A stretch of DNA of 57,604 nucleotides from Bacteroidota bacterium (GTDB taxonomy: Bacteria; Bacteroidota; Rhodothermia; Rhodothermales; UBA10348), in contig JAQBZH010000014.1 of NCBI GenBank assembly GCA_027622005.1, forward strand, positions 1-57,604. Reading direction: 5' to 3'. Positions 1 to 57,604 of this stretch are shown here, in pieces; the stretch's first letter is position 1; the number at the start of each line of letters is the position of its first letter. The position numbers and the translations under genes are program-made. The notes under the pieces are model-generated. The model worked only from the letters and a program-made list of their open reading frames with translations. It did not search any database and was not told the origin of the DNA.

Positions 1-678
1 TTTTCCCAAACCATCGGTGGCATACGCCATGAGGGGCGAGTGAAACGCTCCGGACACCGGAAGCAAAAGCGCTCGCCGCGCTCCTCTGCCAGGTGCTAAT
101 TCCACCGCTTTAGCTACAGCCGCCACATCACCCGAAATCACAATTTGACCCGGAGAGTTATAGTTGGCTGCTTGAACTACGCCGAGCGTCCCTCCATCGC
201 TTTCCGTCACTTCACGGCAAAGCGCCTCGACGTCTGCATCTTCCATGTTCAATATGGCGGCCATCGAACCGGGTCGAACTTCGCCGGCGCTTGCCATGAG
301 TTCTCCGCGGAGTCTGACGGTTTTTAAGGCATCTTCAAATGACATGGCTCCAGCGGCGCACAACGCACTGTATTCGCCGAGGCTGTGCCCCGCAACCATG
401 TCTGGCGCTGCGAAAGTGCCCTTCATGGCCTCAAAAACGGCCATCGAGTGCACAAATAAGGCTGGTTGCGTGTTTTGCGTCTGCATCAGCGCGCTCGCAT
501 CTTCCGCTGCCGTTTCAGGTGAACCAGAACCAAACATGATGTTCGTGAGCGAAAAACCAAGTACTTCATTGGCCCGATCCATCACTGCCCGCGCAGCTGG
601 CACCTTTTCGTAGAGGTCAGCGCCCATTCCGACGCTCTGGGATCCCTGTCCCGGAAATAAATAAGCTCTTTTCGACAT
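1..678 (-). CDS. fabD: Malonyl-CoA:ACP transacylase, 3' end cut off by window
   Basis: FabD moves malonyl from CoA to acyl carrier protein, feeding fatty-acid elongation in the cytoplasm. Reading the minus strand from the ATG at 676-678 gives [14 protein letters not shown], the family's N-terminal signature. Around residues 94-98 comes GHSLGE with the nucleophilic serine. Near the window edge GAFHSPLM carries the catalytic histidine. 226 codons are visible, against about 290-310 for whole FabD, so the C-terminal quarter lies outside the window. It follows fabH with an 80-bp gap on the same strand, and is probably the last or next-to-last gene of the DUF177-rpmF-plsX-fabH-fabD operon. The visible frame is open throughout. 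Confidence 0.95.
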
Positions 679-758
679 ACCTGCTTTTTACTGATTCTAA
701 ATGGACCACGCCTTAGATGCTTGGTGGTCAGCCACCTTTACCGCTTCAGGGGGTGAGT

Positions 759-812
759 CTATGAACCGACCCTGTCCTCGGAACCGACCTTGTCTTCCGA
801 ACCGATTTTGTC
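759..812 (-). repeat. Three 18-bp tandem repeats at the fabH 3' end
   Basis: Read on the minus strand, units 795-812, 777-794 and 759-776 are each GAC-ARR-RTC-GGT-TCN-xxx. The last codon is GAA, then GAG, then the stop TAG. The stop codon is therefore the sixth codon of the third unit. The period is a multiple of three, so the repeats only lengthen the protein tail. Confidence 0.9.
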
Positions 813-1805
813 CCCATCATAGGCCCATTTTACATACGATGCACCCCATGTAAATCCTCCTCCAAATGCTGCAAGAATCAAATTGTCGCCCTTTCGGAGA
901 TCCTTTTCCCAATCGGCCAAGCACAACGGAATCGTTGCTGCGGTCGTATTACCGTAACGCTCGATGTTGAGCATTACTTTGTCCATGCTAATACCCATTC
1001 GGCGCGCCGTGGCATCAATGATGCGCAAATTGGCTTGATGAGGTACTAAATAGCGCACATCGTCTCCGGTCAAATTATTGTTCTCCATAATCTGTGCCGA
1101 CACATCGGCCATACCTTTGACCGCCGATTTAAAGACCGGTGTCCCTTCTTGATGCAGCCTGTGCAAATTCTGTTCGATAGTTGCCGCCGTTGGTGGATTT
1201 AGACTGCCACCTCCCAGCATACACAACGAGGCCCATTGAGTCCCATCGGTGTGCTCAATGGAATCCATCACCCCGACACCTTCCGTACTAGGCTCGAGCA
1301 GGACCGCGCCGGCTCCATCACCAAAAAGAACACACGTCGTTCGATCCGTGTAGTCCACGATGCTACTCATTTTGTCCGCGCCGATAACGAGCACTTTGGA
1401 GTGCTTACCCGTCTCAATAAATTGTGCGCCGGTCGATAGGGCGAACAAAAACCCAGAGCAGGCTGCCGAAACATCGTATCCCCACGCGTTTACTGCACCG
1501 AGGTTTGCCGTTACCAAGCAAGCTGTGGCTGGAAAGAACATGTCTGGAGTCACTGTAGCTACAATCACCAGGTCAAGCTCTTCCGCAGAAATGCCTCTTT
1601 TTCGTAGCGCTTCGCGGGCTGCGTTCGTAGCCAGAAAGGATGTAGCCTTGGTAGGATCTTTTAGAATTCTGCGCTCCTTAATGCCGGTACGCGACTGGAT
1701 CCATTCGTCCGTCGTGTCCACCAATTTTTCCAGGTCGGCATTCGTCAACCGGTCTTCCGGGAGGAAGTGACCGATGGCCGTAATGGCTGCTCGTACCTTC
1801 TGCAT
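759..1805 (-). CDS. fabH: Beta-ketoacyl-ACP synthase III (KAS III)
   Basis: FabH condenses acetyl-CoA with malonyl-ACP to start type II fatty-acid synthesis. The 348-residue product has the full thiolase-fold signature: nucleophile C116 in AACSGF, H256 in PHQAN and N286 in NTTAAT form the Cys-His-Asn triad. FGDGAGAV near 161-168 and a glycine-rich FGGGFTWG near the end are also family hallmarks. The catalytic domain ends near residue 329. The last 19 residues are a low-complexity tail built from three copies of a six-residue unit (D-K/R-I/V-G-S-E), the last ending in the stop codon. FabH proteins normally stop near residue 320-330, so the tail is an addition. Upstream plsX and downstream fabD are on the same strand, as in many bacteria. 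Confidence 0.97.
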
Positions 1806-1981
1806 GAGATTCTTTTTTTAAATACCTAATTGGCCGGTTTGCAACGATGCAAATTGGCCAACCATTAAAATTCTTGCATTACCACTGTTTTTGGCCATCT
1901 CGTGTGTCCGCCTTTCGGAAAAAACCGATCGCAACACATTTGTTACCTCGAACAAGGAAGGCTTTGATCTTGTGAACCGAA

Positions 1982-2986
1982 TCATGCTTCCATCACGGAT
2001 GCAATCGTCTCGGAAACAGACCGCCTAACCATTTTGTCCGCAGCCAACGTCAAGTTCTTGATGGCATACCCATTGGAGCTGCCGTGGCCAATAAACACCG
2101 TCCCATCTACGCCCAAAAGGGGAGCCCCGCCAAATTCTTTATAGTCAAATCGGGCTTTTACACCGCTGAGAGCTTTCGCGACCGTCTTTTGTTCGGCTTC
2201 GTTCATTCCCAAACGGTGCATTTCGGCTCCTAACAGACGGGGCAGAACCGATGCAACGCTTTCTCCATACTTCAAGAGGATATTGCCAACGAATCCATCG
2301 CACACCACAACGTCGGCCGCATGCTCCATGATATCTCGGCCTTCAATGTTGCCGATAAAGTTGAGATTGGCCGCATCCTTTAATAAGTCATAGGCGGCCT
2401 TGGCCAACTCGTCGCCTTTTCCGGGCTCTTCGCCTACGTTTAGAAGACCAACCGAAGGATTTTTGGCGCCCATTACTCTTTCGGCATAAACGGCCCCCAT
2501 CCGAGCGAACTGGACCAAATGCTCGGGTTTGCAGCCCACATTCGTCCCAGCATCGAGGAGTATCGCCGATCCTTTTGTCGTAGGAAAGTACCCAATGACG
2601 GAGGGCCGGGAAACGCCGGGCAAACGCCCTAAGATGAAGAGCGCACCTGCCATAACAGCACCGGTGTTACCTGCAGATATGAAGGCGTCGGCTTGAGCGG
2701 CCTTGCAAAGGCCCAGCCCAACGTGAATGGAAGAACGCTGTTTCGTTTTAATGGCGGTGGCCGGCGATTCATCCATGCCAATAATATCCGGGGCATGAAT
2801 CACGCGAATATGAGCCCTTACTTCGGCTTCAAGTCCTTCAACGAGCGGGTTGATCCGGTCTTCCGGGCCGGCCAATAAGATCTCGATTTCTCCTGGTTTC
2901 GCTCGGATAGCATCTGCAACGCCTTCAACAACTACATCCGGGGCATGATCACCCCCCATCGCGTCGACGGCTATTCGTGTGGGCAT
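1982..2986 (-). CDS. plsX: Phosphate acyltransferase PlsX
   Basis: PlsX makes acyl-phosphate from acyl-ACP, the donor for PlsY in the first step of phospholipid synthesis. It acts at the inner face of the membrane. The 334-residue product begins with MPTRIAVDAMGGDHAP, the family's invariant N-terminus, and contains the usual SAGNTGAVMAGA (about 101-112) and DAGTNVGC (about 145-152) segments. Length is typical. The gene sits 176 bp upstream of fabH and about 190 bp downstream of rpmF on the same strand, matching the common rpmF-plsX-fabH order. No frame damage or odd composition is seen. Confidence 0.96.
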   Translation of the reverse strand: MPTRIAVDAMGGDHAPDVVVEGVADAIRAKPGEIEILLAGPEDRINPLVEGLEAEVRAHIRVIHAPDIIGMDESPATAIKTKQRSSIHVGLGLCKAAQADAFISAGNTGAVMAGALFILGRLPGVSRPSVIGYFPTTKGSAILLDAGTNVGCKPEHLVQFARMGAVYAERVMGAKNPSVGLLNVGEEPGKGDELAKAAYDLLKDAANLNFIGNIEGRDIMEHAADVVVCDGFVGNILLKYGESVASVLPRLLGAEMHRLGMNEAEQKTVAKALSGVKARFDYKEFGGAPLLGVDGTVFIGHGSSNGYAIKNLTLAADKMVRRSVSETIASVMEA

Positions 2987-3125
2987 AAAGCTCTTCCGGT
3001 AATTTTTAATCTAGTTCGTGCAAAGGCGCTGGGACTCGGGCCCTCCACTCAGAAAAAGATACGTCAGAAGATGGCAACGTGCTAAGCGAGCTAGCGAAAC
3101 CGTACAACGTGCATGAACGACAATA

Positions 3126-3152
3126 AGGGAGCTTAGTCACGCTAAGCCCCCT
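3126..3152 (-). terminator. Hairpin downstream of rpmF
   Basis: An 11-bp stem with one mismatch (3126-3136 with 3142-3152) and a 5-base loop lies just past the rpmF stop on the minus strand. The downstream T-tract is weak (TTATTGT), so this may be an attenuating or processing hairpin within the operon rather than a full terminator. It contains GCTAAGCCCCC, which occurs again at 12454-12464 before the sigma factor gene. Confidence 0.45.
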
Positions 3153-3180
3153 AAAAGTCATACTTCTTCTAAGTCCTTAA

Positions 3181-3369
3181 TTATGCGCTTTCGCGCTCAA
3201 CGACGGAACGACCGCGATAATGACCGCAGTTCGGACAGGCACGATGCATAAGCTTCGTTTCGCTGCAATTTTGACATTCCATCGTGGTCGGCGCGCTCAA
3301 CCGATTGTAATAGGTTGTTCTGCGTTGGCGCGTACGCGCTTTTGAATTTTTACGTCTTGGGTTAGCCAT
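3181..3369 (-). CDS. rpmF: 50S ribosomal protein L32
   Basis: L32 is a small zinc-ribbon protein of the large ribosomal subunit. The 62-residue product starts MANPRRKNSKARTRQRR and has the typical basic N-terminus. It carries two Cys pairs, C32-x2-C35 and C45-x2-C48, so it is the zinc-binding (C+) form. It sits between a DUF177 gene (31 bp upstream) and plsX, the standard neighbourhood, where L32 and fatty-acid genes are co-transcribed. Length is normal for the family. Confidence 0.97.
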   Translation of the reverse strand: MANPRRKNSKARTRQRRTTYYNRLSAPTTMECQNCSETKLMHRACPNCGHYRGRSVVERESA

Positions 3370-3400
3370 AATGCAACCTTAGCGTTTCTACGTTCTAATG

Positions 3401-3898
3401 TTAACGGTCATCCCCGTCGGATTTGGACCTCAGTTCATTTAGTGCCGTCCAGCGAGGATCAATGTCTTCGTCCGTGGGGCCGCCAAAAGTGATGGGAAGG
3501 TCTTCATCCTCTGCTCCCGGCGCGATCTTTCGAATCGGAACCGCCAACAGCAAGGTATCCCTAATAATTTCGGTGAGGTCGATTTCCTCGGCTCCCGCTT
3601 CAAGCGGAAAAAGGTTGTCGGCCTCGTCATCTGGATCAATGTCCTTTGGTGGTACAAAAACCACCGCATAAGACCCTTCGATAGCCTGATCAAAATCAAC
3701 CAACGTTCGGTCGCAAACCAATTTTGCAATGGCCGCGATCCGAAACTGGACATAAATGCGACTCGCGCTAATATCCAGTCTGACTTCAATCTTAATTTTC
3801 GAAAAGGAATCTGCGTCGACTTCGAGTTCCTCAGCAGAAGGTTCAAAGTCTAGTTCGTAGACTCCCTTAGCATAAGGCCGAATATCAATCCGCAGCAT
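3401..3898 (-). CDS. DUF177 (YceD-type) protein
   Basis: DUF177 proteins are encoded beside rpmF in most bacteria and are linked to 23S rRNA accumulation or 50S assembly in the homologues studied. The product is about 165 residues when started at the ATG at 3896-3898 (MLRIDIRPYAKG...), which has a good AGAGGGG ribosome-binding site. An in-frame ATG 102 bp upstream is open, but it adds a cysteine-rich stretch unlike the family. The central LVCDRTLVDFDQAIEGSY region matches the family's 'CxRtL' core. The C-terminus is acidic (DEDIDPRWTALNEL), as usual. Lead gene of the fab/pls operon. Confidence 0.88.
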   Translation of the reverse strand: MLRIDIRPYAKGVYELDFEPSAEELEVDADSFSKIKIEVRLDISASRIYVQFRIAAIAKLVCDRTLVDFDQAIEGSYAVVFVPPKDIDPDDEADNLFPLEAGAEEIDLTEIIRDTLLLAVPIRKIAPGAEDEDLPITFGGPTDEDIDPRWTALNELRSKSDGDDR

Positions 3899-4345
3899 TC
3901 GTTTCCCCTCTTTCAAGGTTTTGTCCGAATTAACTTTAATACAGAACGGACAAGATACGGCAATATGTCCGGATTTAGCAAAGGCATTCGCCCCGTTCAA
4001 ATGCCGAATAGCGTGTGAAGTTTGAAGGTTTTGACGATAATCGGTCGTTAGAATATGAAATCGGGGCAGGTTTGCTTGAATTTCGGGCAGGTAATCTTGA
4101 ACTTTGGGCCCTCAGTCACTACCATCAAATACGGTTTAAACACATTGGGTTCTTGCAACACCGGGTGTGTGTCCCTGACAGAAACGGGTGGGGTTACCTG
4201 ACAGAAACAGGCGTCCAAAAGCACCCATTTTTGAACAGAAATCGTCTCAAATAAATCGTCTCTCCCCCAAAGATTCTGAATTATCAGAAGCTTGAGTCAG
4301 CTTTTTTTTGAGTGGACGAGTAGGACCGGCCAAGCATCCTTTTTT

Positions 4346-4354
4346 TGTGGACAA
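4346..4354 (-). promoter_or_regulatory. DnaA-box-like site
   Basis: Minus strand reads TTGTCCACA, one mismatch from the consensus TTATCCACA. Confidence 0.45.
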
Positions 4355-4422
4355 CGTGCGCACTTCTTTGAAAGTGAGCTCTGTAGCGCTTAACGCTCGA
4401 TTTACCTTTCAGAAATCCTCGA

Positions 4423-4431
4423 TCATCCACA
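4423..4431 (+). promoter_or_regulatory. DnaA-box-like site
   Basis: Plus strand reads TCATCCACA, one mismatch from TTATCCACA. It is 77 bp from and opposite in orientation to the site at 4346. Confidence 0.45.
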
Positions 4432-4569
4432 TTGAGTCGATGTCACCAAACTGGTTCTAAATCGATGTATTTCAACGATTTATTGATTGAGCAATGCGCT
4501 GACCGTCTCTTTTTCAGCCATTTGATCCATTTTTAATTGTTGAGAATAATCGCGTGCTGTTTCGAGTAC

Positions 4570-4602
4570 GAAATGTTGAGAAAAAGTGAATAACAACATT
4601 TC
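4570..4602. repeat. 9-bp inverted repeat before dnaA
   Basis: GAAATGTTG at 4570-4578 is repeated inverted as CAACATTTC at 4594-4602 around a 15-bp AT-rich spacer. It could be an operator for dnaA or part of the unwinding region. Function is unknown. Confidence 0.5.
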
Positions 4603-4762
4603 AAGTGGCCGGGTAGCGCTTGACTTTCAATAAATGGAGTCTTGAGCGGCGAACCACGACTAGCTACGCAAAACGCAAAGGCCTTACTTTTAGTCCCGTA
4701 CTTCCACCATCGTTCACAACGAGATCAGCCAGAAAGGCTGAAGTGAATTTCTGTTGATCAGC

Positions 4763-6322
4763 ATGCCGAGAACCCCGGACCAGGTTTGGAAAGAATGCCT
4801 CGAAATTATTCGGGACAATGTCAGCCGACAAAGTTTCCGAACGTGGTTTTCCCCATTGAAAGCGCTCCGCCTTGAAGAGGGCGAGGAACTCAGCAAATTG
4901 ACCATTCAACTACCGAGTCGCTTTTATTTTGAATGGTTGGAAGAGCATTATTTTGGCCTACTTCGAAAAACGGTAACGAAAGTTTTAGGTCCACAAGGCC
5001 GGCTTTTTTACGACATTGTTATCGAAAATGTAGATTCAGAATCGGGTTTTGATGGCACGGTCATGCAACTCCCGGCGCGCCAGCCTGCCAATGAACCCCA
5101 ACCAAAATCCGCCGTAAGTGCACCTCGTATCGGTTCGCTTGGGGGGCAAACGGGTCAATCCACTAGTGGTTCGTTTGGAAAAGCAGCTCCGTCCGGAGCC
5201 CGATTCGGGTTTGGCCCTCAGTCCACCATGGGCAACATGGGGCCCATCACCAATCCGTTTGTTATTCCGGGCATCCAGAAGGTGCAGGTTGAGTCTCGCC
5301 TCAATCCCAATTATACGTTCGATCGTTTTATCGAAGGGGACTGCAACCGTTTGGCTCGAAGTGCCTCGGTAGCCATCGCCCAGCAACCAGGAGGAACCAG
5401 TTTTAATCCGTTTCTCCTATATGGTGGCGTCGGGCTAGGGAAAACACACCTGATTCAGGCCATTGGAAACTATATACAGGCCAACCGGCCGGATGCGACG
5501 GTACTTTATGTGTCGAGCGAGCAGTTTACGAATGAATTCGTGCACGCCATTCAGCACAACCGCGTAAGCGACTTCTCTCTCTTCTATCGCCAGATTGACC
5601 TGCTTGTCATTGACGATGTCCAATTTTTCTCGGGAAAGGAAAAAACCCAAGAGGAGTTTTTTCACATCTTCAACGCGCTGCACCAGAGCGGCAAACAGAT
5701 CATTCTGTCCGCAGATAGGCCCCCGAGAGATATCCAGGGAATCGAGGAGCGTCTGTTGTCCCGTTTTCAATGGGGACTTTCTGCCGATCTTCAGCTTCCC
5801 GATTTTGAAACCCGGATGGCCATTTTGCGCCGAAAAGCGACGGAGGACGGCATCGTACTTAACGATGACATCTTTGAATTCGTGGCCCACAGCATCAAGT
5901 CCAATATTCGGGAGCTCGAAGGCGCACTGATCCGCCTTTTGGCCCATGGCACGCTGCATAAACGGGAAATCGACCTTTCTCTGGCTAAAGACGTCCTCAA
6001 AGATCTCATTACCGACACGCGGGTTACACTTACTATCGACCAGATTCAGCATCTGGTGTGCACGTATTTTGGGATTTCGGAAGATTTGATCCGGGCGAAA
6101 ACTCGCAAAAGAGAAGTCGTCCAAGCGCGGCAAGTGTCAATGTATTTTTGCAAGCGGTTGACGGGGCATTCGCTCAAAACAATTGGCCTCCACTTTGGTG
6201 GAAGGGATCACTCAACGGTCATTCACGCCAATCAAAGCGTCGAAAACCAGATTGATACGGACCCAAAGTTTAAGGACATGATTGAAGAGATCTCCAATAA
6301 GATTGATTTACGCAGCCGATAA
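4763..6322 (+). CDS. dnaA: Chromosomal replication initiator DnaA
   Basis: DnaA binds oriC boxes, melts the origin and loads the helicase. From the ATG at 4763 the product is 519 residues (MPRTPDQVWKECLEIIRDNV...). An in-frame TTG three codons earlier is possible but less likely. Domain I covers about the first 90 residues. A Gly/Ser/Pro-rich linker follows to about 165. The AAA+ domain has Walker A GGVGLGKT (about 221-228) and Walker B LLVIDD (about 280-285). The C-terminal DNA-binding domain ends with the signature GRDHSTVIHA (about 480-489). The box VII region reads SNIRELEGAL. It is directly followed by dnaN. Confidence 0.98.
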   Translation: MPRTPDQVWKECLEIIRDNVSRQSFRTWFSPLKALRLEEGEELSKLTIQLPSRFYFEWLEEHYFGLLRKTVTKVLGPQGRLFYDIVIENVDSESGFDGTVMQLPARQPANEPQPKSAVSAPRIGSLGGQTGQSTSGSFGKAAPSGARFGFGPQSTMGNMGPITNPFVIPGIQKVQVESRLNPNYTFDRFIEGDCNRLARSASVAIAQQPGGTSFNPFLLYGGVGLGKTHLIQAIGNYIQANRPDATVLYVSSEQFTNEFVHAIQHNRVSDFSLFYRQIDLLVIDDVQFFSGKEKTQEEFFHIFNALHQSGKQIILSADRPPRDIQGIEERLLSRFQWGLSADLQLPDFETRMAILRRKATEDGIVLNDDIFEFVAHSIKSNIRELEGALIRLLAHGTLHKREIDLSLAKDVLKDLITDTRVTLTIDQIQHLVCTYFGISEDLIRAKTRKREVVQARQVSMYFCKRLTGHSLKTIGLHFGGRDHSTVIHANQSVENQIDTDPKFKDMIEEISNKIDLRSR

Positions 6323-6393
6323 TTGAAAAATCGTTAGATTCGGCGGTGCGGAAATGTTAACTTGCGCAGAACCATCAACCTCAGGATACCAAT

Positions 6394-7515
6394 ATGAAAT
6401 TCGCCGCTTCCAGCGCTGAACTTCTCAAAGCCCTTCAAACCGTCAGCGGAGCCGTTCCGTCGAAAAGCACCCTTCCAATCTTGGAATGCATTCTTTTTGA
6501 AGTGGAAGGCCGCAAGCTTCGTCTGAGCGCGACCGATCTCGAAATATCGATCGTCCAAAAACTACATGTTTCGGTTGATGTAGACGGCCCCATGCGCGTT
6601 GCCGTGCCAGCAAAGCGCTTGATTGATACCCTCCGGGCCCTTTCTAATGTCCCCGTACGCTTTTCTGCCGATAGCGATTTCAACGTGGCTCTCGACACCG
6701 ATCAGGGCCACTACAAAATGGTTGGGTATGACGGAGCCGACTATCCTGCGCTTCCCGAGCTTTCAGACAGTGTAACCGTAGAAACCGATGGAGCGTTGCT
6801 TCGCCGGGCCATCCAGAAAACCTCTTTCGCCGTTTCGCGAGATGCCCTTCGCCCGGCCATGATGGGGATATACTTTCAGATCAACCGTGACTTGGGAAGA
6901 GCAGTTGCTACCGATGGCCACCGGTTGGTAAAGCTCCAGTTGGACAACCTGAGCTGCACCGAAGACCTCGATTTTATTGTGCCGGAAAAAGCCATGTCTT
7001 TGGCCGCCAAAGTGGCCACCGACGATACGTGCACATTGACCGTTGATAGCGGTTACGCCGGATTTGATTTTGGTGACTCGCGCGTTCTCGCCCGCCTGAT
7101 TGATGAGCCGTATCCGAACTATCAAGCGGTCATTCCGATTGATAACGATAAGAAAATGACCGTCAACCGGGATACGATGTTGGCCGCAGTCAAACGCGTG
7201 GCGCTTTATTCTTCCACCATGACCAATCAGATTCGGTTGTCGGTAGATAAAGACGAAGTGGTTATTTCGGCTGAAGACCTCGAACGTGCTAGCTCAGCCA
7301 AAGAAACGGTCTCCTGCGACTACGATGGGGAAGCGTTGGTTATTGGTTTTAATGCCATTTACCTAACCGAAGTCCTGTCCAACGTGGATTCGGAAGACGT
7401 GCTCTTTGAGTTCAGTTCACCAAACCGCGCGGGCGTCGTCACGCCATCCATCCAAAAGGAAGGAGAAAGCATGATGATGCTCATTATGCCCGTGATGCTC
7501 AATACCTACGCCTAG
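6394..7515 (+). CDS. dnaN: DNA polymerase III sliding clamp (beta)
   Basis: The beta clamp tethers polymerase III to DNA. The product has 373 residues (family about 365-380) and begins MKFAASSAELLKALQTVSGAVPSKSTLPIL, the usual start of domain I. The three clamp domains follow, including ATDGHRLVKL in domain II. The C-terminus MLIMPVMLNTYA closes with the conserved 'MPM/MPV' motif that forms part of the client-binding pocket. It lies 71 bp after dnaA and is probably co-transcribed. No damage seen. Confidence 0.98.
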   Translation: MKFAASSAELLKALQTVSGAVPSKSTLPILECILFEVEGRKLRLSATDLEISIVQKLHVSVDVDGPMRVAVPAKRLIDTLRALSNVPVRFSADSDFNVALDTDQGHYKMVGYDGADYPALPELSDSVTVETDGALLRRAIQKTSFAVSRDALRPAMMGIYFQINRDLGRAVATDGHRLVKLQLDNLSCTEDLDFIVPEKAMSLAAKVATDDTCTLTVDSGYAGFDFGDSRVLARLIDEPYPNYQAVIPIDNDKKMTVNRDTMLAAVKRVALYSSTMTNQIRLSVDKDEVVISAEDLERASSAKETVSCDYDGEALVIGFNAIYLTEVLSNVDSEDVLFEFSSPNRAGVVTPSIQKEGESMMMLIMPVMLNTYA

Positions 7516-7571
7516 CCCGGGCCTACTACTTGCCCAGACATAAAGAATCAGTCTTGGTCAGCCTTGTTCAA

Positions 7572-10232
7572 TCACTCACTTCGCAAGACTTCTACGGGAT
7601 TAACCAAAGAAGCATAAACTGTCCGGTGCATGATTGTTGCCAAAGCCACGAAGGCCAGTAGGACCGTCGGCAGGATGTAAATCCACCAGCTGATTTCCAT
7701 CCGATACGCAAAGTCTTCCAACCAAAGTCCCATCACGTATCGCATTACGGGGATAGCAATTGCAGATGCGATGACTAGAAGGAGTGCGTATTGACGGGAG
7801 AACAAGACCAGTAAAGATGGAAAAGACGCACCCAACACCTTTCGTACTCCGATCTCTTTCATGCGCTGGTTAACGGCGAAAGAAATCAACCCGTACAGGC
7901 CGAGAATAGCCAAAACGATGGCCAATCCGGTGAACGCGTTTATTAAATAAGACAAGGTCTGCTCCTTTTGGTAGAGTTCCGTCACCTGATCATCAAGAAA
8001 ACGAAACTCCATTGGTAGCCCTGGGACCGTTGCTTCCCATACCTTTTCCAATGCTGCAATCTTCTCTGACAATTGCCCCGGACTCAATCGAATGAAGAGG
8101 TAGTCGACGTCGACGAAATTCATGATCAGGACCATCGGGGTCCTTTCATGATGAAGAGAAGAATAGTTGATATCCTCTACCACACCGATTACCGTACGAG
8201 GTCCGTCCAAGGTGAAATGCTGTATCTCCGTTCCAATTGGATTCTCCAAACCCAGATATTCAACCGCGCTTGCACTTAGGATGATACTGTTTGTCGAATC
8301 TCGCGGATACTCTTTGGAGAAGGTCCGCCCCTCAACCAGCTTGATACCCATCGTCTCGACGTAATCATATCCAACATGATTACCCATCACCTGCTTGCTT
8401 TCAGATTCATCCCTACCATCAACGAGTATGGAATTGACTGGCCAGGGCTCCCCCATCGATCGTTCACCTCGACTCACATTGACAAAATCACTGTTACTTA
8501 AGAGCCTGCTTTTGAACTCTTCGTAATGGGAGGCCATTTCTTGAGAAAGTGGCTTCATAACAACCACACTTTCCCCCTCAAATCCCAACTCTTGCTCTGA
8601 CAAATATTGAATCTGCCCGTTGACTACGAAGGTAGAGGCGATGAGTACGATTGAAATGCAAAACTGAAACGCGATGAGGGTCTTCCGCATGGCTGAGCCT
8701 GTTCGCAAATCGTCCTTGAGGGCTAACACGGCCTTCTGATCCGAAAGCACCAAAGCCGGATATAAACCTGCAATAGCGCCCAAAATTAGAGCGATTAGGA
8801 CGGCGATCGGAATTGACAGCTGAACGAGCGTCCAATCGATCGAGTAGTTCCAACCAAGAACACCTTTGATGTAAGGAAAAGCGACTAAACTCAGCAGATA
8901 AGCAAGCGCAAGACCGAGGAATGATAACGCGATCGGTTCGACCAATAAATGTCGAACCAACCTGCCTCTATCCGCACCCAAAATTCTTCTCAGAATCACG
9001 CCCTTTCTGCGACCCGTCGATACAGCCATTGCCAGGTTTGCAAAGTTGAAACACGCAATGAGAAGGATCATCAGCGCCACAATCCCGATGACGTAGACCG
9101 TAGTCAGATTTGCGCTTTGCAGACCGCTCGCCAGATCGTCGACCAAACCTGCTGAGCCAAAGTAAATGTCAGTCAGGGGTTGGACTTCCGTTTGGAAAGG
9201 AACCCAATCTCCTGTGCTATTGTCTCGATAAACTTTATCAAGTTTATCCCGAAGCTCACTCCCAGAGGCGCCGTCCTGCAGCTGCACGAAGGTCAGAAAT
9301 CCCAACCAACTCCAACTTGTGAGGTCAGACCGATAACCCGCCGGAACGACATAGGTCGAAAAGGACACCAGAAAATCGAACTGCAGATGGGAAGTAGCTG
9401 GAATTGATGCCAGAATGCCGGTCACCCTGAGCGGGATTCCGTTATTCATATTCAGAAGCTTTCCCACGGGATCTTCATCCCCGAAATACTTCGTGGCGAT
9501 CTCCTCGGTGATCACAATGGAATTTGGTTGATCTAGTGCCGTGTCTTTGTCACCAAGCATCAAAGGGAAACTGAAAATGTCAAGGAACGATGAGTCGGCA
9601 TAAAATCCGCTATTTTCGTAAAAACGATTCTGGCCTTGTTCAAAAATGGTTCGGCCTGCATATCTGAGTCGAGCGAATCTTTTTATCTCAGGAAATTCCT
9701 CTGAAACGCCTGGAAGTAACGCAGGCGGAGAATTGGCCATTCTCGTGGCCGTCCCTGAATTGTCCGTAAAGATGATGTTTACTCGGTAAATGTTGTTCGC
9801 ATCCTCGTGAAAACGGTCATATGACAACTGGTTGTACACATGGTTGGCAATCAATAGACAGCTCGCTAGGCCAATTGCTAATCCGAACACGCAGATAAAT
9901 GCATACCCCTTTTGCTTTCTTAGAATGCGAAGGGCTATGGTGAGATCGTTCTTTACCATGGATATCCTCCCGACAAATTCGTCCATGAGTCGTCCCTCAT
10001 TTCTCCGCTTGCCCCAGCGGACTTTCCGATACTCCGTTTCTGCACTGATGTATGAACCAGACTGTTTCGCGGCTTGGCGAAACGCGTTCTCATCTGAGAG
10101 TCCCTTGGCGCTAAGCAGCTCGAAGCGATCACGCAAACTTCCCTCCAATTCCTCAATGTCGTCGGGAGAGAACACCGGATCGACCTCAAATGGGCGACGC
10201 CACGCAGCTATTGCATTTTCAAGATTGAACAT
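7572..10232 (-). CDS. FtsX/MacB-type ABC permease with N-terminal prefix domain
   Basis: An 886-residue inner-membrane permease with the layout of the 'duplicated orphan permease' group. There is a cytosolic prefix of about 90 residues, a first membrane helix (about 110-130) and a long MacB-type periplasmic domain. Three helices follow around 375-475 (first FtsX unit). Then come a second helix (about 515), a second periplasmic domain and a C-terminal FtsX unit ending GVRKVLGASFPSL...VNPVEVLRSE. The NPVEVLRSE ending is typical of the FtsX family. No ABC ATPase is encoded nearby. A PadR regulator lies 19 bp upstream on the same strand, a pairing common for this group. Substrate unknown; candidates are antimicrobial peptide or lipoprotein stress. 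Confidence 0.88.
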   Translation of the reverse strand: MFNLENAIAAWRRPFEVDPVFSPDDIEELEGSLRDRFELLSAKGLSDENAFRQAAKQSGSYISAETEYRKVRWGKRRNEGRLMDEFVGRISMVKNDLTIALRILRKQKGYAFICVFGLAIGLASCLLIANHVYNQLSYDRFHEDANNIYRVNIIFTDNSGTATRMANSPPALLPGVSEEFPEIKRFARLRYAGRTIFEQGQNRFYENSGFYADSSFLDIFSFPLMLGDKDTALDQPNSIVITEEIATKYFGDEDPVGKLLNMNNGIPLRVTGILASIPATSHLQFDFLVSFSTYVVPAGYRSDLTSWSWLGFLTFVQLQDGASGSELRDKLDKVYRDNSTGDWVPFQTEVQPLTDIYFGSAGLVDDLASGLQSANLTTVYVIGIVALMILLIACFNFANLAMAVSTGRRKGVILRRILGADRGRLVRHLLVEPIALSFLGLALAYLLSLVAFPYIKGVLGWNYSIDWTLVQLSIPIAVLIALILGAIAGLYPALVLSDQKAVLALKDDLRTGSAMRKTLIAFQFCISIVLIASTFVVNGQIQYLSEQELGFEGESVVVMKPLSQEMASHYEEFKSRLLSNSDFVNVSRGERSMGEPWPVNSILVDGRDESESKQVMGNHVGYDYVETMGIKLVEGRTFSKEYPRDSTNSIILSASAVEYLGLENPIGTEIQHFTLDGPRTVIGVVEDINYSSLHHERTPMVLIMNFVDVDYLFIRLSPGQLSEKIAALEKVWEATVPGLPMEFRFLDDQVTELYQKEQTLSYLINAFTGLAIVLAILGLYGLISFAVNQRMKEIGVRKVLGASFPSLLVLFSRQYALLLVIASAIAIPVMRYVMGLWLEDFAYRMEISWWIYILPTVLLAFVALATIMHRTVYASLVNPVEVLRSE

Positions 10233-10251
10233 GATTTTATACTCGGAAGGG

Positions 10252-10590
10252 TTAAGCTATCTGAGGCTTCAAGCCCCATAATTGGGCAAGTACTGCATTC
10301 ACACTAAGCCATTGTTGCTTCTCTACAGCCAGTTCTTGCTGTCCTTTGGCCGTAAGACCATAGTATTTACGGCGGCGTTGATTGTCGGCTTTCTGCCACG
10401 AGGATGTGAGAAGACCCTGACTCTCAAGGCGATGCAGGACGGGATAGAGCGTGCTGTCGTCCCAACTCAACTCTCCACCAGAGAGTACTTCTATGCGTTG
10501 CAAAATGGCATATCCGTAGTTTTCCCTATGAGAAAGAATAGCAAGAATAATGGGTCTTGCTGCTGCGCCGGCAAGTTCACGAGTAAGCAT
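10252..10590 (-). CDS. PadR-family transcriptional regulator
   Basis: A 112-residue winged-helix repressor. The N-terminal wHTH contains ILSHRENYGYAILQRIE followed by DSTLYPVLHRLESQGLL, the recognition-helix signature of PadR. The wing carries the basic RRRKYYGLTAKG segment. The short C-terminal helix fits PadR subfamily 2. It is the first gene of a two-gene unit with the permease at 7572-10232 (19-bp gap), so it most likely controls its own operon in response to a ligand or stress at the envelope. The start ATG at 10588-10590 is the first in frame. Confidence 0.93.
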   Translation of the reverse strand: MLTRELAGAAARPIILAILSHRENYGYAILQRIEVLSGGELSWDDSTLYPVLHRLESQGLLTSSWQKADNQRRRKYYGLTAKGQQELAVEKQQWLSVNAVLAQLWGLKPQIA

Positions 10591-10726
10591 AGTAAGCGGC
10601 TTATAAATGGATGATCCAGGTAAGTCAGCTCCCTCATACTTCTATCATCAAGGTATTGTTACAGGCAAACGCAAAATGTTTAGTACGAAGGGACCGACTA
10701 CCCCTGACCTCTCGCAAAACACCTTT

Positions 10727-11758
10727 TTAGTCGATAAACCCCTGTTTTTGTAGTTTTTTGCGCAATAGGCGGGCTTCCAAAGCCCGTCTTTCATTTCGCT
10801 GGATGATCTCTTCAATCAACGGAACCGCTTTCTCCACTTGGCCAGCCCGGATATAGGCATCAGCCAGGAAAAGCAGGGCCTGTGGATATACATATCCGCC
10901 CATTCGCTGGAAATCAACGGCATCTTCCATTTCCAGAATACCTTCGTTGAGCAAATCTTGCTTAAATCCGGGCAAATACCCGAAGACCGTTGTATTGGCC
11001 TTCAAAAGCTTGTTTAAAGCCACTTTATAGCGACGCGTTACATAGAACTCACGAGGGATGTAGTATCCACGGGGGTTTGCGCCGAGTTCAAGCCACGAAT
11101 ATTCAGGTAGCCCTTTGGTATACTCCATCGGATCTATACTGGGTGTCCACGATCCCACCATAATGAGAACGAGATACGCCGAAACGGCGGAAGCAATCAC
11201 TTTCGACCCCATCCGATTCAGTCTCGTTGACGTCATCGTGGTAAATGCGGACAATCCCAGCGCCTTATACGCTTTTTCAGATACGACAGACGGCTTTGCG
11301 GATGGGAGCCGAACGGTTTTGCAGGCTTCCAAATCCGCTATGGAGTGCCCGGTAATGGCAGCAAAATGATCAAAAACGTGTTCTGAATTCAGAGATTGTG
11401 CCCGGATAATGGACTGATTCCACTCAATCAGTTTTTCTCTGCTGGAGCGAATTCGCCTCATAAATCGATTCCGGGCGACCACGAGCTCGGGAAGATCATT
11501 TTCCGGTTCGATGACGGCCTCAGCCACCCAATACGGAAAACTGGCTTCGTCGTGAGAAGGGCTCATTAACGAACCCATTTGCTGATACTGTGCTCGTTCC
11601 TTGAAATTCAAAAAGGAGAGGCGACTAAGCGAATCCGTACCAAATCGACGGAGTCGTTGAACCAGCCAATTCAATGATAAAGTGGAAGACCGCATTGCAC
11701 GTGTACGGGAGGTGGCCCAATAACGCATAAAAGAGGGGGTTGTGAATGGATTTATCAT
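10727..11758 (-). CDS. Single-pass membrane protein with TPR-like C-terminus, paired with a sigma factor
   Basis: 343 residues, no firm family. The N-terminal half is hydrophilic and basic. One hydrophobic segment near residues 187-205 (VIASAVSAYLVLIMVGSW) would span the membrane. The C-terminal part (about 275-343) has helix pairs resembling a TPR (YPQALLFLADAYIRAGQVEKAVPLIEEII). It starts 32 bp after an ECF sigma factor gene on the same strand. By position and topology it may be the sigma factor's membrane regulator (anti-sigma role), but no zinc-finger anti-sigma motif is visible, so this is inference. Confidence 0.6.
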   Translation of the reverse strand: MINPFTTPSFMRYWATSRTRAMRSSTLSLNWLVQRLRRFGTDSLSRLSFLNFKERAQYQQMGSLMSPSHDEASFPYWVAEAVIEPENDLPELVVARNRFMRRIRSSREKLIEWNQSIIRAQSLNSEHVFDHFAAITGHSIADLEACKTVRLPSAKPSVVSEKAYKALGLSAFTTMTSTRLNRMGSKVIASAVSAYLVLIMVGSWTPSIDPMEYTKGLPEYSWLELGANPRGYYIPREFYVTRRYKVALNKLLKANTTVFGYLPGFKQDLLNEGILEMEDAVDFQRMGGYVYPQALLFLADAYIRAGQVEKAVPLIEEIIQRNERRALEARLLRKKLQKQGFID

Positions 11759-11790
11759 GTTGACACCAAAAGGGGGTGGACATAACCCGT

Positions 11791-12441
11791 TTAATCATTT
11801 TCAAAAATTTGACTCGCCCAAGCTCGTAACGCTTGGTCCTTTCTGAACCTCGAACAGATCTTGTGGATGTAGGATCTAACCGTAGGCACGCGCTTCCCGA
11901 TGATGCGACTTATTTCTTCGTACGAAAGTGCTTCTATGAACTTCATTCTGGCTGTAGGTCTGAGAAATTCCGGGAGTGACTCAACAGCCCTTACGAGGGC
12001 AAGATGAATTCCGGCCACATTATCCTCAAGTTCCGTCCCGACTGAATAATCCGGCGGATCCATGACCAATTGATCCAGTCCCATGATGGCCTGGCGGCGG
12101 GTCACAAAGTTGATAAATGTATTCCTGCAAACGACGCTGACCCACTGGGCGTATCGATTATGACTTTCGATATCGCCTCTGCTTTTTTCAACTTTTTGGT
12201 AAGTTTTTTCAACAATTTGATCCAATTCCGCGGACCGGAAGGCGCTTTCCTTTAGAAATTTCATCAGGAAATATCGGCGTACGAAACAGTAGGTCCAGAG
12301 GTCGATCAAGACCTTCTGTTGCTTGAGGCCACTCGACATATAGGAGCTAAACGCTTCGTTCACGCGCTCGGCTTCGTCAAGTCGGAAAGGGAGGCTGGAA
12401 GCTAAGACTTCCAGCGAAGTTAGTTCGGTTTTGTAGGACAT
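11791..12441 (-). CDS. ECF-type RNA polymerase sigma factor
   Basis: 216 residues. Region 2 lies roughly at 45-115 (helices with LIDLWTYCFVRRYFLMKFL, then the FVTRRQA end). Region 4 at about 150-205 has the HTH sequence LSYEEISRIIGKRVPTVRSYIHKICSRFRKD, typical of sigma-70 region 4.2. The N-terminal 40 residues are an extension. It is followed by a gene for a single-pass membrane protein, the usual sigma/regulator pairing. The next genes on that strand, upstream, encode a lipoprotein and an outer-membrane protein that could be targets, but no promoter evidence is seen. Confidence 0.85.
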   Translation of the reverse strand: MSYKTELTSLEVLASSLPFRLDEAERVNEAFSSYMSSGLKQQKVLIDLWTYCFVRRYFLMKFLKESAFRSAELDQIVEKTYQKVEKSRGDIESHNRYAQWVSVVCRNTFINFVTRRQAIMGLDQLVMDPPDYSVGTELEDNVAGIHLALVRAVESLPEFLRPTARMKFIEALSYEEISRIIGKRVPTVRSYIHKICSRFRKDQALRAWASQIFEND

Positions 12442-12467
12442 GAGGACCGGAAAGCTAAGCCCCCAAG

Positions 12468-12521
12468 AGGCTAACCTGGGAGGCTAATCTGGGAGGCTAA
12501 TCTGGGGGGGGCTAAACGGGG
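12468..12521. repeat. Four degenerate 13-bp tandem repeats
   Basis: Units of the form AGGCTAAYCTGGG at 12468-12480, 12481-12493, 12494-12506 and a diverged fourth copy to 12521. They lie 27-80 bp upstream of the sigma factor start codon, where they would be in its leader or promoter. Confidence 0.75.
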
Positions 12522-12653
12522 AGTGCCAGCAACAGCGGGTGGGAAGTTGCATCTGCTCTCTAATAGAAACGCCAGAAGTTCAAACCGAACGACATTTTTT
12601 CGCTTTTCGTACGATTTCACAAAGCGACCCTTGAGGAGCGCTTCAATACGGGT

Positions 12654-12690
12654 AAAAAAACTACGCGCGGGCCGCAAAGCGGCCCGCGCG
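12654..12690 (-). terminator. Rho-independent terminator for the 12778 lipoprotein gene
   Basis: A perfect 12-bp GC stem (12664-12675 with 12679-12690) with a 3-base loop. On the minus strand it is followed by TAGTTTTTTT. It lies 88 bp past the lipoprotein stop codon. Confidence 0.9.
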
Positions 12691-12777
12691 TTTATCATCC
12701 GTAACAATTTCAGGGCGTAAAAATATCAAACCATATAAATATCATCCGTAACCATATCAGACCGGAAAAATCACGGC

Positions 12778-14400
12778 CTATTTAATACAAATACCATCCA
12801 CATCTGCGGCCACGTTGAGACTAATGTTTGGCCCGGTAATCATCTCGATGCGCTCGTTCGGCTTGTTGTCGATACTCGCCTGGAACACGTACGAAGACCC
12901 CGACTGTAAGCCCGGTACCGTGATCGACCCGCCCGATATGGTCCCTTGGGATTTGGTCAAATTCGCGTCGGAAATCAAAAAGCTTTTTGAAGCCGAAGCT
13001 GGCTGGTTCACTTTGCGATAGTACACGGTAATTGCCGGTCCCAAATTGGCAATGTTTAGTCGGGGGCAATTGGAGCCAAAATTGAGGCTGAATGTGACCG
13101 TGATTTCATTTGGTGCTGGCGTAGGCAGTGTTGCCGTACCGGTCGCATTACAAATACTACCGGAGCCGGAACCCACTTGAACCCCCTCAGAATTGTGAAT
13201 CACGTATCCATTGAGGTTACTGGGGGCCCCGGAAACCACAAAAGTCGAATTTGCGGCGGGCACCGTTATGTCAGACGATACCCAAGAACCATCGGTTGAA
13301 GACGCCCTAAGCGTTACGGCGCCCAACGTACCATTTCTATTCAGATTAAACATCCCACTACTACAGCCTTGTCCAGAATACCCAAAATTCCAGGTCGACA
13401 AATGACCCGTCAAAAAGGTAGCCGTATAGTTTCCATTCTGACCGGGGCCCGAAATAGTGGTCGTGCCCTCAGCAAACCACGTTCCGGCCGATTCATTGTA
13501 GCTAAACACCTGAATTTGGTCCCCGTTTTGAATGGTCCGACCAACCAATTGGTTGATGGTTGAAGCAGGAATTGTGACCGATAGTGGAATTGGTGGATTA
13601 AACTGAGTAATTCGGTTGCCGCCCGAATCGGTGACCCGAACATCCACGAATCCTGCCGTAGTCATGGATTGACGAGTCTTGGCCCCTGCTGAATTTTGAA
13701 CCACCGGTGTAAATCCGCCGGGAAATGCCGATGCACCGTTTCCGGATGCGTTCGAGAAAAACGAAACTTGAGTGGCCAACGATCCAGTTGCCAATTGTCC
13801 AGAGGTCGTGCGCGCACTCGTTCCAGCAGGAAGAGATAGCGAAGCCGCCGTTTGATTCGTAGAGGCGCCCCCCGATGTTGAAGTGACGGTGGGTTGCTGA
13901 ACAGCCCCACCTGTCAACGCCGTCGAAGACGATCCGGAGGCCGCACCCTGAACGGCTTGTCCAGAGCGAATCATGTGAATAGTAATCTCCGTGGCACCGA
14001 CTTGATTGATGTCAACGGTGGCCGAACCCGTTTGATATCCGGACGCACTGCCCGTAATAAAGATGGAAACCGGATTGCCACCCGAAGGGACCACACTGTT
14101 CCTGATCCCAAAACTTCCAAGGCCACCTTTCACCCGAGCTTCAGTCAACGGGTCTGAAAAAGTATCAATGATTTGGCCTGTCTGGTTCCCATCAAACTTC
14201 ATGGTGATGGGAATATCCACAAACGAATCAGATGCAGCGTCGATAAACTTGACGGAAACCGTCGTGTGGACTTCCTCCAGCGCGACGATCACGTTGAAGT
14301 CGTCAAGCGCGTCTTGTACCGCTTGAAAGTCACATCCGGCCAAAGCCGTGATCGACACCAAAACCAAGGCCAATAATCCGTTTCTACTGTTGTGTTTCAT
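12778..14400 (-). CDS. Large secreted lipoprotein, unknown function
   Basis: 540 residues from the ATG at 14398-14400, chosen because it starts a clean lipoprotein signal (MKHNSRNGLLALVLVSITALAGC, lipobox LAGC). An upstream in-frame ATG would add 15 residues before it. The mature part is Ser/Thr/Gly-rich and beta-rich. It contains a stretch about 250-355 (VRVTDSGGNRITQFNPPIPLS ... ATFLTGHLSTWNFGY) like the ZU5-type modules seen in Bacteroidota surface lipoproteins. The second half has Ig-like strands. It is followed by a strong terminator. The next gene upstream on the same strand encodes a predicted beta-barrel. Probably exported to the outer membrane; role unknown. Confidence 0.75.
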   Translation of the reverse strand: MKHNSRNGLLALVLVSITALAGCDFQAVQDALDDFNVIVALEEVHTTVSVKFIDAASDSFVDIPITMKFDGNQTGQIIDTFSDPLTEARVKGGLGSFGIRNSVVPSGGNPVSIFITGSASGYQTGSATVDINQVGATEITIHMIRSGQAVQGAASGSSSTALTGGAVQQPTVTSTSGGASTNQTAASLSLPAGTSARTTSGQLATGSLATQVSFFSNASGNGASAFPGGFTPVVQNSAGAKTRQSMTTAGFVDVRVTDSGGNRITQFNPPIPLSVTIPASTINQLVGRTIQNGDQIQVFSYNESAGTWFAEGTTTISGPGQNGNYTATFLTGHLSTWNFGYSGQGCSSGMFNLNRNGTLGAVTLRASSTDGSWVSSDITVPAANSTFVVSGAPSNLNGYVIHNSEGVQVGSGSGSICNATGTATLPTPAPNEITVTFSLNFGSNCPRLNIANLGPAITVYYRKVNQPASASKSFLISDANLTKSQGTISGGSITVPGLQSGSSYVFQASIDNKPNERIEMITGPNISLNVAADVDGICIK

Positions 14401-14484
14401 CGGGAGCACCCCAAAATGCTCTATCATCAAAAAATAAAATGCCACTCACTTCCAAAGCGCCGCTCACCGGAGGACGCCCTCCTT

Positions 14485-15153
14485 CTATAAAATGCGGAAC
14501 GATAATCCAAATGAGACGACCGGCATCCACGTAAACGTTTTGAGCCCTTCCTCCATGGTCACCGCCCAATTGGCTGTTTGGGCAATCATGCCCGTGCCCA
14601 CCATTTCAAACGTGGGTTCGCCGACGTAAATCACACCCAAATCAAAGAGAAATCCGACTCGGGCTCCCCTAGTCATATCCCCAAATCCAATACCCAAATA
14701 GGGACTTACCGCCTGGTCGTATTTGAAGGTTGCAGATAACGATCCGAGGCGTTCAGGTTGAAAAATCTTACCGTCTAAATCGTACGTCGAGATGGGCGTA
14801 CCGGCGGCTTTCACCTCCCGATTGTCCATATACGCGCCGGCCGTAAGTCGAAAGTTGTTTCTGAATGGATGAAAATCGATGAGACCACTATAGGCACCCC
14901 AAGTTACATCTCCATCCAAGCGTATCGAGAGATCGTCATCGGTCTCCGTTTGGCTCCTTTTGGCTGATATGGCGGAACCGCTAGCCCTGACAACAAGCTT
15001 TCTACCTATGGGTAGGGCGATATCAACCCCGGGACCCATCGTTCCGGCCTTCACGGCAATGGCCAAGCCCTGCTTTCGAACCTCGCCCGACTGTTTAGCA
15101 GAAACCGACCCTACCACCAGAACCAGGGATAATAAAAGTGTAATCCGTTTCAT
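14485..15153 (-). CDS. Predicted outer-membrane beta-barrel protein
   Basis: 222 residues with a signal peptide (MKRITLLLSLVLVVGSVSAKQ). Alternating hydrophobic/polar strands run to a C-terminal aromatic/hydrophobic ending (VVSFGLSFRIL), typical of small outer-membrane barrels. Segments such as YSGLIDFHPFRNNFRLTAGAYM and VSPYLGIGFGD resemble OmpW/porin-type barrels of Bacteroidota. It sits 84 bp upstream of the lipoprotein gene on the same strand and may be co-expressed with it. Exact family not recognised. Confidence 0.72.
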   Translation of the reverse strand: MKRITLLLSLVLVVGSVSAKQSGEVRKQGLAIAVKAGTMGPGVDIALPIGRKLVVRASGSAISAKRSQTETDDDLSIRLDGDVTWGAYSGLIDFHPFRNNFRLTAGAYMDNREVKAAGTPISTYDLDGKIFQPERLGSLSATFKYDQAVSPYLGIGFGDMTRGARVGFLFDLGVIYVGEPTFEMVGTGMIAQTANWAVTMEEGLKTFTWMPVVSFGLSFRIL

Positions 15154-15571
15154 CCGCTTTGTCGCCCGTAATATGAGAGCTTTGTGATCGTCCCAGATTA
15201 GTTGATATCGTCCTAAGATTCTAGCATTTTAAGGGCCATAGTTAGTCAATTTCAGCCTTCGAGGCTCTCATTTATTCCCTAGATCCTACCGTTCGCTACG
15301 CTTTTATCGTTTCGAATTTTCAAGATTGGCGGAAGAATGTGGAAAACTAAAACTTTTAGAATGCCCACGCGTGCATGAAACCTCGAAAAACGTGCTTTTC
15401 TCCCGAGACGCGCACTTTTTACGGGGTTGATCGATTGACGAATCACAAAATCGTTCGTATTTTGTTCGTCTGTGTTTTTTTCCGGCCTCCCCCCGGTAGC
15501 AAGAATTTCGTTTTGCGCCTAGGTCGGAGTTCAAATCTTGGACTTACCTCCAAACAGAATATAGAGTCCCG
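15154..15571 (+). promoter_or_regulatory. Leader and likely promoter of the rplM-rpsI genes
   Basis: This 418-bp gene-free stretch separates the divergent barrel gene and rplM. A sigma-70-like element, TTGACG at 15435-15440 and TATTTT at 15458-15463 with a 17-bp gap, would start transcription near 15470 and give a 100-nt leader. The leader contains a C/G-rich stretch (CCGGCCTCCCCCCGG, 15481-15495). Nothing else recognisable. Confidence 0.4.
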
Positions 15572-16015
15572 ATGGACGTCAATAGTTTTAAGACGATGAG
15601 TGCGAAACCGGCGGAAGTCGAACGCGCTTGGCATGTCGTCGATGCAGAAAATATGATTGTAGGCCGCCTTGCAACTAAGGTGGCTACGCTTCTCCGTGGA
15701 AAACACAAAACCAGCTTCACCCCCCATGTTGATTGTGGTGATTTTGTGATCGTGATCAACGCTGACAAAGTGCGTTTTTCCGGAAAGAAAGAGACGGATA
15801 AAGAATACTTCCGCCACACCGGGTATCCAGGTGGAGTTCGCTTGCGCACTCCTGCAGAAGTACGGATTAGTAAGCCAACATTCATGGTGCAGAACGCCGT
15901 GAAAGGAATGCTTCCTAAAAACGTGCTTGGCCGTCAGTTGATCACCAAATTGAAAGTGTACGCAGGTAGCGAACACCCTCATGGTGCTCAGCAGCCTGTG
16001 GCTCTTTCTCTTTAG
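15572..16015 (+). CDS. rplM: 50S ribosomal protein L13
   Basis: L13 is an early-assembly protein of the large subunit. The product has 147 residues. The start MDVNSFKTMSAKPAEVERAWHVVDA matches the Bacteroidota form, which carries a short N-terminal lead before the AKP segment. VGRLATKVATLLRGKHK and the C-terminal GMLPKN.LGRQLITKLKVYAG..HPH are family signatures. It is followed 35 bp later by rpsI, the near-universal pair. Confidence 0.97.
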   Translation: MDVNSFKTMSAKPAEVERAWHVVDAENMIVGRLATKVATLLRGKHKTSFTPHVDCGDFVIVINADKVRFSGKKETDKEYFRHTGYPGGVRLRTPAEVRISKPTFMVQNAVKGMLPKNVLGRQLITKLKVYAGSEHPHGAQQPVALSL

Positions 16016-16050
16016 TCCCTCTCCCCGAGTAATTGAATAACTACTGAATC

Positions 16051-16452
16051 ATGGCAACAGCCCTACATCAGTTCATCGCAATAGGCCGCCGCAAGAATGC
16101 GGTTGCACGCGTGTACCTTCGTCCGGGTGGATCCGGAAAGGTGGTCGTTAACAAGCGTGAACTGACCGAATATTTTCCAACAATTTGGCGCAGTTCGTCA
16201 GTCATTTCTCCTTTTGAAGTGACTTCTACAGCTGGTCAGTTTGATGTCGTAATCAACGCCAAAGGCGGCGGAATGACCGGACAGGCAGAAGCTTGTCGTC
16301 TGGGCATTGCACGCGCACTCGTTGAGTACAGCGAAGAACTTCGCAAACCGCTCCGCGACGCTGGTTTCATGACCCGTGACCCACGTATGGTTGAACGTAA
16401 AAAATACGGACAACCAAAAGCACGCAAGCGTTTCCAGTTCTCGAAACGATAG
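16051..16452 (+). CDS. rpsI: 30S ribosomal protein S9
   Basis: S9 binds the 3' domain of 16S rRNA, and its C-terminal tail reaches the P-site tRNA. The product has 133 residues. The N-terminal FIAIGRRKNAVARVYLRPGGSGK is diagnostic, as are KGGGMTGQAEACRLGIARAL and the basic C-terminus ending in the invariant FSKR. It is co-transcribed with rplM. Confidence 0.97.
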   Translation: MATALHQFIAIGRRKNAVARVYLRPGGSGKVVVNKRELTEYFPTIWRSSSVISPFEVTSTAGQFDVVINAKGGGMTGQAEACRLGIARALVEYSEELRKPLRDAGFMTRDPRMVERKKYGQPKARKRFQFSKR

Positions 16453-16591
16453 GATCGAAAATTTGCGAGTATTGGCACAGTGCCGCTATTCGCATCATCA
16501 CTCATACGCTTGGATGTTTGCCGGGGTGACCTTTTGAGGTTTCGGCAGGCGCGAGAAGAGCGTAGTGGTTTAACCCCGTATCATATATATA

Positions 16592-17377
16592 ATGAGCGAA
16601 GAAAAAGTACAGTCGGCGCACCGCGCGTCGATAGAAGACCTGCTAAAGGCGGGAACCCATTTCGGCCACCTTACGAGCCGCTGGAATCCGAAAATGCGCA
16701 ACCACATCTTCATGGAGCGCAACGGAATCCACATCATCAACCTGAATCATACCCAGTCCTACTTGGACGAAGCGGCCGAAGCCGTTGCGCGGTTCACCCG
16801 GAAAGGAAAGAAAATCCTTTTCACTGGCACCAAAAAGCAGGGTCGTGACATCATCCGTAAACTGGCCATCGATTGTGGCTCTCCGTTTGTGGTTGAGCGC
16901 TGGCTCGGTGGAACGCTGACCAACTTCCAAACCATCCGTCGTTCGATTCGTCGCATGGACGAGTTGGTTAAGATGCAGGCTGACGGCACGATGGACCAGC
17001 TCAAAAAGAAAGAGCGCCTCATGAAAGCCCGTGAGCTCGAAAAACTTGAAAAAGTATTGTCGGGTATCAAAGACATGGCGCGCGTTCCCGGAGCACTGTT
17101 CATTGTGGACATTAACCGTGAGCACATTGCCGTCCAGGAAGCCCAGAAGCTTGGCATTCCAATCATTGCCATTGTGGATACGAATTGCAACCCGGATGTG
17201 GTTGATTTCCCGATCCCGGCCAATGACGACGCTTTAAAATCGATCGAGTTAATTACTGCTGTGATTGCGAACGCCATTAAAGAAGGCGAAAAAGAGCGTC
17301 AGTTTGCAGATGCCGCTTCTAAACTCGAAAAGGAAAAGCGCACTCAGGATAAAAACGAGTCGAAAGACAAAGCCTAA
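16592..17377 (+). CDS. rpsB: 30S ribosomal protein S2
   Basis: S2 joins the small subunit late and anchors S1 where present. The product has 261 residues starting MSEEKVQSAHRASIEDLLKAGTHFGH. The family core is present: LTSRWNPKM, IFMERNGIHIINL, RWLGGTLTNF and IVDTNCNPD. The C-terminus is a charged Lys/Glu tail of about 35 residues. The gene lies 139 bp after rpsI and 160 bp before tsf, matching the common rpsB-tsf order. Confidence 0.97.
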   Translation: MSEEKVQSAHRASIEDLLKAGTHFGHLTSRWNPKMRNHIFMERNGIHIINLNHTQSYLDEAAEAVARFTRKGKKILFTGTKKQGRDIIRKLAIDCGSPFVVERWLGGTLTNFQTIRRSIRRMDELVKMQADGTMDQLKKKERLMKARELEKLEKVLSGIKDMARVPGALFIVDINREHIAVQEAQKLGIPIIAIVDTNCNPDVVDFPIPANDDALKSIELITAVIANAIKEGEKERQFADAASKLEKEKRTQDKNESKDKA

Positions 17378-17537
17378 TTCCCCTTTTGGGTGATTGGGGC
17401 TTCGGGTGAAGGCCGCTTCAAGGCGGTTCTCGCTTTCGGACGATTTGCCGAGTTTTCGAACCATTATTAGTTAACCACTGTCAACCGGATTGGCCATTAT
17501 GGCGTTTTCTGGTCGATCGAATAAGCTTAGTTAGAAT

Positions 17538-18368
17538 ATGTCTATTTCTGCTGCAGATGTCAAAAAATTGCGCGACCTGACTGGGGTCGGCATGATGGAC
17601 TGCAAAAAAGCCATGGAAGAAGCCAATGGGGATTTCAATGCCGCCATTGACCTTCTTAGAACCAAGGGCCAAAAAGTAGCCGCCAAACGCGCCGATCGGG
17701 ACGCGAAGGAAGGCATTATCGCAACGGGCTCATCCGCTGACGGCCGCACAGCCATTTTGGTTGAAGTCAACTGCGAAACAGACTTCGTGGCTCGCAATGA
17801 CGGTTTTCAGTCGTTTGCGAGTGAAATCCGTGACCTGGTACTAGCTGACCTTCCAACTGATCGCGACGCATTTATGGATTCGGTAATGAAAGATGGCCGC
17901 ACCGTGGCCCTTGCTCTTACCGACATGACCGGTAAAATTGGAGAGAAGATTGACGTTCGCCGTACGCAGGTTCTTACCAGCACCGACGGAAAAATCGTTT
18001 CCTATATCCACCCGGGAGCTCGTTTAGGGGTTTTGGTTGATATGTCAGGAGCAGGTAATCTGGATTCGGCTGGTCGGGACGTGGCGATGCAGGTTGCTGC
18101 ACTCAACCCGATCGCAACGAGTCGGGACGACGTGCCTCAGGACGTAAAAGACAAAGAAATGCAGATCGCAGCCGAACAGGCTCGCGAAGAAGGCAAGCCA
18201 GAACAGCTGATTGAGCGGATCGCGATGGGCAAACTGGAGCGATACTACAAAGATTACGTTTTGCTAGAGCAACCCTTTGTGAAGGACTCGGCACAAACCG
18301 TGGGCGATATGCTTAAAAGCGCCAACGCGACGGTCAAGACGTTTGCCCGCTTTGCACTGGGCGAATAG
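17538..18368 (+). CDS. tsf: Elongation factor Ts
   Basis: EF-Ts exchanges GDP for GTP on EF-Tu. The product has 276 residues. The N-terminal UBA-like domain has KLRDLTGVGMMDCKKAMEEANGD. The core contains VEVNCETDFVARND, the EF-Ts signature that includes the TDFVA motif contacting EF-Tu. It ends ...KTFARFALGE. The stop codon and the three codons before it are part of a 12-bp sequence repeated three times, so extra stops follow immediately. A strong terminator lies 53 bp downstream. Confidence 0.97.
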   Translation: MSISAADVKKLRDLTGVGMMDCKKAMEEANGDFNAAIDLLRTKGQKVAAKRADRDAKEGIIATGSSADGRTAILVEVNCETDFVARNDGFQSFASEIRDLVLADLPTDRDAFMDSVMKDGRTVALALTDMTGKIGEKIDVRRTQVLTSTDGKIVSYIHPGARLGVLVDMSGAGNLDSAGRDVAMQVAALNPIATSRDDVPQDVKDKEMQIAAEQAREEGKPEQLIERIAMGKLERYYKDYVLLEQPFVKDSAQTVGDMLKSANATVKTFARFALGE

Positions 18369-18392
18369 CCGGGCGAATAACCGGGCGAATAG
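18359..18392 (+). repeat. Three 12-bp repeats across the tsf stop codon
   Basis: Units GGGCGAATAGCC (18359-18370), GGGCGAATAACC (18371-18382) and a partial GGGCGAATAG (18383-18392). Each unit carries a stop triplet (TAG, TAA, TAG) in the tsf frame, giving three consecutive in-frame stops. Confidence 0.9.
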
Positions 18393-18420
18393 TTTTTAAT
18401 GGTTTCTTTTGGAATGTAAA

Positions 18421-18457
18421 GAGGGGTTCGCGCTGCGCGCGAACCCCTCTTTTTTTT
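18421..18457 (+). terminator. Rho-independent terminator after tsf
   Basis: A 12-bp perfect stem (18421-18432 with 18438-18449), a 5-base loop and eight T residues. It may also serve the convergent gene at 18495-18890, since its minus-strand reading ends in TTTA. Confidence 0.92.
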
Positions 18458-18494
18458 GACCCTATTGGGTGAGCTACTAGAGTCTGGTGTGGAC

Positions 18495-18890
18495 CTATTT
18501 TCCTCGACCAGCAAACCATCCAAGAACTCCACCTACTACGAAAAACCGTAATGATTCTCCAAGAATGCCGACTACGACGCCCGTCGTATCCATAACGTCC
18601 ATCGTTGCATACGCATCGCATGCATAAGCCACGGCATAGAAAAACCCGATGCCAACCGCTGCTTTTGCGCCGCTCATATAGTCTGCAGCACCGTTCCATT
18701 TGATCGCTGTGCAAGCTAAAACCGATAGTGCAATTTGAGAGACGATCAACGACCACCAAATGGGGACTTCTCTGCCCGCCGTGAAGTGATCTGCTAGGTA
18801 AGATCCCAGCGCTAAGCCATACAGCAGGTATCCCAATAAGAAAAAGGTAACGGCGCCGATGGCGACGTTGGTAAGAGTTTTCGAATCCAT
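18495..18890 (-). CDS. Small multi-pass membrane protein
   Basis: 131 residues with about four predicted membrane helices: 8-30, 45-62, 72-92 and 103-126. It has the general look of DUF1761-type proteins (small 4-helix inner-membrane proteins with a WWSLIVSQIAL-like helix and conserved Gly/Ala), but I cannot confirm the family. It reads against the surrounding translation genes and has its own gap on both sides. Function unknown. Confidence 0.65.
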   Translation of the reverse strand: MDSKTLTNVAIGAVTFFLLGYLLYGLALGSYLADHFTAGREVPIWWSLIVSQIALSVLACTAIKWNGAADYMSGAKAAVGIGFFYAVAYACDAYATMDVMDTTGVVVGILGESLRFFVVGGVLGWFAGRGK

Positions 18891-19134
18891 ATCGTAATCT
18901 CCGAAAGGTTAATTGAGGGTGTGGCGCTTCCCCAACACAGATCCCCGACTCCCGGCGCCTGAATAACTAGCTGACTCGACGGTACGAATATATTTTGACA
19001 TTTGCGAGTTTCTACCTTTCAGGCGTCCGGGTTAGTTCACATTCTCAATATCTGAACAGGGAGCGAATTGATACTGACAGGCTCATACATTAGCTTGATT
19101 GCATCTGCATACCTCACCCCACCAACCCAAAGAA

Positions 19135-19893
19135 GTGGACGCAAAAGACACCAACGGGCGTACGTATCGCCGAATTTTACTCAAACTGAGCGGCGAGTCG
19201 CTCATGGGAACGAAGCAATTCGGAATTGACGAAGAGATTATAGATGCCTACGCAGCGGAAATCCGACGAGTCGTAGATGCCGGAATCGAGCTCGCCATCG
19301 TTATTGGTGGCGGAAATATCTTTCGAGGCGTCAATAATGCAACGAAAGGCATGACCCGGTCTCACGCCGATTATATGGGCATGCTCGCGACCATGATCAA
19401 CGCGATGGCATTGCAGGACGCACTGGAGCAAGCTGGCGTCCAGACCCGTTTGCAATCGAGCCTCAACATGGATGAAATCGCGGAGCCGTTTATCCGCCGC
19501 CGTGCCATTCGTCATCTGGAAAAAGGACGGGTGGTCATCTTTGGAGCCGGTACCGGGAATCCCTACTTCACTACCGACACCGCAGCTGCCCTTCGCGCGC
19601 TTGAAATGGATGCCGATGTCATCCTAAAAGGCACGCGGGTAGACGGAATATATTCGGCTGACCCCGAAAAGAATGCGAATGCCAAGCTCTTCCGGGATAT
19701 CCACGGCGATATCGTCATTTCCGACAACCTAAAAGTGATGGATATGACCGCTTTTACGCTGTGTAAGGAATCAAAAATGCCTATTATCGTCTTTAATATG
19801 GATACTGGTGGTAATCTCGAACGCATTGTTCGAGGCGAATCCATCGGGACCCTGGTCCACTGGAGATCTGATAGAACCACCCAAATGGCCTAG
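19135..19893 (+). CDS. pyrH: UMP kinase
   Basis: UMP kinase phosphorylates UMP to UDP, the first committed step to UTP and CTP. The amino-acid-kinase fold is clear: [14 protein letters not shown] at the N-terminus, [65 protein letters not shown]. The start is uncertain: GTG at 19135 gives 252 residues, and TTG at 19099 would add 12. It is upstream of frr, the usual pyrH-frr pair. The frr start codon lies 25 bp after the pyrH stop. Confidence 0.95.
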
Positions 19894-19918
19894 TTCAGCT
19901 CCTCATCTAGCTCGTTTT

Positions 19919-20488
19919 ATGATACACGAAGATTTAGAACTCATCTTAGAAGACGCATCGGAAGGCATGGACAAGTGCATCGAGCATTTGCGCCATGAAA
20001 TGGTATCCATTCGGGCCGGCCGAGCAACGCCCGCCATGCTCGAAAACGTGCGCGTGGAGTACTATGGCTCCATATCACCCCTTAATCAGATTGCGTCGAT
20101 TAACGCCCCGCAGCACGATCTGTTGACCGTCCAGCCATGGGATTCTTCTGCACTCGGTGCGATTGAAAAAGCCATTATGGCCGCCAATTTGGGAATAAAT
20201 CCAGGAAATGATGGGGTGATGATTCGGCTTCCGGTACCTCCGCTTTCGGAAGAACGGCGCCGCGACCTAGCCAAGACCGCCCGCACTAAAGGCGAGGATG
20301 CTAAAATTGCGGTCCGGGGCGTGCGTCGCAATGCGAAGGAAATGATCAAAACGACCCAAAAGGAAGAAAAGCTTTCGGAGGACATGATGTACGAGGCCGA
20401 AGAAACGCTTCAAACCATGACCGACAAGCACATTATAAAGATCGACGCGTTGCTGGCTCACAAAGAAGCCGAGATTATGGAAGTTTAA
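19919..20488 (+). CDS. frr: Ribosome recycling factor
   Basis: RRF, with EF-G, splits the post-termination ribosome. The product has 189 residues from the ATG at 19919, an expected length. An open frame extends further upstream into pyrH, but family alignment fixes the start at MIHEDLELILEDASEGMDKCIEHL. RAGRATPAMLENVRVEYYG and VRGVRRNAKEMIK are diagnostic segments. Downstream lie a 94-bp gap and tRNA-Ser. Confidence 0.96.
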   Translation: MIHEDLELILEDASEGMDKCIEHLRHEMVSIRAGRATPAMLENVRVEYYGSISPLNQIASINAPQHDLLTVQPWDSSALGAIEKAIMAANLGINPGNDGVMIRLPVPPLSEERRRDLAKTARTKGEDAKIAVRGVRRNAKEMIKTTQKEEKLSEDMMYEAEETLQTMTDKHIIKIDALLAHKEAEIMEV

Positions 20489-20582
20489 GGCCAGACCCGG
20501 GCCAGGCGATCAAGATTCACCACTCCTGCACCAAAAGGCCGAAACAACGAGCCCAAAGGCGCATTAAGTGGCAGTTGACATT

Positions 20583-20669
20583 GGAGAGGTGTCCGAGTGG
20601 CTGAAGGAGCACGCTTGGAAAGCGTGTGTACGGGGAACTGTACCGAGGGTTCGAATCCCTCTCTCTCCG
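20583..20669 (+). tRNA. tRNA-Ser(GGA)
   Basis: An 87-nt class II tRNA. The acceptor stem GGAGAGG pairs with TCTCTCC (one G-U). The anticodon loop TTGGAAA gives anticodon GGA (Ser, UCC/UCU). The long variable arm is GTAC-8nt-GTAC, and the T-arm is GAGGGTTCGAATCCCTC. The discriminator is G and CCA is not encoded. It is followed by a terminator at 20681. Confidence 0.97.
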
Positions 20670-20680
20670 CGTCCAGCGAA

Positions 20681-20718
20681 CGCCCCGATTGCGAAAGCAA
20701 CCGGGGCGTTTCTTTTTT
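20681..20718 (+). terminator. Terminator after tRNA-Ser
   Basis: Stem CGCCCCG/CGGGGCG, one A-C mismatch, inner stem TTGC/GCAA with a GAAA loop, then TTTCTTTTTT. Confidence 0.92.
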
Positions 20719-20720
20719 AC

Positions 20721-20847
20721 CGAAGAGAGCTTGCTCTCGAAGGGGGAAAAGAAACGACTCGGCCGCGCGAAGCGCGGAAGGGGCGGACATTGGTAAGGAG
20801 TGCCAGGGCTAACGGCGAGCGAAGCGAGCCGTAATCCTCTCTCTCCG
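20721..20847 (+). repeat. Three GC-rich hairpins ending in a copy of the tRNA-Ser 3' end
   Basis: Hairpins at 20725-20738, 20763-20777 (CCGCGC-GAA-GCGCGG) and 20813-20831 (CGGC...GCCG around a GC-GAA-GC core). They are followed by AATCCTCTCTCTCCG at 20833-20847, which matches the last 16 nt of tRNA-Ser (20654-20669) with one C missing. The copy is 178 bp downstream of the original. The layout matches the one beside tRNA-Cys at 52741-52890. Confidence 0.75.
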
Positions 20848-21323
20848 TATCAAAAACCTCTTCTTTTGAATGCCCCGGAAAATGGGGAAGCCTACAAGTT
20901 CCAGTAAGACCTGAACTTTTGATACGAATTTGTACTATCAAAACTTGAGGGCTCTTCTTTTGACAAGAACTGAACGCCCGATAGATCCAATTCTGCCCAG
21001 TCCCGCTTTGTCTGACCGTCTCTTCATCTTCCTCAATGCAACTACCTTTTGCTTGGTGTTGCGACGACCGGTTGAATCTCCCCAATACGCGAGTCAGGAT
21101 TACCACGGTCGCACCTTTTTGAAACAGTTGTCCTCTCTACGACAGCACGTGATCAAGATTAACAAAGGACTCCCTTCGGCTCCAGTATTATCTCTTCCGG
21201 AGCCACAATAGAAATCAACTATCGTATATTGTTGACCCTTTGGGGCCCACCTTACACTTATTGGATGCCACTCTTTGACGTAGCTCGTTTGAAGGCAAAT
21301 CGGCCTTGAATTCGCAGAAAACA
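20848..21323. other. Gene-free stretch between the tRNA-Ser unit and the broken lipoprotein gene
   Basis: The stretch contains an 8-bp inverted repeat (TTTTGATA at 20917-20924 / TATCAAAA around 20936-20943). No convincing gene is seen: open frames on both strands here lack family motifs and sensible starts. A promoter for the next gene probably lies near 21220-21300. Confidence 0.5.
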
Positions 21324-21806
21324 ATGAAACTACTTTATATCGCCGTAATGGTTCTGACTTTGGGGTTAACCGGTTGCCGCTCCAGTCAGCAAAGCCAACT
21401 GGCAGATCGGCAAGCTGAAGTTGCCGAAAAAGGCACGGAAGTCATGCCTTTTGACCTCGACGCTTCCACTCACATCTTCAAGAAAACGCTTGAAGGTGGT
21501 GTGCAACAAGTACTTGCGGATTCCAATGATTCTGAAGATGTTCGCTTGATCCGCGAACACTAGCAAAAAATATCAACTCAATTTGCAGCCGGTAATTTTC
21601 ATGATCCAACCATGATACACGGAGAGGATATGGGTGGATTACATGATTTGGTGATGGGACACGAGCAACTGGTCATTGAGTACCACGAGATCGAGCTCGG
21701 CGCGGAAATCACGTATTCTAGTGAGGATCCGAAGCTCGTCAAAGCGCTCCATTCTTGGTTTGATGCTCAGTTAGCCGACCACGGCGAGCACGCTAAATCC
21801 CACTAA
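21324..21806 (+). pseudogene. Lipoprotein gene interrupted by one in-frame TAG
   Basis: The ATG at 21324 starts a lipoprotein signal (MKLLYIAVMVLTLGLTGC, lipobox LTGC) and a 79-residue frame that stops at TAG 21561-21563. The same frame continues without a further stop to 21806 (QKISTQF...HGEDM...ITYSSEDPKLVKALHSWFDAQLADHGEHAKSH). Joined, the two halves form one coherent domain of about 160 residues. From memory, it resembles a small bacterial family (THIFxKTxxGGVQ ... LIREHLxxE ... IHGEDMPGL ... DAQLxDHG), sometimes mislabelled as aspartate carbamoyltransferase, in which a Leu stands where the TAG is. One base change (TTG to TAG) explains it. Read-through or sequencing error are alternatives. 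Confidence 0.75.
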
Positions 21807-21981
21807 CACCGATGAAGATCGACGCCCAAAGTGACAGGAATCCGAATTCCATCCCGTTCTAGACGACCGTTTTGGGTTGAAGGATAAAGGTCCCATTACC
21901 CTTCACACACGAATCACGAATCCCTGCGCAACATATTATCCATTCTGCGCTATTTTAGGGCCGCGGCGTTAAAGCCAATCC

Positions 21982-22054
<73 letters not shown>

Positions 22055-22063
22055 CCCAAAAGA

Positions 22064-22106
22064 AAGCCCCCGTTTTGACCTTTGAAGTCGAACCGAGGGC
22101 TTTTTT
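22064..22106 (+). terminator. Terminator after tRNA-Lys
   Basis: A long imperfect stem, AAGCCC...GGGCTT with inner GAC/GTC and TT/AA pairs, followed by six T residues. Confidence 0.88.
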
Positions 22107-22182
22107 ATTGATCCAATCAGACCTGAGGCTACTTATGCCTCAAAATCACCTTCGTAAATCGTTCATCCCCCTCACTGAGCGT

Positions 22183-24261
22183 CTAAAACGAAGCGCTGAC
22201 CCCCATTTGAAACGTACGTCCCGGCGACGGCTCGAAATATCGCCCGCCAAAAGCGTTTACGACCATCGATCCCACATACGTCCGATCAAGTAGGTTGGAG
22301 ACCTTTATAAAAGGCTGAATATGCGCTCCGCCGACAAAAAGCTTGGTGTAGCCCAGATTGGCATCGATAATCTGATAACCATCGTTACGGGTCTTGTTTG
22401 CGTTGTCCGCAAAGGTTGATGAGACGATATCCGCGACCAAGAGTCCGTAAACACCCCCCTTTTCAGCTCGTAAACCAAGGAATAAATGGTGCTCGGGTAT
22501 GCCAGGAAGCCGGAGGTCTTGAAGCTCTCCTTGGTCAAATTGAAACTGACTCTTCGTGTAAGAGGTCTGGAGACTGAATACTCGGTTTATGGCTGCCTGA
22601 AGCGCAATTTCGATGCCGATGTGCTTGGTTTCCCCGGAATTCCGGAAATAGGTACGACCCTGGGAATCCTGAAACGACTCAAGCTGATCGGACACGGACA
22701 TCCGAAAAACGGCCAAGTCATACGAAATCCTGCCAACCTTACCGCGCGCACCCAATTCAAATCCCTTCGTTTTTTGAGCGCCGACTTCTGCATTTAGACC
22801 GGCCGAGCCATTGGGTTGATTGACCAATTCGGTGGTGGTAGGCGTTTCGAATGCGGTGGAATAGTTGGCAAACAACAGGCCGGGTCCAACTCGATATGCG
22901 AGCCCGACTGAAGGGCTTACAGCCGAAAAAGACCGATCACCTGAAAGGGCTTCGTGCCCGGGAAGATGGTCCTTGAGCGTAAAATCGATGGCATCCGCAC
23001 GAAGCCCGGCCGTAAGTGTCAACGAGGATATCAAATTGAACTGCCCGAACACAAAGGCTGAAAGATTCCGAACATCTTCCTTTTGATCGACGGTGACGGC
23101 TAAGCCCCGTTCGCCCCCCACGTTGTTGAAGTTTAGACGGTCATCAGCTTGAAATCCTGCATCAACTCCTAGTCCCCATCCTCCCCGACTAAAGTCGTTT
23201 TGGAGCTGAATGCGGGCGCCGCCCGCCGTTCGTCCGAGATCGATGTAGGCGAAGGACAACGGATTGTCGAGCTGCCGCGTCAGGGCATAGGCCGTGACGG
23301 ATAACAGGCCGACTCCCGTTTGACGATTGAGTGTGGCCCCTACTTGAAACTGCGTACTCTCTTTTCCTGCGAGCGCATTCACATTCCGAACATCGGTCCC
23401 TCGAGGATTTTCAGTCATTTGGACCAGGGTCAATGCCCCCGGCGACTCTGAATCTTGTACCGCAAAACCCGAAACGACGCGTAATTGAGTGCGAGGTCCC
23501 AGGCTCAACAGAGCAGTAAGCATCCCTCGGGTAAACCGGTTTTCCGAATAATCTCGATAACCTTCGCTCGTCACAGAAGACGCGTAGCCGTAGAAGCGGT
23601 GTTTTCCCACAGGAATCGCCAAATCGGCTGAAACCTGTTGAAGCCCGTAACTACCTCCCATGCCCCGAATACCGATGCGTGTCGAGTCTTGAAAGGCATC
23701 CGTTGAAAGCATGAGCACGCCGCCGCTTCCGTTACCCCAAAAAGTGGAAGATGGGCCCCTCACGATTTCAGCCCTGCGAATAAACGCCGGGTCGACGATG
23801 TCTAGAATTCCTTGCCCATCTGGAAGCGTTAAAGGAATCCCATCGAGCACAACTTGAATGCCCCGAACGCCAAAGGCCGACCTCCAACCCACCCCACGAA
23901 TCAAGAACCGCTCTCCAAGAGCCGCGTGTCCCCGATCGTTAACCGTAACGCCGGCCATTCCTTGAAAAGTGCTCTGAAGAGACAGCCCAGGCTGAAGTGC
24001 GACATCATTCGGAGTCCGGGCCATCCTCGATAAGGCAAACGGGGCGCTTCCTTCAGTGGAAGCAGAACGCAGAGCCTCTACTTGGACCCCCGGAAGGTGA
24101 ACGGCCAGGGTATCGACCTTTTGAGCTGCTATCGGCAGCGTAAGAAAAAGAGAAAGGCCGATCCAAAAAGTGCTCTTTGGAAGCTTTTGGGGAAAGCCGG
24201 AGCTTTTCAGATCTAAAGGATAAGCCAAATTGAACCGCGTTAATGCTAATGCGACAAGCAA
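22183..24261 (-). CDS. TonB-dependent outer-membrane receptor
   Basis: A 692-residue receptor for TonB-energised uptake across the outer membrane. After a hydrophobic signal segment (about 30-46, WIGLSLFLTLPIAAQ) comes the plug (about 65-180: GMAGVTVNDRGHAALGERFLIRGVGWRSAFGVRGIQVVLDGIPL, DPAFIRRAEIVRGPSSTFWGNGSGGVL). A beta-barrel then ends in the aromatic-terminated PSPGRTFQMGVSASF. The plug motif IEIVRGP-type is clear. No CarboxypepD N-terminal extension of the SusC type is present, so siderophore, heme or cobalamin-like uptake fits better than glycans. The start may be later than 24261, since about 28 residues precede the signal segment. Substrate unknown. Histidine kinase gene upstream on the same strand. 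Confidence 0.92.
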   Translation of the reverse strand: MLVALALTRFNLAYPLDLKSSGFPQKLPKSTFWIGLSLFLTLPIAAQKVDTLAVHLPGVQVEALRSASTEGSAPFALSRMARTPNDVALQPGLSLQSTFQGMAGVTVNDRGHAALGERFLIRGVGWRSAFGVRGIQVVLDGIPLTLPDGQGILDIVDPAFIRRAEIVRGPSSTFWGNGSGGVLMLSTDAFQDSTRIGIRGMGGSYGLQQVSADLAIPVGKHRFYGYASSVTSEGYRDYSENRFTRGMLTALLSLGPRTQLRVVSGFAVQDSESPGALTLVQMTENPRGTDVRNVNALAGKESTQFQVGATLNRQTGVGLLSVTAYALTRQLDNPLSFAYIDLGRTAGGARIQLQNDFSRGGWGLGVDAGFQADDRLNFNNVGGERGLAVTVDQKEDVRNLSAFVFGQFNLISSLTLTAGLRADAIDFTLKDHLPGHEALSGDRSFSAVSPSVGLAYRVGPGLLFANYSTAFETPTTTELVNQPNGSAGLNAEVGAQKTKGFELGARGKVGRISYDLAVFRMSVSDQLESFQDSQGRTYFRNSGETKHIGIEIALQAAINRVFSLQTSYTKSQFQFDQGELQDLRLPGIPEHHLFLGLRAEKGGVYGLLVADIVSSTFADNANKTRNDGYQIIDANLGYTKLFVGGAHIQPFIKVSNLLDRTYVGSMVVNAFGGRYFEPSPGRTFQMGVSASF

Positions 24262-24318
24262 GATGCCGCAAAGATAACCCGTTTCAGGTTTGGGGACACA
24301 AGGACACGAACGGAGACC

Positions 24319-24411
24319 CGCTGGTTTTTCTAGCTGGTCGTCAATTTGACTGGGCCGCTGGTTTTTCTAGCTGGTCGACAATTTAACTGGGCCGTCCGTT
24401 TTTCTAGCTTG
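24319..24411 (-). repeat. 37-bp tandem repeat (2.5 copies) across the histidine kinase stop codon
   Basis: Full units at 24374-24410 and 24337-24373, plus a partial unit at 24319-24336. On the minus strand each full unit carries the TAG triplet in CAGCTAGAAAAACC-type context. The kinase stop (24367-24369) falls at the junction of the first and second units. Confidence 0.88.
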
Positions 24412-26250
24412 TTGTCCATTTCGAACTGGAATTCGACGCAAAGTGGCTGAATCTGAGGATGTACGCTGAATTGGATCGCCCAAAAGGGTGTCAGCTGATG
24501 GACTCCCCAACCCTTTTTTAGCTGGATTTCTAGGTAGCGTAACGACAAACTCGCTCCCGATGTGCTTAAGGCTCGTAACCGTTATCGATCCACCCATTTG
24601 TTCAACCAACAACTTTGTAAAAGACAGACCGAGTCCCAGCCCATTATGTGACCGGTTCATTCCTCTAGATTCTTGTGCAAACGAATTGAAAATGATTCCC
24701 TGGGCGGCCTCCTCGATTCCGATACCCGTGTCTCGAACAACAATTTCTACCAAAGCTGGGTCGATCTTGGAGTCTCGAAGCTCCACAATAACTTCGCCTC
24801 TTTCTGTAAACTTGACCGCGTTTCCGATCAAATGATTAAATACCTGCTCCAGGCAGGTTTTGTCCATTTCGACATTAGAGTCTTTCAAGAAAGACTCCAC
24901 TCGCAACCCGATTTTCTTATCCTTGGCCATGGACTTCCATTTCCTGACCGACTGAAGCGCTTCTGCGGTCAAATGGCAGGGTTGATTGTTGGTAACCATA
25001 TTCTCAGACAAAACTGTAGACATATCTAAAACGGCTGTGAGGGTCGAAAGCAGTCGCAGCCCCTCCGATTGAATCAAGCTGACCATTTCCTGTTGATTCT
25101 CCGTAGCGGATTCGGCCAGTAAGTCGGCAAAGCCTATAATTCCTGTCAAAGGCGTTCGAAGTTCGTGATTTACATTGTCCAGCAGACTGGACTTAAACAG
25201 GCTGACGGACTCCGCTTTTTCCTTGGCTTCTTTCAGGCGGTCCTCAATTTCACGCTCCACCGAAACCTCTCTAAAAATAGCAAAACTACCAATAAACTCA
25301 CCTTTTGAGTCGTACCGGCCGCTGGGTGAAATCGCGAAAAGCTTCCGTGTCCCCGCCTTGGTGATCATTTCGAGGTCATAATGTTGACGCTTATTCTTCC
25401 TCCGCTCGGTCGACTGTTTCGCAACGATGGCCTGGTTTTTGGCATCGAGCATATTGTCGATGGAGGACCCAACTATTTCGGCGCAGGAGTATCCCAGTTT
25501 GGACAGGAAAACGGGGTTGGCGTATGTAATATGGTCGTCAACGTCAAACATGGCCAACCCGTCATTCATAGTCTCGACCAGCGTGCGAAACTTATCATTT
25601 CCCTGCTTGAGTGCTTCTTCGCGCTCTATCCGACGCGATATATCGCGTTCCATCACCGAAAAATGGGAAATTTCACCGGCAGCGTTCTGAATGGGTGTAA
25701 TCGTTACCTCACCCGTATAAAAAGTGCCGTCTTTACGTTTGTTGAAGACCTCCCCCCGAAAGATGTGCCCCGAAAGGACTGTAGACCAAAGCCGCTTATA
25801 GAATTCCTGTCCGTGTTTGCCGGATTTGAAAAGGCGGGGATTGTTGCCCACAATTTCATCAATCGAATAACCAGTAAGATTGGCAAAGCCCTGATTGACC
25901 CAGACAAACGTTCCAGAAGCATCTGTAAGGCCTAGGCCGTCGGAGGTCGTGCGAATGGATTCTGAAAACAAAAGTATGATTTCATCATCTGTGCTCTTGC
26001 TCGTTATCTGGGTGGATTTCTTAGGCTTCCTATAAGTACCTATCCAAAGCAAACCATAGACCAATCCCACCATCATCAACTCATTCACAAGATCTGAACT
26101 TCCGAAAAGCGTTAAATCGACTCCCACAATGGGTAGAATCGGGAAGATATCCGCTCCGATGAGGGCAACAAAAGTCCCTAGAAAAAACAGGAAAACCGAT
26201 GTTACAGTCGGTTTTAACGCACGGAGCGCTTGAAAGGCAGACTTCTTCAT
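24367..26250 (-). CDS. Membrane histidine kinase with two PAS domains
   Basis: 627 residues. Two N-terminal membrane helices (about 13-33 and 55-72) and a short loop suggest a weak periplasmic sensing surface. PAS1 is about 95-207 and PAS2 about 215-335. The HisKA domain has phospho-acceptor H362 in NHELRTPLTGIIGF. The ATPase domain has N-box HLIGNAVKF, G1 DTGIGI and G2 GLGLGLSFTKLLVEQMGG. No receiver domain or response regulator is encoded nearby, so its partner lies elsewhere. The last ~40 residues are not part of the kinase fold and end in a sequence (GPVKLSTS) created by the 37-bp tandem repeat. It precedes the TonB receptor on the same strand (105-bp gap). Confidence 0.94.
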   Translation of the reverse strand: MKKSAFQALRALKPTVTSVFLFFLGTFVALIGADIFPILPIVGVDLTLFGSSDLVNELMMVGLVYGLLWIGTYRKPKKSTQITSKSTDDEIILLFSESIRTTSDGLGLTDASGTFVWVNQGFANLTGYSIDEIVGNNPRLFKSGKHGQEFYKRLWSTVLSGHIFRGEVFNKRKDGTFYTGEVTITPIQNAAGEISHFSVMERDISRRIEREEALKQGNDKFRTLVETMNDGLAMFDVDDHITYANPVFLSKLGYSCAEIVGSSIDNMLDAKNQAIVAKQSTERRKNKRQHYDLEMITKAGTRKLFAISPSGRYDSKGEFIGSFAIFREVSVEREIEDRLKEAKEKAESVSLFKSSLLDNVNHELRTPLTGIIGFADLLAESATENQQEMVSLIQSEGLRLLSTLTAVLDMSTVLSENMVTNNQPCHLTAEALQSVRKWKSMAKDKKIGLRVESFLKDSNVEMDKTCLEQVFNHLIGNAVKFTERGEVIVELRDSKIDPALVEIVVRDTGIGIEEAAQGIIFNSFAQESRGMNRSHNGLGLGLSFTKLLVEQMGGSITVTSLKHIGSEFVVTLPRNPAKKGLGSPSADTLLGDPIQRTSSDSATLRRIPVRNGQQARKTDGPVKLSTS

Positions 26251-26471
26251 AGTGTGATACGATTAGCTAATTTAAGCTTCGCTGTCGGTTAACAGTGGGC
26301 GTATCATAGATCTGCTCGGTGGGTATCGACCTAATCGACTTTTTCTTAAACGCATTCCTCTTCGGACACCACAGGCCATTTGGGATACTGTTTGCATTTT
26401 TCATCACCCGATTTCTTCGTAGGTTGTCGTTCTCCGCTGCTCGATGTTTTTTTCGCCCAATTTTTTCCAGA

Positions 26472-29381
26472 ATGAACCTTTCAGCATTCGCAGTAGGCGC
26501 CCTTGTCTCAGCGGCCACGTTACCGGTCCTCGGTCAGACTTTTACGGGCAACTCGCAAATCTTCGATCCTCCGCTTTTACCAGCTACTTCCATTTCGTCG
26601 GTATCGTTGGCCGATTTTAACGGTGATGGAAGGCTTGATTTCTATTTCCCCGGTGCCTTGTATCGACAACAGAGCAATGGTTGGTTCAAAGAAGTGCTTG
26701 GTGCGTCCGGGATCGATTCTGAAGGAGACGCACCGCGCGGAGGTATTTTTGGAGATGCCAACTTCGACGGCCTGTTGGACCTCTTCATCATGGATAGCGT
26801 GCCCGGGAGTAAAGTGTTCTTTAACCGGAACGGAGGAAAATTCGAGCTTGGAAATTTTGTGGCTGGTATTCAACTAACCAGCCCACCCATTGGAGGCTTC
26901 TGGAGGGACCTCAATTCGGATGGGTGGCTTGACTTCACAGCTGTTTACCGTCAGGGGAATCATGCGCTACTGACGGGTTTTCCCAATGGGCGCTACTCAG
27001 ACCAAGGAGCTTTTTACGCCTTCAGAAGCAGTAATCAAACCTGTTCATTGGCTCCGGCTGATTATGATAAGGACGGAGATGTCGACGTGTATGTGTCGGC
27101 CTGCACGGCGCCGAACGAGCTCCTAAATCAATCGGGAAGCATTGTACGCCCTAGATACTTTAATTCAGCGTCTATAGCAGGTGTAGCGAGTTCTCAAAGG
27201 AGCAAGGAAGCGGTTTGGTTCGACTATGACAATGACGGCTGGCTGGACATGCTGGTGGCTAACGACTTTCAAGAACTCACCAATTTTTCCGACAATCTTT
27301 TATATCATAATGAAGGCAATGGGCGTTTTGTGGATCGAGCGGCACAAGCTGGGATTACTGGAGGCCGCATAAATGCAGGGCCAGCGCCGCTGGTTGTAGC
27401 TGATTTTGACAACGACGGCTGGCAAGATGTATATCTCCCCATCAATGGGGTAGGTAAGCTCTATCATAACAACAAAAATGGGACCTTTACTGACATCTAT
27501 GGAGCAGCCACGGGGCTGTTTCTAGCCCCTGGCGTGACCCAAGCCGGCGATTTTAACAACGATGGATGGATGGATCTGTTTTTTCCGGGTGAAGGCATTC
27601 TGTACAATGATGGAGGCTCTAACAACTGGATCACCATCGAGGTCAAAGAGGATGCTCGGAACCGTTTTGGCGTTGGGGCAACGCTGCGATTAACTACAGG
27701 CGCTGGCATTCAAACGCGGGTCATTGAAGCCGGAACAGGAGGACTAGGTCACGGAGATCAATTGAAGGCTCATTTTGGTCTAGGAACAGCCACCGAAGCC
27801 TCGAAATTGGAAATTGTTTGGCCGACGGGTGCTTCGGAAACGTATTCCAATCTTGCCGCCAATAATAATTACGTTTTCGTACGTGGAATCGGTCGAAACG
27901 AACCCCCATCTGCCTTCACCCAGACAATGCCTCTCCCAGCGGGATTTATCGAGCCCTCGGCCGAAAAAATCCGTTTTGAGTGGCAAGTGAGTCAGGATTT
28001 AGACCCCGTTAAGTACACGTTATCCGTGTCCGGCCCCGGCATAAAATATTCATTCCCTGATCTGGAGGAACCGTTTTTTGAACTATCCGCTGCCCTCTTA
28101 CCCGTTGATCAGGTGTACGAATGGTCTGTTCGCGCTACGGATGGCCATTCCGTCCGGTATAGTGGCGAAGAGCGTCAGTTTACGTTTGGACAAGCCGGTA
28201 ATCCGCTGTCCACTTTCAGGGAGCCTGTGGGATATGATTTTGGATTCCCAAAAGTCTCCGAGGGCGTTGCCCGATTTGCAGACGTTGATGGAGATCGGGA
28301 CTTAGACCTTTTATTTGGTGGTGAAGGCCCCATCTCCGGGATCCTGAGCCTCTATCTGACCGAAGACCGAATCATTCTTCTTCCGAATGATGGAGGAAGT
28401 TACGTCTTCAAAGCACCCGCCCTTTCTTCCATCCCCCTGAAAGCCGTTAAGTATCCTAAAACCGCTTTCGGTGATGTGACAAACAACGGCCGGCAGGATC
28501 TTATCGTTTCCGGAATTTCAACGCTCAACAAAACCCCTGAAACATCGGTTTATCTCAATACTGGGACAGGTTTTAATCCGTTTAGCTCGAATGCAATCCC
28601 GAATGTCTGGTCAGGCGCGGTGGAATGGGGAGATGTTGATGGGGATGGGGATACCGATTTGCTTGTGGCCGGTGCCAAAAACTTGACGGCACCTTTTAAT
28701 GCCGTCACCCAAATCATTCTAAATGAGGGTAATTTGGTCTTCCGGGAGGCTGGTGCCAACCTCCCCGGAATTGCCTTTGGGGATGCCTCCTGGGGTGATA
28801 TGGACGGAGATGGAGATCTTGACATTGCCCTTACCGGCGATAAAGGAGGGGGCGAGCTTTACACCGGCATCTTTCGAAACGATGACGGGCAGTTTGTGGA
28901 TATCCATGCTGGTCTTCCGCCATTACTCGATGGCTCCCTAGCATGGGCGGATTTTGATGTAGATGGGGATCTCGACCTTTTCGTGACCGGTGGAAAAATC
29001 GATCCCGGAACCCTGTTGGGTCAATCGATCTTGTTTGTGAATCAAAATGGCCGTTTTGAACGGCACCCGTTCCCGTTTGACGGTATTTTGTCGGGTGAAG
29101 CCGTGTGGGGAGATTACGAAAACGATGGAGACCCAGATTTGTATATCTCAGGAAGTTCAAGTCCTTTTGGAAGGGGAGTTGGACGGCTGTTTCGCAATGA
29201 AAATGGACAATTTGCTGCAGAAATAGACCTGGTAGGACTTCGAAATGCATCCGTCGCATTCGGAGATTACAACGGTGATAAGGACATGGATTTGGTGATT
29301 TTGGGCCGCGACGACGACGGGGTGATTCAGGTTCGTTTTATGATCAATCAGCAGATTCCTGAACTTATCCCCCCACGATGA
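26472..29381 (+). CDS. Secreted VCBS/FG-GAP and ASPIC/UnbV repeat protein
   Basis: About 969 residues from the ATG at 26472, chosen because it begins a signal peptide (MNLSAFAVGALVSAATLPVLGQ). The upstream open frame has no signal. The first half is a seven-bladed-type FG-GAP/VCBS region with many calcium loops of the form DxNxDGxxD (for example DFNGDGRLD, DYDNDGWLD, DFDNDGWQD). It ends in an ASPIC/UnbV module (NNWITIEVKEDARNRFGVGATLRL ... LEIVWPTG). A fibronectin-like piece follows (YEWSVRATDG). A second VCBS set runs to the end (DVDGDGDTD, DMDGDGDLD, DYENDGDPD). No T9SS tail is visible. Probably a cell-surface or secreted adhesin or scaffold. Confidence 0.9.
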   Translation: MNLSAFAVGALVSAATLPVLGQTFTGNSQIFDPPLLPATSISSVSLADFNGDGRLDFYFPGALYRQQSNGWFKEVLGASGIDSEGDAPRGGIFGDANFDGLLDLFIMDSVPGSKVFFNRNGGKFELGNFVAGIQLTSPPIGGFWRDLNSDGWLDFTAVYRQGNHALLTGFPNGRYSDQGAFYAFRSSNQTCSLAPADYDKDGDVDVYVSACTAPNELLNQSGSIVRPRYFNSASIAGVASSQRSKEAVWFDYDNDGWLDMLVANDFQELTNFSDNLLYHNEGNGRFVDRAAQAGITGGRINAGPAPLVVADFDNDGWQDVYLPINGVGKLYHNNKNGTFTDIYGAATGLFLAPGVTQAGDFNNDGWMDLFFPGEGILYNDGGSNNWITIEVKEDARNRFGVGATLRLTTGAGIQTRVIEAGTGGLGHGDQLKAHFGLGTATEASKLEIVWPTGASETYSNLAANNNYVFVRGIGRNEPPSAFTQTMPLPAGFIEPSAEKIRFEWQVSQDLDPVKYTLSVSGPGIKYSFPDLEEPFFELSAALLPVDQVYEWSVRATDGHSVRYSGEERQFTFGQAGNPLSTFREPVGYDFGFPKVSEGVARFADVDGDRDLDLLFGGEGPISGILSLYLTEDRIILLPNDGGSYVFKAPALSSIPLKAVKYPKTAFGDVTNNGRQDLIVSGISTLNKTPETSVYLNTGTGFNPFSSNAIPNVWSGAVEWGDVDGDGDTDLLVAGAKNLTAPFNAVTQIILNEGNLVFREAGANLPGIAFGDASWGDMDGDGDLDIALTGDKGGGELYTGIFRNDDGQFVDIHAGLPPLLDGSLAWADFDVDGDLDLFVTGGKIDPGTLLGQSILFVNQNGRFERHPFPFDGILSGEAVWGDYENDGDPDLYISGSSSPFGRGVGRLFRNENGQFAAEIDLVGLRNASVAFGDYNGDKDMDLVILGRDDDGVIQVRFMINQQIPELIPPR

Positions 29382-29440
29382 CCGAATCGGCGTATATTCT
29401 TGATCTGACCTCTTTTTGAACCTTAGATCGGAATGGTAGC

Positions 29441-30322
29441 ATGATCGCAAGTATGACCGGTTTTGGCCGTGGTGAAGCATCTAGCCACGGATATGTAGCT
29501 ACCGTCGAAATTCGTTCGGTCAATAGTCGCTATTGCGAAATTAGCCCGCGCACTTCTAAATCCATTTCGGATAAAGAAGGGGAGTTGACTCGGATCATCA
29601 AAGAGACTTTTTCCCGGGGCCGAATTAGCGTTTCCGTTCAAATTGACGAACCAGTTGCAGAAAAGGCACCTTTTCGGGTGAATAAGGTCGCCGTCCGGAA
29701 TTACGTGGCGCTTCTTGAGGAAGTTCGTGCTGCGGCCGGCATCGAAGAAGCCATTCGTTTAGAGCACGTGCTTCGATATTCAGATATCATGGAATCTGTC
29801 GAGCCCCCGATGGATACCGAAAATTACGCCTGGAATGCAACGGTTGAGGCCCTTGCAATCGCGTGCAAAGGCATGCGAGACATGCGCTTCCAGGAAGGCG
29901 ATGCCCTTCGCAAAGAGTTAGTAGACCGCCTCGATGGAACGGAGTCCAAGCTGAGAGAAGTCGAACGATTAGCCCCGCTCCGAGTAGTTTCTACCAAGGA
30001 ACGATTGAATCAACGGCTATCCGAAGTCCTGGAAGATGGCCGCATCGACCCTGACCGATTGGAATTTGAAATGGCCATGTTGGCGGACAAACTGGATGTG
30101 CGCGAGGAATGCGTCCGGATGGATTCGCATTTGGTGTTGTTTCGTGAGGCCATTGCCTCAGGTGAAGCCGTGGGTCGGAAATTGAATTTCTTGGCTCAGG
30201 AAATGAATCGGGAGGTAAATACCATCGGGTCTAAGTCAAATGATGCGGAAATGTCCCATTTGGTGGTTGGAATGAAGGAAGAGTTGGAAAAAATTCGCGA
30301 GCAGGTCGAGAATGTCGAATGA
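29441..30322 (+). CDS. yicC: YicC-family endoribonuclease
   Basis: 293 residues, the normal size. The invariant N-terminus MIASMTGFGRGEA and the C-terminal LNFLAQEMNREVNTIGSKSNDAEM...VVGMKEELEKIREQVENVE are the family's two signatures. YicC proteins act on RNA (endoribonuclease activity reported for the E. coli homologue). The reading frame overlaps gmk by 11 bp, so the two are translated as a unit. This order is common across bacteria. Confidence 0.96.
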   Translation: MIASMTGFGRGEASSHGYVATVEIRSVNSRYCEISPRTSKSISDKEGELTRIIKETFSRGRISVSVQIDEPVAEKAPFRVNKVAVRNYVALLEEVRAAAGIEEAIRLEHVLRYSDIMESVEPPMDTENYAWNATVEALAIACKGMRDMRFQEGDALRKELVDRLDGTESKLREVERLAPLRVVSTKERLNQRLSEVLEDGRIDPDRLEFEMAMLADKLDVREECVRMDSHLVLFREAIASGEAVGRKLNFLAQEMNREVNTIGSKSNDAEMSHLVVGMKEELEKIREQVENVE

Positions 30323-30896
30323 TCTTGGAGGCCCTTGTATCATCATTCTGGCGGCGCCTAGCGGCTCCGGAAAGACGACCATTGCCTCGAAGTTACTAAG
30401 CGCTGTTCCATCGATTTTCTTCTCGGTTTCTGCCACCACGCGGCCTGCCCGGCATCACGAAAAGACGGGCGTCCATTATCACTTTATGTCCCTGTCCGAG
30501 TTTGAGCAGCACCGCGTTGGAGGGCGTCTGTTAGAATCAGAGGAAGTGTATCCCGGATCTTGGTACGGCACGCTCGTGAGCGAAGTGGAGAAATCTCACC
30601 GGGGAGCACCCGTACTCCTGGATGTTGACGTGATTGGAGCTATCAACGTTAAAAAGAAATACGGCTCGAAATGCCTGGCATTGTTCATTTCCCCTCCGTC
30701 ACTTAACGTGCTAAAAACCCGGCTCGAGGCAAGAGGAACCGAAACCGAGGAGTCTCTCCTAGCTCGTTTGAGTAAAGCCGAAAACGAACTGTCTTATTCG
30801 GGGTCATTTGATCACGTTGTGGTGAATGATGATCTCGATACCGCTGTTGCGGAGGTGATTCGATTGGTAAAAGAATTTATCTCCCGCCCCTCATAG
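30312..30896 (+). CDS. gmk: Guanylate kinase
   Basis: GMK makes GDP from GMP and ATP. The product has 194 residues. P-loop APSGSGKTT (about 14-22), VSATTRPARHHEKTGVHYHF (GMP-binding), VLLDVDVIGA and the RL..R-type lid region are all present. It overlaps yicC by 11 bp and precedes coaBC by 2 bp. Many bacteria have rpoZ between gmk and coaBC; here it is absent. Confidence 0.96.
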   Translation: MSNDLGGPCIIILAAPSGSGKTTIASKLLSAVPSIFFSVSATTRPARHHEKTGVHYHFMSLSEFEQHRVGGRLLESEEVYPGSWYGTLVSEVEKSHRGAPVLLDVDVIGAINVKKKYGSKCLALFISPPSLNVLKTRLEARGTETEESLLARLSKAENELSYSGSFDHVVVNDDLDTAVAEVIRLVKEFISRPS

Positions 30897-30898
30897 CC

Positions 30899-32119
30899 AT
30901 GAATTCATCATCACCAAATACAATGACGGCAAGGCGCATTCTACTCGGTGTTTCGGGAGGGATCGCCGCGTACAAAACGGCTGAATTGGTGCGGCTTTTT
31001 AAGAAAGCAGGGGCAGAGGTAAAAGTTGTTATGACGCCCGACGCAACACGGTTTGTGACGCCGCTGACGATGGGCACCTTGAGCGAAAATGAGGTTTTCA
31101 TAGAGATCTTTCCCGAAAACGAAAGTGGATCTTGGACCAAGCACGTTTCCCTTGGGCTATGGGCCGATTTGTTCGTGGTCGCGCCCGCCACCGCTCAAAC
31201 GCTTTCGAAATTGGCCAGTGGGGCTTGCGATTCCATGCTAACCGCCGTTGCGCTTACGGCCAGGTGTCCATCTCTTTTGTGTCCAGCAATGGACCATGAC
31301 ATGTATGTGCACGCGGCTACGTCTAACAATTTAGAGACTCTACGGGCACGCGGCGCCTTTGTTATGGAAGCCGAATTTGGCGAGTTGGCTAGCGGTTTGG
31401 TAGGACAAGGCCGATTGCCAGAGCCTCAGGCCATTTTTGACCGGGCCCTTGAGATTTTGAAAGCGGCTTCCCTGGCTAAAACAGGGCCTCTTGCGGGGAA
31501 AAAAGTCCTGGTTACCGCTGGTCCAACCCGCGAAGCGATCGATCCAGTCCGATACATTTCGAACCATTCTACGGGAACGATGGGGTACGAATTGGCCCGC
31601 TCAGCGGCTAGGCGAGGGGCGGACGTCGTGTTGGTTAGTGGACCCACCTCCCTGGAAACCCCGAAAGATGTTCGTCGAATCGATGTCGTTACCGCTGCGG
31701 AGATGCACCAGGCAGTGAAAGAGCATGTAGACGCTGACATAGTTATTATGGTGGCCGCCGTAGCAGACTACGCCGCTGCAACCGTCTCGACTTCAAAGAT
31801 CAAAAAAGACGGTTCGAACCGCACCCTTCAGCTCGAGCCTACCGTCGACATCCTGGCGTCTCTCGGGGCCTCAAAAAGTTCAGGTCAACTCCTGGTAGGA
31901 TTTGCGTTGGAGACCGACAACCAAGTAGAGAACGCAACCGACAAATTGAACAGAAAGAACCTCGACTGGATCATATTAAACAATCCAAAAGAGGATGGTG
32001 CGGGATTTGGAACCGGTACAAACCGGGTCACCTTGTTATCCAAACAGGGAAAAGTGATCGAACTGCCTAAAATGCCAAAAGACGAAGTAGCCGAAGCTAT
32101 TCTTGAGTTGGTATCCTGA
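30899..32119 (+). CDS. coaBC: Phosphopantothenoylcysteine synthetase/decarboxylase
   Basis: A bifunctional enzyme of coenzyme A synthesis. The CoaC half (about 9-180) is the flavin HFCD decarboxylase, with GVSGGIAAYKTAELVR and the catalytic-site region ATAQTLSKLASGACDSMLTA and CPAMDHDMY. The CoaB half (about 200-406) has VLVTAGPTREAIDPVRYISNHSTGTMGYELARSA, typical of the CTP-dependent synthetase. 406 residues is the normal length. It begins directly after gmk. Confidence 0.96.
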   Translation: MNSSSPNTMTARRILLGVSGGIAAYKTAELVRLFKKAGAEVKVVMTPDATRFVTPLTMGTLSENEVFIEIFPENESGSWTKHVSLGLWADLFVVAPATAQTLSKLASGACDSMLTAVALTARCPSLLCPAMDHDMYVHAATSNNLETLRARGAFVMEAEFGELASGLVGQGRLPEPQAIFDRALEILKAASLAKTGPLAGKKVLVTAGPTREAIDPVRYISNHSTGTMGYELARSAARRGADVVLVSGPTSLETPKDVRRIDVVTAAEMHQAVKEHVDADIVIMVAAVADYAAATVSTSKIKKDGSNRTLQLEPTVDILASLGASKSSGQLLVGFALETDNQVENATDKLNRKNLDWIILNNPKEDGAGFGTGTNRVTLLSKQGKVIELPKMPKDEVAEAILELVS

Positions 32120-32253
32120 AGGTGTTATTCACACCCTAGCGTGGATTAGCTGGGATCTTTCGTGCGGAAACTTTGCGAATGCCTGCGCCCGTTTGGAGTA
32201 CCTTTGATCGTACAGGCTTTCCGTCCTTTCGAACCCGTTCTCCATCCCTATAA

Positions 32254-33039
32254 TTGCGCGATTTGTCAACCCACTTAGACGATATTCGAGCTGCTTTTGA
32301 ACACCAAATAGCCCTTTACGGTCCGTTTGTTTTTCCTGACAAAGTGCGTGCTGACCTGTCGACCGAAGAGGACTCAAAAAAGGTTATATCCGATTCGCCT
32401 CGTGTCCTATCTCTAATAACCCCTCCTGATATATACGAGCGTATTGAAGCTCTGATTCCCTCCGATTCTCCAATGCATTCCATGACGACGTTGCAGGAGG
32501 TGGCGGACTACGTAGCGAACACGCACCTGATTGAGCTCGACAAAACGCGTCTTAATCCGGTTTTTGGTGTGGGAAATCCAAACGCGGACCTACTGGTAAT
32601 TGGCGAGGCTCCCGGCGCCGACGAGGATAAAAAGGGCGAGCCATTTGTGGGCAGTGCTGGACAGCTTTTGACACAAATTCTGAGTGCCATCGGCTTTGAG
32701 AGATCCGATGTCTATATCGCAAATATTCTAAAGAGTCGTTCGCCCGGAAATCGGGACCCTCTGCCCGAGGAGTTGAAAGCCCACATTCCCATTTTGCACA
32801 AACAAATCGCTCTTATTAAGCCAAAACTCATTCTTTGCGTGGGAAGGACCTCAGGAACTTCGCTTTTGGACATAGACTCCTCACTAAAGGACATGAGAGG
32901 AATTTTTCACGACTACTACGGAATACCGGTGTTAGTCACCTATCACCCAGCCGACCTGCTTCAGAACCCCAACTGGAAGCGCCCAACCTGGGAAGATGTT
33001 CAACTACTTCGAAACAAGTACGACGCTTTAACCGCCTGA
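32254..33039 (+). CDS. Family-4-like uracil-DNA glycosylase without Fe-S cysteines
   Basis: This removes uracil from DNA by the UDG fold. The 261-residue product has the family 4 motifs GEAPGADEDKKGEPFVG (117-133), NRDPLPEEL and HPADLLQNP (231-239). In ordinary family 4 enzymes four cysteines hold a [4Fe-4S] cluster. Aligned to that pattern (C-x2-C before LAETR, KCRPPGNR, EACxPYL), the residues here are T90, I93, S161 and H177, and the protein has only one Cys (C195, in the core). It therefore cannot hold the cluster. The first ~80 residues are a charged extension. The TTG start at 32254 is tentative. It precedes dnaB by about 15 bp. Confidence 0.85.
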   Translation: MRDLSTHLDDIRAAFEHQIALYGPFVFPDKVRADLSTEEDSKKVISDSPRVLSLITPPDIYERIEALIPSDSPMHSMTTLQEVADYVANTHLIELDKTRLNPVFGVGNPNADLLVIGEAPGADEDKKGEPFVGSAGQLLTQILSAIGFERSDVYIANILKSRSPGNRDPLPEELKAHIPILHKQIALIKPKLILCVGRTSGTSLLDIDSSLKDMRGIFHDYYGIPVLVTYHPADLLQNPNWKRPTWEDVQLLRNKYDALTA

Positions 33040-33054
33040 TTTTAAACTTTGACT

Positions 33055-34575
33055 ATGTCTGACTCTTTTCAGGAATCCTCCTCACGGCCACCGGTAGCTG
33101 GGCATTCAGCCGCCATCGTTCCCCTCTCGCAAGGCGCCCTGTTACCAGCGGGACGAATTCCCCCGCAAGCCGTATCGATTGAACAATCCGTTTTAGGCGC
33201 TATGCTGCTTGAACGCGACGCCATTCCAAAAACGATTGAAATCCTGCCCAGAGGCTCGTTTTATACCGGTCGCCATAATTTGATTTATGACGCGATCCTG
33301 AGTCTGTTCGAGCGTGCAAATCCGGTTGATATGATCACGCTGGGCGATGAATTGGCCCGGCGGGGTAAACTCGACGAAATCGGCGGGGCTTACTACCTCA
33401 CCGAGCTTACCACGACGGTGGCTACGGCCGCCAACATTGAGTACCACGCCCGCATTCTGGCTGAAAAATCGCTTCTTCGGAATCTGATTGAAACCATGAC
33501 GAACATGGTGGGGAGGGCGTATGACCCATCAGCGGACGCGTTTGAGCTACTCGATGAAGCCGAGAGCGATATTTTCAAGATTTCGGAGTTACAACTTCGC
33601 CGAAGTGCGACCTCCATGAGCGAGGTCCTCAAGGAGACCCTCACACGACTTGAGTCCATTCACGGCCGAGAAGGAGGAATTACGGGCATCCCGAGTGGTT
33701 TTCAGCGGGTGGACAAAATGACGGGCGGATGGCAACCGTCGGACTTGATTATCATTGCCGCCAGACCATCCATGGGAAAAACCGCTTTTGCACTGTCCAT
33801 GGCCAGAAATGCTGCGCTGCACCATGAAAAGCCGACCGGTGTCGTCATTTTCTCGTTAGAAATGAGCGCCGGCCAGTTGGCCCAGCGTCTGCTGACCTCC
33901 GAGGCCAAGGTAGATGCCCAGGCCGCTCGAACCGGACGCCTCAGCGACGATGATTGGCCCAGACTCGCACGCGCAGCCGGTAGACTCTCCGCAGCCCCCA
34001 TTTTTATTGATGACACACCCGGCCTCACCATTCTGGAGATTCGAGCTAAAAGTCGGCGCCTCAAAGCCGAACACGACATTGGGCTTATTATAGTTGATTA
34101 TTTGCAGTTGATGCACGGCTCGGGCATGGGCAAAAACTCCAACCGCGAACAGGAAATCGCCCATATCTCGCGGTCCCTTAAAGGCCTGGCGAAAGAGCTC
34201 AATGTGCCGGTCATTGCCCTCTCGCAGCTGAGCCGAGCCGTCGAAACGCGTGGAGGGGATCACCGTCCGCAGCTCTCCGACCTACGTGAATCCGGGTCGA
34301 TCGAACAAGACGCAGATGTTGTCGCTTTTATCTATCGCGCGGAGGTCTACAAGATCGGAGTCGATGTCAACGGAAACTCTACGGAGGGCCTAGCCGAGCT
34401 CATTATTGGAAAGCAACGAAATGGGCCGATTGGCGATGTCTCTTTGGCCTGGGTAAACAAATACGCCCGTTTCGAAAACCTCACAACGTATTACGGCGCA
34501 ACGGATTACATTCCAGAAGGAGATTCGGATGAATTGAACGCTTTACCTCCTGGAGGCCATTCGGCTCCTTTCTGA
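33055..34575 (+). CDS. dnaB: Replicative DNA helicase DnaB
   Basis: A hexameric replicative helicase, loaded at the fork by DnaA-dependent machinery. The product has 506 residues from the ATG at 33055. The N-terminal domain contains PPQAVSIEQSVLGAMLLE. The RecA-like motor has Walker A ARPSMGKTAFALSMA (about 238-252), Walker B GLIIVDYLQLMHG and the H4/finger-region segment DLRESGSIEQDADVVAFIYRAE. No intein is present. It lies close after the UDG gene and may share its transcript. Confidence 0.97.
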   Translation: MSDSFQESSSRPPVAGHSAAIVPLSQGALLPAGRIPPQAVSIEQSVLGAMLLERDAIPKTIEILPRGSFYTGRHNLIYDAILSLFERANPVDMITLGDELARRGKLDEIGGAYYLTELTTTVATAANIEYHARILAEKSLLRNLIETMTNMVGRAYDPSADAFELLDEAESDIFKISELQLRRSATSMSEVLKETLTRLESIHGREGGITGIPSGFQRVDKMTGGWQPSDLIIIAARPSMGKTAFALSMARNAALHHEKPTGVVIFSLEMSAGQLAQRLLTSEAKVDAQAARTGRLSDDDWPRLARAAGRLSAAPIFIDDTPGLTILEIRAKSRRLKAEHDIGLIIVDYLQLMHGSGMGKNSNREQEIAHISRSLKGLAKELNVPVIALSQLSRAVETRGGDHRPQLSDLRESGSIEQDADVVAFIYRAEVYKIGVDVNGNSTEGLAELIIGKQRNGPIGDVSLAWVNKYARFENLTTYYGATDYIPEGDSDELNALPPGGHSAPF

Positions 34576-34620
34576 TCCGTATCTTGAGCCAAAATTCCAG
34601 CGGCTTTTTACGTTTCTCTC

Positions 34621-35820
34621 ATGATTGATCCAAAACAGTTTTACCGAAAAATGGATCGAATGCTCGCTCGTATCGCGAGCGAAGGGCACGATGGTCGGTT
34701 TTTGCATCGCATTCTGGAGGAACTCGTGCACTCTTTTGGCCCCGAATTAAATTTCGGGAATGGCCATATGTACCGCGAATTATTTGGCGAATACGAACTG
34801 CACCACACAACGGGCCACGCCGATCTTTTCCCCGCCCGACTCTCGTCTACCGAGCCGGCAGTTCTTAGTGTCCTCGAACACGGGGCCTTTTTGTATGAAA
34901 CGCCAGCAGAAATTCCGTCTTGGTTTTCTCCTGGTCCAGACTATGCTCCGGAATTTGTGGCTTTACGGATCGATGGGAATCCCGGACACCGATACCTCTA
35001 TCTGTTTTCCCTGCGGTCAGGATGGGTCCGTGATGAATTGGCCTTTTGCTTAAACGGTGTTCGGTTTGCACTCAATTACCGCTTGAAATCGGATGCTGTA
35101 CAAAGCGAATTGGACACGGCGGCCGCCATTCAAAACAGTTTGCTGCCCCAAAAGGCGCCCGTGTTTCCGGGGTTTGACATTGCCGTACGGTCGCAGCCGG
35201 CCGAAGCGGTAGGCGGCGACCTCTACGACTTTTTGATGCTGGAAGAGGATATGATGGGCATCGCCATCGGCGATGCCAGCGGACATGGTCTTCCAGCTGC
35301 TTTGCTGGTGCGCGACGTTCTTATGGGTATTCGAATGGGGGTCGGCTCCAACCTCAAGATGATGTACACCCTTAAAAAACTGAACCGGGTGCTTCATGAA
35401 ACCACTTTTTCCACCCGCTTTGTATCGGTGTTTTTCGGAGAACTGAACGCAAACGGAGGATTGCTCTACGCAAATGCCGGCCACACATCGGGACTCATCC
35501 TTCACGGCGATAACATTACTCGCTTGGATCCTACCGGCCCAATTATGGGACCATTGCCCGATATTCCGCTCGAAAGAGGGTTCGCCGATATTCCAAAAGG
35601 GGGAATGATGGTTTTGTATACCGATGGAATAACCGAGCGCACCGAAAAAAGCGGTGACCTGTTTGAGGAAGAGGGTTTAATCCGATGTATTCAGAAGTAT
35701 CGAGACTTGCCTGCAAAAGCGATGGTCGACCGTGTTTTCGAGTATGCATTGGCTCTCGATCATCAATCGGACCTACTGGAAGACGATAGCACCTTATTGG
35801 TCGTCAAGCGTCACCTCTAG
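34621..35820 (+). CDS. SpoIIE/RsbU-type serine phosphatase with N-terminal sensory domain
   Basis: 399 residues. Residues 1-150 form a GAF-like sensor domain, weakly conserved. A short coiled linker (AVQSELDTAAAIQNSLLPQKAP) leads into the PP2C/SpoIIE domain with the metal-binding motifs VGGDLYDFL, IGDASGHGLPAALL, ANAGHTSGLI and YTDGITERT. Such enzymes usually dephosphorylate an anti-sigma antagonist in partner-switching systems. No anti-sigma or STAS gene is nearby, so its partner lies elsewhere. Stands alone downstream of dnaB. Confidence 0.9.
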   Translation: MIDPKQFYRKMDRMLARIASEGHDGRFLHRILEELVHSFGPELNFGNGHMYRELFGEYELHHTTGHADLFPARLSSTEPAVLSVLEHGAFLYETPAEIPSWFSPGPDYAPEFVALRIDGNPGHRYLYLFSLRSGWVRDELAFCLNGVRFALNYRLKSDAVQSELDTAAAIQNSLLPQKAPVFPGFDIAVRSQPAEAVGGDLYDFLMLEEDMMGIAIGDASGHGLPAALLVRDVLMGIRMGVGSNLKMMYTLKKLNRVLHETTFSTRFVSVFFGELNANGGLLYANAGHTSGLILHGDNITRLDPTGPIMGPLPDIPLERGFADIPKGGMMVLYTDGITERTEKSGDLFEEEGLIRCIQKYRDLPAKAMVDRVFEYALALDHQSDLLEDDSTLLVVKRHL

Positions 35821-35876
35821 AGAAGGGCTTCGTTGGCCTGCTTTCGTCCGACCATAGCCCTCCTGCCCGGACCGGT

Positions 35877-36599
35877 TTATTTTGCAGGCTCTGATCGCTT
35901 CCCGCGAATTTTTAGGTTCAGCATCTCGACTAATACCGAGAACGCCATGGCAAAGTAGATATAACCGCGAGGCATATGAAAATCGAGGCCTTCGGCTATT
36001 AGTGCGACGCCGACCATCAACAGAAAACTGAGTGCCAGCATCTTTACCGTCGGGTGTTTCTCGATAAACGCTGAAACTGCTTCTGCACTGACCATCATGA
36101 ACAAAATGGCGGTTACTATGGCGGCAATCATGATTGGAATTTGGTCGACCATGCCAACTGCGGTTATGACCGAATCAAGCGAAAAAACCATGTCTAACAG
36201 GAAAATTTGGAATAGTACATTCCCGAAAGTGACCACTTTTTTACCCGTTGCGTGCTCTTCCTCGCCCTCCAGCTTGTTGTGAATCTCGTGAGTGCTTTTG
36301 GCCAGCAAAAACAAGCCTCCACCGATTAATATCAAATCCCTTCCAGAAACCGCCATTTCAAGAACGGTAAACAAGGGGGCGGTTAGCCGCATGATCCACG
36401 CTAGCGACAACAGTAGAACTACTCGACCTACTAACGCCATCGCGAGTCCCAAAAACCGAGCGCGCGGTTGTTGATCCTTGGGCAGCCGCGAGGACAAAAT
36501 GGAAATAAAAATGATGTTGTCGACGCCTAGAACGATTTCAAGGGCGGTTAACGTGCCAAAAGCGATCCACGCATTGGGATCCGACAAGAGTTCTAACAT
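35877..36599 (-). CDS. TerC-family membrane protein
   Basis: 240 residues with about seven membrane helices. TerC signatures are LTALEIVLGVDNIIFISILSSRLP (first acidic helix) and LLDMVFSLDSVITAVGM (second acidic helix). The paired acidic residues are thought to bind divalent metal. Members are linked to manganese homeostasis and metalation of secreted proteins. Ends in a basic tail. Convergent with the phosphatase gene. Confidence 0.93.
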   Translation of the reverse strand: MLELLSDPNAWIAFGTLTALEIVLGVDNIIFISILSSRLPKDQQPRARFLGLAMALVGRVVLLLSLAWIMRLTAPLFTVLEMAVSGRDLILIGGGLFLLAKSTHEIHNKLEGEEEHATGKKVVTFGNVLFQIFLLDMVFSLDSVITAVGMVDQIPIMIAAIVTAILFMMVSAEAVSAFIEKHPTVKMLALSFLLMVGVALIAEGLDFHMPRGYIYFAMAFSVLVEMLNLKIRGKRSEPAK

Positions 36600-36852
36600 G
36601 CGATTCCGGTTTTAAAGAGTGACCGAATATACCGCTGTTAGCATCAAATACAGAAGGGAGATAGGCGAATTTCCACCGGATTCCGGCCTATCGAAACGGA
36701 TTTCTCCGCCAAAAAAACAGCCTTGTGGTTATCGCTCTGAAAAATTTTGAAAATATCGACACGTGAGGCTCCAAATAAGGGTGATGGTTTGATCACGACT
36801 CCAACATACGGCGAGTTCTTCGCCTAGATGCAAAGACGGACCCCGCGTCCGC

Positions 36853-37764
36853 TCAGTACGGATATCCCAGCGCTTTGGAAATGGTATCAACTTGCCACTC
36901 TTGAATAAACAGGCCAATGCTTCCGAAAAATCCGTGGCCGTTTTCGACATTGGAAAGCACGCCAGGCTGGGCGAGTACTTCGGGGTCAAAAATACCATTG
37001 GGAGGATCCCAATTGGCATCCAGAATGCGCACTTGGAATCCCATCGTTACCAGCTGATGTCGGCCGCTGGGTGGGATCATACCAATGCTTATAGCCCAAT
37101 CAACGGTTTTCTGAACTTCCGGCCGATCCTCCGTAATGTTGAGGCGGACTTTCCAACCTCCGTCCTCGGTACGGACCCCCGGGCGACCGTAGGGAACGGA
37201 CATTCTAAACGATTGATCGCCCCCATGCCACCGATAAAGCGCCTTAATTTCCCAGGGGGACGCTATTTGGGGGATATAAATATCCTGGTAAACGAACGAA
37301 GAGTCTTGCTCCCAAATAACGGGACCGCGAACAAACAGGGTGTCAGCATTAATGGCCGGAACCCGTGTTTCTGCACTCGTCGTTTTCCCGTCCGATCGCA
37401 CCACATCAATGCGATAGCTACGTTTCGGATTGATCAGAAAATGACTGCTGAAAACATGTCCGTACGAACCATCCTCGAGCTCTGCCAAAGTATGATTCCA
37501 CCGCGTGCGTTCACCCGATGCGAGGTCCGTTGAAAAGACTTCGGCATCGATTTGAGCACCATCGTCGGTTGGGCTTAGAATTCGTTCGGCAAACCGGGTT
37601 ACGGGGATTACTCGAATCGAATGGTTTGAGGATAATTGATCCAAATACCCCCAAATCGTAAAGTATTTATCTTCATTTTCGAACGGATCGATCGTCGTAT
37701 CAGAGCACGAGGAGGTCATGCCGGCAAGGCCAATCATAACCAGAAAAAGGAATCGGTGTCTCAT
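36853..37764 (-). CDS. Lipoprotein of the DUF4249-like type
   Basis: 303 residues from the ATG at 37762-37764, chosen for its lipoprotein signal (MRHRFLFLVMIGLAGMTSSC, lipobox TSSC). The open frame continues 61 codons upstream without a signal. The mature protein opens DPFENEDKYFTIWGYLDQ and has beta-rich segments (ILSPTDDGAQIDAEVF, PKRSYRIDVVRSDGKTTSAETRVP) reminiscent of DUF4249 lipoproteins, which in Bacteroidota often accompany TonB receptors. No receptor is adjacent here. Divergent from the subtilase gene, 62 bp between starts. Role unknown. Confidence 0.7.
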   Translation of the reverse strand: MRHRFLFLVMIGLAGMTSSCSDTTIDPFENEDKYFTIWGYLDQLSSNHSIRVIPVTRFAERILSPTDDGAQIDAEVFSTDLASGERTRWNHTLAELEDGSYGHVFSSHFLINPKRSYRIDVVRSDGKTTSAETRVPAINADTLFVRGPVIWEQDSSFVYQDIYIPQIASPWEIKALYRWHGGDQSFRMSVPYGRPGVRTEDGGWKVRLNITEDRPEVQKTVDWAISIGMIPPSGRHQLVTMGFQVRILDANWDPPNGIFDPEVLAQPGVLSNVENGHGFFGSIGLFIQEWQVDTISKALGYPY

Positions 37765-37826
37765 GCTTCGCTTAATCGTTTTCAAAGGGATATGAAAAGG
37801 TCGCTCTGAGCGCGTTAATTTGTACT

Positions 37827-39590
37827 TTGAATTGGGTGTATGGTTTTCAATGCAAGGCGGACCGTCCAATCCAAGCGGCGGATGGTAAATGCCCAAGTCA
37901 CAGTCGTGGACACAATCACCGAAATGGCAATCTGAGTCATACTTCAAACATATGGATTGTAGGACTTTGGCTATGCATAGCTGGGGGCCCGATTTCCGTC
38001 CGGGCGCAGGCCACGACCGACTTGGCAGCTCTAAAACGAATTGGTTTGGAGTACCAGGCGGCTCTCAGCAAGACCGACTCGTTGGCGTACTTACCCGAAA
38101 GGACCTCTCCTAGTCCGGACTCAACAGAGATCTTCGCGCCAAAGTCCAGTCGATTTCACTTGGAAACTCAAATTCTCGGTCTCCTTGGCGGTCGGCCTTT
38201 GATCTACACGACGCACAATAGACGCGCTGCGGCTTCGGTGCGAACTACCTCTCTTCATTCCACCGGGCGGAGCGGGCTTGGCCTCCACGGCGCCGAGCGG
38301 GAGGTCGCGATCTGGGACGCGGGAAACGTATTGGTTACCCATCGGGAACTGAAAGGCCGTGCCGCTCAACGAGATACAACCATTGCCGGAGCCACGCACG
38401 CTACTCATGTGGCCGGAACGATGGCTGCTTCGGGCATTTGGGAGGTAGCCCGCGGAATGGCCCCGGAAGCCACGGTAAGCTCGTACAACTGGATTGATGA
38501 TGTCGTTGAAATGGCCAACGCAGCCGCTAAAGGTCTTACGCTATCGAATCATTCATATGGAGTGCCGCTTGGTTGGACCCCCAATTTCCACGGCGATGGC
38601 CTTTGGGCTTGGATGGGGGATCCCAAAATTTCCAATCTGGTGGACTTCCGTTTCGGTTGGTACGACAAACTTTCTGCCACTTGGGATGCCATTTCTCACG
38701 CGGCACCGTTTTACTTGATTGTAAAAAGTGCCGGAAATGAGCGGGAATTGCAAGGTCCGAGAAACGGCGAACCACACCATGTTTTTGATAATGGTTGGCT
38801 CATCAGTACCGACACGCGGCTGCCAGATGCCGATGGTCTTGGGTATGACACGATAGGAGATGCCGGGGTCGCGAAAAACGTCCTGACCGTGGGCGCGACT
38901 GAGAGCGCACCTTGGGGAATAACCAAGCCCGAGGACGTAAAAATGACGGATTTTTCTGGATGGGGACCAACAGACGATGGCCGAATCAAACCCGATATCG
39001 TGGCTCCCGGCGTCCAATTGATGTCCTCCAAAGCCAATTCGGACGAGGACTATGGCCCGTCCAGTGGGACGTCGATGGCGGCGCCCGTCGTTTCTGGTTC
39101 GGCCGTGCTATTGCAAGAGCTCTTCGAACGGGAATTGGGGCGGGGGAAACCGCTTTCCTCAACGATTAAAGGGTTGATCATTCATTCTGCGGATGAGGCG
39201 GGGGTGGCCCAGGGTCCCGATTATCAATTTGGATGGGGACAGCTCAATACCGAGCGCGCGGCACTTCATTTACATCAAGCGGGGATCTCTTCTCGGTCGG
39301 CCGCTCCAGTTGCCCCCTTTCCAGCGCAGGTCATTGAAAGCGGCATCGCGGCTGGTGCATTACTGGAATTCTCGGTTCATATCACCAAAAAACAGCCCTT
39401 TCGGGCTACGTTAGCTTGGACGGATCCGGCTGCGGCAGTCGGGGCTCTCCTCCTCGACGATCCAACGATCAAATTAGTCCATGACCTTGATTTATCGGTT
39501 TCGGGACCCGGCGGAGCGCACTTAGCATGGACGCTCGATCCCGCAAACCCTTCCCGTCCTCGACGATCCAACGATCAAATTGGTTCATGA
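37827..39590 (+). CDS. Subtilisin-like secreted protease, N-terminal part, frameshifted
   Basis: An S8-family protease. Catalytic D164 (VAIWDAG), H191 (HATHVAGTMAA) and S416 (GTSMAAPVVSG), with oxyanion N304 (SAGNERE), are all present. A signal-like segment (about 42-60, IWIVGLWLCIAGG...VRAQA) supports export. The start is unclear: TTG at 37827 is the furthest upstream and no ATG precedes the signal well. The frame stops at 39590, just after the jelly-roll segment KLVHDLDLSVSGPGG...DPANPSRP. The continuation of that module (RDNVEQVLFEAEPGLYTVQVR) is found in the +1 frame downstream. A 106-bp tandem duplication at 39452-39663 causes the shift. Confidence 0.85.
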   Translation: MNWVYGFQCKADRPIQAADGKCPSHSRGHNHRNGNLSHTSNIWIVGLWLCIAGGPISVRAQATTDLAALKRIGLEYQAALSKTDSLAYLPERTSPSPDSTEIFAPKSSRFHLETQILGLLGGRPLIYTTHNRRAAASVRTTSLHSTGRSGLGLHGAEREVAIWDAGNVLVTHRELKGRAAQRDTTIAGATHATHVAGTMAASGIWEVARGMAPEATVSSYNWIDDVVEMANAAAKGLTLSNHSYGVPLGWTPNFHGDGLWAWMGDPKISNLVDFRFGWYDKLSATWDAISHAAPFYLIVKSAGNERELQGPRNGEPHHVFDNGWLISTDTRLPDADGLGYDTIGDAGVAKNVLTVGATESAPWGITKPEDVKMTDFSGWGPTDDGRIKPDIVAPGVQLMSSKANSDEDYGPSSGTSMAAPVVSGSAVLLQELFERELGRGKPLSSTIKGLIIHSADEAGVAQGPDYQFGWGQLNTERAALHLHQAGISSRSAAPVAPFPAQVIESGIAAGALLEFSVHITKKQPFRATLAWTDPAAAVGALLLDDPTIKLVHDLDLSVSGPGGAHLAWTLDPANPSRPRRSNDQIGS

Positions 39591-39663
39591 TCTTGATTTA
39601 ACGGTGCAAGGACCCAGTGGAACTCAATTTGCGTGGACACTCGACCCCAAAAATCCTGCTCGT
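39452..39663 (+). repeat. 106-bp tandem duplication causing a frameshift
   Basis: Copy 1 is 39452-39557 and copy 2 is 39558-39663. The first 24 bases are identical (from CCTCGACGATCCAACG). The rest has diverged by roughly a quarter, mostly with synonymous or conservative changes (SVSGPGGAHL against TVQGPSGTQF). 106 is not a multiple of three, so copy 2 reads in another frame than copy 1. Confidence 0.88.
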
Positions 39664-42600
39664 CCTGCCGAGCGAGGCAAAAATGTCCGAGACAACGTCG
39701 AACAAGTCCTCTTTGAAGCCGAGCCAGGGCTCTATACGGTTCAGGTTCGAGCGCCAGGGGTTCTGACGACTGCGGCGCAATATTTTTCTCTGATAATCGG
39801 GGAGGCCGCCGAGGTCTTTAATGGAGAAGCCCTTTCTGCGGTGTCGGGCCGGGTTACGATCGGGAACGTTGGCGTTCAAGACGTGACAATTCACGTTCAG
39901 GGCCCTAAATGGGTCGATTTTAGAACCCTCAAGGACGGCGTCTTTTATTTGGCCGATCTTCCTCCCGGCCGGTATACGGTTTTCCCATCAGATCCCATTC
40001 TTAGCTTCTCTCCGTCGTCCTTTGAAATCGATTTACCAGTCAGTCAGGACCGTCTCGAATTTAACGTGGTACCCATTGCAGAGCTGACCGGATTCGAGCT
40101 ATTGGAAAGTCCTCGACTTTTGCACTCCGGCGAAGTGGAAGCCGGCAGACGAGTTCAAACAGCCGCTGCCGGAGGGGTTTATGGGCTTACTTTTGTTTTT
40201 TCGAGCGCTTCTGCGTCTCGGCTTTCTGGTCTGAAACTCCACATCGACTCCCGGTTTGACCCACGAATTTATACGTTCTCGGGTCTGACCGGAAACCAGG
40301 TCATCGAATTATCACCGGACTGGACGATTTCGGCTTTCAATTCAGGACACCTAACCAAGCGCATTCCGGCCATTTGGTTTGATGGCACGGCCACCACGCC
40401 GTTTGATGCCCTCTTGCCGTACTCCATCCGGACGGACTCCGATCAAATCTTATTCGCAGATACGTTATCGATTCGGGTAGACCGACCCGACGACATGGCC
40501 CCCATTCCAAACGCTGCGATTCGCCTCCCAGGTTTGGCATACGCCCCTCCAGGAGAACAAATGGAAATTCGAGTGGGGTATTTGGATGGTAGCCGCGTTG
40601 GTGAACTCACCGCTCTCATGCTCGATCGGGACAATGAATCCATCATCCTGCACTCGATTCCACTGCGGGATTCAGGTAGCATCGAAAGCGATCTCGATAT
40701 TGTGAAAGGCGATGGTATATACACGGCCAAATTCGTCCCGCGTATCGTGGCCGACTATCGCCTAGCTATTCGAACGGTCGATGTCCACGGAAACGAAAGC
40801 ACCCTTATTTCGGATTCCTACTATTCCTCGGTGCCTTTCACCACCAATAATGACTTTTTGTTTTGGACGACTTACGAGAACGGATCTCAAACAAAAGCGC
40901 ACGAAAAGGTCTTTGACCGCCTTGGTTTTGGATATTCCTGGTGGGACGAACTTACGCGAGGCCAGATAAAGACCAACGATTTAAAGAAATTTGATGTCGT
41001 GATATCCGGTCGTCATTCGGCTCCACTGCGAACAAAAGCTGACATGGACCAGCTATCGGAATTTGTTAGCGGGGGAGGAAAGCTGGTCATTTTGGGCGAA
41101 AATCCGGTCAACGACGTGTCGAAGGCCTGGATGCAGGCCACGTTTGGCGTCCAGTTTCAGACCAGGATTGGGACTGATCGAGCCGTTGTGGGAGCGAACC
41201 ATCTGGAAGGGTTTCAGGCGAACCTATCTCCCGGCGCGAGGCCTTCCTCGATCCAACTCCCACCTACCGCGACGGCCCTCGCAACGCTTAGCGGAGAGGT
41301 TGTAGCAGCGAAAATCGGAACTACCATTATTTCGACACTGTCCGCAGCCTCGTTCGATTCGGATGCTGCCAGCCGAGATCTCCTATCTCGTCTACTTTTC
41401 GTTGGGTCTGATCGCGTCGAAACGGTTGTGGCCCCTTCAATACCTTCGTTTGTTCGTCCATCAAACACGGTTCTTTCTGGTGATTTTTTGGACGTCGAGT
41501 GGCCATATCAAGGGTTTGCCTCTTTCGAGATCGAAGTCTCCACGGTGGCTGATTTTAGCGATTCGGTTGTGCGCTTGGCGTCGAAAGCAACGAAGGCCTC
41601 ATTGGGGCCCCTTGAGCGCGGAAAGTCCTATTTCGCGCGGATAAAAGCGATAAATCCTGCCGGAATTTCGGATTGGAGCGAGATACACTCCTTTAATTCA
41701 CGTCTGGCTAATCGAGCGCCCGTTATCGTAGGCACGCCGATTCCCATTCATTTTGGTGTCGGAAACTATCGCCCATTTGGCCTTTCCGGAATTTCAGCGT
41801 TGTTTACCGACCCGGACTCGGATGCATTGCAAATTTCGCTGTCTTCAGAGCCGGTCGGCCTTTTTACCGCCTCGATTCGAAACGATTCCCTCGTTGTCGC
41901 TCCCATCTTGCTGCGATCCGGTCAGGGCGTGGTTACGCTAACCGCCAAGGATCCCGATGGGTTGTCCGCCGCCATGGTCTTCCAGTTGACTTTGGATTAT
42001 CCGTTTTCAGATCCGATTAACCGAGCACCGCTGCTACTTTCCCCTACGGCTAGCCAAACAACACTACCCCTGGGCGAAAGAATCGATCGTCGAATGATCG
42101 ATCTGTTCGCGGACCCAAACGGCGATCCTTTGACCTTTCAAATATCGGTCTCGAACCCGGAGAACATCGCTTTTTCATTTTCGAACGACGTGATATCGAT
42201 CCTTCCCTTGTCCATCGGCCGCGCGACGCTGAGCATTCAAGCTAGCGATGGACGGGGTGGACTGGCCGACTATACCGAGGTCATAAACGTCATTCCAAAG
42301 GTTGTAGTGCCTGTAAACCTCGCTCCCATTGTCGTCCTAGAGCCTGGATTATCCCAGGTACTCATCCGGACGGCCTATACCAAGTCCGTAGCCTCGACCT
42401 TTGAAGACCCTGACGGAGAAGCGCCAACCCTAAGCCTGACAACGGATTCGCCGGAATGGTTTCGACTTGAAAACGATAGTCTATTCGCATTTTTTACTCG
42501 GGCTGGCACGTTCTCAGCGGAGGTTACGGCAACCGATCCTCGTCTTGGGTCCACCTCGGTCCTATTCCGGTTCAAAGTCAGCTCCGATGCCAGCTTAGTT

Positions 42601-42885
42601 CACTTTTCGGATGATATTCCGCTCGTGTTTTCCATTGTCTCGGCCTATCCGATGCCCTTTTCAGATCGGGTCACATTTGTGGTAAACATCCCCGAAGATG
42701 GCTTCTTTCAAATTCGAGTCTTCGGCCTTGATGGCCGCGAAGTGGCGACTGTAGCGGATCAATCGGTATCGGCAGGGTCTTATGAAATGGCCTGGAGACC
42801 TGAAAGGTTACCTGCAGGCGCGTACATTTATCGGGCCACATGGTCCGGTCAGCTTGAGACTGGAACACTCGTAAAGTGGAAATAG
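39580..42885 (+). CDS. C-terminal part of the subtilase: Ig-like modules and T9SS tail
   Basis: About 1100 residues. The start shown is the first possible start in this frame, but the frame is open from the duplication (about 39558), and the product is really the continuation of the subtilase. It opens with the canonical post-catalytic jelly roll (HDLDLTVQGPSGTQFAWTLDPKNP...RDNVEQVLFE). Then come a carboxypeptidase-regulatory-like module, a segment with GGKLVILGENP, a fibronectin-like module (RGKSYFARIKAINPAGISDWSE) and cadherin/Ig-like 'DPDGDPLxF' modules. The final ~80 residues (YPMPFSDRVTFVVNI ... DGREVAT ... LPAGAYIYRAT) form a type A T9SS sorting domain. Without the frameshift the full protein would be about 1650 residues. 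Confidence 0.85.
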   Translation: MVHDLDLTVQGPSGTQFAWTLDPKNPARPAERGKNVRDNVEQVLFEAEPGLYTVQVRAPGVLTTAAQYFSLIIGEAAEVFNGEALSAVSGRVTIGNVGVQDVTIHVQGPKWVDFRTLKDGVFYLADLPPGRYTVFPSDPILSFSPSSFEIDLPVSQDRLEFNVVPIAELTGFELLESPRLLHSGEVEAGRRVQTAAAGGVYGLTFVFSSASASRLSGLKLHIDSRFDPRIYTFSGLTGNQVIELSPDWTISAFNSGHLTKRIPAIWFDGTATTPFDALLPYSIRTDSDQILFADTLSIRVDRPDDMAPIPNAAIRLPGLAYAPPGEQMEIRVGYLDGSRVGELTALMLDRDNESIILHSIPLRDSGSIESDLDIVKGDGIYTAKFVPRIVADYRLAIRTVDVHGNESTLISDSYYSSVPFTTNNDFLFWTTYENGSQTKAHEKVFDRLGFGYSWWDELTRGQIKTNDLKKFDVVISGRHSAPLRTKADMDQLSEFVSGGGKLVILGENPVNDVSKAWMQATFGVQFQTRIGTDRAVVGANHLEGFQANLSPGARPSSIQLPPTATALATLSGEVVAAKIGTTIISTLSAASFDSDAASRDLLSRLLFVGSDRVETVVAPSIPSFVRPSNTVLSGDFLDVEWPYQGFASFEIEVSTVADFSDSVVRLASKATKASLGPLERGKSYFARIKAINPAGISDWSEIHSFNSRLANRAPVIVGTPIPIHFGVGNYRPFGLSGISALFTDPDSDALQISLSSEPVGLFTASIRNDSLVVAPILLRSGQGVVTLTAKDPDGLSAAMVFQLTLDYPFSDPINRAPLLLSPTASQTTLPLGERIDRRMIDLFADPNGDPLTFQISVSNPENIAFSFSNDVISILPLSIGRATLSIQASDGRGGLADYTEVINVIPKVVVPVNLAPIVVLEPGLSQVLIRTAYTKSVASTFEDPDGEAPTLSLTTDSPEWFRLENDSLFAFFTRAGTFSAEVTATDPRLGSTSVLFRFKVSSDASLVHFSDDIPLVFSIVSAYPMPFSDRVTFVVNIPEDGFFQIRVFGLDGREVATVADQSVSAGSYEMAWRPERLPAGAYIYRATWSGQLETGTLVKWK

Positions 42886-42983
42886 GCCGCCTACACTCCA
42901 AATCACCAAAATGCCACCCTTAAGAACCGTCTAGTTCTAATCTGCTTGGTCGTTTCAGGGCTCATAGCAGGCTGATCTGCGCT

Positions 42984-44543
42984 CTATTTGAGAAGAACGA
43001 TTTGTCTCGTTTTTACGATTCCCATGGCCTCGAGCCGAACCAGATACGTTCCGGAAGGAAGGTTAGCCCCGCTAAACTCGGTCACATGGGAGCCGGCTGA
43101 CATCATCCGCGTGTCAATCAAAACGGCTACTTCACGGCCCAACGCGTCGCTCACCGTAACTCGGACCGTAGTCGATTCGGACAGCGTAAACGGTATGTTA
43201 GTAGACGGATTAAACGGATTGGGATAGGCCGGATTCAATTCAATGCTCGTTGGAAGAACGTCTTCGTCTTCTTTGTCAACCCGTTGGCCGATGCAGCTTT
43301 GACCTGCCAAACACACCAAATAAACGCCACCGGGGTCGCTCGAAACGGCTACAGCTCCGCTGCTCAAATACGGATAATTGCTCCACGTACCATCCCAAAC
43401 ACTCGTAATAGTCGCTGGGTGAGTATCAAAAAAAGCGGTCTCGAAAGGATTCTTGGGGTCTGAAATGTCAAGGATTCGCAGTCCATCGATATAATTGGAC
43501 TGATACAACATATTACCCTTCACGTAATGGTTGTGATCGATGCTGGTAACGGCTGAAAAATACTCTTTCACCAAAACCGGGTCGTCGAGATCGGCCACAT
43601 CCCAGACAAGGGTTCGGGTCGTGGGAACTACGAGTCGATTTTCGTCGAGTTCGTCATTCTGAAAAAGATACTTTTGGTCTTCCGACAACCAAGCTTGATG
43701 TACGTACTGTGCGTTCGCGTACTTCCCAAGACCAAGGAAAACGGGACTCATTTTACTCGACACGTCTGCAATAGAAATCGAATTTTCATTGGATGAAAAA
43801 CAAATTTCTTTGCCGGTATGCGCTGTGTCCGGACCTCGATAAATGACGCATTGAGAATCGTGGGTGTATCCGCGGGCAGACCTCAAATCAGTTATACAAC
43901 CAGCAAAAACCGGAGCTCCGGGCACCGAAATGTTAATTGAGTGAAGACCTCCCCCACACGTTTGGCCTACACCCCCACCGACAGAAGGGCCATTGCTTCC
44001 CACCGCGTAAGCAAAGCCCGTTTCTTCGTTGATCACAATATTATGAACCTTGCTCACTTCCGTATAGGTTGTTACGGGCAGTAGCACTTGTCGCGGCCCT
44101 GAATGCCCGCGCAGAGCTGTCAAATCGACTACTTGGACTCCGTGGTTAGGAGCTTCCGAAACGATATAAGCGTGGTTTTTATACACTTTAATGTCACGCC
44201 AAGTACTCGCCGAGGTGCCTGCTGTCTTAGGAATTAGAGCGATGTAGGCTGGTTTCGTCGGATCGGTCACATCGATTACCGAAACGCCATCCGCCCATCC
44301 GGAAAGAACCACCTCTAAATTAGTCTCCGTATCTGACCAACCCCAAATGTCATTTAATCGCGTGGCTTGACCCATATCTGCCGCCGGCATGTGGCCCAAC
44401 AGCGTGACATTATTGCACGCATGTTCAACACCGGAGGCAGGGGCTGTGAGCTTGCCAGCCACACAATTCACGGCCTGAGCACGTGCCGTTGTAAAACTAG
44501 ATCCTATTAGAATAACGAAAAGTAGGAGAACTAGGCGGCGCAT
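42984..44543 (-). CDS. Secreted LVIVD-repeat ('choice-of-anchor B') protein with T9SS tail
   Basis: 519 residues, signal peptide (MRRLVLLLFVILIGSSFTTARAQ). The central region is a beta-propeller of LVIVD-type repeats (VSVIDVTDPTKPAYIAL, VQVVDLTALRG, ISIADVSSKMSPVFLG, LRILDISDPKNPFETAF). It carries cysteines likely disulfide-bonded (CGGGLHS, CITDL, CVIY). The C-terminal ~80 residues (NPAYPNPFNPSTNIPFTL ... LGREVAVLID ... LPSGTYLVRLEA) form a type A T9SS sorting domain. Probably anchored at the cell surface or released. Convergent with the subtilase. Function unknown. Confidence 0.9.
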   Translation of the reverse strand: MRRLVLLLFVILIGSSFTTARAQAVNCVAGKLTAPASGVEHACNNVTLLGHMPAADMGQATRLNDIWGWSDTETNLEVVLSGWADGVSVIDVTDPTKPAYIALIPKTAGTSASTWRDIKVYKNHAYIVSEAPNHGVQVVDLTALRGHSGPRQVLLPVTTYTEVSKVHNIVINEETGFAYAVGSNGPSVGGGVGQTCGGGLHSINISVPGAPVFAGCITDLRSARGYTHDSQCVIYRGPDTAHTGKEICFSSNENSISIADVSSKMSPVFLGLGKYANAQYVHQAWLSEDQKYLFQNDELDENRLVVPTTRTLVWDVADLDDPVLVKEYFSAVTSIDHNHYVKGNMLYQSNYIDGLRILDISDPKNPFETAFFDTHPATITSVWDGTWSNYPYLSSGAVAVSSDPGGVYLVCLAGQSCIGQRVDKEDEDVLPTSIELNPAYPNPFNPSTNIPFTLSESTTVRVTVSDALGREVAVLIDTRMMSAGSHVTEFSGANLPSGTYLVRLEAMGIVKTRQIVLLK

Positions 44544-44834
44544 GGGGTTACAGTCAAAAAGTCGGTTGGGCCCGAAGCCTCAATAGAGATCGGGTTTTGA
44601 TGGAGTCTCGCAAGATACCACGATTTTTAAGGGATCAACAAGCAAAAGAAGCAAAATCCTTCTTCCGGTAGGAGTTCCCCCTACGTGGAGTTACTTCTAC
44701 ATCAAAAAAAGGTTGTCTTAGGAACGTACCCCAAGCCCGACCCCGGACGAAATCCGAAAATTGGGCGTTAACCCACTGATTTGGTATGTTGCGGATTATT
44801 TCCAATTTAGCACCGAACTAAATCCACCAAACCC

Positions 44835-46280
44835 GTGTCGCAAACGTTTTTCACTCGAATAAAAGTCCCACACGTGTTTACCCTGCTGACCGGGGTCATC
44901 CTATTTGCAAGCTTGTTGACATGGATCATCCCTTCGGGATCCTATGAGCGCCGTCCGATGCAGGTGGGATCCGTTGAGCGAAACGTCATAGTCCCTGACA
45001 GCTATTCTCAGACGCCAAAACACTATTCACCGGGCGGAATTTTGCTTTCTGAATCGGTGGAAGGAGCAGCGGCTCCCGTCAGCGTCCAAGGCTTTTTAAG
45101 CGCCATTCCTCGGGGAATGGAAGCCGCGGCAGATATCATCTTTTTCATTTTTGTGGTTGGAGGCGTGTTCGGAATCCTCCAGCGAACCGGCGCCATCGTT
45201 TCGGGAGTCCACTCGCTCTTGACGCGGTTTCGACATTCCGGAACACTGTTGATCATTTTGTTGATGTCCGCCGTGGCCATTGGTGGCTCCACCTTGGGCA
45301 TGGGAGAGGAGTTTATCCCGTTGGTGCCCCTGTTTTTGATCGTCTCTAAAGAATTGGGCTATGACCGCGCCTTTGGACTCGCGCTGGTTTTTGTGGCGGC
45401 GGAAACGGGGTTTGCCGCATCCACCACCAATCCATTTACGGTAAACATCGCCCAGGGGATCGCTGAACTCCCCTTGAATAGCTTGTTGGGATTTCGCACC
45501 GTGTTTCTCGTGTGCGCGCTGGCCGTTGTGCTGACCTACGTCCTGCGCTACGGCGCTCGCGTAAAAGCGGACCGAAGCGCATCGGTCATGCCCGACGATC
45601 CGTTTGACCTCGGCGATGTTGACATTCAAATCGATTCCTTCACGAAGAGACACCGCTGGATCCTGCTTTCCTGCGTAGGCATTTTTGGCTTCATCCTATA
45701 TGCGGTTCAGGCCTACGGCTGGTGGATGGCGGAAATGGGAGGCGGATTTCTGTTGATGGGCATCGTGGCCGTCGCTATTTCCCGCATCTCGCTGAGTGAC
45801 GCGGCCAGCGCCATGGCTAAGGGTATGGAGGAAATGGTGGTCGCGGCGCTGGTTGTCGGATTTGCCCGCGGAGTTCAGGTCGTTCTAGAGGACGCCCAGG
45901 TCCTCGACACCATCGTGTTTTATGCCGCAAACCTACTTCAAAACTTTTCGACGGTCGTTGCTGCCATCGGGATGTTCGTTTTCCAGTCCTTTTTGAACTT
46001 TTTTATTCCTTCGGGCTCTGGCCAGGCTGCGGTGACTATGCCCATTATGGCGCCACTGGCTGATGTCTTAGGGCTTTCTCGCCAAGTGGCCGTTTTTGCT
46101 TTTACCTGCGGCGATGGCCTTTCCAATACCATCATACCAACCTCGGGAATCTTGATGGCGATGCTTGGATTGGCGGGAATTCCGTATGACAAGTGGCTTC
46201 GGTTTATGGTGCCCTTATTCTTGAGGCTTTCCCTATTAGCGGCCATTTTTCTAGTGGTGATGGTGTTTTTGGGCCTTTAG
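44835..46280 (+). CDS. YfcC-family membrane transporter
   Basis: 481 residues with about 11-12 membrane helices. The N-terminal KVPHVFTLLTGVILFASLLTWIIPSGSYER is typical of the YfcC/DUF1504 group in the ion-transporter superfamily. The GMGEEFIPLVPLFLIVSKELGYDR loop and the C-terminal re-entrant hairpin FFIPSGSGQAAVTMPIMAPLADVLGLSRQ are also characteristic. These proteins are proposed to carry C4-dicarboxylates, or basic amino acids or peptides. GTG start at 44835. A D-aminopeptidase gene two genes downstream suggests peptide or amino-acid use, by inference only. Confidence 0.88.
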   Translation: MSQTFFTRIKVPHVFTLLTGVILFASLLTWIIPSGSYERRPMQVGSVERNVIVPDSYSQTPKHYSPGGILLSESVEGAAAPVSVQGFLSAIPRGMEAAADIIFFIFVVGGVFGILQRTGAIVSGVHSLLTRFRHSGTLLIILLMSAVAIGGSTLGMGEEFIPLVPLFLIVSKELGYDRAFGLALVFVAAETGFAASTTNPFTVNIAQGIAELPLNSLLGFRTVFLVCALAVVLTYVLRYGARVKADRSASVMPDDPFDLGDVDIQIDSFTKRHRWILLSCVGIFGFILYAVQAYGWWMAEMGGGFLLMGIVAVAISRISLSDAASAMAKGMEEMVVAALVVGFARGVQVVLEDAQVLDTIVFYAANLLQNFSTVVAAIGMFVFQSFLNFFIPSGSGQAAVTMPIMAPLADVLGLSRQVAVFAFTCGDGLSNTIIPTSGILMAMLGLAGIPYDKWLRFMVPLFLRLSLLAAIFLVVMVFLGL

Positions 46281-46371
46281 AGTTCCTAAAACGAGGGGCC
46301 TAGGTAACCTGAGCGTAACCGTCCCGTATCCGTTGCGCATCGTTGGACCTTAATCTCCTTTGGAAAATTTT

Positions 46372-47007
46372 ATGTTTTCATCCTTCATCGCCCGGCTCCG
46401 ATCCATCGCATTAGTTCGGATGTTCACTGCGTTTACGCGAGTCAGTTTGGCTATTGGTTTTTTTGCCCCTGGCCTGAAAAAAGTTCTGGGAATGCCGTTT
46501 ACCGTCCTACCTACGACTCATCCAGTCGGGTACTTTTTTGATGCTTTTTTCCAGGCGCAGGAGTTCTATTTAGCCGTGGGGCTCGCGCAAGTAATTGCTG
46601 CCTTATTACTTTTATTTCCGCGAACGGCGACTCTTGGGGCCATTTTGTACTTCCCAATAATCCTAAATATTACGATCGTCACGTGGTCTATCGGATTCGT
46701 AGGGACGAATTGGGTGACTCTATTTATGACATTGGGCTGTCTGTATCTGTTATTATGGGACTACGAAAGACTTAAAAACATCCTCCCGATCAAGGAGCGT
46801 CGGTCGTTGGCTGCCAGCAAAATGTGGATTCAAACCGCCGCCCTATTCTCTGTTCTGGGAATGCTGGGATATGCATTAGTGGCCATGATTAACTTGGCCA
46901 ATGCGTGGACGACCTTTGGCTTTCTTGGCTTCGCAATTGCGGCGGTTTTGGGGGCCATTTTTGGTCTCTTTCTCTCGCTTCATGTCCGCTTGATGCCCAG
47001 CGAGTAA
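46372..47007 (+). CDS. DoxX-like membrane protein
   Basis: 211 residues from the ATG at 46372. Four or more predicted helices are arranged as in DoxX-type proteins: FTRVSLAIGFFAPGLKKVLG near the start, then FYLAVGLAQVIAALLLLFPRTATLGAILYF. DoxX-type proteins are small membrane proteins of loosely defined redox or stress roles. The last two helices are an addition compared with the 4-helix core. Lies between the YfcC transporter and the M55 peptidase. Function uncertain. Confidence 0.65.
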   Translation: MFSSFIARLRSIALVRMFTAFTRVSLAIGFFAPGLKKVLGMPFTVLPTTHPVGYFFDAFFQAQEFYLAVGLAQVIAALLLLFPRTATLGAILYFPIILNITIVTWSIGFVGTNWVTLFMTLGCLYLLLWDYERLKNILPIKERRSLAASKMWIQTAALFSVLGMLGYALVAMINLANAWTTFGFLGFAIAAVLGAIFGLFLSLHVRLMPSE

Positions 47008-47088
47008 TAGTTCAAAACGCCGCATTTCCGGCGTGAAAAGTGCTACCTTTCCGGCGTACCTACCCCAATCGTTAGACCACCCGGACTC

Positions 47089-47988
47089 ATGCGTACTTTT
47101 TTGTTGTACACGTTTTTATTCGCGTTTTCACTTTCTGCGGCTGCCCAATCCAATCGCGAAGGCCTGAAAATATACATTTCGGCCGATATGGAAGGTCTCA
47201 CAGGAGCAGTAACGGGCGAACAACTCGGCCCAACGGGCTTCGAATACGCTCGATTTCGTCAGATTATGACCGATGAAGTCAACGCCGTAATCTCAGCTGC
47301 AAGGGAAGAGGGCGCGACGGAGTTTTTGGTCAGCGACTCTCATGGTAACGGCCAAAATCTTCTGATCGAACAGCTTCCGGACGATGTTCAGATCGTGCGT
47401 TCTTGGCCCCGGGCTTTGGGAATGATGCATGGTATCGACGAGACTTTTGACGGGGTCATTTTTGTCGGATATCACTCGAGTACGTCTAACTCTGAGGGGG
47501 TCCGGGCGCACACCAAGTCGAGCGCCAACCTGACAGACCTCCAACTCAACGGGGAGCACGTTTCGGAAGGGTCATGGAATGCGGCCATTGCAGGCCACTT
47601 TAATGTCCCTGTTATTTTGGTTACCGGCGATGACGCAGCCGTAGCGGAAGTCAGCGCGGCACTAGGCCCGATTGAAGGTGCCGTGGTCAAGATGAATCAC
47701 GGATTTCACTCCGCGACGACGATGACACCGGCAGCTGGTCAAAAACTCATCCGGGAAAAAACGCGTGCAGCGATTAGGCGCATCTCCGAGTTTAAGCCCT
47801 TCAAGCTATATGGCCCGCCGGTCGTCCAATTTAGCCTAAAGCATTATCAACCAGCGGAGCTCCTAGCGTATCTGAAATTCGTGCGCCGGGTTGATTCTCA
47901 TACCATTGAGTACCTGGCCGACGATATGATTGACGCTTCGAAATTTATGCAGTTCGTTTTGGATTATAGCGTGACCATCAACCCTTAA
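47089..47988 (+). CDS. Secreted M55-family D-aminopeptidase
   Basis: 299 residues with a signal peptide (MRTFLLYTFLFAFSLSAAAQ). DppA-type zinc aminopeptidase: metal-binding SADMEG (about 31-36), DSHGNG, GYHSSTSNSEG and a conserved VSEGSWNAAIAGHFNVPVILVTGDD segment. DppA homologues form decameric rings and cut D-Ala peptides, or act as general peptidases in Bacteroidota. Exported here, it would act in the periplasm on cell-wall or food peptides. Follows DoxX and YfcC genes on the same strand. Confidence 0.92.
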   Translation: MRTFLLYTFLFAFSLSAAAQSNREGLKIYISADMEGLTGAVTGEQLGPTGFEYARFRQIMTDEVNAVISAAREEGATEFLVSDSHGNGQNLLIEQLPDDVQIVRSWPRALGMMHGIDETFDGVIFVGYHSSTSNSEGVRAHTKSSANLTDLQLNGEHVSEGSWNAAIAGHFNVPVILVTGDDAAVAEVSAALGPIEGAVVKMNHGFHSATTMTPAAGQKLIREKTRAAIRRISEFKPFKLYGPPVVQFSLKHYQPAELLAYLKFVRRVDSHTIEYLADDMIDASKFMQFVLDYSVTINP

Positions 47989-48043
47989 TTGGAACCACCC
48001 TATTCACGCTTGAACGTCTAAAACCGAAGTGCTGGATTTTCGA

Positions 48044-48286
48044 ATGATCACCATCACTCAAGAGACCCTCAAAACTGCAAAGGCATCCTGCTCATGCGGA
48101 CACGATTTGAACAGCGTTTGGATCCGTCCCAGAGCGCACCATAAACCGGTCAAGTTTTGGTACGCCATTTTTTGGGGGATTTCAGGGGGAAAACCCGATA
48201 AAATTGAGTGGGTTTGCCGAGTGTGCCATGAGGTTGTTGCGACGTCCACCGACCCCGTCCATTTATTACATTACCGGCACGAATAG
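48044..48286 (+). CDS. Small protein with a CxC...CxxC zinc-binding pattern
   Basis: 80 residues from the ATG at 48044 (MITITQETLKTAKASCSCGHD). An upstream frame of five codons is open but without an ATG. Cysteines in CSCG and CRVC plus several histidines (RAHHK, CHE, HLLHYRH) suggest a zinc ribbon. It has no recognised family. It lies between the M55 peptidase and the symporter genes, which read toward it. Confidence 0.55.
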   Translation: MITITQETLKTAKASCSCGHDLNSVWIRPRAHHKPVKFWYAIFWGISGGKPDKIEWVCRVCHEVVATSTDPVHLLHYRHE

Positions 48287-48317
48287 AGGATAGCAGGTTG
48301 GAACGTCACCAGAGGTT

Positions 48318-50150
48318 TTACTCTGCCGTATCGCTCATTCCGATGTTCACAGCTGGTCCGGCCCCCTCCGGCTCCCTAATCGACATGATCAGTTCTTGCA
48401 CCGATTGGTCGGGCGCTGGGAAAAAGGGAGTTAACCCAATGGTGACGACGAAATTCAGCACCATTCCTATCACTCCAATCCCTTGGGGTCCAATGCCAAA
48501 GGCCCAGGGCGTCCAGCCGCCATACACGCTGCCCAAAATATAGGTGGCGGTAAAGACTATGCCCACCATCATCCCGATCATGGCGGGAACGGTGCCCACT
48601 CGTTTGGAGAAAATACCCAGGACAATCACCGGGAAAAAGCTGGCAGCAGCGAGTCCAAAGGCAAATGCGACAACCTGGCTTACAAACCCGGGGGGATAAA
48701 TGCCCAAAAATCCTGATATGACTACTGCCAAGCCGATGACCACGCGTCCAATCAGCAGTCGCTGGGTTTCGGTTGCCTTCGGGTTGATAATTCGATAATA
48801 CAGGTCGTGGGCAACGCTCGACGAAATGACCAAAAGCAATCCACTCGCTGTAGAAAGAGCCGCAGCTAGTCCACCTGCGGCTACCAACGCAATGATCCAG
48901 TTGGCTAGCCCAGCCATTTCGGGGGTGGCGAGGACAATAATGTCCTGATCTGGTCCAACCAGATTTGCTTGCCGGAGCACCGCTCGACCATCTTCACCTC
49001 CTTCTTCACCAGCCAGCCATTTTTGATGATTCTTACGGATACCCGCCACTTGGATGGTCCCCAAGTTGCCGCTACGAAATAGCTCATTTTCTTCCAGACG
49101 CGCACCGCCGGTGTAGGAAAGGCGCCCGTCACCATCGTCCATCCACAAGATCAATCCCGTCTTCTCCCACGTTCGAAACCAGTCGGGAAGTTCGGCTTCC
49201 GTTTTCCCGTGCAGCCCATCAAGCATCGTGTACCGGGCAAAAGCGCCTATTGCGGGGGCAGTCAAATACAGCAGGGCAATAAAAAGAAGGGCCCAAAAGG
49301 CACTCCATCGGGCCGCTGCGACTGTTTTTACGGTGTAAAAGCGGACAATCACGTGGGGCAGACCCGCCGTGCCGGCCATCAACGCAAGCGTCACACAAAA
49401 TACATTCAGCTTATTCCAGCTACCGGTAAACGGTTCGGTGTACGAAGCGAATCCGAGGTCCGCGCTGATCAGATTGAGTTTTTCGAGCAACGGAACGGTT
49501 TCGCCAACCAGCGGGCTGCCCAACCCGATTTGCGGAATGGCGCTACCGGTCAAATCCAGACTGATCGCTATGGCGGGCGTTAGAAAAGCCGTGATCAACA
49601 CCCAATACTGCGCGACCTGTGTCCAGGTGATGCCCTTCATGCCACCTAGCGTTGCATACACGAATACGATGGCGACGCCCACATACACTCCTACGTTGAC
49701 ATCGACCTCCAAAAACCGAGAAAACACGATGCCCACACCCCTCATTTGGCCTGCAACGTACGTGAAACTGATAAAAATGGCGCACACGACTGCCACAATC
49801 CGGATTCCATTGGAGCGAAATCGGTCCCCGATGAAGTCTGGCACCGTGTAGTGGCCGAATTTTCGAAGGTAGGGGGCCAGTAGTAGTGCCAGGAGGACAT
49901 ATCCCCCCGTCCAGCCCATCAAATACATTCCGCCTGTATACCCTAGGGTTGATATCAACCCGGCCATGGAAATGAACGAGGCTGCGCTCATCCAGTCCGC
50001 TGCGGTGGCCATCCCATTGGCAATGGCCGGAATTCCTTGTCCGGCAACGTAGAAGCCCTTGGTGTCGGAAACCCTTGAGCGCCACGCAATGAACAAATAG
50101 AGCGAAAAGGTCACCCCTACAAAAAGAAACGTCCAGATCTGTACGCTCAT
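48318..50150 (-). CDS. Sodium:solute symporter, large subunit
   Basis: 610 residues from the ATG at 50148-50150 (MSVQIWTFLFVGVTFSLYLF...). SSS-family, about 13-14 helices. Typical segments: KGFYVAGQGIPAIANGMATAADWMSAASFISMAGLI, YLMGWTGGYVLLALLLAPYLRKFG, TLGGMKGITWTQVAQYWVL and AGLPHVIVRFYTVKTV. An insertion of about 100 residues after YTMLDGLHG is hydrophilic and outside the core. This is the acetate/monocarboxylate-type group that is always paired with a DUF4212 small subunit. Its start overlaps the DUF4212 stop by 4 bp (ATGA). Likely carries a monocarboxylate; substrate not provable from sequence. Confidence 0.94.
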   Translation of the reverse strand: MSVQIWTFLFVGVTFSLYLFIAWRSRVSDTKGFYVAGQGIPAIANGMATAADWMSAASFISMAGLISTLGYTGGMYLMGWTGGYVLLALLLAPYLRKFGHYTVPDFIGDRFRSNGIRIVAVVCAIFISFTYVAGQMRGVGIVFSRFLEVDVNVGVYVGVAIVFVYATLGGMKGITWTQVAQYWVLITAFLTPAIAISLDLTGSAIPQIGLGSPLVGETVPLLEKLNLISADLGFASYTEPFTGSWNKLNVFCVTLALMAGTAGLPHVIVRFYTVKTVAAARWSAFWALLFIALLYLTAPAIGAFARYTMLDGLHGKTEAELPDWFRTWEKTGLILWMDDGDGRLSYTGGARLEENELFRSGNLGTIQVAGIRKNHQKWLAGEEGGEDGRAVLRQANLVGPDQDIIVLATPEMAGLANWIIALVAAGGLAAALSTASGLLLVISSSVAHDLYYRIINPKATETQRLLIGRVVIGLAVVISGFLGIYPPGFVSQVVAFAFGLAAASFFPVIVLGIFSKRVGTVPAMIGMMVGIVFTATYILGSVYGGWTPWAFGIGPQGIGVIGMVLNFVVTIGLTPFFPAPDQSVQELIMSIREPEGAGPAVNIGMSDTAE

Positions 50151-50464
50151 GCCGCACTCCCATTTGCCTGTCCGAGGGCCACGAGGTCCTCGTGATGTGC
50201 GCGGTCCAACCGGTTCAACAAGAGAGCGTAAATCAGGATAAGCACCACAAAAACGATGATGCTGCCCTGTTGAGCGAACCAAAAGCCGAGTGGATATCCC
50301 CCCAAGTGGTAGGCGTTAAGTGAGTCGGCAAACAAGATCCCGGCACCGAGCCCCACGCTTGCCCAAATGATCAACAAAACGGCCATGATGACCACGTTTT
50401 TCTTCCAGTATCGCGCGGTGGCGAGAGCGACTTCGGGATTAACGGGGGCTGGGGGGCGTTCCAT
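50147..50464 (-). CDS. DUF4212 symporter small subunit
   Basis: 105 residues with two membrane helices: about 24-46 (VVIMAVLLIIWASVGLGAGILF) and 62-82 (FAQQGSIIVFVVLILIYALLLN). Between them lies YHLGGYPLGFWFAQQGS, the conserved DUF4212 signature. It forms the small partner of the SSS transporter encoded just downstream with an ATGA overlap, so the two are translationally coupled. Length normal. Confidence 0.94.
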   Translation of the reverse strand: MERPPAPVNPEVALATARYWKKNVVIMAVLLIIWASVGLGAGILFADSLNAYHLGGYPLGFWFAQQGSIIVFVVLILIYALLLNRLDRAHHEDLVALGQANGSAA

Positions 50465-50557
50465 GTGGACCTTAACGTACTATTTCAGTTTGCACAAATC
50501 GGGGTCAAATATAATCGCATCGGTCTATTTCCCAACGGAATAAGCTGACAGCCGTCT

Positions 50558-51244
50558 TTACTTATGGCCCGTCGCGGCTAGGGCCGCCGATACGAGTTCC
50601 GACATGACTTCATATCCCTCTTTAGAAAGATGAACACCATCCGTAGCTAATGACGCTTGAAGTCCATTTTTGCCGTCGGTCATCCTCGAAAAATAGTCGA
50701 GGTACATGAAGCCGTGGCTATCGGCGTACGCGCGAATCAGTTCGTTAAGCGCCGGGATCTTGGTGTTGGGACTCAGGCCCGGACGCCAGGGATAGTCATA
50801 GGCCGGAAGAACAGAGGCGATGATCACCTCCAAGCCGTTGGCATATCCCAGTTCGGCCATCGACGCGATATTGTCCACGATGGCGTCCAGCGTGATCGGA
50901 CCCTGGTTTTCCGCAATGTCGTTGGTCCCCGCCAGAATGACCACGAACGACGGGCGAAGCTGGATCACGTCCTGCCTAAAGCGAATCAGCATCTGGGCCG
51001 TGGTCTGGCCGCTGATGCCCCTATTTACATACGGCTTCCCTTCGAAAAATTCGGGATACAAGTCGCTCCAGCCTTCCGTGATCGAATCTCCCATAAAAAC
51101 GACCCGCCCTTGAGCTGCTGGGCCCGCTGCTAGCACGGCGTTCTCCGCTTCAAAACGCTTCAGATTGGCCCAGTCTTGGGCCTGGGCTTGGGCGGTCGAT
51201 CCAATGACCATTGTAAACATAAAAATGGCGAAATATGCTTTCAT
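50558..51244 (-). CDS. Secreted SGNH/GDSL hydrolase
   Basis: 228 residues with a signal peptide (about 1-22, ending AQAQAQ). All four SGNH blocks are present: block I FMGDSITEGW with S54, block II VNRGISGQTT, block III LAGTNDIAENQG, and block V DGVHLSKEGY with the catalytic Asp and His. Likely an exported esterase or deacetylase acting on polysaccharide or lipid esters. Stands alone; gaps on both sides. Confidence 0.93.
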   Translation of the reverse strand: MKAYFAIFMFTMVIGSTAQAQAQDWANLKRFEAENAVLAAGPAAQGRVVFMGDSITEGWSDLYPEFFEGKPYVNRGISGQTTAQMLIRFRQDVIQLRPSFVVILAGTNDIAENQGPITLDAIVDNIASMAELGYANGLEVIIASVLPAYDYPWRPGLSPNTKIPALNELIRAYADSHGFMYLDYFSRMTDGKNGLQASLATDGVHLSKEGYEVMSELVSAALAATGHK

Positions 51245-51532
51245 CGGAAGTAGGGGTTGGGGAGCAAGTGGGGCTCAGGCCCAAAATAGCGCGTGATGAG
51301 GCGCAATAGCGAGCTCCAATCGGATTGGGAATCGCCATTCGGGTTCAGAGATCTTCTTCTTCTAGAGCTCTCCGGCTTCAGGATGCCTAACTGCGTATGC
51401 ACCTCTCCCGCTTCTGGGAGCCGAAAAGAACTTCGCCCACATGGTTATTAACGGCAAAACGAAGAACAAATAACGAGCCTTTATGCTCTTTGGGTTTCCC
51501 AACCTTTCCTACTATTTACAGCTTAATTCGGC

Positions 51533-51970
51533 CTATTTACCCCCTTTCGGACTTTCTAAACTTTTAGCATGGGTCCCCATCACGCTTTTATCGGGGGCTA
51601 TAATCGAAACGCTAACCACGATTCCCTTCTCGTTCCGGTTGAATTTCATGGTCGGAAACTGGCCGTTGATCGCACCACGAACTTGCGCTCCCGCTGGAAT
51701 TATGATTTCAAACTCGTCATCTCCAATCGGCTTTAATTGGGCCGGCATAGGCATACCGTCCCGCTTGTAGCTTAACGTGTTTTTATACACCGTAAAAACT
51801 CGCCCTTCGTAAGAGCCTGCGTACTCATTTACGTTTTTGACTTCGGCCGTCTTTAGGGAGTCGGCGTCTTGGGCGGTAGCATTCCCCACGGAACTAGCGC
51901 TTACAACGAGTCCCATGAGCAGAATAAAAAGGCGGGTTGTATGGAGTTTGGGGGCTTGATTATGATTCAT
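51533..51970 (-). CDS. Small secreted protein, unknown function
   Basis: 145 residues with a signal peptide (LFILLMGLVVSASSVGNATAQ). The mature part is one beta-rich domain (VNEYAGSYEGRVFTVYKNTLSYKRDGMP ... DDEFEI ... GQFPTMKFNRNEKGIVVSVSI). It resembles the DUF3471-type modules that follow beta-lactamase-like domains, here free-standing. Divergent from the ToxR-type regulator gene 116 bp away, so a regulatory link is possible but unproven. Confidence 0.7.
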   Translation of the reverse strand: MNHNQAPKLHTTRLFILLMGLVVSASSVGNATAQDADSLKTAEVKNVNEYAGSYEGRVFTVYKNTLSYKRDGMPMPAQLKPIGDDEFEIIIPAGAQVRGAINGQFPTMKFNRNEKGIVVSVSIIAPDKSVMGTHAKSLESPKGGK

Positions 51971-52086
51971 GATGATCTTCTTTTAGTTAATTGGACGCTA
52001 TGACCTGTACAATAACCCTATATGATAATCGTTAACCTGAAGAAAACCTCTCGTTTCACTTCTTTTACCCTTTCTTGGCACCCAAA

Positions 52087-52716
52087 ATGGAAAATCACCA
52101 AACTAAACAGCATCAATGGGTACCTTTTGTGCTCGGTCAAACGCGGATTGAACCCCTTTTGAATCAAATTAGGATTGGAGACCAAGTGGTGTGCGTTGAG
52201 CGACAAGTTATGTTGCTTCTGCTTTTCTTGGTTGAAAACATTAATCAAGTGGTCACGAGGGACCGACTCCACGCAGCCCTTTGGCCAGCTGACGACACAA
52301 ATGATGAGGCGCTTACTCAAGCGGTATCCAAATTAAGAAAGGCTCTAGGAGATTGCTCCGATTCGGGCCCAACCATCGAGACTATTCGGAAAGTGGGCTA
52401 TCGATTGGTGGGTGAAGTTTCGTATTCACAACCGCTATCCGATCGTGGCGAGAAATCTTCTCGCATCGAGTCCGTCTCTTCAAAACAGCCCAAGAAACGA
52501 TATTCTCGACTCGTTTTAGCGCTTGTTTTTTTTATAACCCTAATCAATGGTGCCGCTCTTTTGACCGGGAATGCCGGAAAAATTCCTCGTATTCGACTTG
52601 TTAGAATGGAGATCCCGGCTAGTTCTTCCTTATTCCAAGAGGGCCAAAGGATGGCTGTTCCACTCGAAGATCACTCCGCCTTGGGGGCGGCTGATAGTAC
52701 CGCTGCGGCCCACTGA
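52087..52716 (+). CDS. ToxR/CadC-like membrane-bound winged-helix regulator
   Basis: 209 residues from the ATG at 52087. Residues about 1-105 form an OmpR/PhoB-type winged helix (ERQVMLLLLFLVENINQVVTRDRLHAALWPADDTNDEALTQAVSKLRKALGD...TIETIRKVGYRL). A basic linker leads to one membrane helix (about 144-162, RLVLALVFFITLINGAALL). Only about 45 residues lie beyond the membrane, much shorter than the CadC sensor domain. It would be a membrane-tethered transcription factor lacking a sensor of its own. Its end lies about 28 bp before the tRNA-Cys hairpin unit, so truncation by that rearrangement is possible. Confidence 0.8.
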   Translation: MENHQTKQHQWVPFVLGQTRIEPLLNQIRIGDQVVCVERQVMLLLLFLVENINQVVTRDRLHAALWPADDTNDEALTQAVSKLRKALGDCSDSGPTIETIRKVGYRLVGEVSYSQPLSDRGEKSSRIESVSSKQPKKRYSRLVLALVFFITLINGAALLTGNAGKIPRIRLVRMEIPASSSLFQEGQRMAVPLEDHSALGAADSTAAAH

Positions 52717-52743
52717 TCTCTCGGCGAGCTGCTCTCCCCTATG

Positions 52744-52807
52744 GGAGGTGACGGACGGATTTATTCGGGGCTCGCGCCCCTCATCGATTCGGAACGCTAC
52801 GCGTTCC
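52744..52807 (-). repeat. Copy of the tRNA-Cys 3' end with two GC-rich hairpins
   Basis: GGAGGTGACGGACGGATT at 52744-52761 is an exact 18-base copy of 52890-52907 (the 3' end of the tRNA-Cys element), 146 bp away. Hairpins GGGGC-TCGC-GCCCC (52767-52780) and GGAACGC-TAC-GCGTTCC (52791-52807) lie between copy and terminator. Read in tRNA direction the order is tRNA, terminator, hairpins, copy, as beside tRNA-Ser. Confidence 0.8.
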
Positions 52808-52844
52808 TCGGGTGAACCCTGTTCTCATCCGTGCCTGTAAACTT

Positions 52845-52889
52845 AAAAGGTCTCCTGCCCGGCACTAATGTGCCAGCCAGAAGACCTTT
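52845..52889 (-). terminator. Terminator after the tRNA-Cys element
   Basis: On the minus strand, AAAGGTCT pairs with AGACCTTT, with inner CTG/CAG and GGCAC/GTGCC pairs and an ATTA loop, ending in TTTTAAG. It directly follows the encoded CCA. Confidence 0.85.
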
Positions 52890-52974
52890 GGAGGTGACGG
52901 ACGGATTCGAACCGTCGTACAGGGTTTTGCAGACCCTTGCCTAGGCCTATCTGCTAATCCTGTAACTCGTTGCC
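52889..52974 (-). tRNA. tRNA-Cys(GCA), intact 3' part, abnormal 5' part
   Basis: On the minus strand, the part from the D-loop onward is standard: anticodon arm AGGGT-CTGCAAA-ACCCT with anticodon GCA, variable loop GTAC, T-arm GACGG-TTCGAAT-CCGTC, acceptor 3' strand CGTCACC, discriminator T (usual for Cys) and encoded CCA (52889-52891). The matching 5' acceptor strand GGTGACG is missing. The best fit, GGCAACG (52968-52974), has two mismatches and leaves a D region about 10 nt too long. Hence probably a 3' fragment or degenerate gene. The other two tRNAs here do not encode CCA. Confidence 0.6.
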
Positions 52975-53154
52975 TCCCAATAGCCTCGTTCGATGATGAC
53001 CACAGCGGGTGTGGTTATGTTCATCAGTTTTGACAACAGTACGTTGCCAATTAATGGTAAATCTAGGTGTAAAAGCACCTCAAGTCAAACAGGGAGTAGG
53101 GGGGTAAAACGGTATTTAACAGTGCTGGTGCTACCCCCTTCTGACACGCGCCTC
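52975..53154. other. Gene-free stretch right of tRNA-Cys
   Basis: No gene is seen on either strand. A small hairpin AGGTG/CACCT lies around 53068-53083 and a G-run near 53096-53104. Open frames here lack family motifs. Confidence 0.4.
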
Positions 53155-53442
53155 CTATTTCAGCAATATGAGCTTCTTGGTTGCGACGAAGTCTCCAGCT
53201 TCGATGGTCACGAGGTAAGTCACTGACGAAAGCCTTCCCGCATCGAACTGCACCGTATGGTAGCCTGCCGGCTGCGTGGTGCCGCTAACCAAAGTTGCTA
53301 CGTTTCTGCCAAGCTAGTCCGTCAAGGTGATGCGCACCTCGGAGGCGACAGGAAGCCCATAAGAAACGGTAGTGGTCGGGTTGAAAGGATTTGGGTAAGC
53401 AGCCTTCAGGACGAAGCTCTCGGGCAACCCATGTCCACGCTT
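53155..53442 (-). pseudogene. Remnant of a T9SS C-terminal sorting domain
   Basis: Reading minus from about 53432 gives LPESFVLKAAYPNPFNPTTT, then VSYGLPVASEVRITLTD, TAG (53314-53316), LGRNVATLVSGTTQPAGYHT, VQFDAGRLSSVTYLV and ...KKLILLK before the final stop (53155-53157). This is a whole type A T9SS tail, but no signal peptide or catalytic domain precedes it (a stop lies just upstream) and one codon of the D-x-LGR turn is TAG. The body of the gene has been lost. Confidence 0.85.
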
Positions 53443-53591
53443 AAGAATACTTTCGGCTTATTGGCCCCTGACTGGCAAAACCCGTCTACAGAGTACAAGG
53501 TCAGAATTGCTGAAAATAACTGCTTTCATTTGCCACCCTTCAATTTTGCATCATTTCGTTTGAATCCAGATCAATGTAGCTTTTTGCCAAT

Positions 53592-54014
53592 TTATTTTTT
53601 GAACACGAACGAAACGCCATCTGAAATAATGGTGAGATTATCCCCGCTGATCGACCCACTATCGGTGGTATTATCGGAATACGTAAAAAGAAACGCGGAG
53701 TTATTGTTTGAATAAGTGCCCGCGCGGGAGGCAGTCTCAGTCGTTACAACACCGCTTTCGGTAACCTTGAAGGTTAAACTTTGGCTGATCGTCTTATCAC
53801 TGTTGAGGCGATAACTTCCTCCAGTGACTTCAACTTTGTCACTTCCGATTTGAAAAACGACCACTGGCACCGATTCGCCATCAACCGATTTCAGAATGTA
53901 ATTCCCACTGTAATCTGGTTCGGAATTTGAATCTCCTGAAGAATCACATCCTAAGATTCCAAGTGCAAAGACAATCGCAAGAGCTAATAGACTACGTTGG
54001 AGTAATGATTTCAT
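53592..54014 (-). CDS. Small lipoprotein, lipocalin-like
   Basis: 140 residues with a lipoprotein signal (MKSLLQRSLLALAIVFALGILGC, lipobox GILGC) and a Ser/Asp-rich linker. It is followed by one beta-rich domain of about 100 residues (YSGNYILKSVDGESVPVVVFQIGSDKVEVTGGSYRLNSDKTISQSLTF...). The pattern of short strands, 'GxYxLxSVDG' start and 'T..DG' turns is typical of lipocalin-like lipoproteins. Not confirmed as a family. It lies between the T9SS remnant and the HNH gene. Confidence 0.72.
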   Translation of the reverse strand: MKSLLQRSLLALAIVFALGILGCDSSGDSNSEPDYSGNYILKSVDGESVPVVVFQIGSDKVEVTGGSYRLNSDKTISQSLTFKVTESGVVTTETASRAGTYSNNNSAFLFTYSDNTTDSGSISGDNLTIISDGVSFVFKK

Positions 54015-54186
54015 ATTCGGCTTCCGAAATTATTGGGCTGTACGGTACTCAGGAACTCTAAAGATAAATAACTGAGTCGACAATAGCTCAACTGGGATGT
54101 CCGTTCAAAAATAGATCGCTGGGTAGATCGCCCATAGCTCTGGTACGAATGATACAATTACTATTAGTCCAGCCAACATATACGCG

Positions 54187-54459
54187 GTGTACAACAGCCC
54201 CAAAATATCGTATAAAGTGAGTTTCATCTACCTAACTCCAAAGTTGGTGTGTGCGCTAAAGCGTAGTCGAGCCCACATTCCATCTTCGATTCAAAGGATT
54301 GTATTTGAGCGGGATGAAGGTAAATGTGTGTTATGTGGTACAGAGACTGATCTTCAATTCGATCACATTGTGCCGCACTCAAAAGGTGGAGGAGACCAGG
54401 TTGAAAATCTTCGACTTCTCTGTCGTGATTGCAATTTGAAGAAAGGTGCCGACTTCTAA
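54187..54459 (+). CDS. HNH endonuclease
   Basis: 90 residues. The HNH core is complete: CVLC (first zinc Cys pair), FDHIVPHSKGGG (His of the HNH and metal ligand), ENLRLL (Asn) and CRDCN (second Cys pair). The N-terminal ~30 residues are short and not conserved. The start is GTG at 54187, with no good alternative. Small stand-alone HNH enzymes are common on mobile DNA. This one sits in the region proposed as an island. Confidence 0.85.
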   Translation: MYNSPKISYKVSFIYLTPKLVCALKRSRAHIPSSIQRIVFERDEGKCVLCGTETDLQFDHIVPHSKGGGDQVENLRLLCRDCNLKKGADF

Positions 54460-54604
54460 ACATCTCGGACATGCGGGCTAATAAGTGCATTTTGGGGACT
54501 CGCACGACTGGCTGAAGTGGTTGGAAACGGTTACTTTCTGTTAGGCGTGTGCTCGCTCGCCTTAGTTGGGCTGGCTTGCTGGACTCTATTAAACCTAAAA
54601 CTCA

Positions 54605-55111
54605 ATGGAATCTTTTGAAGATTTTACTGTCCGATTGACAACTACAAATCGTAGATTTAGACATGCTACTGTCTCCGAACTGCGAAAATATTACAATCAA
54701 AAGTATGGTGTTTGGCCTTCAGTGCAAGGGGGCTCAGGCCAAAATGAAACCGCCTTTCCCAAGAGTCAATCCGCCCCTCATGTTAGGTTAGTCAATACCC
54801 ATCAGACTCTAGACAGGGTGGCTACTTTCATCAGCCTTGTCGGTTGGCTGGTGGTGTGCCTTGGCTCCGTGACAGCTTTAGTCGTATTGGGAAATGGCCT
54901 TGCTGCTTTTCTAATAATCCTTGCCGGGGCTTCAATTCGGACTCGGTTTTGCGAAAACTATTTTTGGGGGATATGGATTTTCGCAAAACCGAGACTAATT
55001 TATTTTTTGCATTTTGTCCGCGCGGAGGAGGGGTCTGGGGAGGAATCCGCGCGGGCTTCTTCTGATTTTTTTGGCGAATTATTTAGTGCCAGAAGTATTA
55101 AAAAGTGGTAA
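54605..55111 (+). CDS. Hypothetical membrane protein
   Basis: 168 residues, no recognised family. The first 70 residues are hydrophilic. Two hydrophobic segments (about 72-96 VATFISLVGWLVVCLGSVTALVVL and 98-108, then 118-132 FWGIWIFAKPRLIYFL) suggest two or three membrane passes. The coding sequence contains a perfect 16-bp inverted repeat (54942-54993) and, near its end, a GC-rich hairpin followed by T7 (55018-55072). The C-terminal part may therefore be chance coding or later insertion. It ends 12 bp before the start codon of the next gene. Confidence 0.5.
   Translation: MESFEDFTVRLTTTNRRFRHATVSELRKYYNQKYGVWPSVQGGSGQNETAFPKSQSAPHVRLVNTHQTLDRVATFISLVGWLVVCLGSVTALVVLGNGLAAFLIILAGASIRTRFCENYFWGIWIFAKPRLIYFLHFVRAEEGSGEESARASSDFFGELFSARSIKKW
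54942..54993. repeat. Perfect 16-bp inverted repeat inside a gene
   Basis: CTCGGTTTTGCGAAAA (54942-54957) and its exact inverse (54978-54993) flank a 20-bp spacer. Unusual for coding DNA. Confidence 0.85.
55018..55072 (+). terminator. Terminator-like hairpin
   Basis: CCGCGCGG at 55018-55025 and again at 55047-55054 (self-complementary, so able to pair) with a purine-rich loop. T7 follows at 55066-55072. It lies inside the end of the hypothetical gene and just before the AT-rich pair. Confidence 0.5.
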
Positions 55112-55122
55112 AACGAAATCAA

Positions 55123-56583
55123 ATGAAAAAGAAGTTGTATTTATCATTAGGATTACTCCTCGTAATTCTGCTGTATGCAGGCTCTTTTGTTTTTTCATAC
55201 AGTCGTATTTTGAAAAGCAACGACCCACTTCTTATTACAGATGTTGCGCGCCTTATTCCTCTGAAAGTCCACCGAGTAGATACATTAGACAATGTTGAAG
55301 ATTTAAAAAAAGTTCTTGCCGAAGCAAAAGAGAAAAAGCTAAAAGTTTCGATTTCCGGTAGTAAGCATAGCCAAGGCGGTCATACCTACTACCAAGACGC
55401 GATAGTTTTAGATATGTCTTCCTTTAATAAAATCCTTGACCTTGATGTTGAAAAGAAAATTATCCGAGTTCAGAGCGGCGCGAAATGGAAGGATGTACAG
55501 GAATATATAAATCCATATAAACTTGCGGTCAAAGTAATGCAGTCATCATATGTTTTCACGATCGGAGGAACGTTGAGTGCAAACGCTCATGGTAGAGATT
55601 TGGATATGTCTTCTGTTGTAGAAACTGTGAGATCATTTCGATTACTTAATGCCAATGGCGAAATTTTGAATTTTAGTCGCACGGAAAATCCTGAATTGTT
55701 TAGGTTAGTTATCGGTGGTTACGGACTTTTCGGTGTTATTCTTGATGTTGATATTGAACTTACAAACAACGATGTTTATGAACAAAAGTCGGTTGTCATG
55801 GATTACAAAGATTTTCCCGAATACTTTCAGAAAAATATTAAAGACAATTCAGAAGTAGAAATGATGTTGGTTCGACCATCAATTGCTACCGATACTTTTT
55901 TGCGCGAACTAGTAGTGGCTACATGGAATAAAACTGACAAAACTAAAGAAAATATTTATGATCTTACTGAAGAAGAAAATGTGATGCGCGACAAATTTGT
56001 TTTTGGTTTATCGCGTAAGTATACTTGGGCAAAAAATTGGAGGTGGAATTTACAAAAGAAAATTGAAACTGGTGTCGGAGAGGCGCGAGTTATGTCTAGG
56101 ACTAACGCCATGCGCCCGCCACTTGCTCCTTTAGAATTGCTTGATTATTATTCTTCAGGCGATACAGACATACTTCAGGAGTATTTTATTCCTGTTAGAA
56201 ACTTCATGCCTTTTATGGATGAGTTTCGAGAAATTCTTTTGAAAGATAAAGTGAATACTATCAGCTTTACTATTCGTTATGTAAAAGCGAACAATGAGAC
56301 CTATATGGCTTATGCGCCGACAGAGGATGCTTTTGCTATAATTTATATGACGAATGTCAGTTTATCGGAAAAAGCTCAAGAAAAAATTGAGAAGACGACT
56401 CAAAAAATTGTAGATACGGCGATAAAGAATTCCGGCACCTATTATTTAACCTATCAACTATATCCGACAAAAGAACAAATGCGAAAAGCATATCCGAACA
56501 CTGATTTATTCTTTGCAAAAAAACTTCAATACGACCCTAGCGAAATGTTTATGAACAAATTCTATGAAAAATATGCTAAATAA
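55123..56583 (+). CDS. FAD-dependent sugar-lactone oxidase (D-arabinono-1,4-lactone oxidase type)
   Basis: 486 residues from the ATG at 55123 (MKKKLYLSLGLLLVILLYAGSFVF), which begins a membrane anchor or signal. The VAO-type FAD domain follows: KVSISGSKHSQGGHTYY (FAD loop; this His is the covalent flavin link in related lactone oxidases), IGGTLSANAHGRDLDMSSVV, and VIGGYGLFGVILDVDIEL. The C-terminal half has the ALO-type substrate region. It oxidises an aldonolactone, passing electrons to O2 or a carrier; the substrate cannot be told. The A+T content (over 60%) and Lys/Asn/Ile-rich codons differ sharply from the rest of the window, pointing to recent transfer. Overlaps the next gene by 20 bp. 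Confidence 0.85.
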   Translation: MKKKLYLSLGLLLVILLYAGSFVFSYSRILKSNDPLLITDVARLIPLKVHRVDTLDNVEDLKKVLAEAKEKKLKVSISGSKHSQGGHTYYQDAIVLDMSSFNKILDLDVEKKIIRVQSGAKWKDVQEYINPYKLAVKVMQSSYVFTIGGTLSANAHGRDLDMSSVVETVRSFRLLNANGEILNFSRTENPELFRLVIGGYGLFGVILDVDIELTNNDVYEQKSVVMDYKDFPEYFQKNIKDNSEVEMMLVRPSIATDTFLRELVVATWNKTDKTKENIYDLTEEENVMRDKFVFGLSRKYTWAKNWRWNLQKKIETGVGEARVMSRTNAMRPPLAPLELLDYYSSGDTDILQEYFIPVRNFMPFMDEFREILLKDKVNTISFTIRYVKANNETYMAYAPTEDAFAIIYMTNVSLSEKAQEKIEKTTQKIVDTAIKNSGTYYLTYQLYPTKEQMRKAYPNTDLFFAKKLQYDPSEMFMNKFYEKYAK

Positions 56584-57487
56584 AAAGATTTTAAGAAAAA
56601 TTTTGTACGCTCTGCTCGTCGTCGTTATTTTTAGTTTAGTTTATCTTTTTCTTTATGAACCAAGTTATAGTGGTTTAATTCAGAAACAAGATAGAGTGCT
56701 CGTATTTGCTCACAGGGGCTTCGGTAATCTCGCACCAGACAACAGCTTGGTGGCGGCTAAACTCGCCATGCAAAATAGCATGGATGGGGTTGATGTTGAT
56801 GGGCAGTTCAGTGCTGATAACGAATTGGTCATATTTCACGATTTAAGCGTTGATAGACTCACAAATAGTACTGGGAAAGTAAATAGTAAAACTGTTACTG
56901 AATTATTAAAATTAGATTTAGCCACAAAGTATGGCAAGGGTTTTGAAAATGCATATGTTGCGACCTTTGATGATTTTGTGCGGGAAATAACGCCCAATGG
57001 AATTCTCATGGTGGAATTAAAGGTGCCGAGTAGTAAAGATACGGGTATAGAGAAACGCGCTGCGGAAATTATAAAGAAATACAATGCTTATGAAAATGTA
57101 TATTTAAGCTCATTCAATCCTCTTGTTCTTTATCGCCTCAAAAAGATTGATCCTCGAATCCGAACAGTTTTTATTTTTATGGATACTAACTGGAATCCGG
57201 AACTTATAGCAGAAATTAAAAAGGATGATTTGGTTAATCTGCCTTGGTTTTTGCGTAACGAGACTATTAGGCGAGCAATTCGAAATATTGTTAAACCTGA
57301 CGCATTGAGCGTGAACAATGAAGTAGATGAAAAGACTATCAATACTCTCATTAAAAAGGGATATCCGATTTTCCTTTGGACGATTGATGAGGAAAATCGT
57401 TTAGAGTGGGCGTTGGAGAAAAAACCTTACGGGATAATTTCTGATGAACCGATAATTACTAAAAAATTACGCGATGGAAAAGAATAA
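56564..57487 (+). CDS. Membrane-anchored glycerophosphodiester phosphodiesterase family protein
   Basis: 307 residues. One N-terminal membrane helix (about 12-32, ILYALLVVVIFSLVYLFLY), then a GDPD TIM barrel: FAHRGFGNLAPDNSL (catalytic His), VDVDGQFSADNELVIFHDLSVDRLTN (second His in FHD), MVELKVP (metal-binding Glu) and ...YPIFLWTIDEENR...GIISDEPI. Asp replaces Glu in APEN and in the ELDV site, so metal-site geometry may differ from the best-studied enzymes. It overlaps the oxidase gene by 20 bp, shares its AT-rich codon use and is surely co-transcribed. Probably acts outside the cytoplasmic membrane. Confidence 0.9.
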   Translation: MKNMLNKKILRKILYALLVVVIFSLVYLFLYEPSYSGLIQKQDRVLVFAHRGFGNLAPDNSLVAAKLAMQNSMDGVDVDGQFSADNELVIFHDLSVDRLTNSTGKVNSKTVTELLKLDLATKYGKGFENAYVATFDDFVREITPNGILMVELKVPSSKDTGIEKRAAEIIKKYNAYENVYLSSFNPLVLYRLKKIDPRIRTVFIFMDTNWNPELIAEIKKDDLVNLPWFLRNETIRRAIRNIVKPDALSVNNEVDEKTINTLIKKGYPIFLWTIDEENRLEWALEKKPYGIISDEPIITKKLRDGKE

Positions 57488-57604
57488 TGGTTTACAAATG
57501 CGATGGCTTCTTATCTCGCAGAATTTAATTCTGTTTGGTTCAGCAACCCCCGCTATTAGAACGGTGATGTGATACAGTAACGCGTTCAGGTATTCCCCTT
57601 CCCA

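Follow-up and report, generated by a model that had tools for sequence, protein, structure and literature searches.

A divergent RtT-type element with inverted and direct copies of the tRNA end in the tRNA-Cys flank of a Bacteroidota bacterium

Why should the end of a tRNA be written out a second time a short way behind the tRNA itself? The question is raised by a locus on contig C15 of a Bacteroidota genome (G000); the window below is the whole 57,604-nt stretch of this contig that was analysed, and the locus, 52744-52978, is read on the minus strand. A sequence-only reading had described here 18 bases of the tRNA-Cys 3' end, repeated exactly at a distance of 146 bp. This is correct: the window has exactly two occurrences of AATCCGTCCGTCACCTCC on its minus strand, one being the tRNA end and the other lying at 52744-52761, 146 bp from start to start. 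The two hairpins named between them, GGAACGC-GTA-GCGTTCC (hp1, 52791-52807) and GGGGC-GCGA-GCCCC (hp2, 52767-52780), are also present, each with GA/GA flanks. What had been overlooked was an inverted copy of the tRNA end and the link to the RtT element of E. coli.

Behind the tRNA end the minus strand carries a terminator-like hairpin at 52845-52889 (stem AAAGGTCTYCTG.., short T tail), which the consensus terminator scan did not report. The RtT-type unit follows at 52744-52835 and extends from an inverted to a direct copy of the tRNA end. Its inverted copy of the tRNA 3' part, GGCACGGAT (52827-52835), forms the 5' arm of a stem P1. Next comes the hairpin P2, GAAC-AGG-GTTC (52814-52824), whose 3' arm copies the end of the T-stem plus TTC, then hp1 and hp2, and finally, at 52744-52761, the 18 nt that directly repeat the tRNA-Cys 3' end; they supply the 3' arm of P1 and a tail. 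The unit was the sole match in the window (52745-52834, 43.4 bits, E 3e-12) to R1, a covariance model built on 13 units, none of them from E. coli, after their long hairpins had been shortened; R1 E-values are rough, and this score is not independent, as the unit is among the 13. Folded by itself, it gave a z of -2.5. Rfam models run on the window and nine unit loci reported tRNAs, one cobalamin riboswitch and chance matches below the cut-off, and nothing else.

The tRNA-Cys itself had been taken for a tRNA gene, and this claim does not survive: it is a fragment of the 3' part, called by neither ARAGORN nor Rfam. The 56 nt at 52889-52944 (minus strand) are identical to the last 56 nt of an intact tRNA-Cys(GCA) on contig C35, while the 5' halves are unrelated; in the window the 5' half is replaced by the sequence at 52945-52978, apparently the end of an island. 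The genes behind the intact tRNA encode a tyrosine integrase (Phage_integrase, E 2e-31) and a protein with Toprim/AAA_25. The 25-nt TACTGTTGTCAAAACTGATGAACAT, found at 53017-53041 on the minus strand and again just behind the intact tRNA-Cys, thus recurs at both island ends and may be an integrase arm site. Being identical over 56 nt to the 3' part of an intact, integrase-trailed tRNA, the window "tRNA-Cys" is no functional tRNA gene and most likely the attR remnant of a tyrosine-integrase island. A second genome, G017, provides an analogue (L331), in which tRNA-Cys, integrase, an island of about 11 kb, a second tRNA-Cys-like end and then a unit (R1 match at 1099775) lie on one contig; the 5' half of that second end resembles the sequence next to the window fragment. 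In genome G007 tRNA-Cys has no island and the unit lies directly behind it. Because the unit stands directly behind tRNA-Cys in the island-free genome and behind the island remnant in G017, it belongs to the native tRNA-Cys flank. For the window genome we infer an island between the intact tRNA-Cys and the unit, since contigs C35 and C15 are not joined; in G017 both junctions are on one contig. Annotators should be aware that tRNA fragments next to RtT-type units can be integrase scars.

Other sequences at the presumed island end were noted. At 53155-53400 on the minus strand a remnant frame (NPFNPTT...) with an internal stop has the look of a T9SS C-terminal sorting domain, and 54187-57487 on the plus strand encodes a small HNH endonuclease, a FAD-binding oxidase and a glycerophosphodiester phosphodiesterase, probably island cargo.

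The sequence-only reading had further proposed that two of the three window tRNAs share one design. This holds for tRNA-Ser(GGA), with a one-base gap in its copy; tRNA-Lys lacks the design, and the Cys member of the pair is the fragment described above. The Ser-type unit lies at 20671-20847 on the plus strand and consists of a terminator, a T-run/A-run stem and hairpins, with its last module at 20806-20837 and its copy, AATCCTCTCTCTCCG, at 20833-20847. R1 does not match this unit, and its placement in the same class therefore rests on architecture. The last module (stem, tandem GA, stem, GNA loop) was found in 16 of 16 Ser-type modules, of which only the GNA loops count as independent evidence, for the search required GA/GA and not GNA. 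Behind tRNA-Ser(TGA) of genome G009 (L062, L284) four GA-flanked hairpins stand in a string that ends in TTAAATCCGCC.

Is the copying a property of single loci or of the genome? We scanned 400 nt downstream of each of 40 tRNAs in the window genome (39 called genes and the tRNA-Cys fragment), with 100 shuffles per tRNA. Copies of 17-18 nt were found behind Asn, the Cys fragment and Ser-gct, of 12 nt behind Ser-gga and of 11 nt behind Arg-acg; once the downstream DNA was shuffled, matches reached at most 11 nt, with a mean of about 6.3. The scan against shuffled controls thus gives the excess of copies that the earlier reading expected. Over five genomes a copy of at least 10 nt was present at 13 of 150 tRNAs, versus 20 of 4396 swapped pairs of tRNA and downstream sequence; two of the five, G017 and G028, had none. 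Many tRNAs have no unit.

Across 113 genomes of the order R1 gave matches in 43 (rough E up to 0.1), and the weak ones are partly chance. We read 72 of these matches: 28 had a called tRNA no more than 300 nt upstream, and in 21 of the 28 a 14-19 nt copy of the end of that same tRNA was present. Some of those without a called tRNA stand behind tRNA-Cys remnants (L273, L279) or tRNA 3' fragments (L274, L282). R1 matches in G152 and G401 had no nearby tRNA and were judged to be chance, as were the four matches of a phylum-wide IC+P2 pattern, none of them near a tRNA; a pattern scan of viral contigs returned no match. Dispersed unit cores free of tRNA occur in three genomes (L280 and L307-L313 in G106; L285, L316 and L317 in G044; L281 and L315 in G051). 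They have the same hairpins and the same linkers (ACACGA, GACTGAYGA and GAGTAA), and are possibly mobile relatives of the unit core.

Does the copy follow its own tRNA when that tRNA changes? Where tRNAs of the same anticodon differ between two genomes, the copy equalled the own tRNA in 69 comparisons, the other tRNA in 0 and neither in 5; these comparisons are not independent, and some of the tRNAs are maybe not orthologous. The Cys copies illustrate the point: the window genome has AATCCGTCCGTCACC, G002 has AATCCGCCCGTCATC and G004 has AATCCGCCCGTCACC, and in all three the adjoining tRNA end reads identically. The structure is conserved, it is linked to tRNAs, and its copies track the end of the tRNA beside them. 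The claims that chance is unlikely and that a common mechanism is at work are supported by the genome scan, the covariance model and the relatives, which reveal a recurrent, covarying, tRNA-tied unit.

In related genomes the same plan stands behind seven tRNA types (Asn, Arg, Cys, Glu, Pro, Val and Met). Usually a terminator comes first, and behind it the 3' part of the tRNA in inverted copy, as with CCCGGGTAGGAT-GA-GAACC behind Asn of G007; P2 follows, with a 3' arm similar to the T-stem and TTC, and then a linker AMAC; the second half runs GA-hp1-GA, CTNAY, GA-hp2-GA, RTA and the direct copy, from AATCC to the discriminator. By its layout the unit is in effect a copied tRNA 3' domain with hairpins set into the T-loop. 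The linkers AMACGA, GACTNAYGA and GARTAA and the compensated stems are kept across tRNA types and genera. In genome G022 the Asn and Val units have P2 and linkers in common, and each carries its own tRNA end. Tandem arrays that end in a truncated unit were seen behind Asn in the window genome and behind Pro in G027. Between the two Asn units of G022 (L239) a longer, MITE-like insert with the inverted repeats AAGCGTTTTGA / TCAAAACGCTT at its edges occupies the second unit's P2 loop. Contig C60 of the window genome (L292) carries a second copy of an Arg-type unit together with its downstream flank and has no adjoining tRNA gene.

In 37 aligned natural units 86.8% of cells were paired versus 67.2% in shuffled ones, the covariation score was 0.446 versus 0.159 +/- 0.011 for shuffled and at most 0.088 for slid alignments, and 19 of 24 pairs had changes on both sides; this alignment was fitted to the model and is therefore biased towards structure. 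In a MAFFT alignment that was not structure-fitted (A1) the score was 0.347 versus 0.163 +/- 0.021. P1 and P2 together contain 30 G-U pairs versus 8 A-C mismatches, an excess that leans towards RNA, whereas the pairs of hp1 and hp2 are Watson-Crick in 284 cases and G-T in one, and most of the loops are GNA. GNA loops form very stable DNA mini-hairpins, and the pairing of hp1 and hp2 would fit single-stranded DNA hairpins at least as well as RNA. A hammerhead ribozyme, with its CUGANGA...GAA core and UH cleavage site, was considered and rejected: CTTACGA or CTAACGA stands in many of the units, a cleavage motif is not conserved, and the window and nine unit loci gave no Rfam hammerhead match.

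What, then, could have made and kept such a unit? Of the two mechanisms offered earlier, recombination at tRNA ends would explain the tRNA-Cys fragment, as an integrase attR scar, and not the hairpin unit, while a selected RNA would suit the hairpin unit, with its conserved RtT-type structure in the native tRNA-Cys flank, and not the fragment. We somewhat favour the reading in which the RtT-type element of the tRNA-Cys flank acts as a putative read-through structured RNA. Transcription past the tRNA terminator would yield a tail RNA with a branched fold: P1, in which the inverted copy of the tRNA 3' end pairs with the direct one, would be combined with P2, hp1 and hp2. Through its direct copy the tail would have a tRNA-like 3' end, a substrate for ordinary tRNA 3' processing, and a small structured RNA may be released in this way; release of such an RNA has been reported for E. 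coli rtT. The copy may be kept identical to the tRNA by conversion or unequal exchange of neighbouring copies, by selection on the shared end, or by both. In the window genome the integrated island would now part the unit from its intact tRNA-Cys, and the adjoining tRNA piece would be the attR of that island.

The main rival of a read-through RNA, which we regard as rather unlikely, is a spreading DNA hairpin repeat. Here a tandem-GA core, copied or moved as single-stranded DNA, would enter hairpin loops such as the T-loop and duplicate the tRNA end, arrays would be resized by recombination, and any RNA would be incidental. The nearly pure Watson-Crick pairing of hp1 and hp2 with GNA loops speaks for this, together with the arrays whose last unit is truncated, the tRNA-free cores of G106, G044 and G051, and the Asn and Val units of G022, alike in P2 and linkers and different in tRNA end. 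However, the G-U excess in P1 and P2 goes against it, and units stand behind the same tRNAs in related genera, as inheritance predicts. Mobility of the RAYT/REP kind, recognisable by a Y1 transposase flanked by repeats, was rejected: ten tested genomes of the window's family contain no Y1/RAYT transposase, and the Y1 transposases of G044 and G106 are not clearly flanked by units.

The copy might also be the work of integrases, either the remnant of an attachment site or a decoy attB, kept to protect the tRNA gene. The probable attR next to the window unit agrees with this, and so does genome G004, where a second island has its left end, including a truncated integrase (MASLYKRRDNYYLAFHQ..., L273), right behind the direct copy of the tRNA-Cys unit; from this case integrases can use the copy as an attachment site. 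As an origin of the unit it is nevertheless improbable, since most units have no neighbouring integrase, an attB needs neither an inverted copy nor paired hairpins, and the island att identity at the window locus is 56 nt, not 17-18. Repeated template switching at the terminator hairpin, with the unit as a neutral by-product, would leave a hairpin between an inverted and a direct copy and could hold the copies identical to the tRNA, but the linkers and compensated stems conserved across tRNA types and genera, and related units in another phylum, weaken it so far that we give it very little credence.

The relatives in another phylum are those of E. coli. In 47.6 kb R1 matched, over their full length, three of the four E. 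coli rtT units and no other sequence (rough E 3.3e-5 to 1.9e-3), a result to be read with the fact that letters derived from the T-arm are common to all tRNAs and favour any cross-phylum match; over 64 control tRNA loci it found three known units and one 13-bit match. In the other direction, RF00391 (gathering cut-off 45 bits) matched no unit of the window's family; its weak matches in eight genomes, where read, were without a tRNA and look like chance. In another Bacteroidota family, f28, it did match units: 11 of the 86 genomes gave hits, none of them above the gathering cut-off, with a best per-genome E of 1.7e-7. All 20 of the f28 matches examined stand behind tRNA-Ser with its own 17-19 nt copy, and one element behind tRNA-Ser in f28 genome G446 was matched by both RF00391 and R1. 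The units thus have a place directly behind a tRNA with a copy of its own 3' end, P1 around a branched core, tandem GA and a reciprocal model match. Judged by these features, the window unit, part of the native 3' flank of tRNA-Cys, belongs to the RtT type as a divergent member. The Bacteroidota units and E. coli RtT likely form divergent branches of one class, with common descent, not proven, preferred over convergence.

The E. coli rtT repeats next to tyrT are an old finding, and to our knowledge they have no agreed role and no known relatives outside enterobacteria. The MG1655 record annotates the element as a small RNA, RttR. A characterised regulatory sRNA and a small ORF adjoining tRNA-Tyr are mentioned in PMC11623569, which cites Bosl and Kersten 1991, the tandem GA of RtT was pointed out in PMC7657543, and a 2009 Salmonella comparison listed rtT RNA among loci of variable length (PMC2658671). 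Our literature search on Bacteroidetes repeats behind tRNAs, rtT and RF00391, which covered few subscription journals, returned only work on E. coli and Salmonella rtT and structure papers. We tentatively suggest, with some doubt, that RtT is a cross-phylum class of tRNA-tail elements with in-step inverted and direct copies of the 3' end of their own tRNA, whose tail could sense or buffer 3' processing or serve as a decoy. If so, RtT would be no E. coli curiosity, and the enzymes and integrases that recognise the tRNA 3' end would be the targets of the decoy. Units behind many tRNA types offer comparative data for testing a role of RtT, and R1 gives annotators a model for an unannotated element.

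Among known systems, integrative elements at tRNA genes share the tRNA 3' identity at attL and attR, which accounts for the tRNA-Cys fragment, and the use of the copy as attB in G004; they leave unexplained the inverted copy, the covarying hairpins and the recurrence behind many tRNAs. REP palindromes with RAYT are similar in their short palindromic cores, multi-copy in a few genomes, but the Bacteroidota units are tied to tRNA ends and the ten family genomes tested have no Y1 transposase. The E. coli rtT of tyrTV (RF00391, rttR) also lies behind a tRNA gene and has an inverted copy including GGATGAGAA, P2, tandem-GA hairpins, a direct tRNA 3' end copy as period boundary, and tandem arrays. 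In contrast to rtT, found behind tRNA-Tyr, the Bacteroidota units stand behind seven tRNA types, have a shorter hp1-hp2 region and their own terminator, and are RF00391-negative; for them no protamine-like ORF is claimed. The tRNA-Ser units of f28 (G446 and others) have the same order of parts and their own 17-19 nt copies as in the window's family, and in sequence and in an extra hairpin between hp1 and hp2 they are nearer to E. coli RtT.
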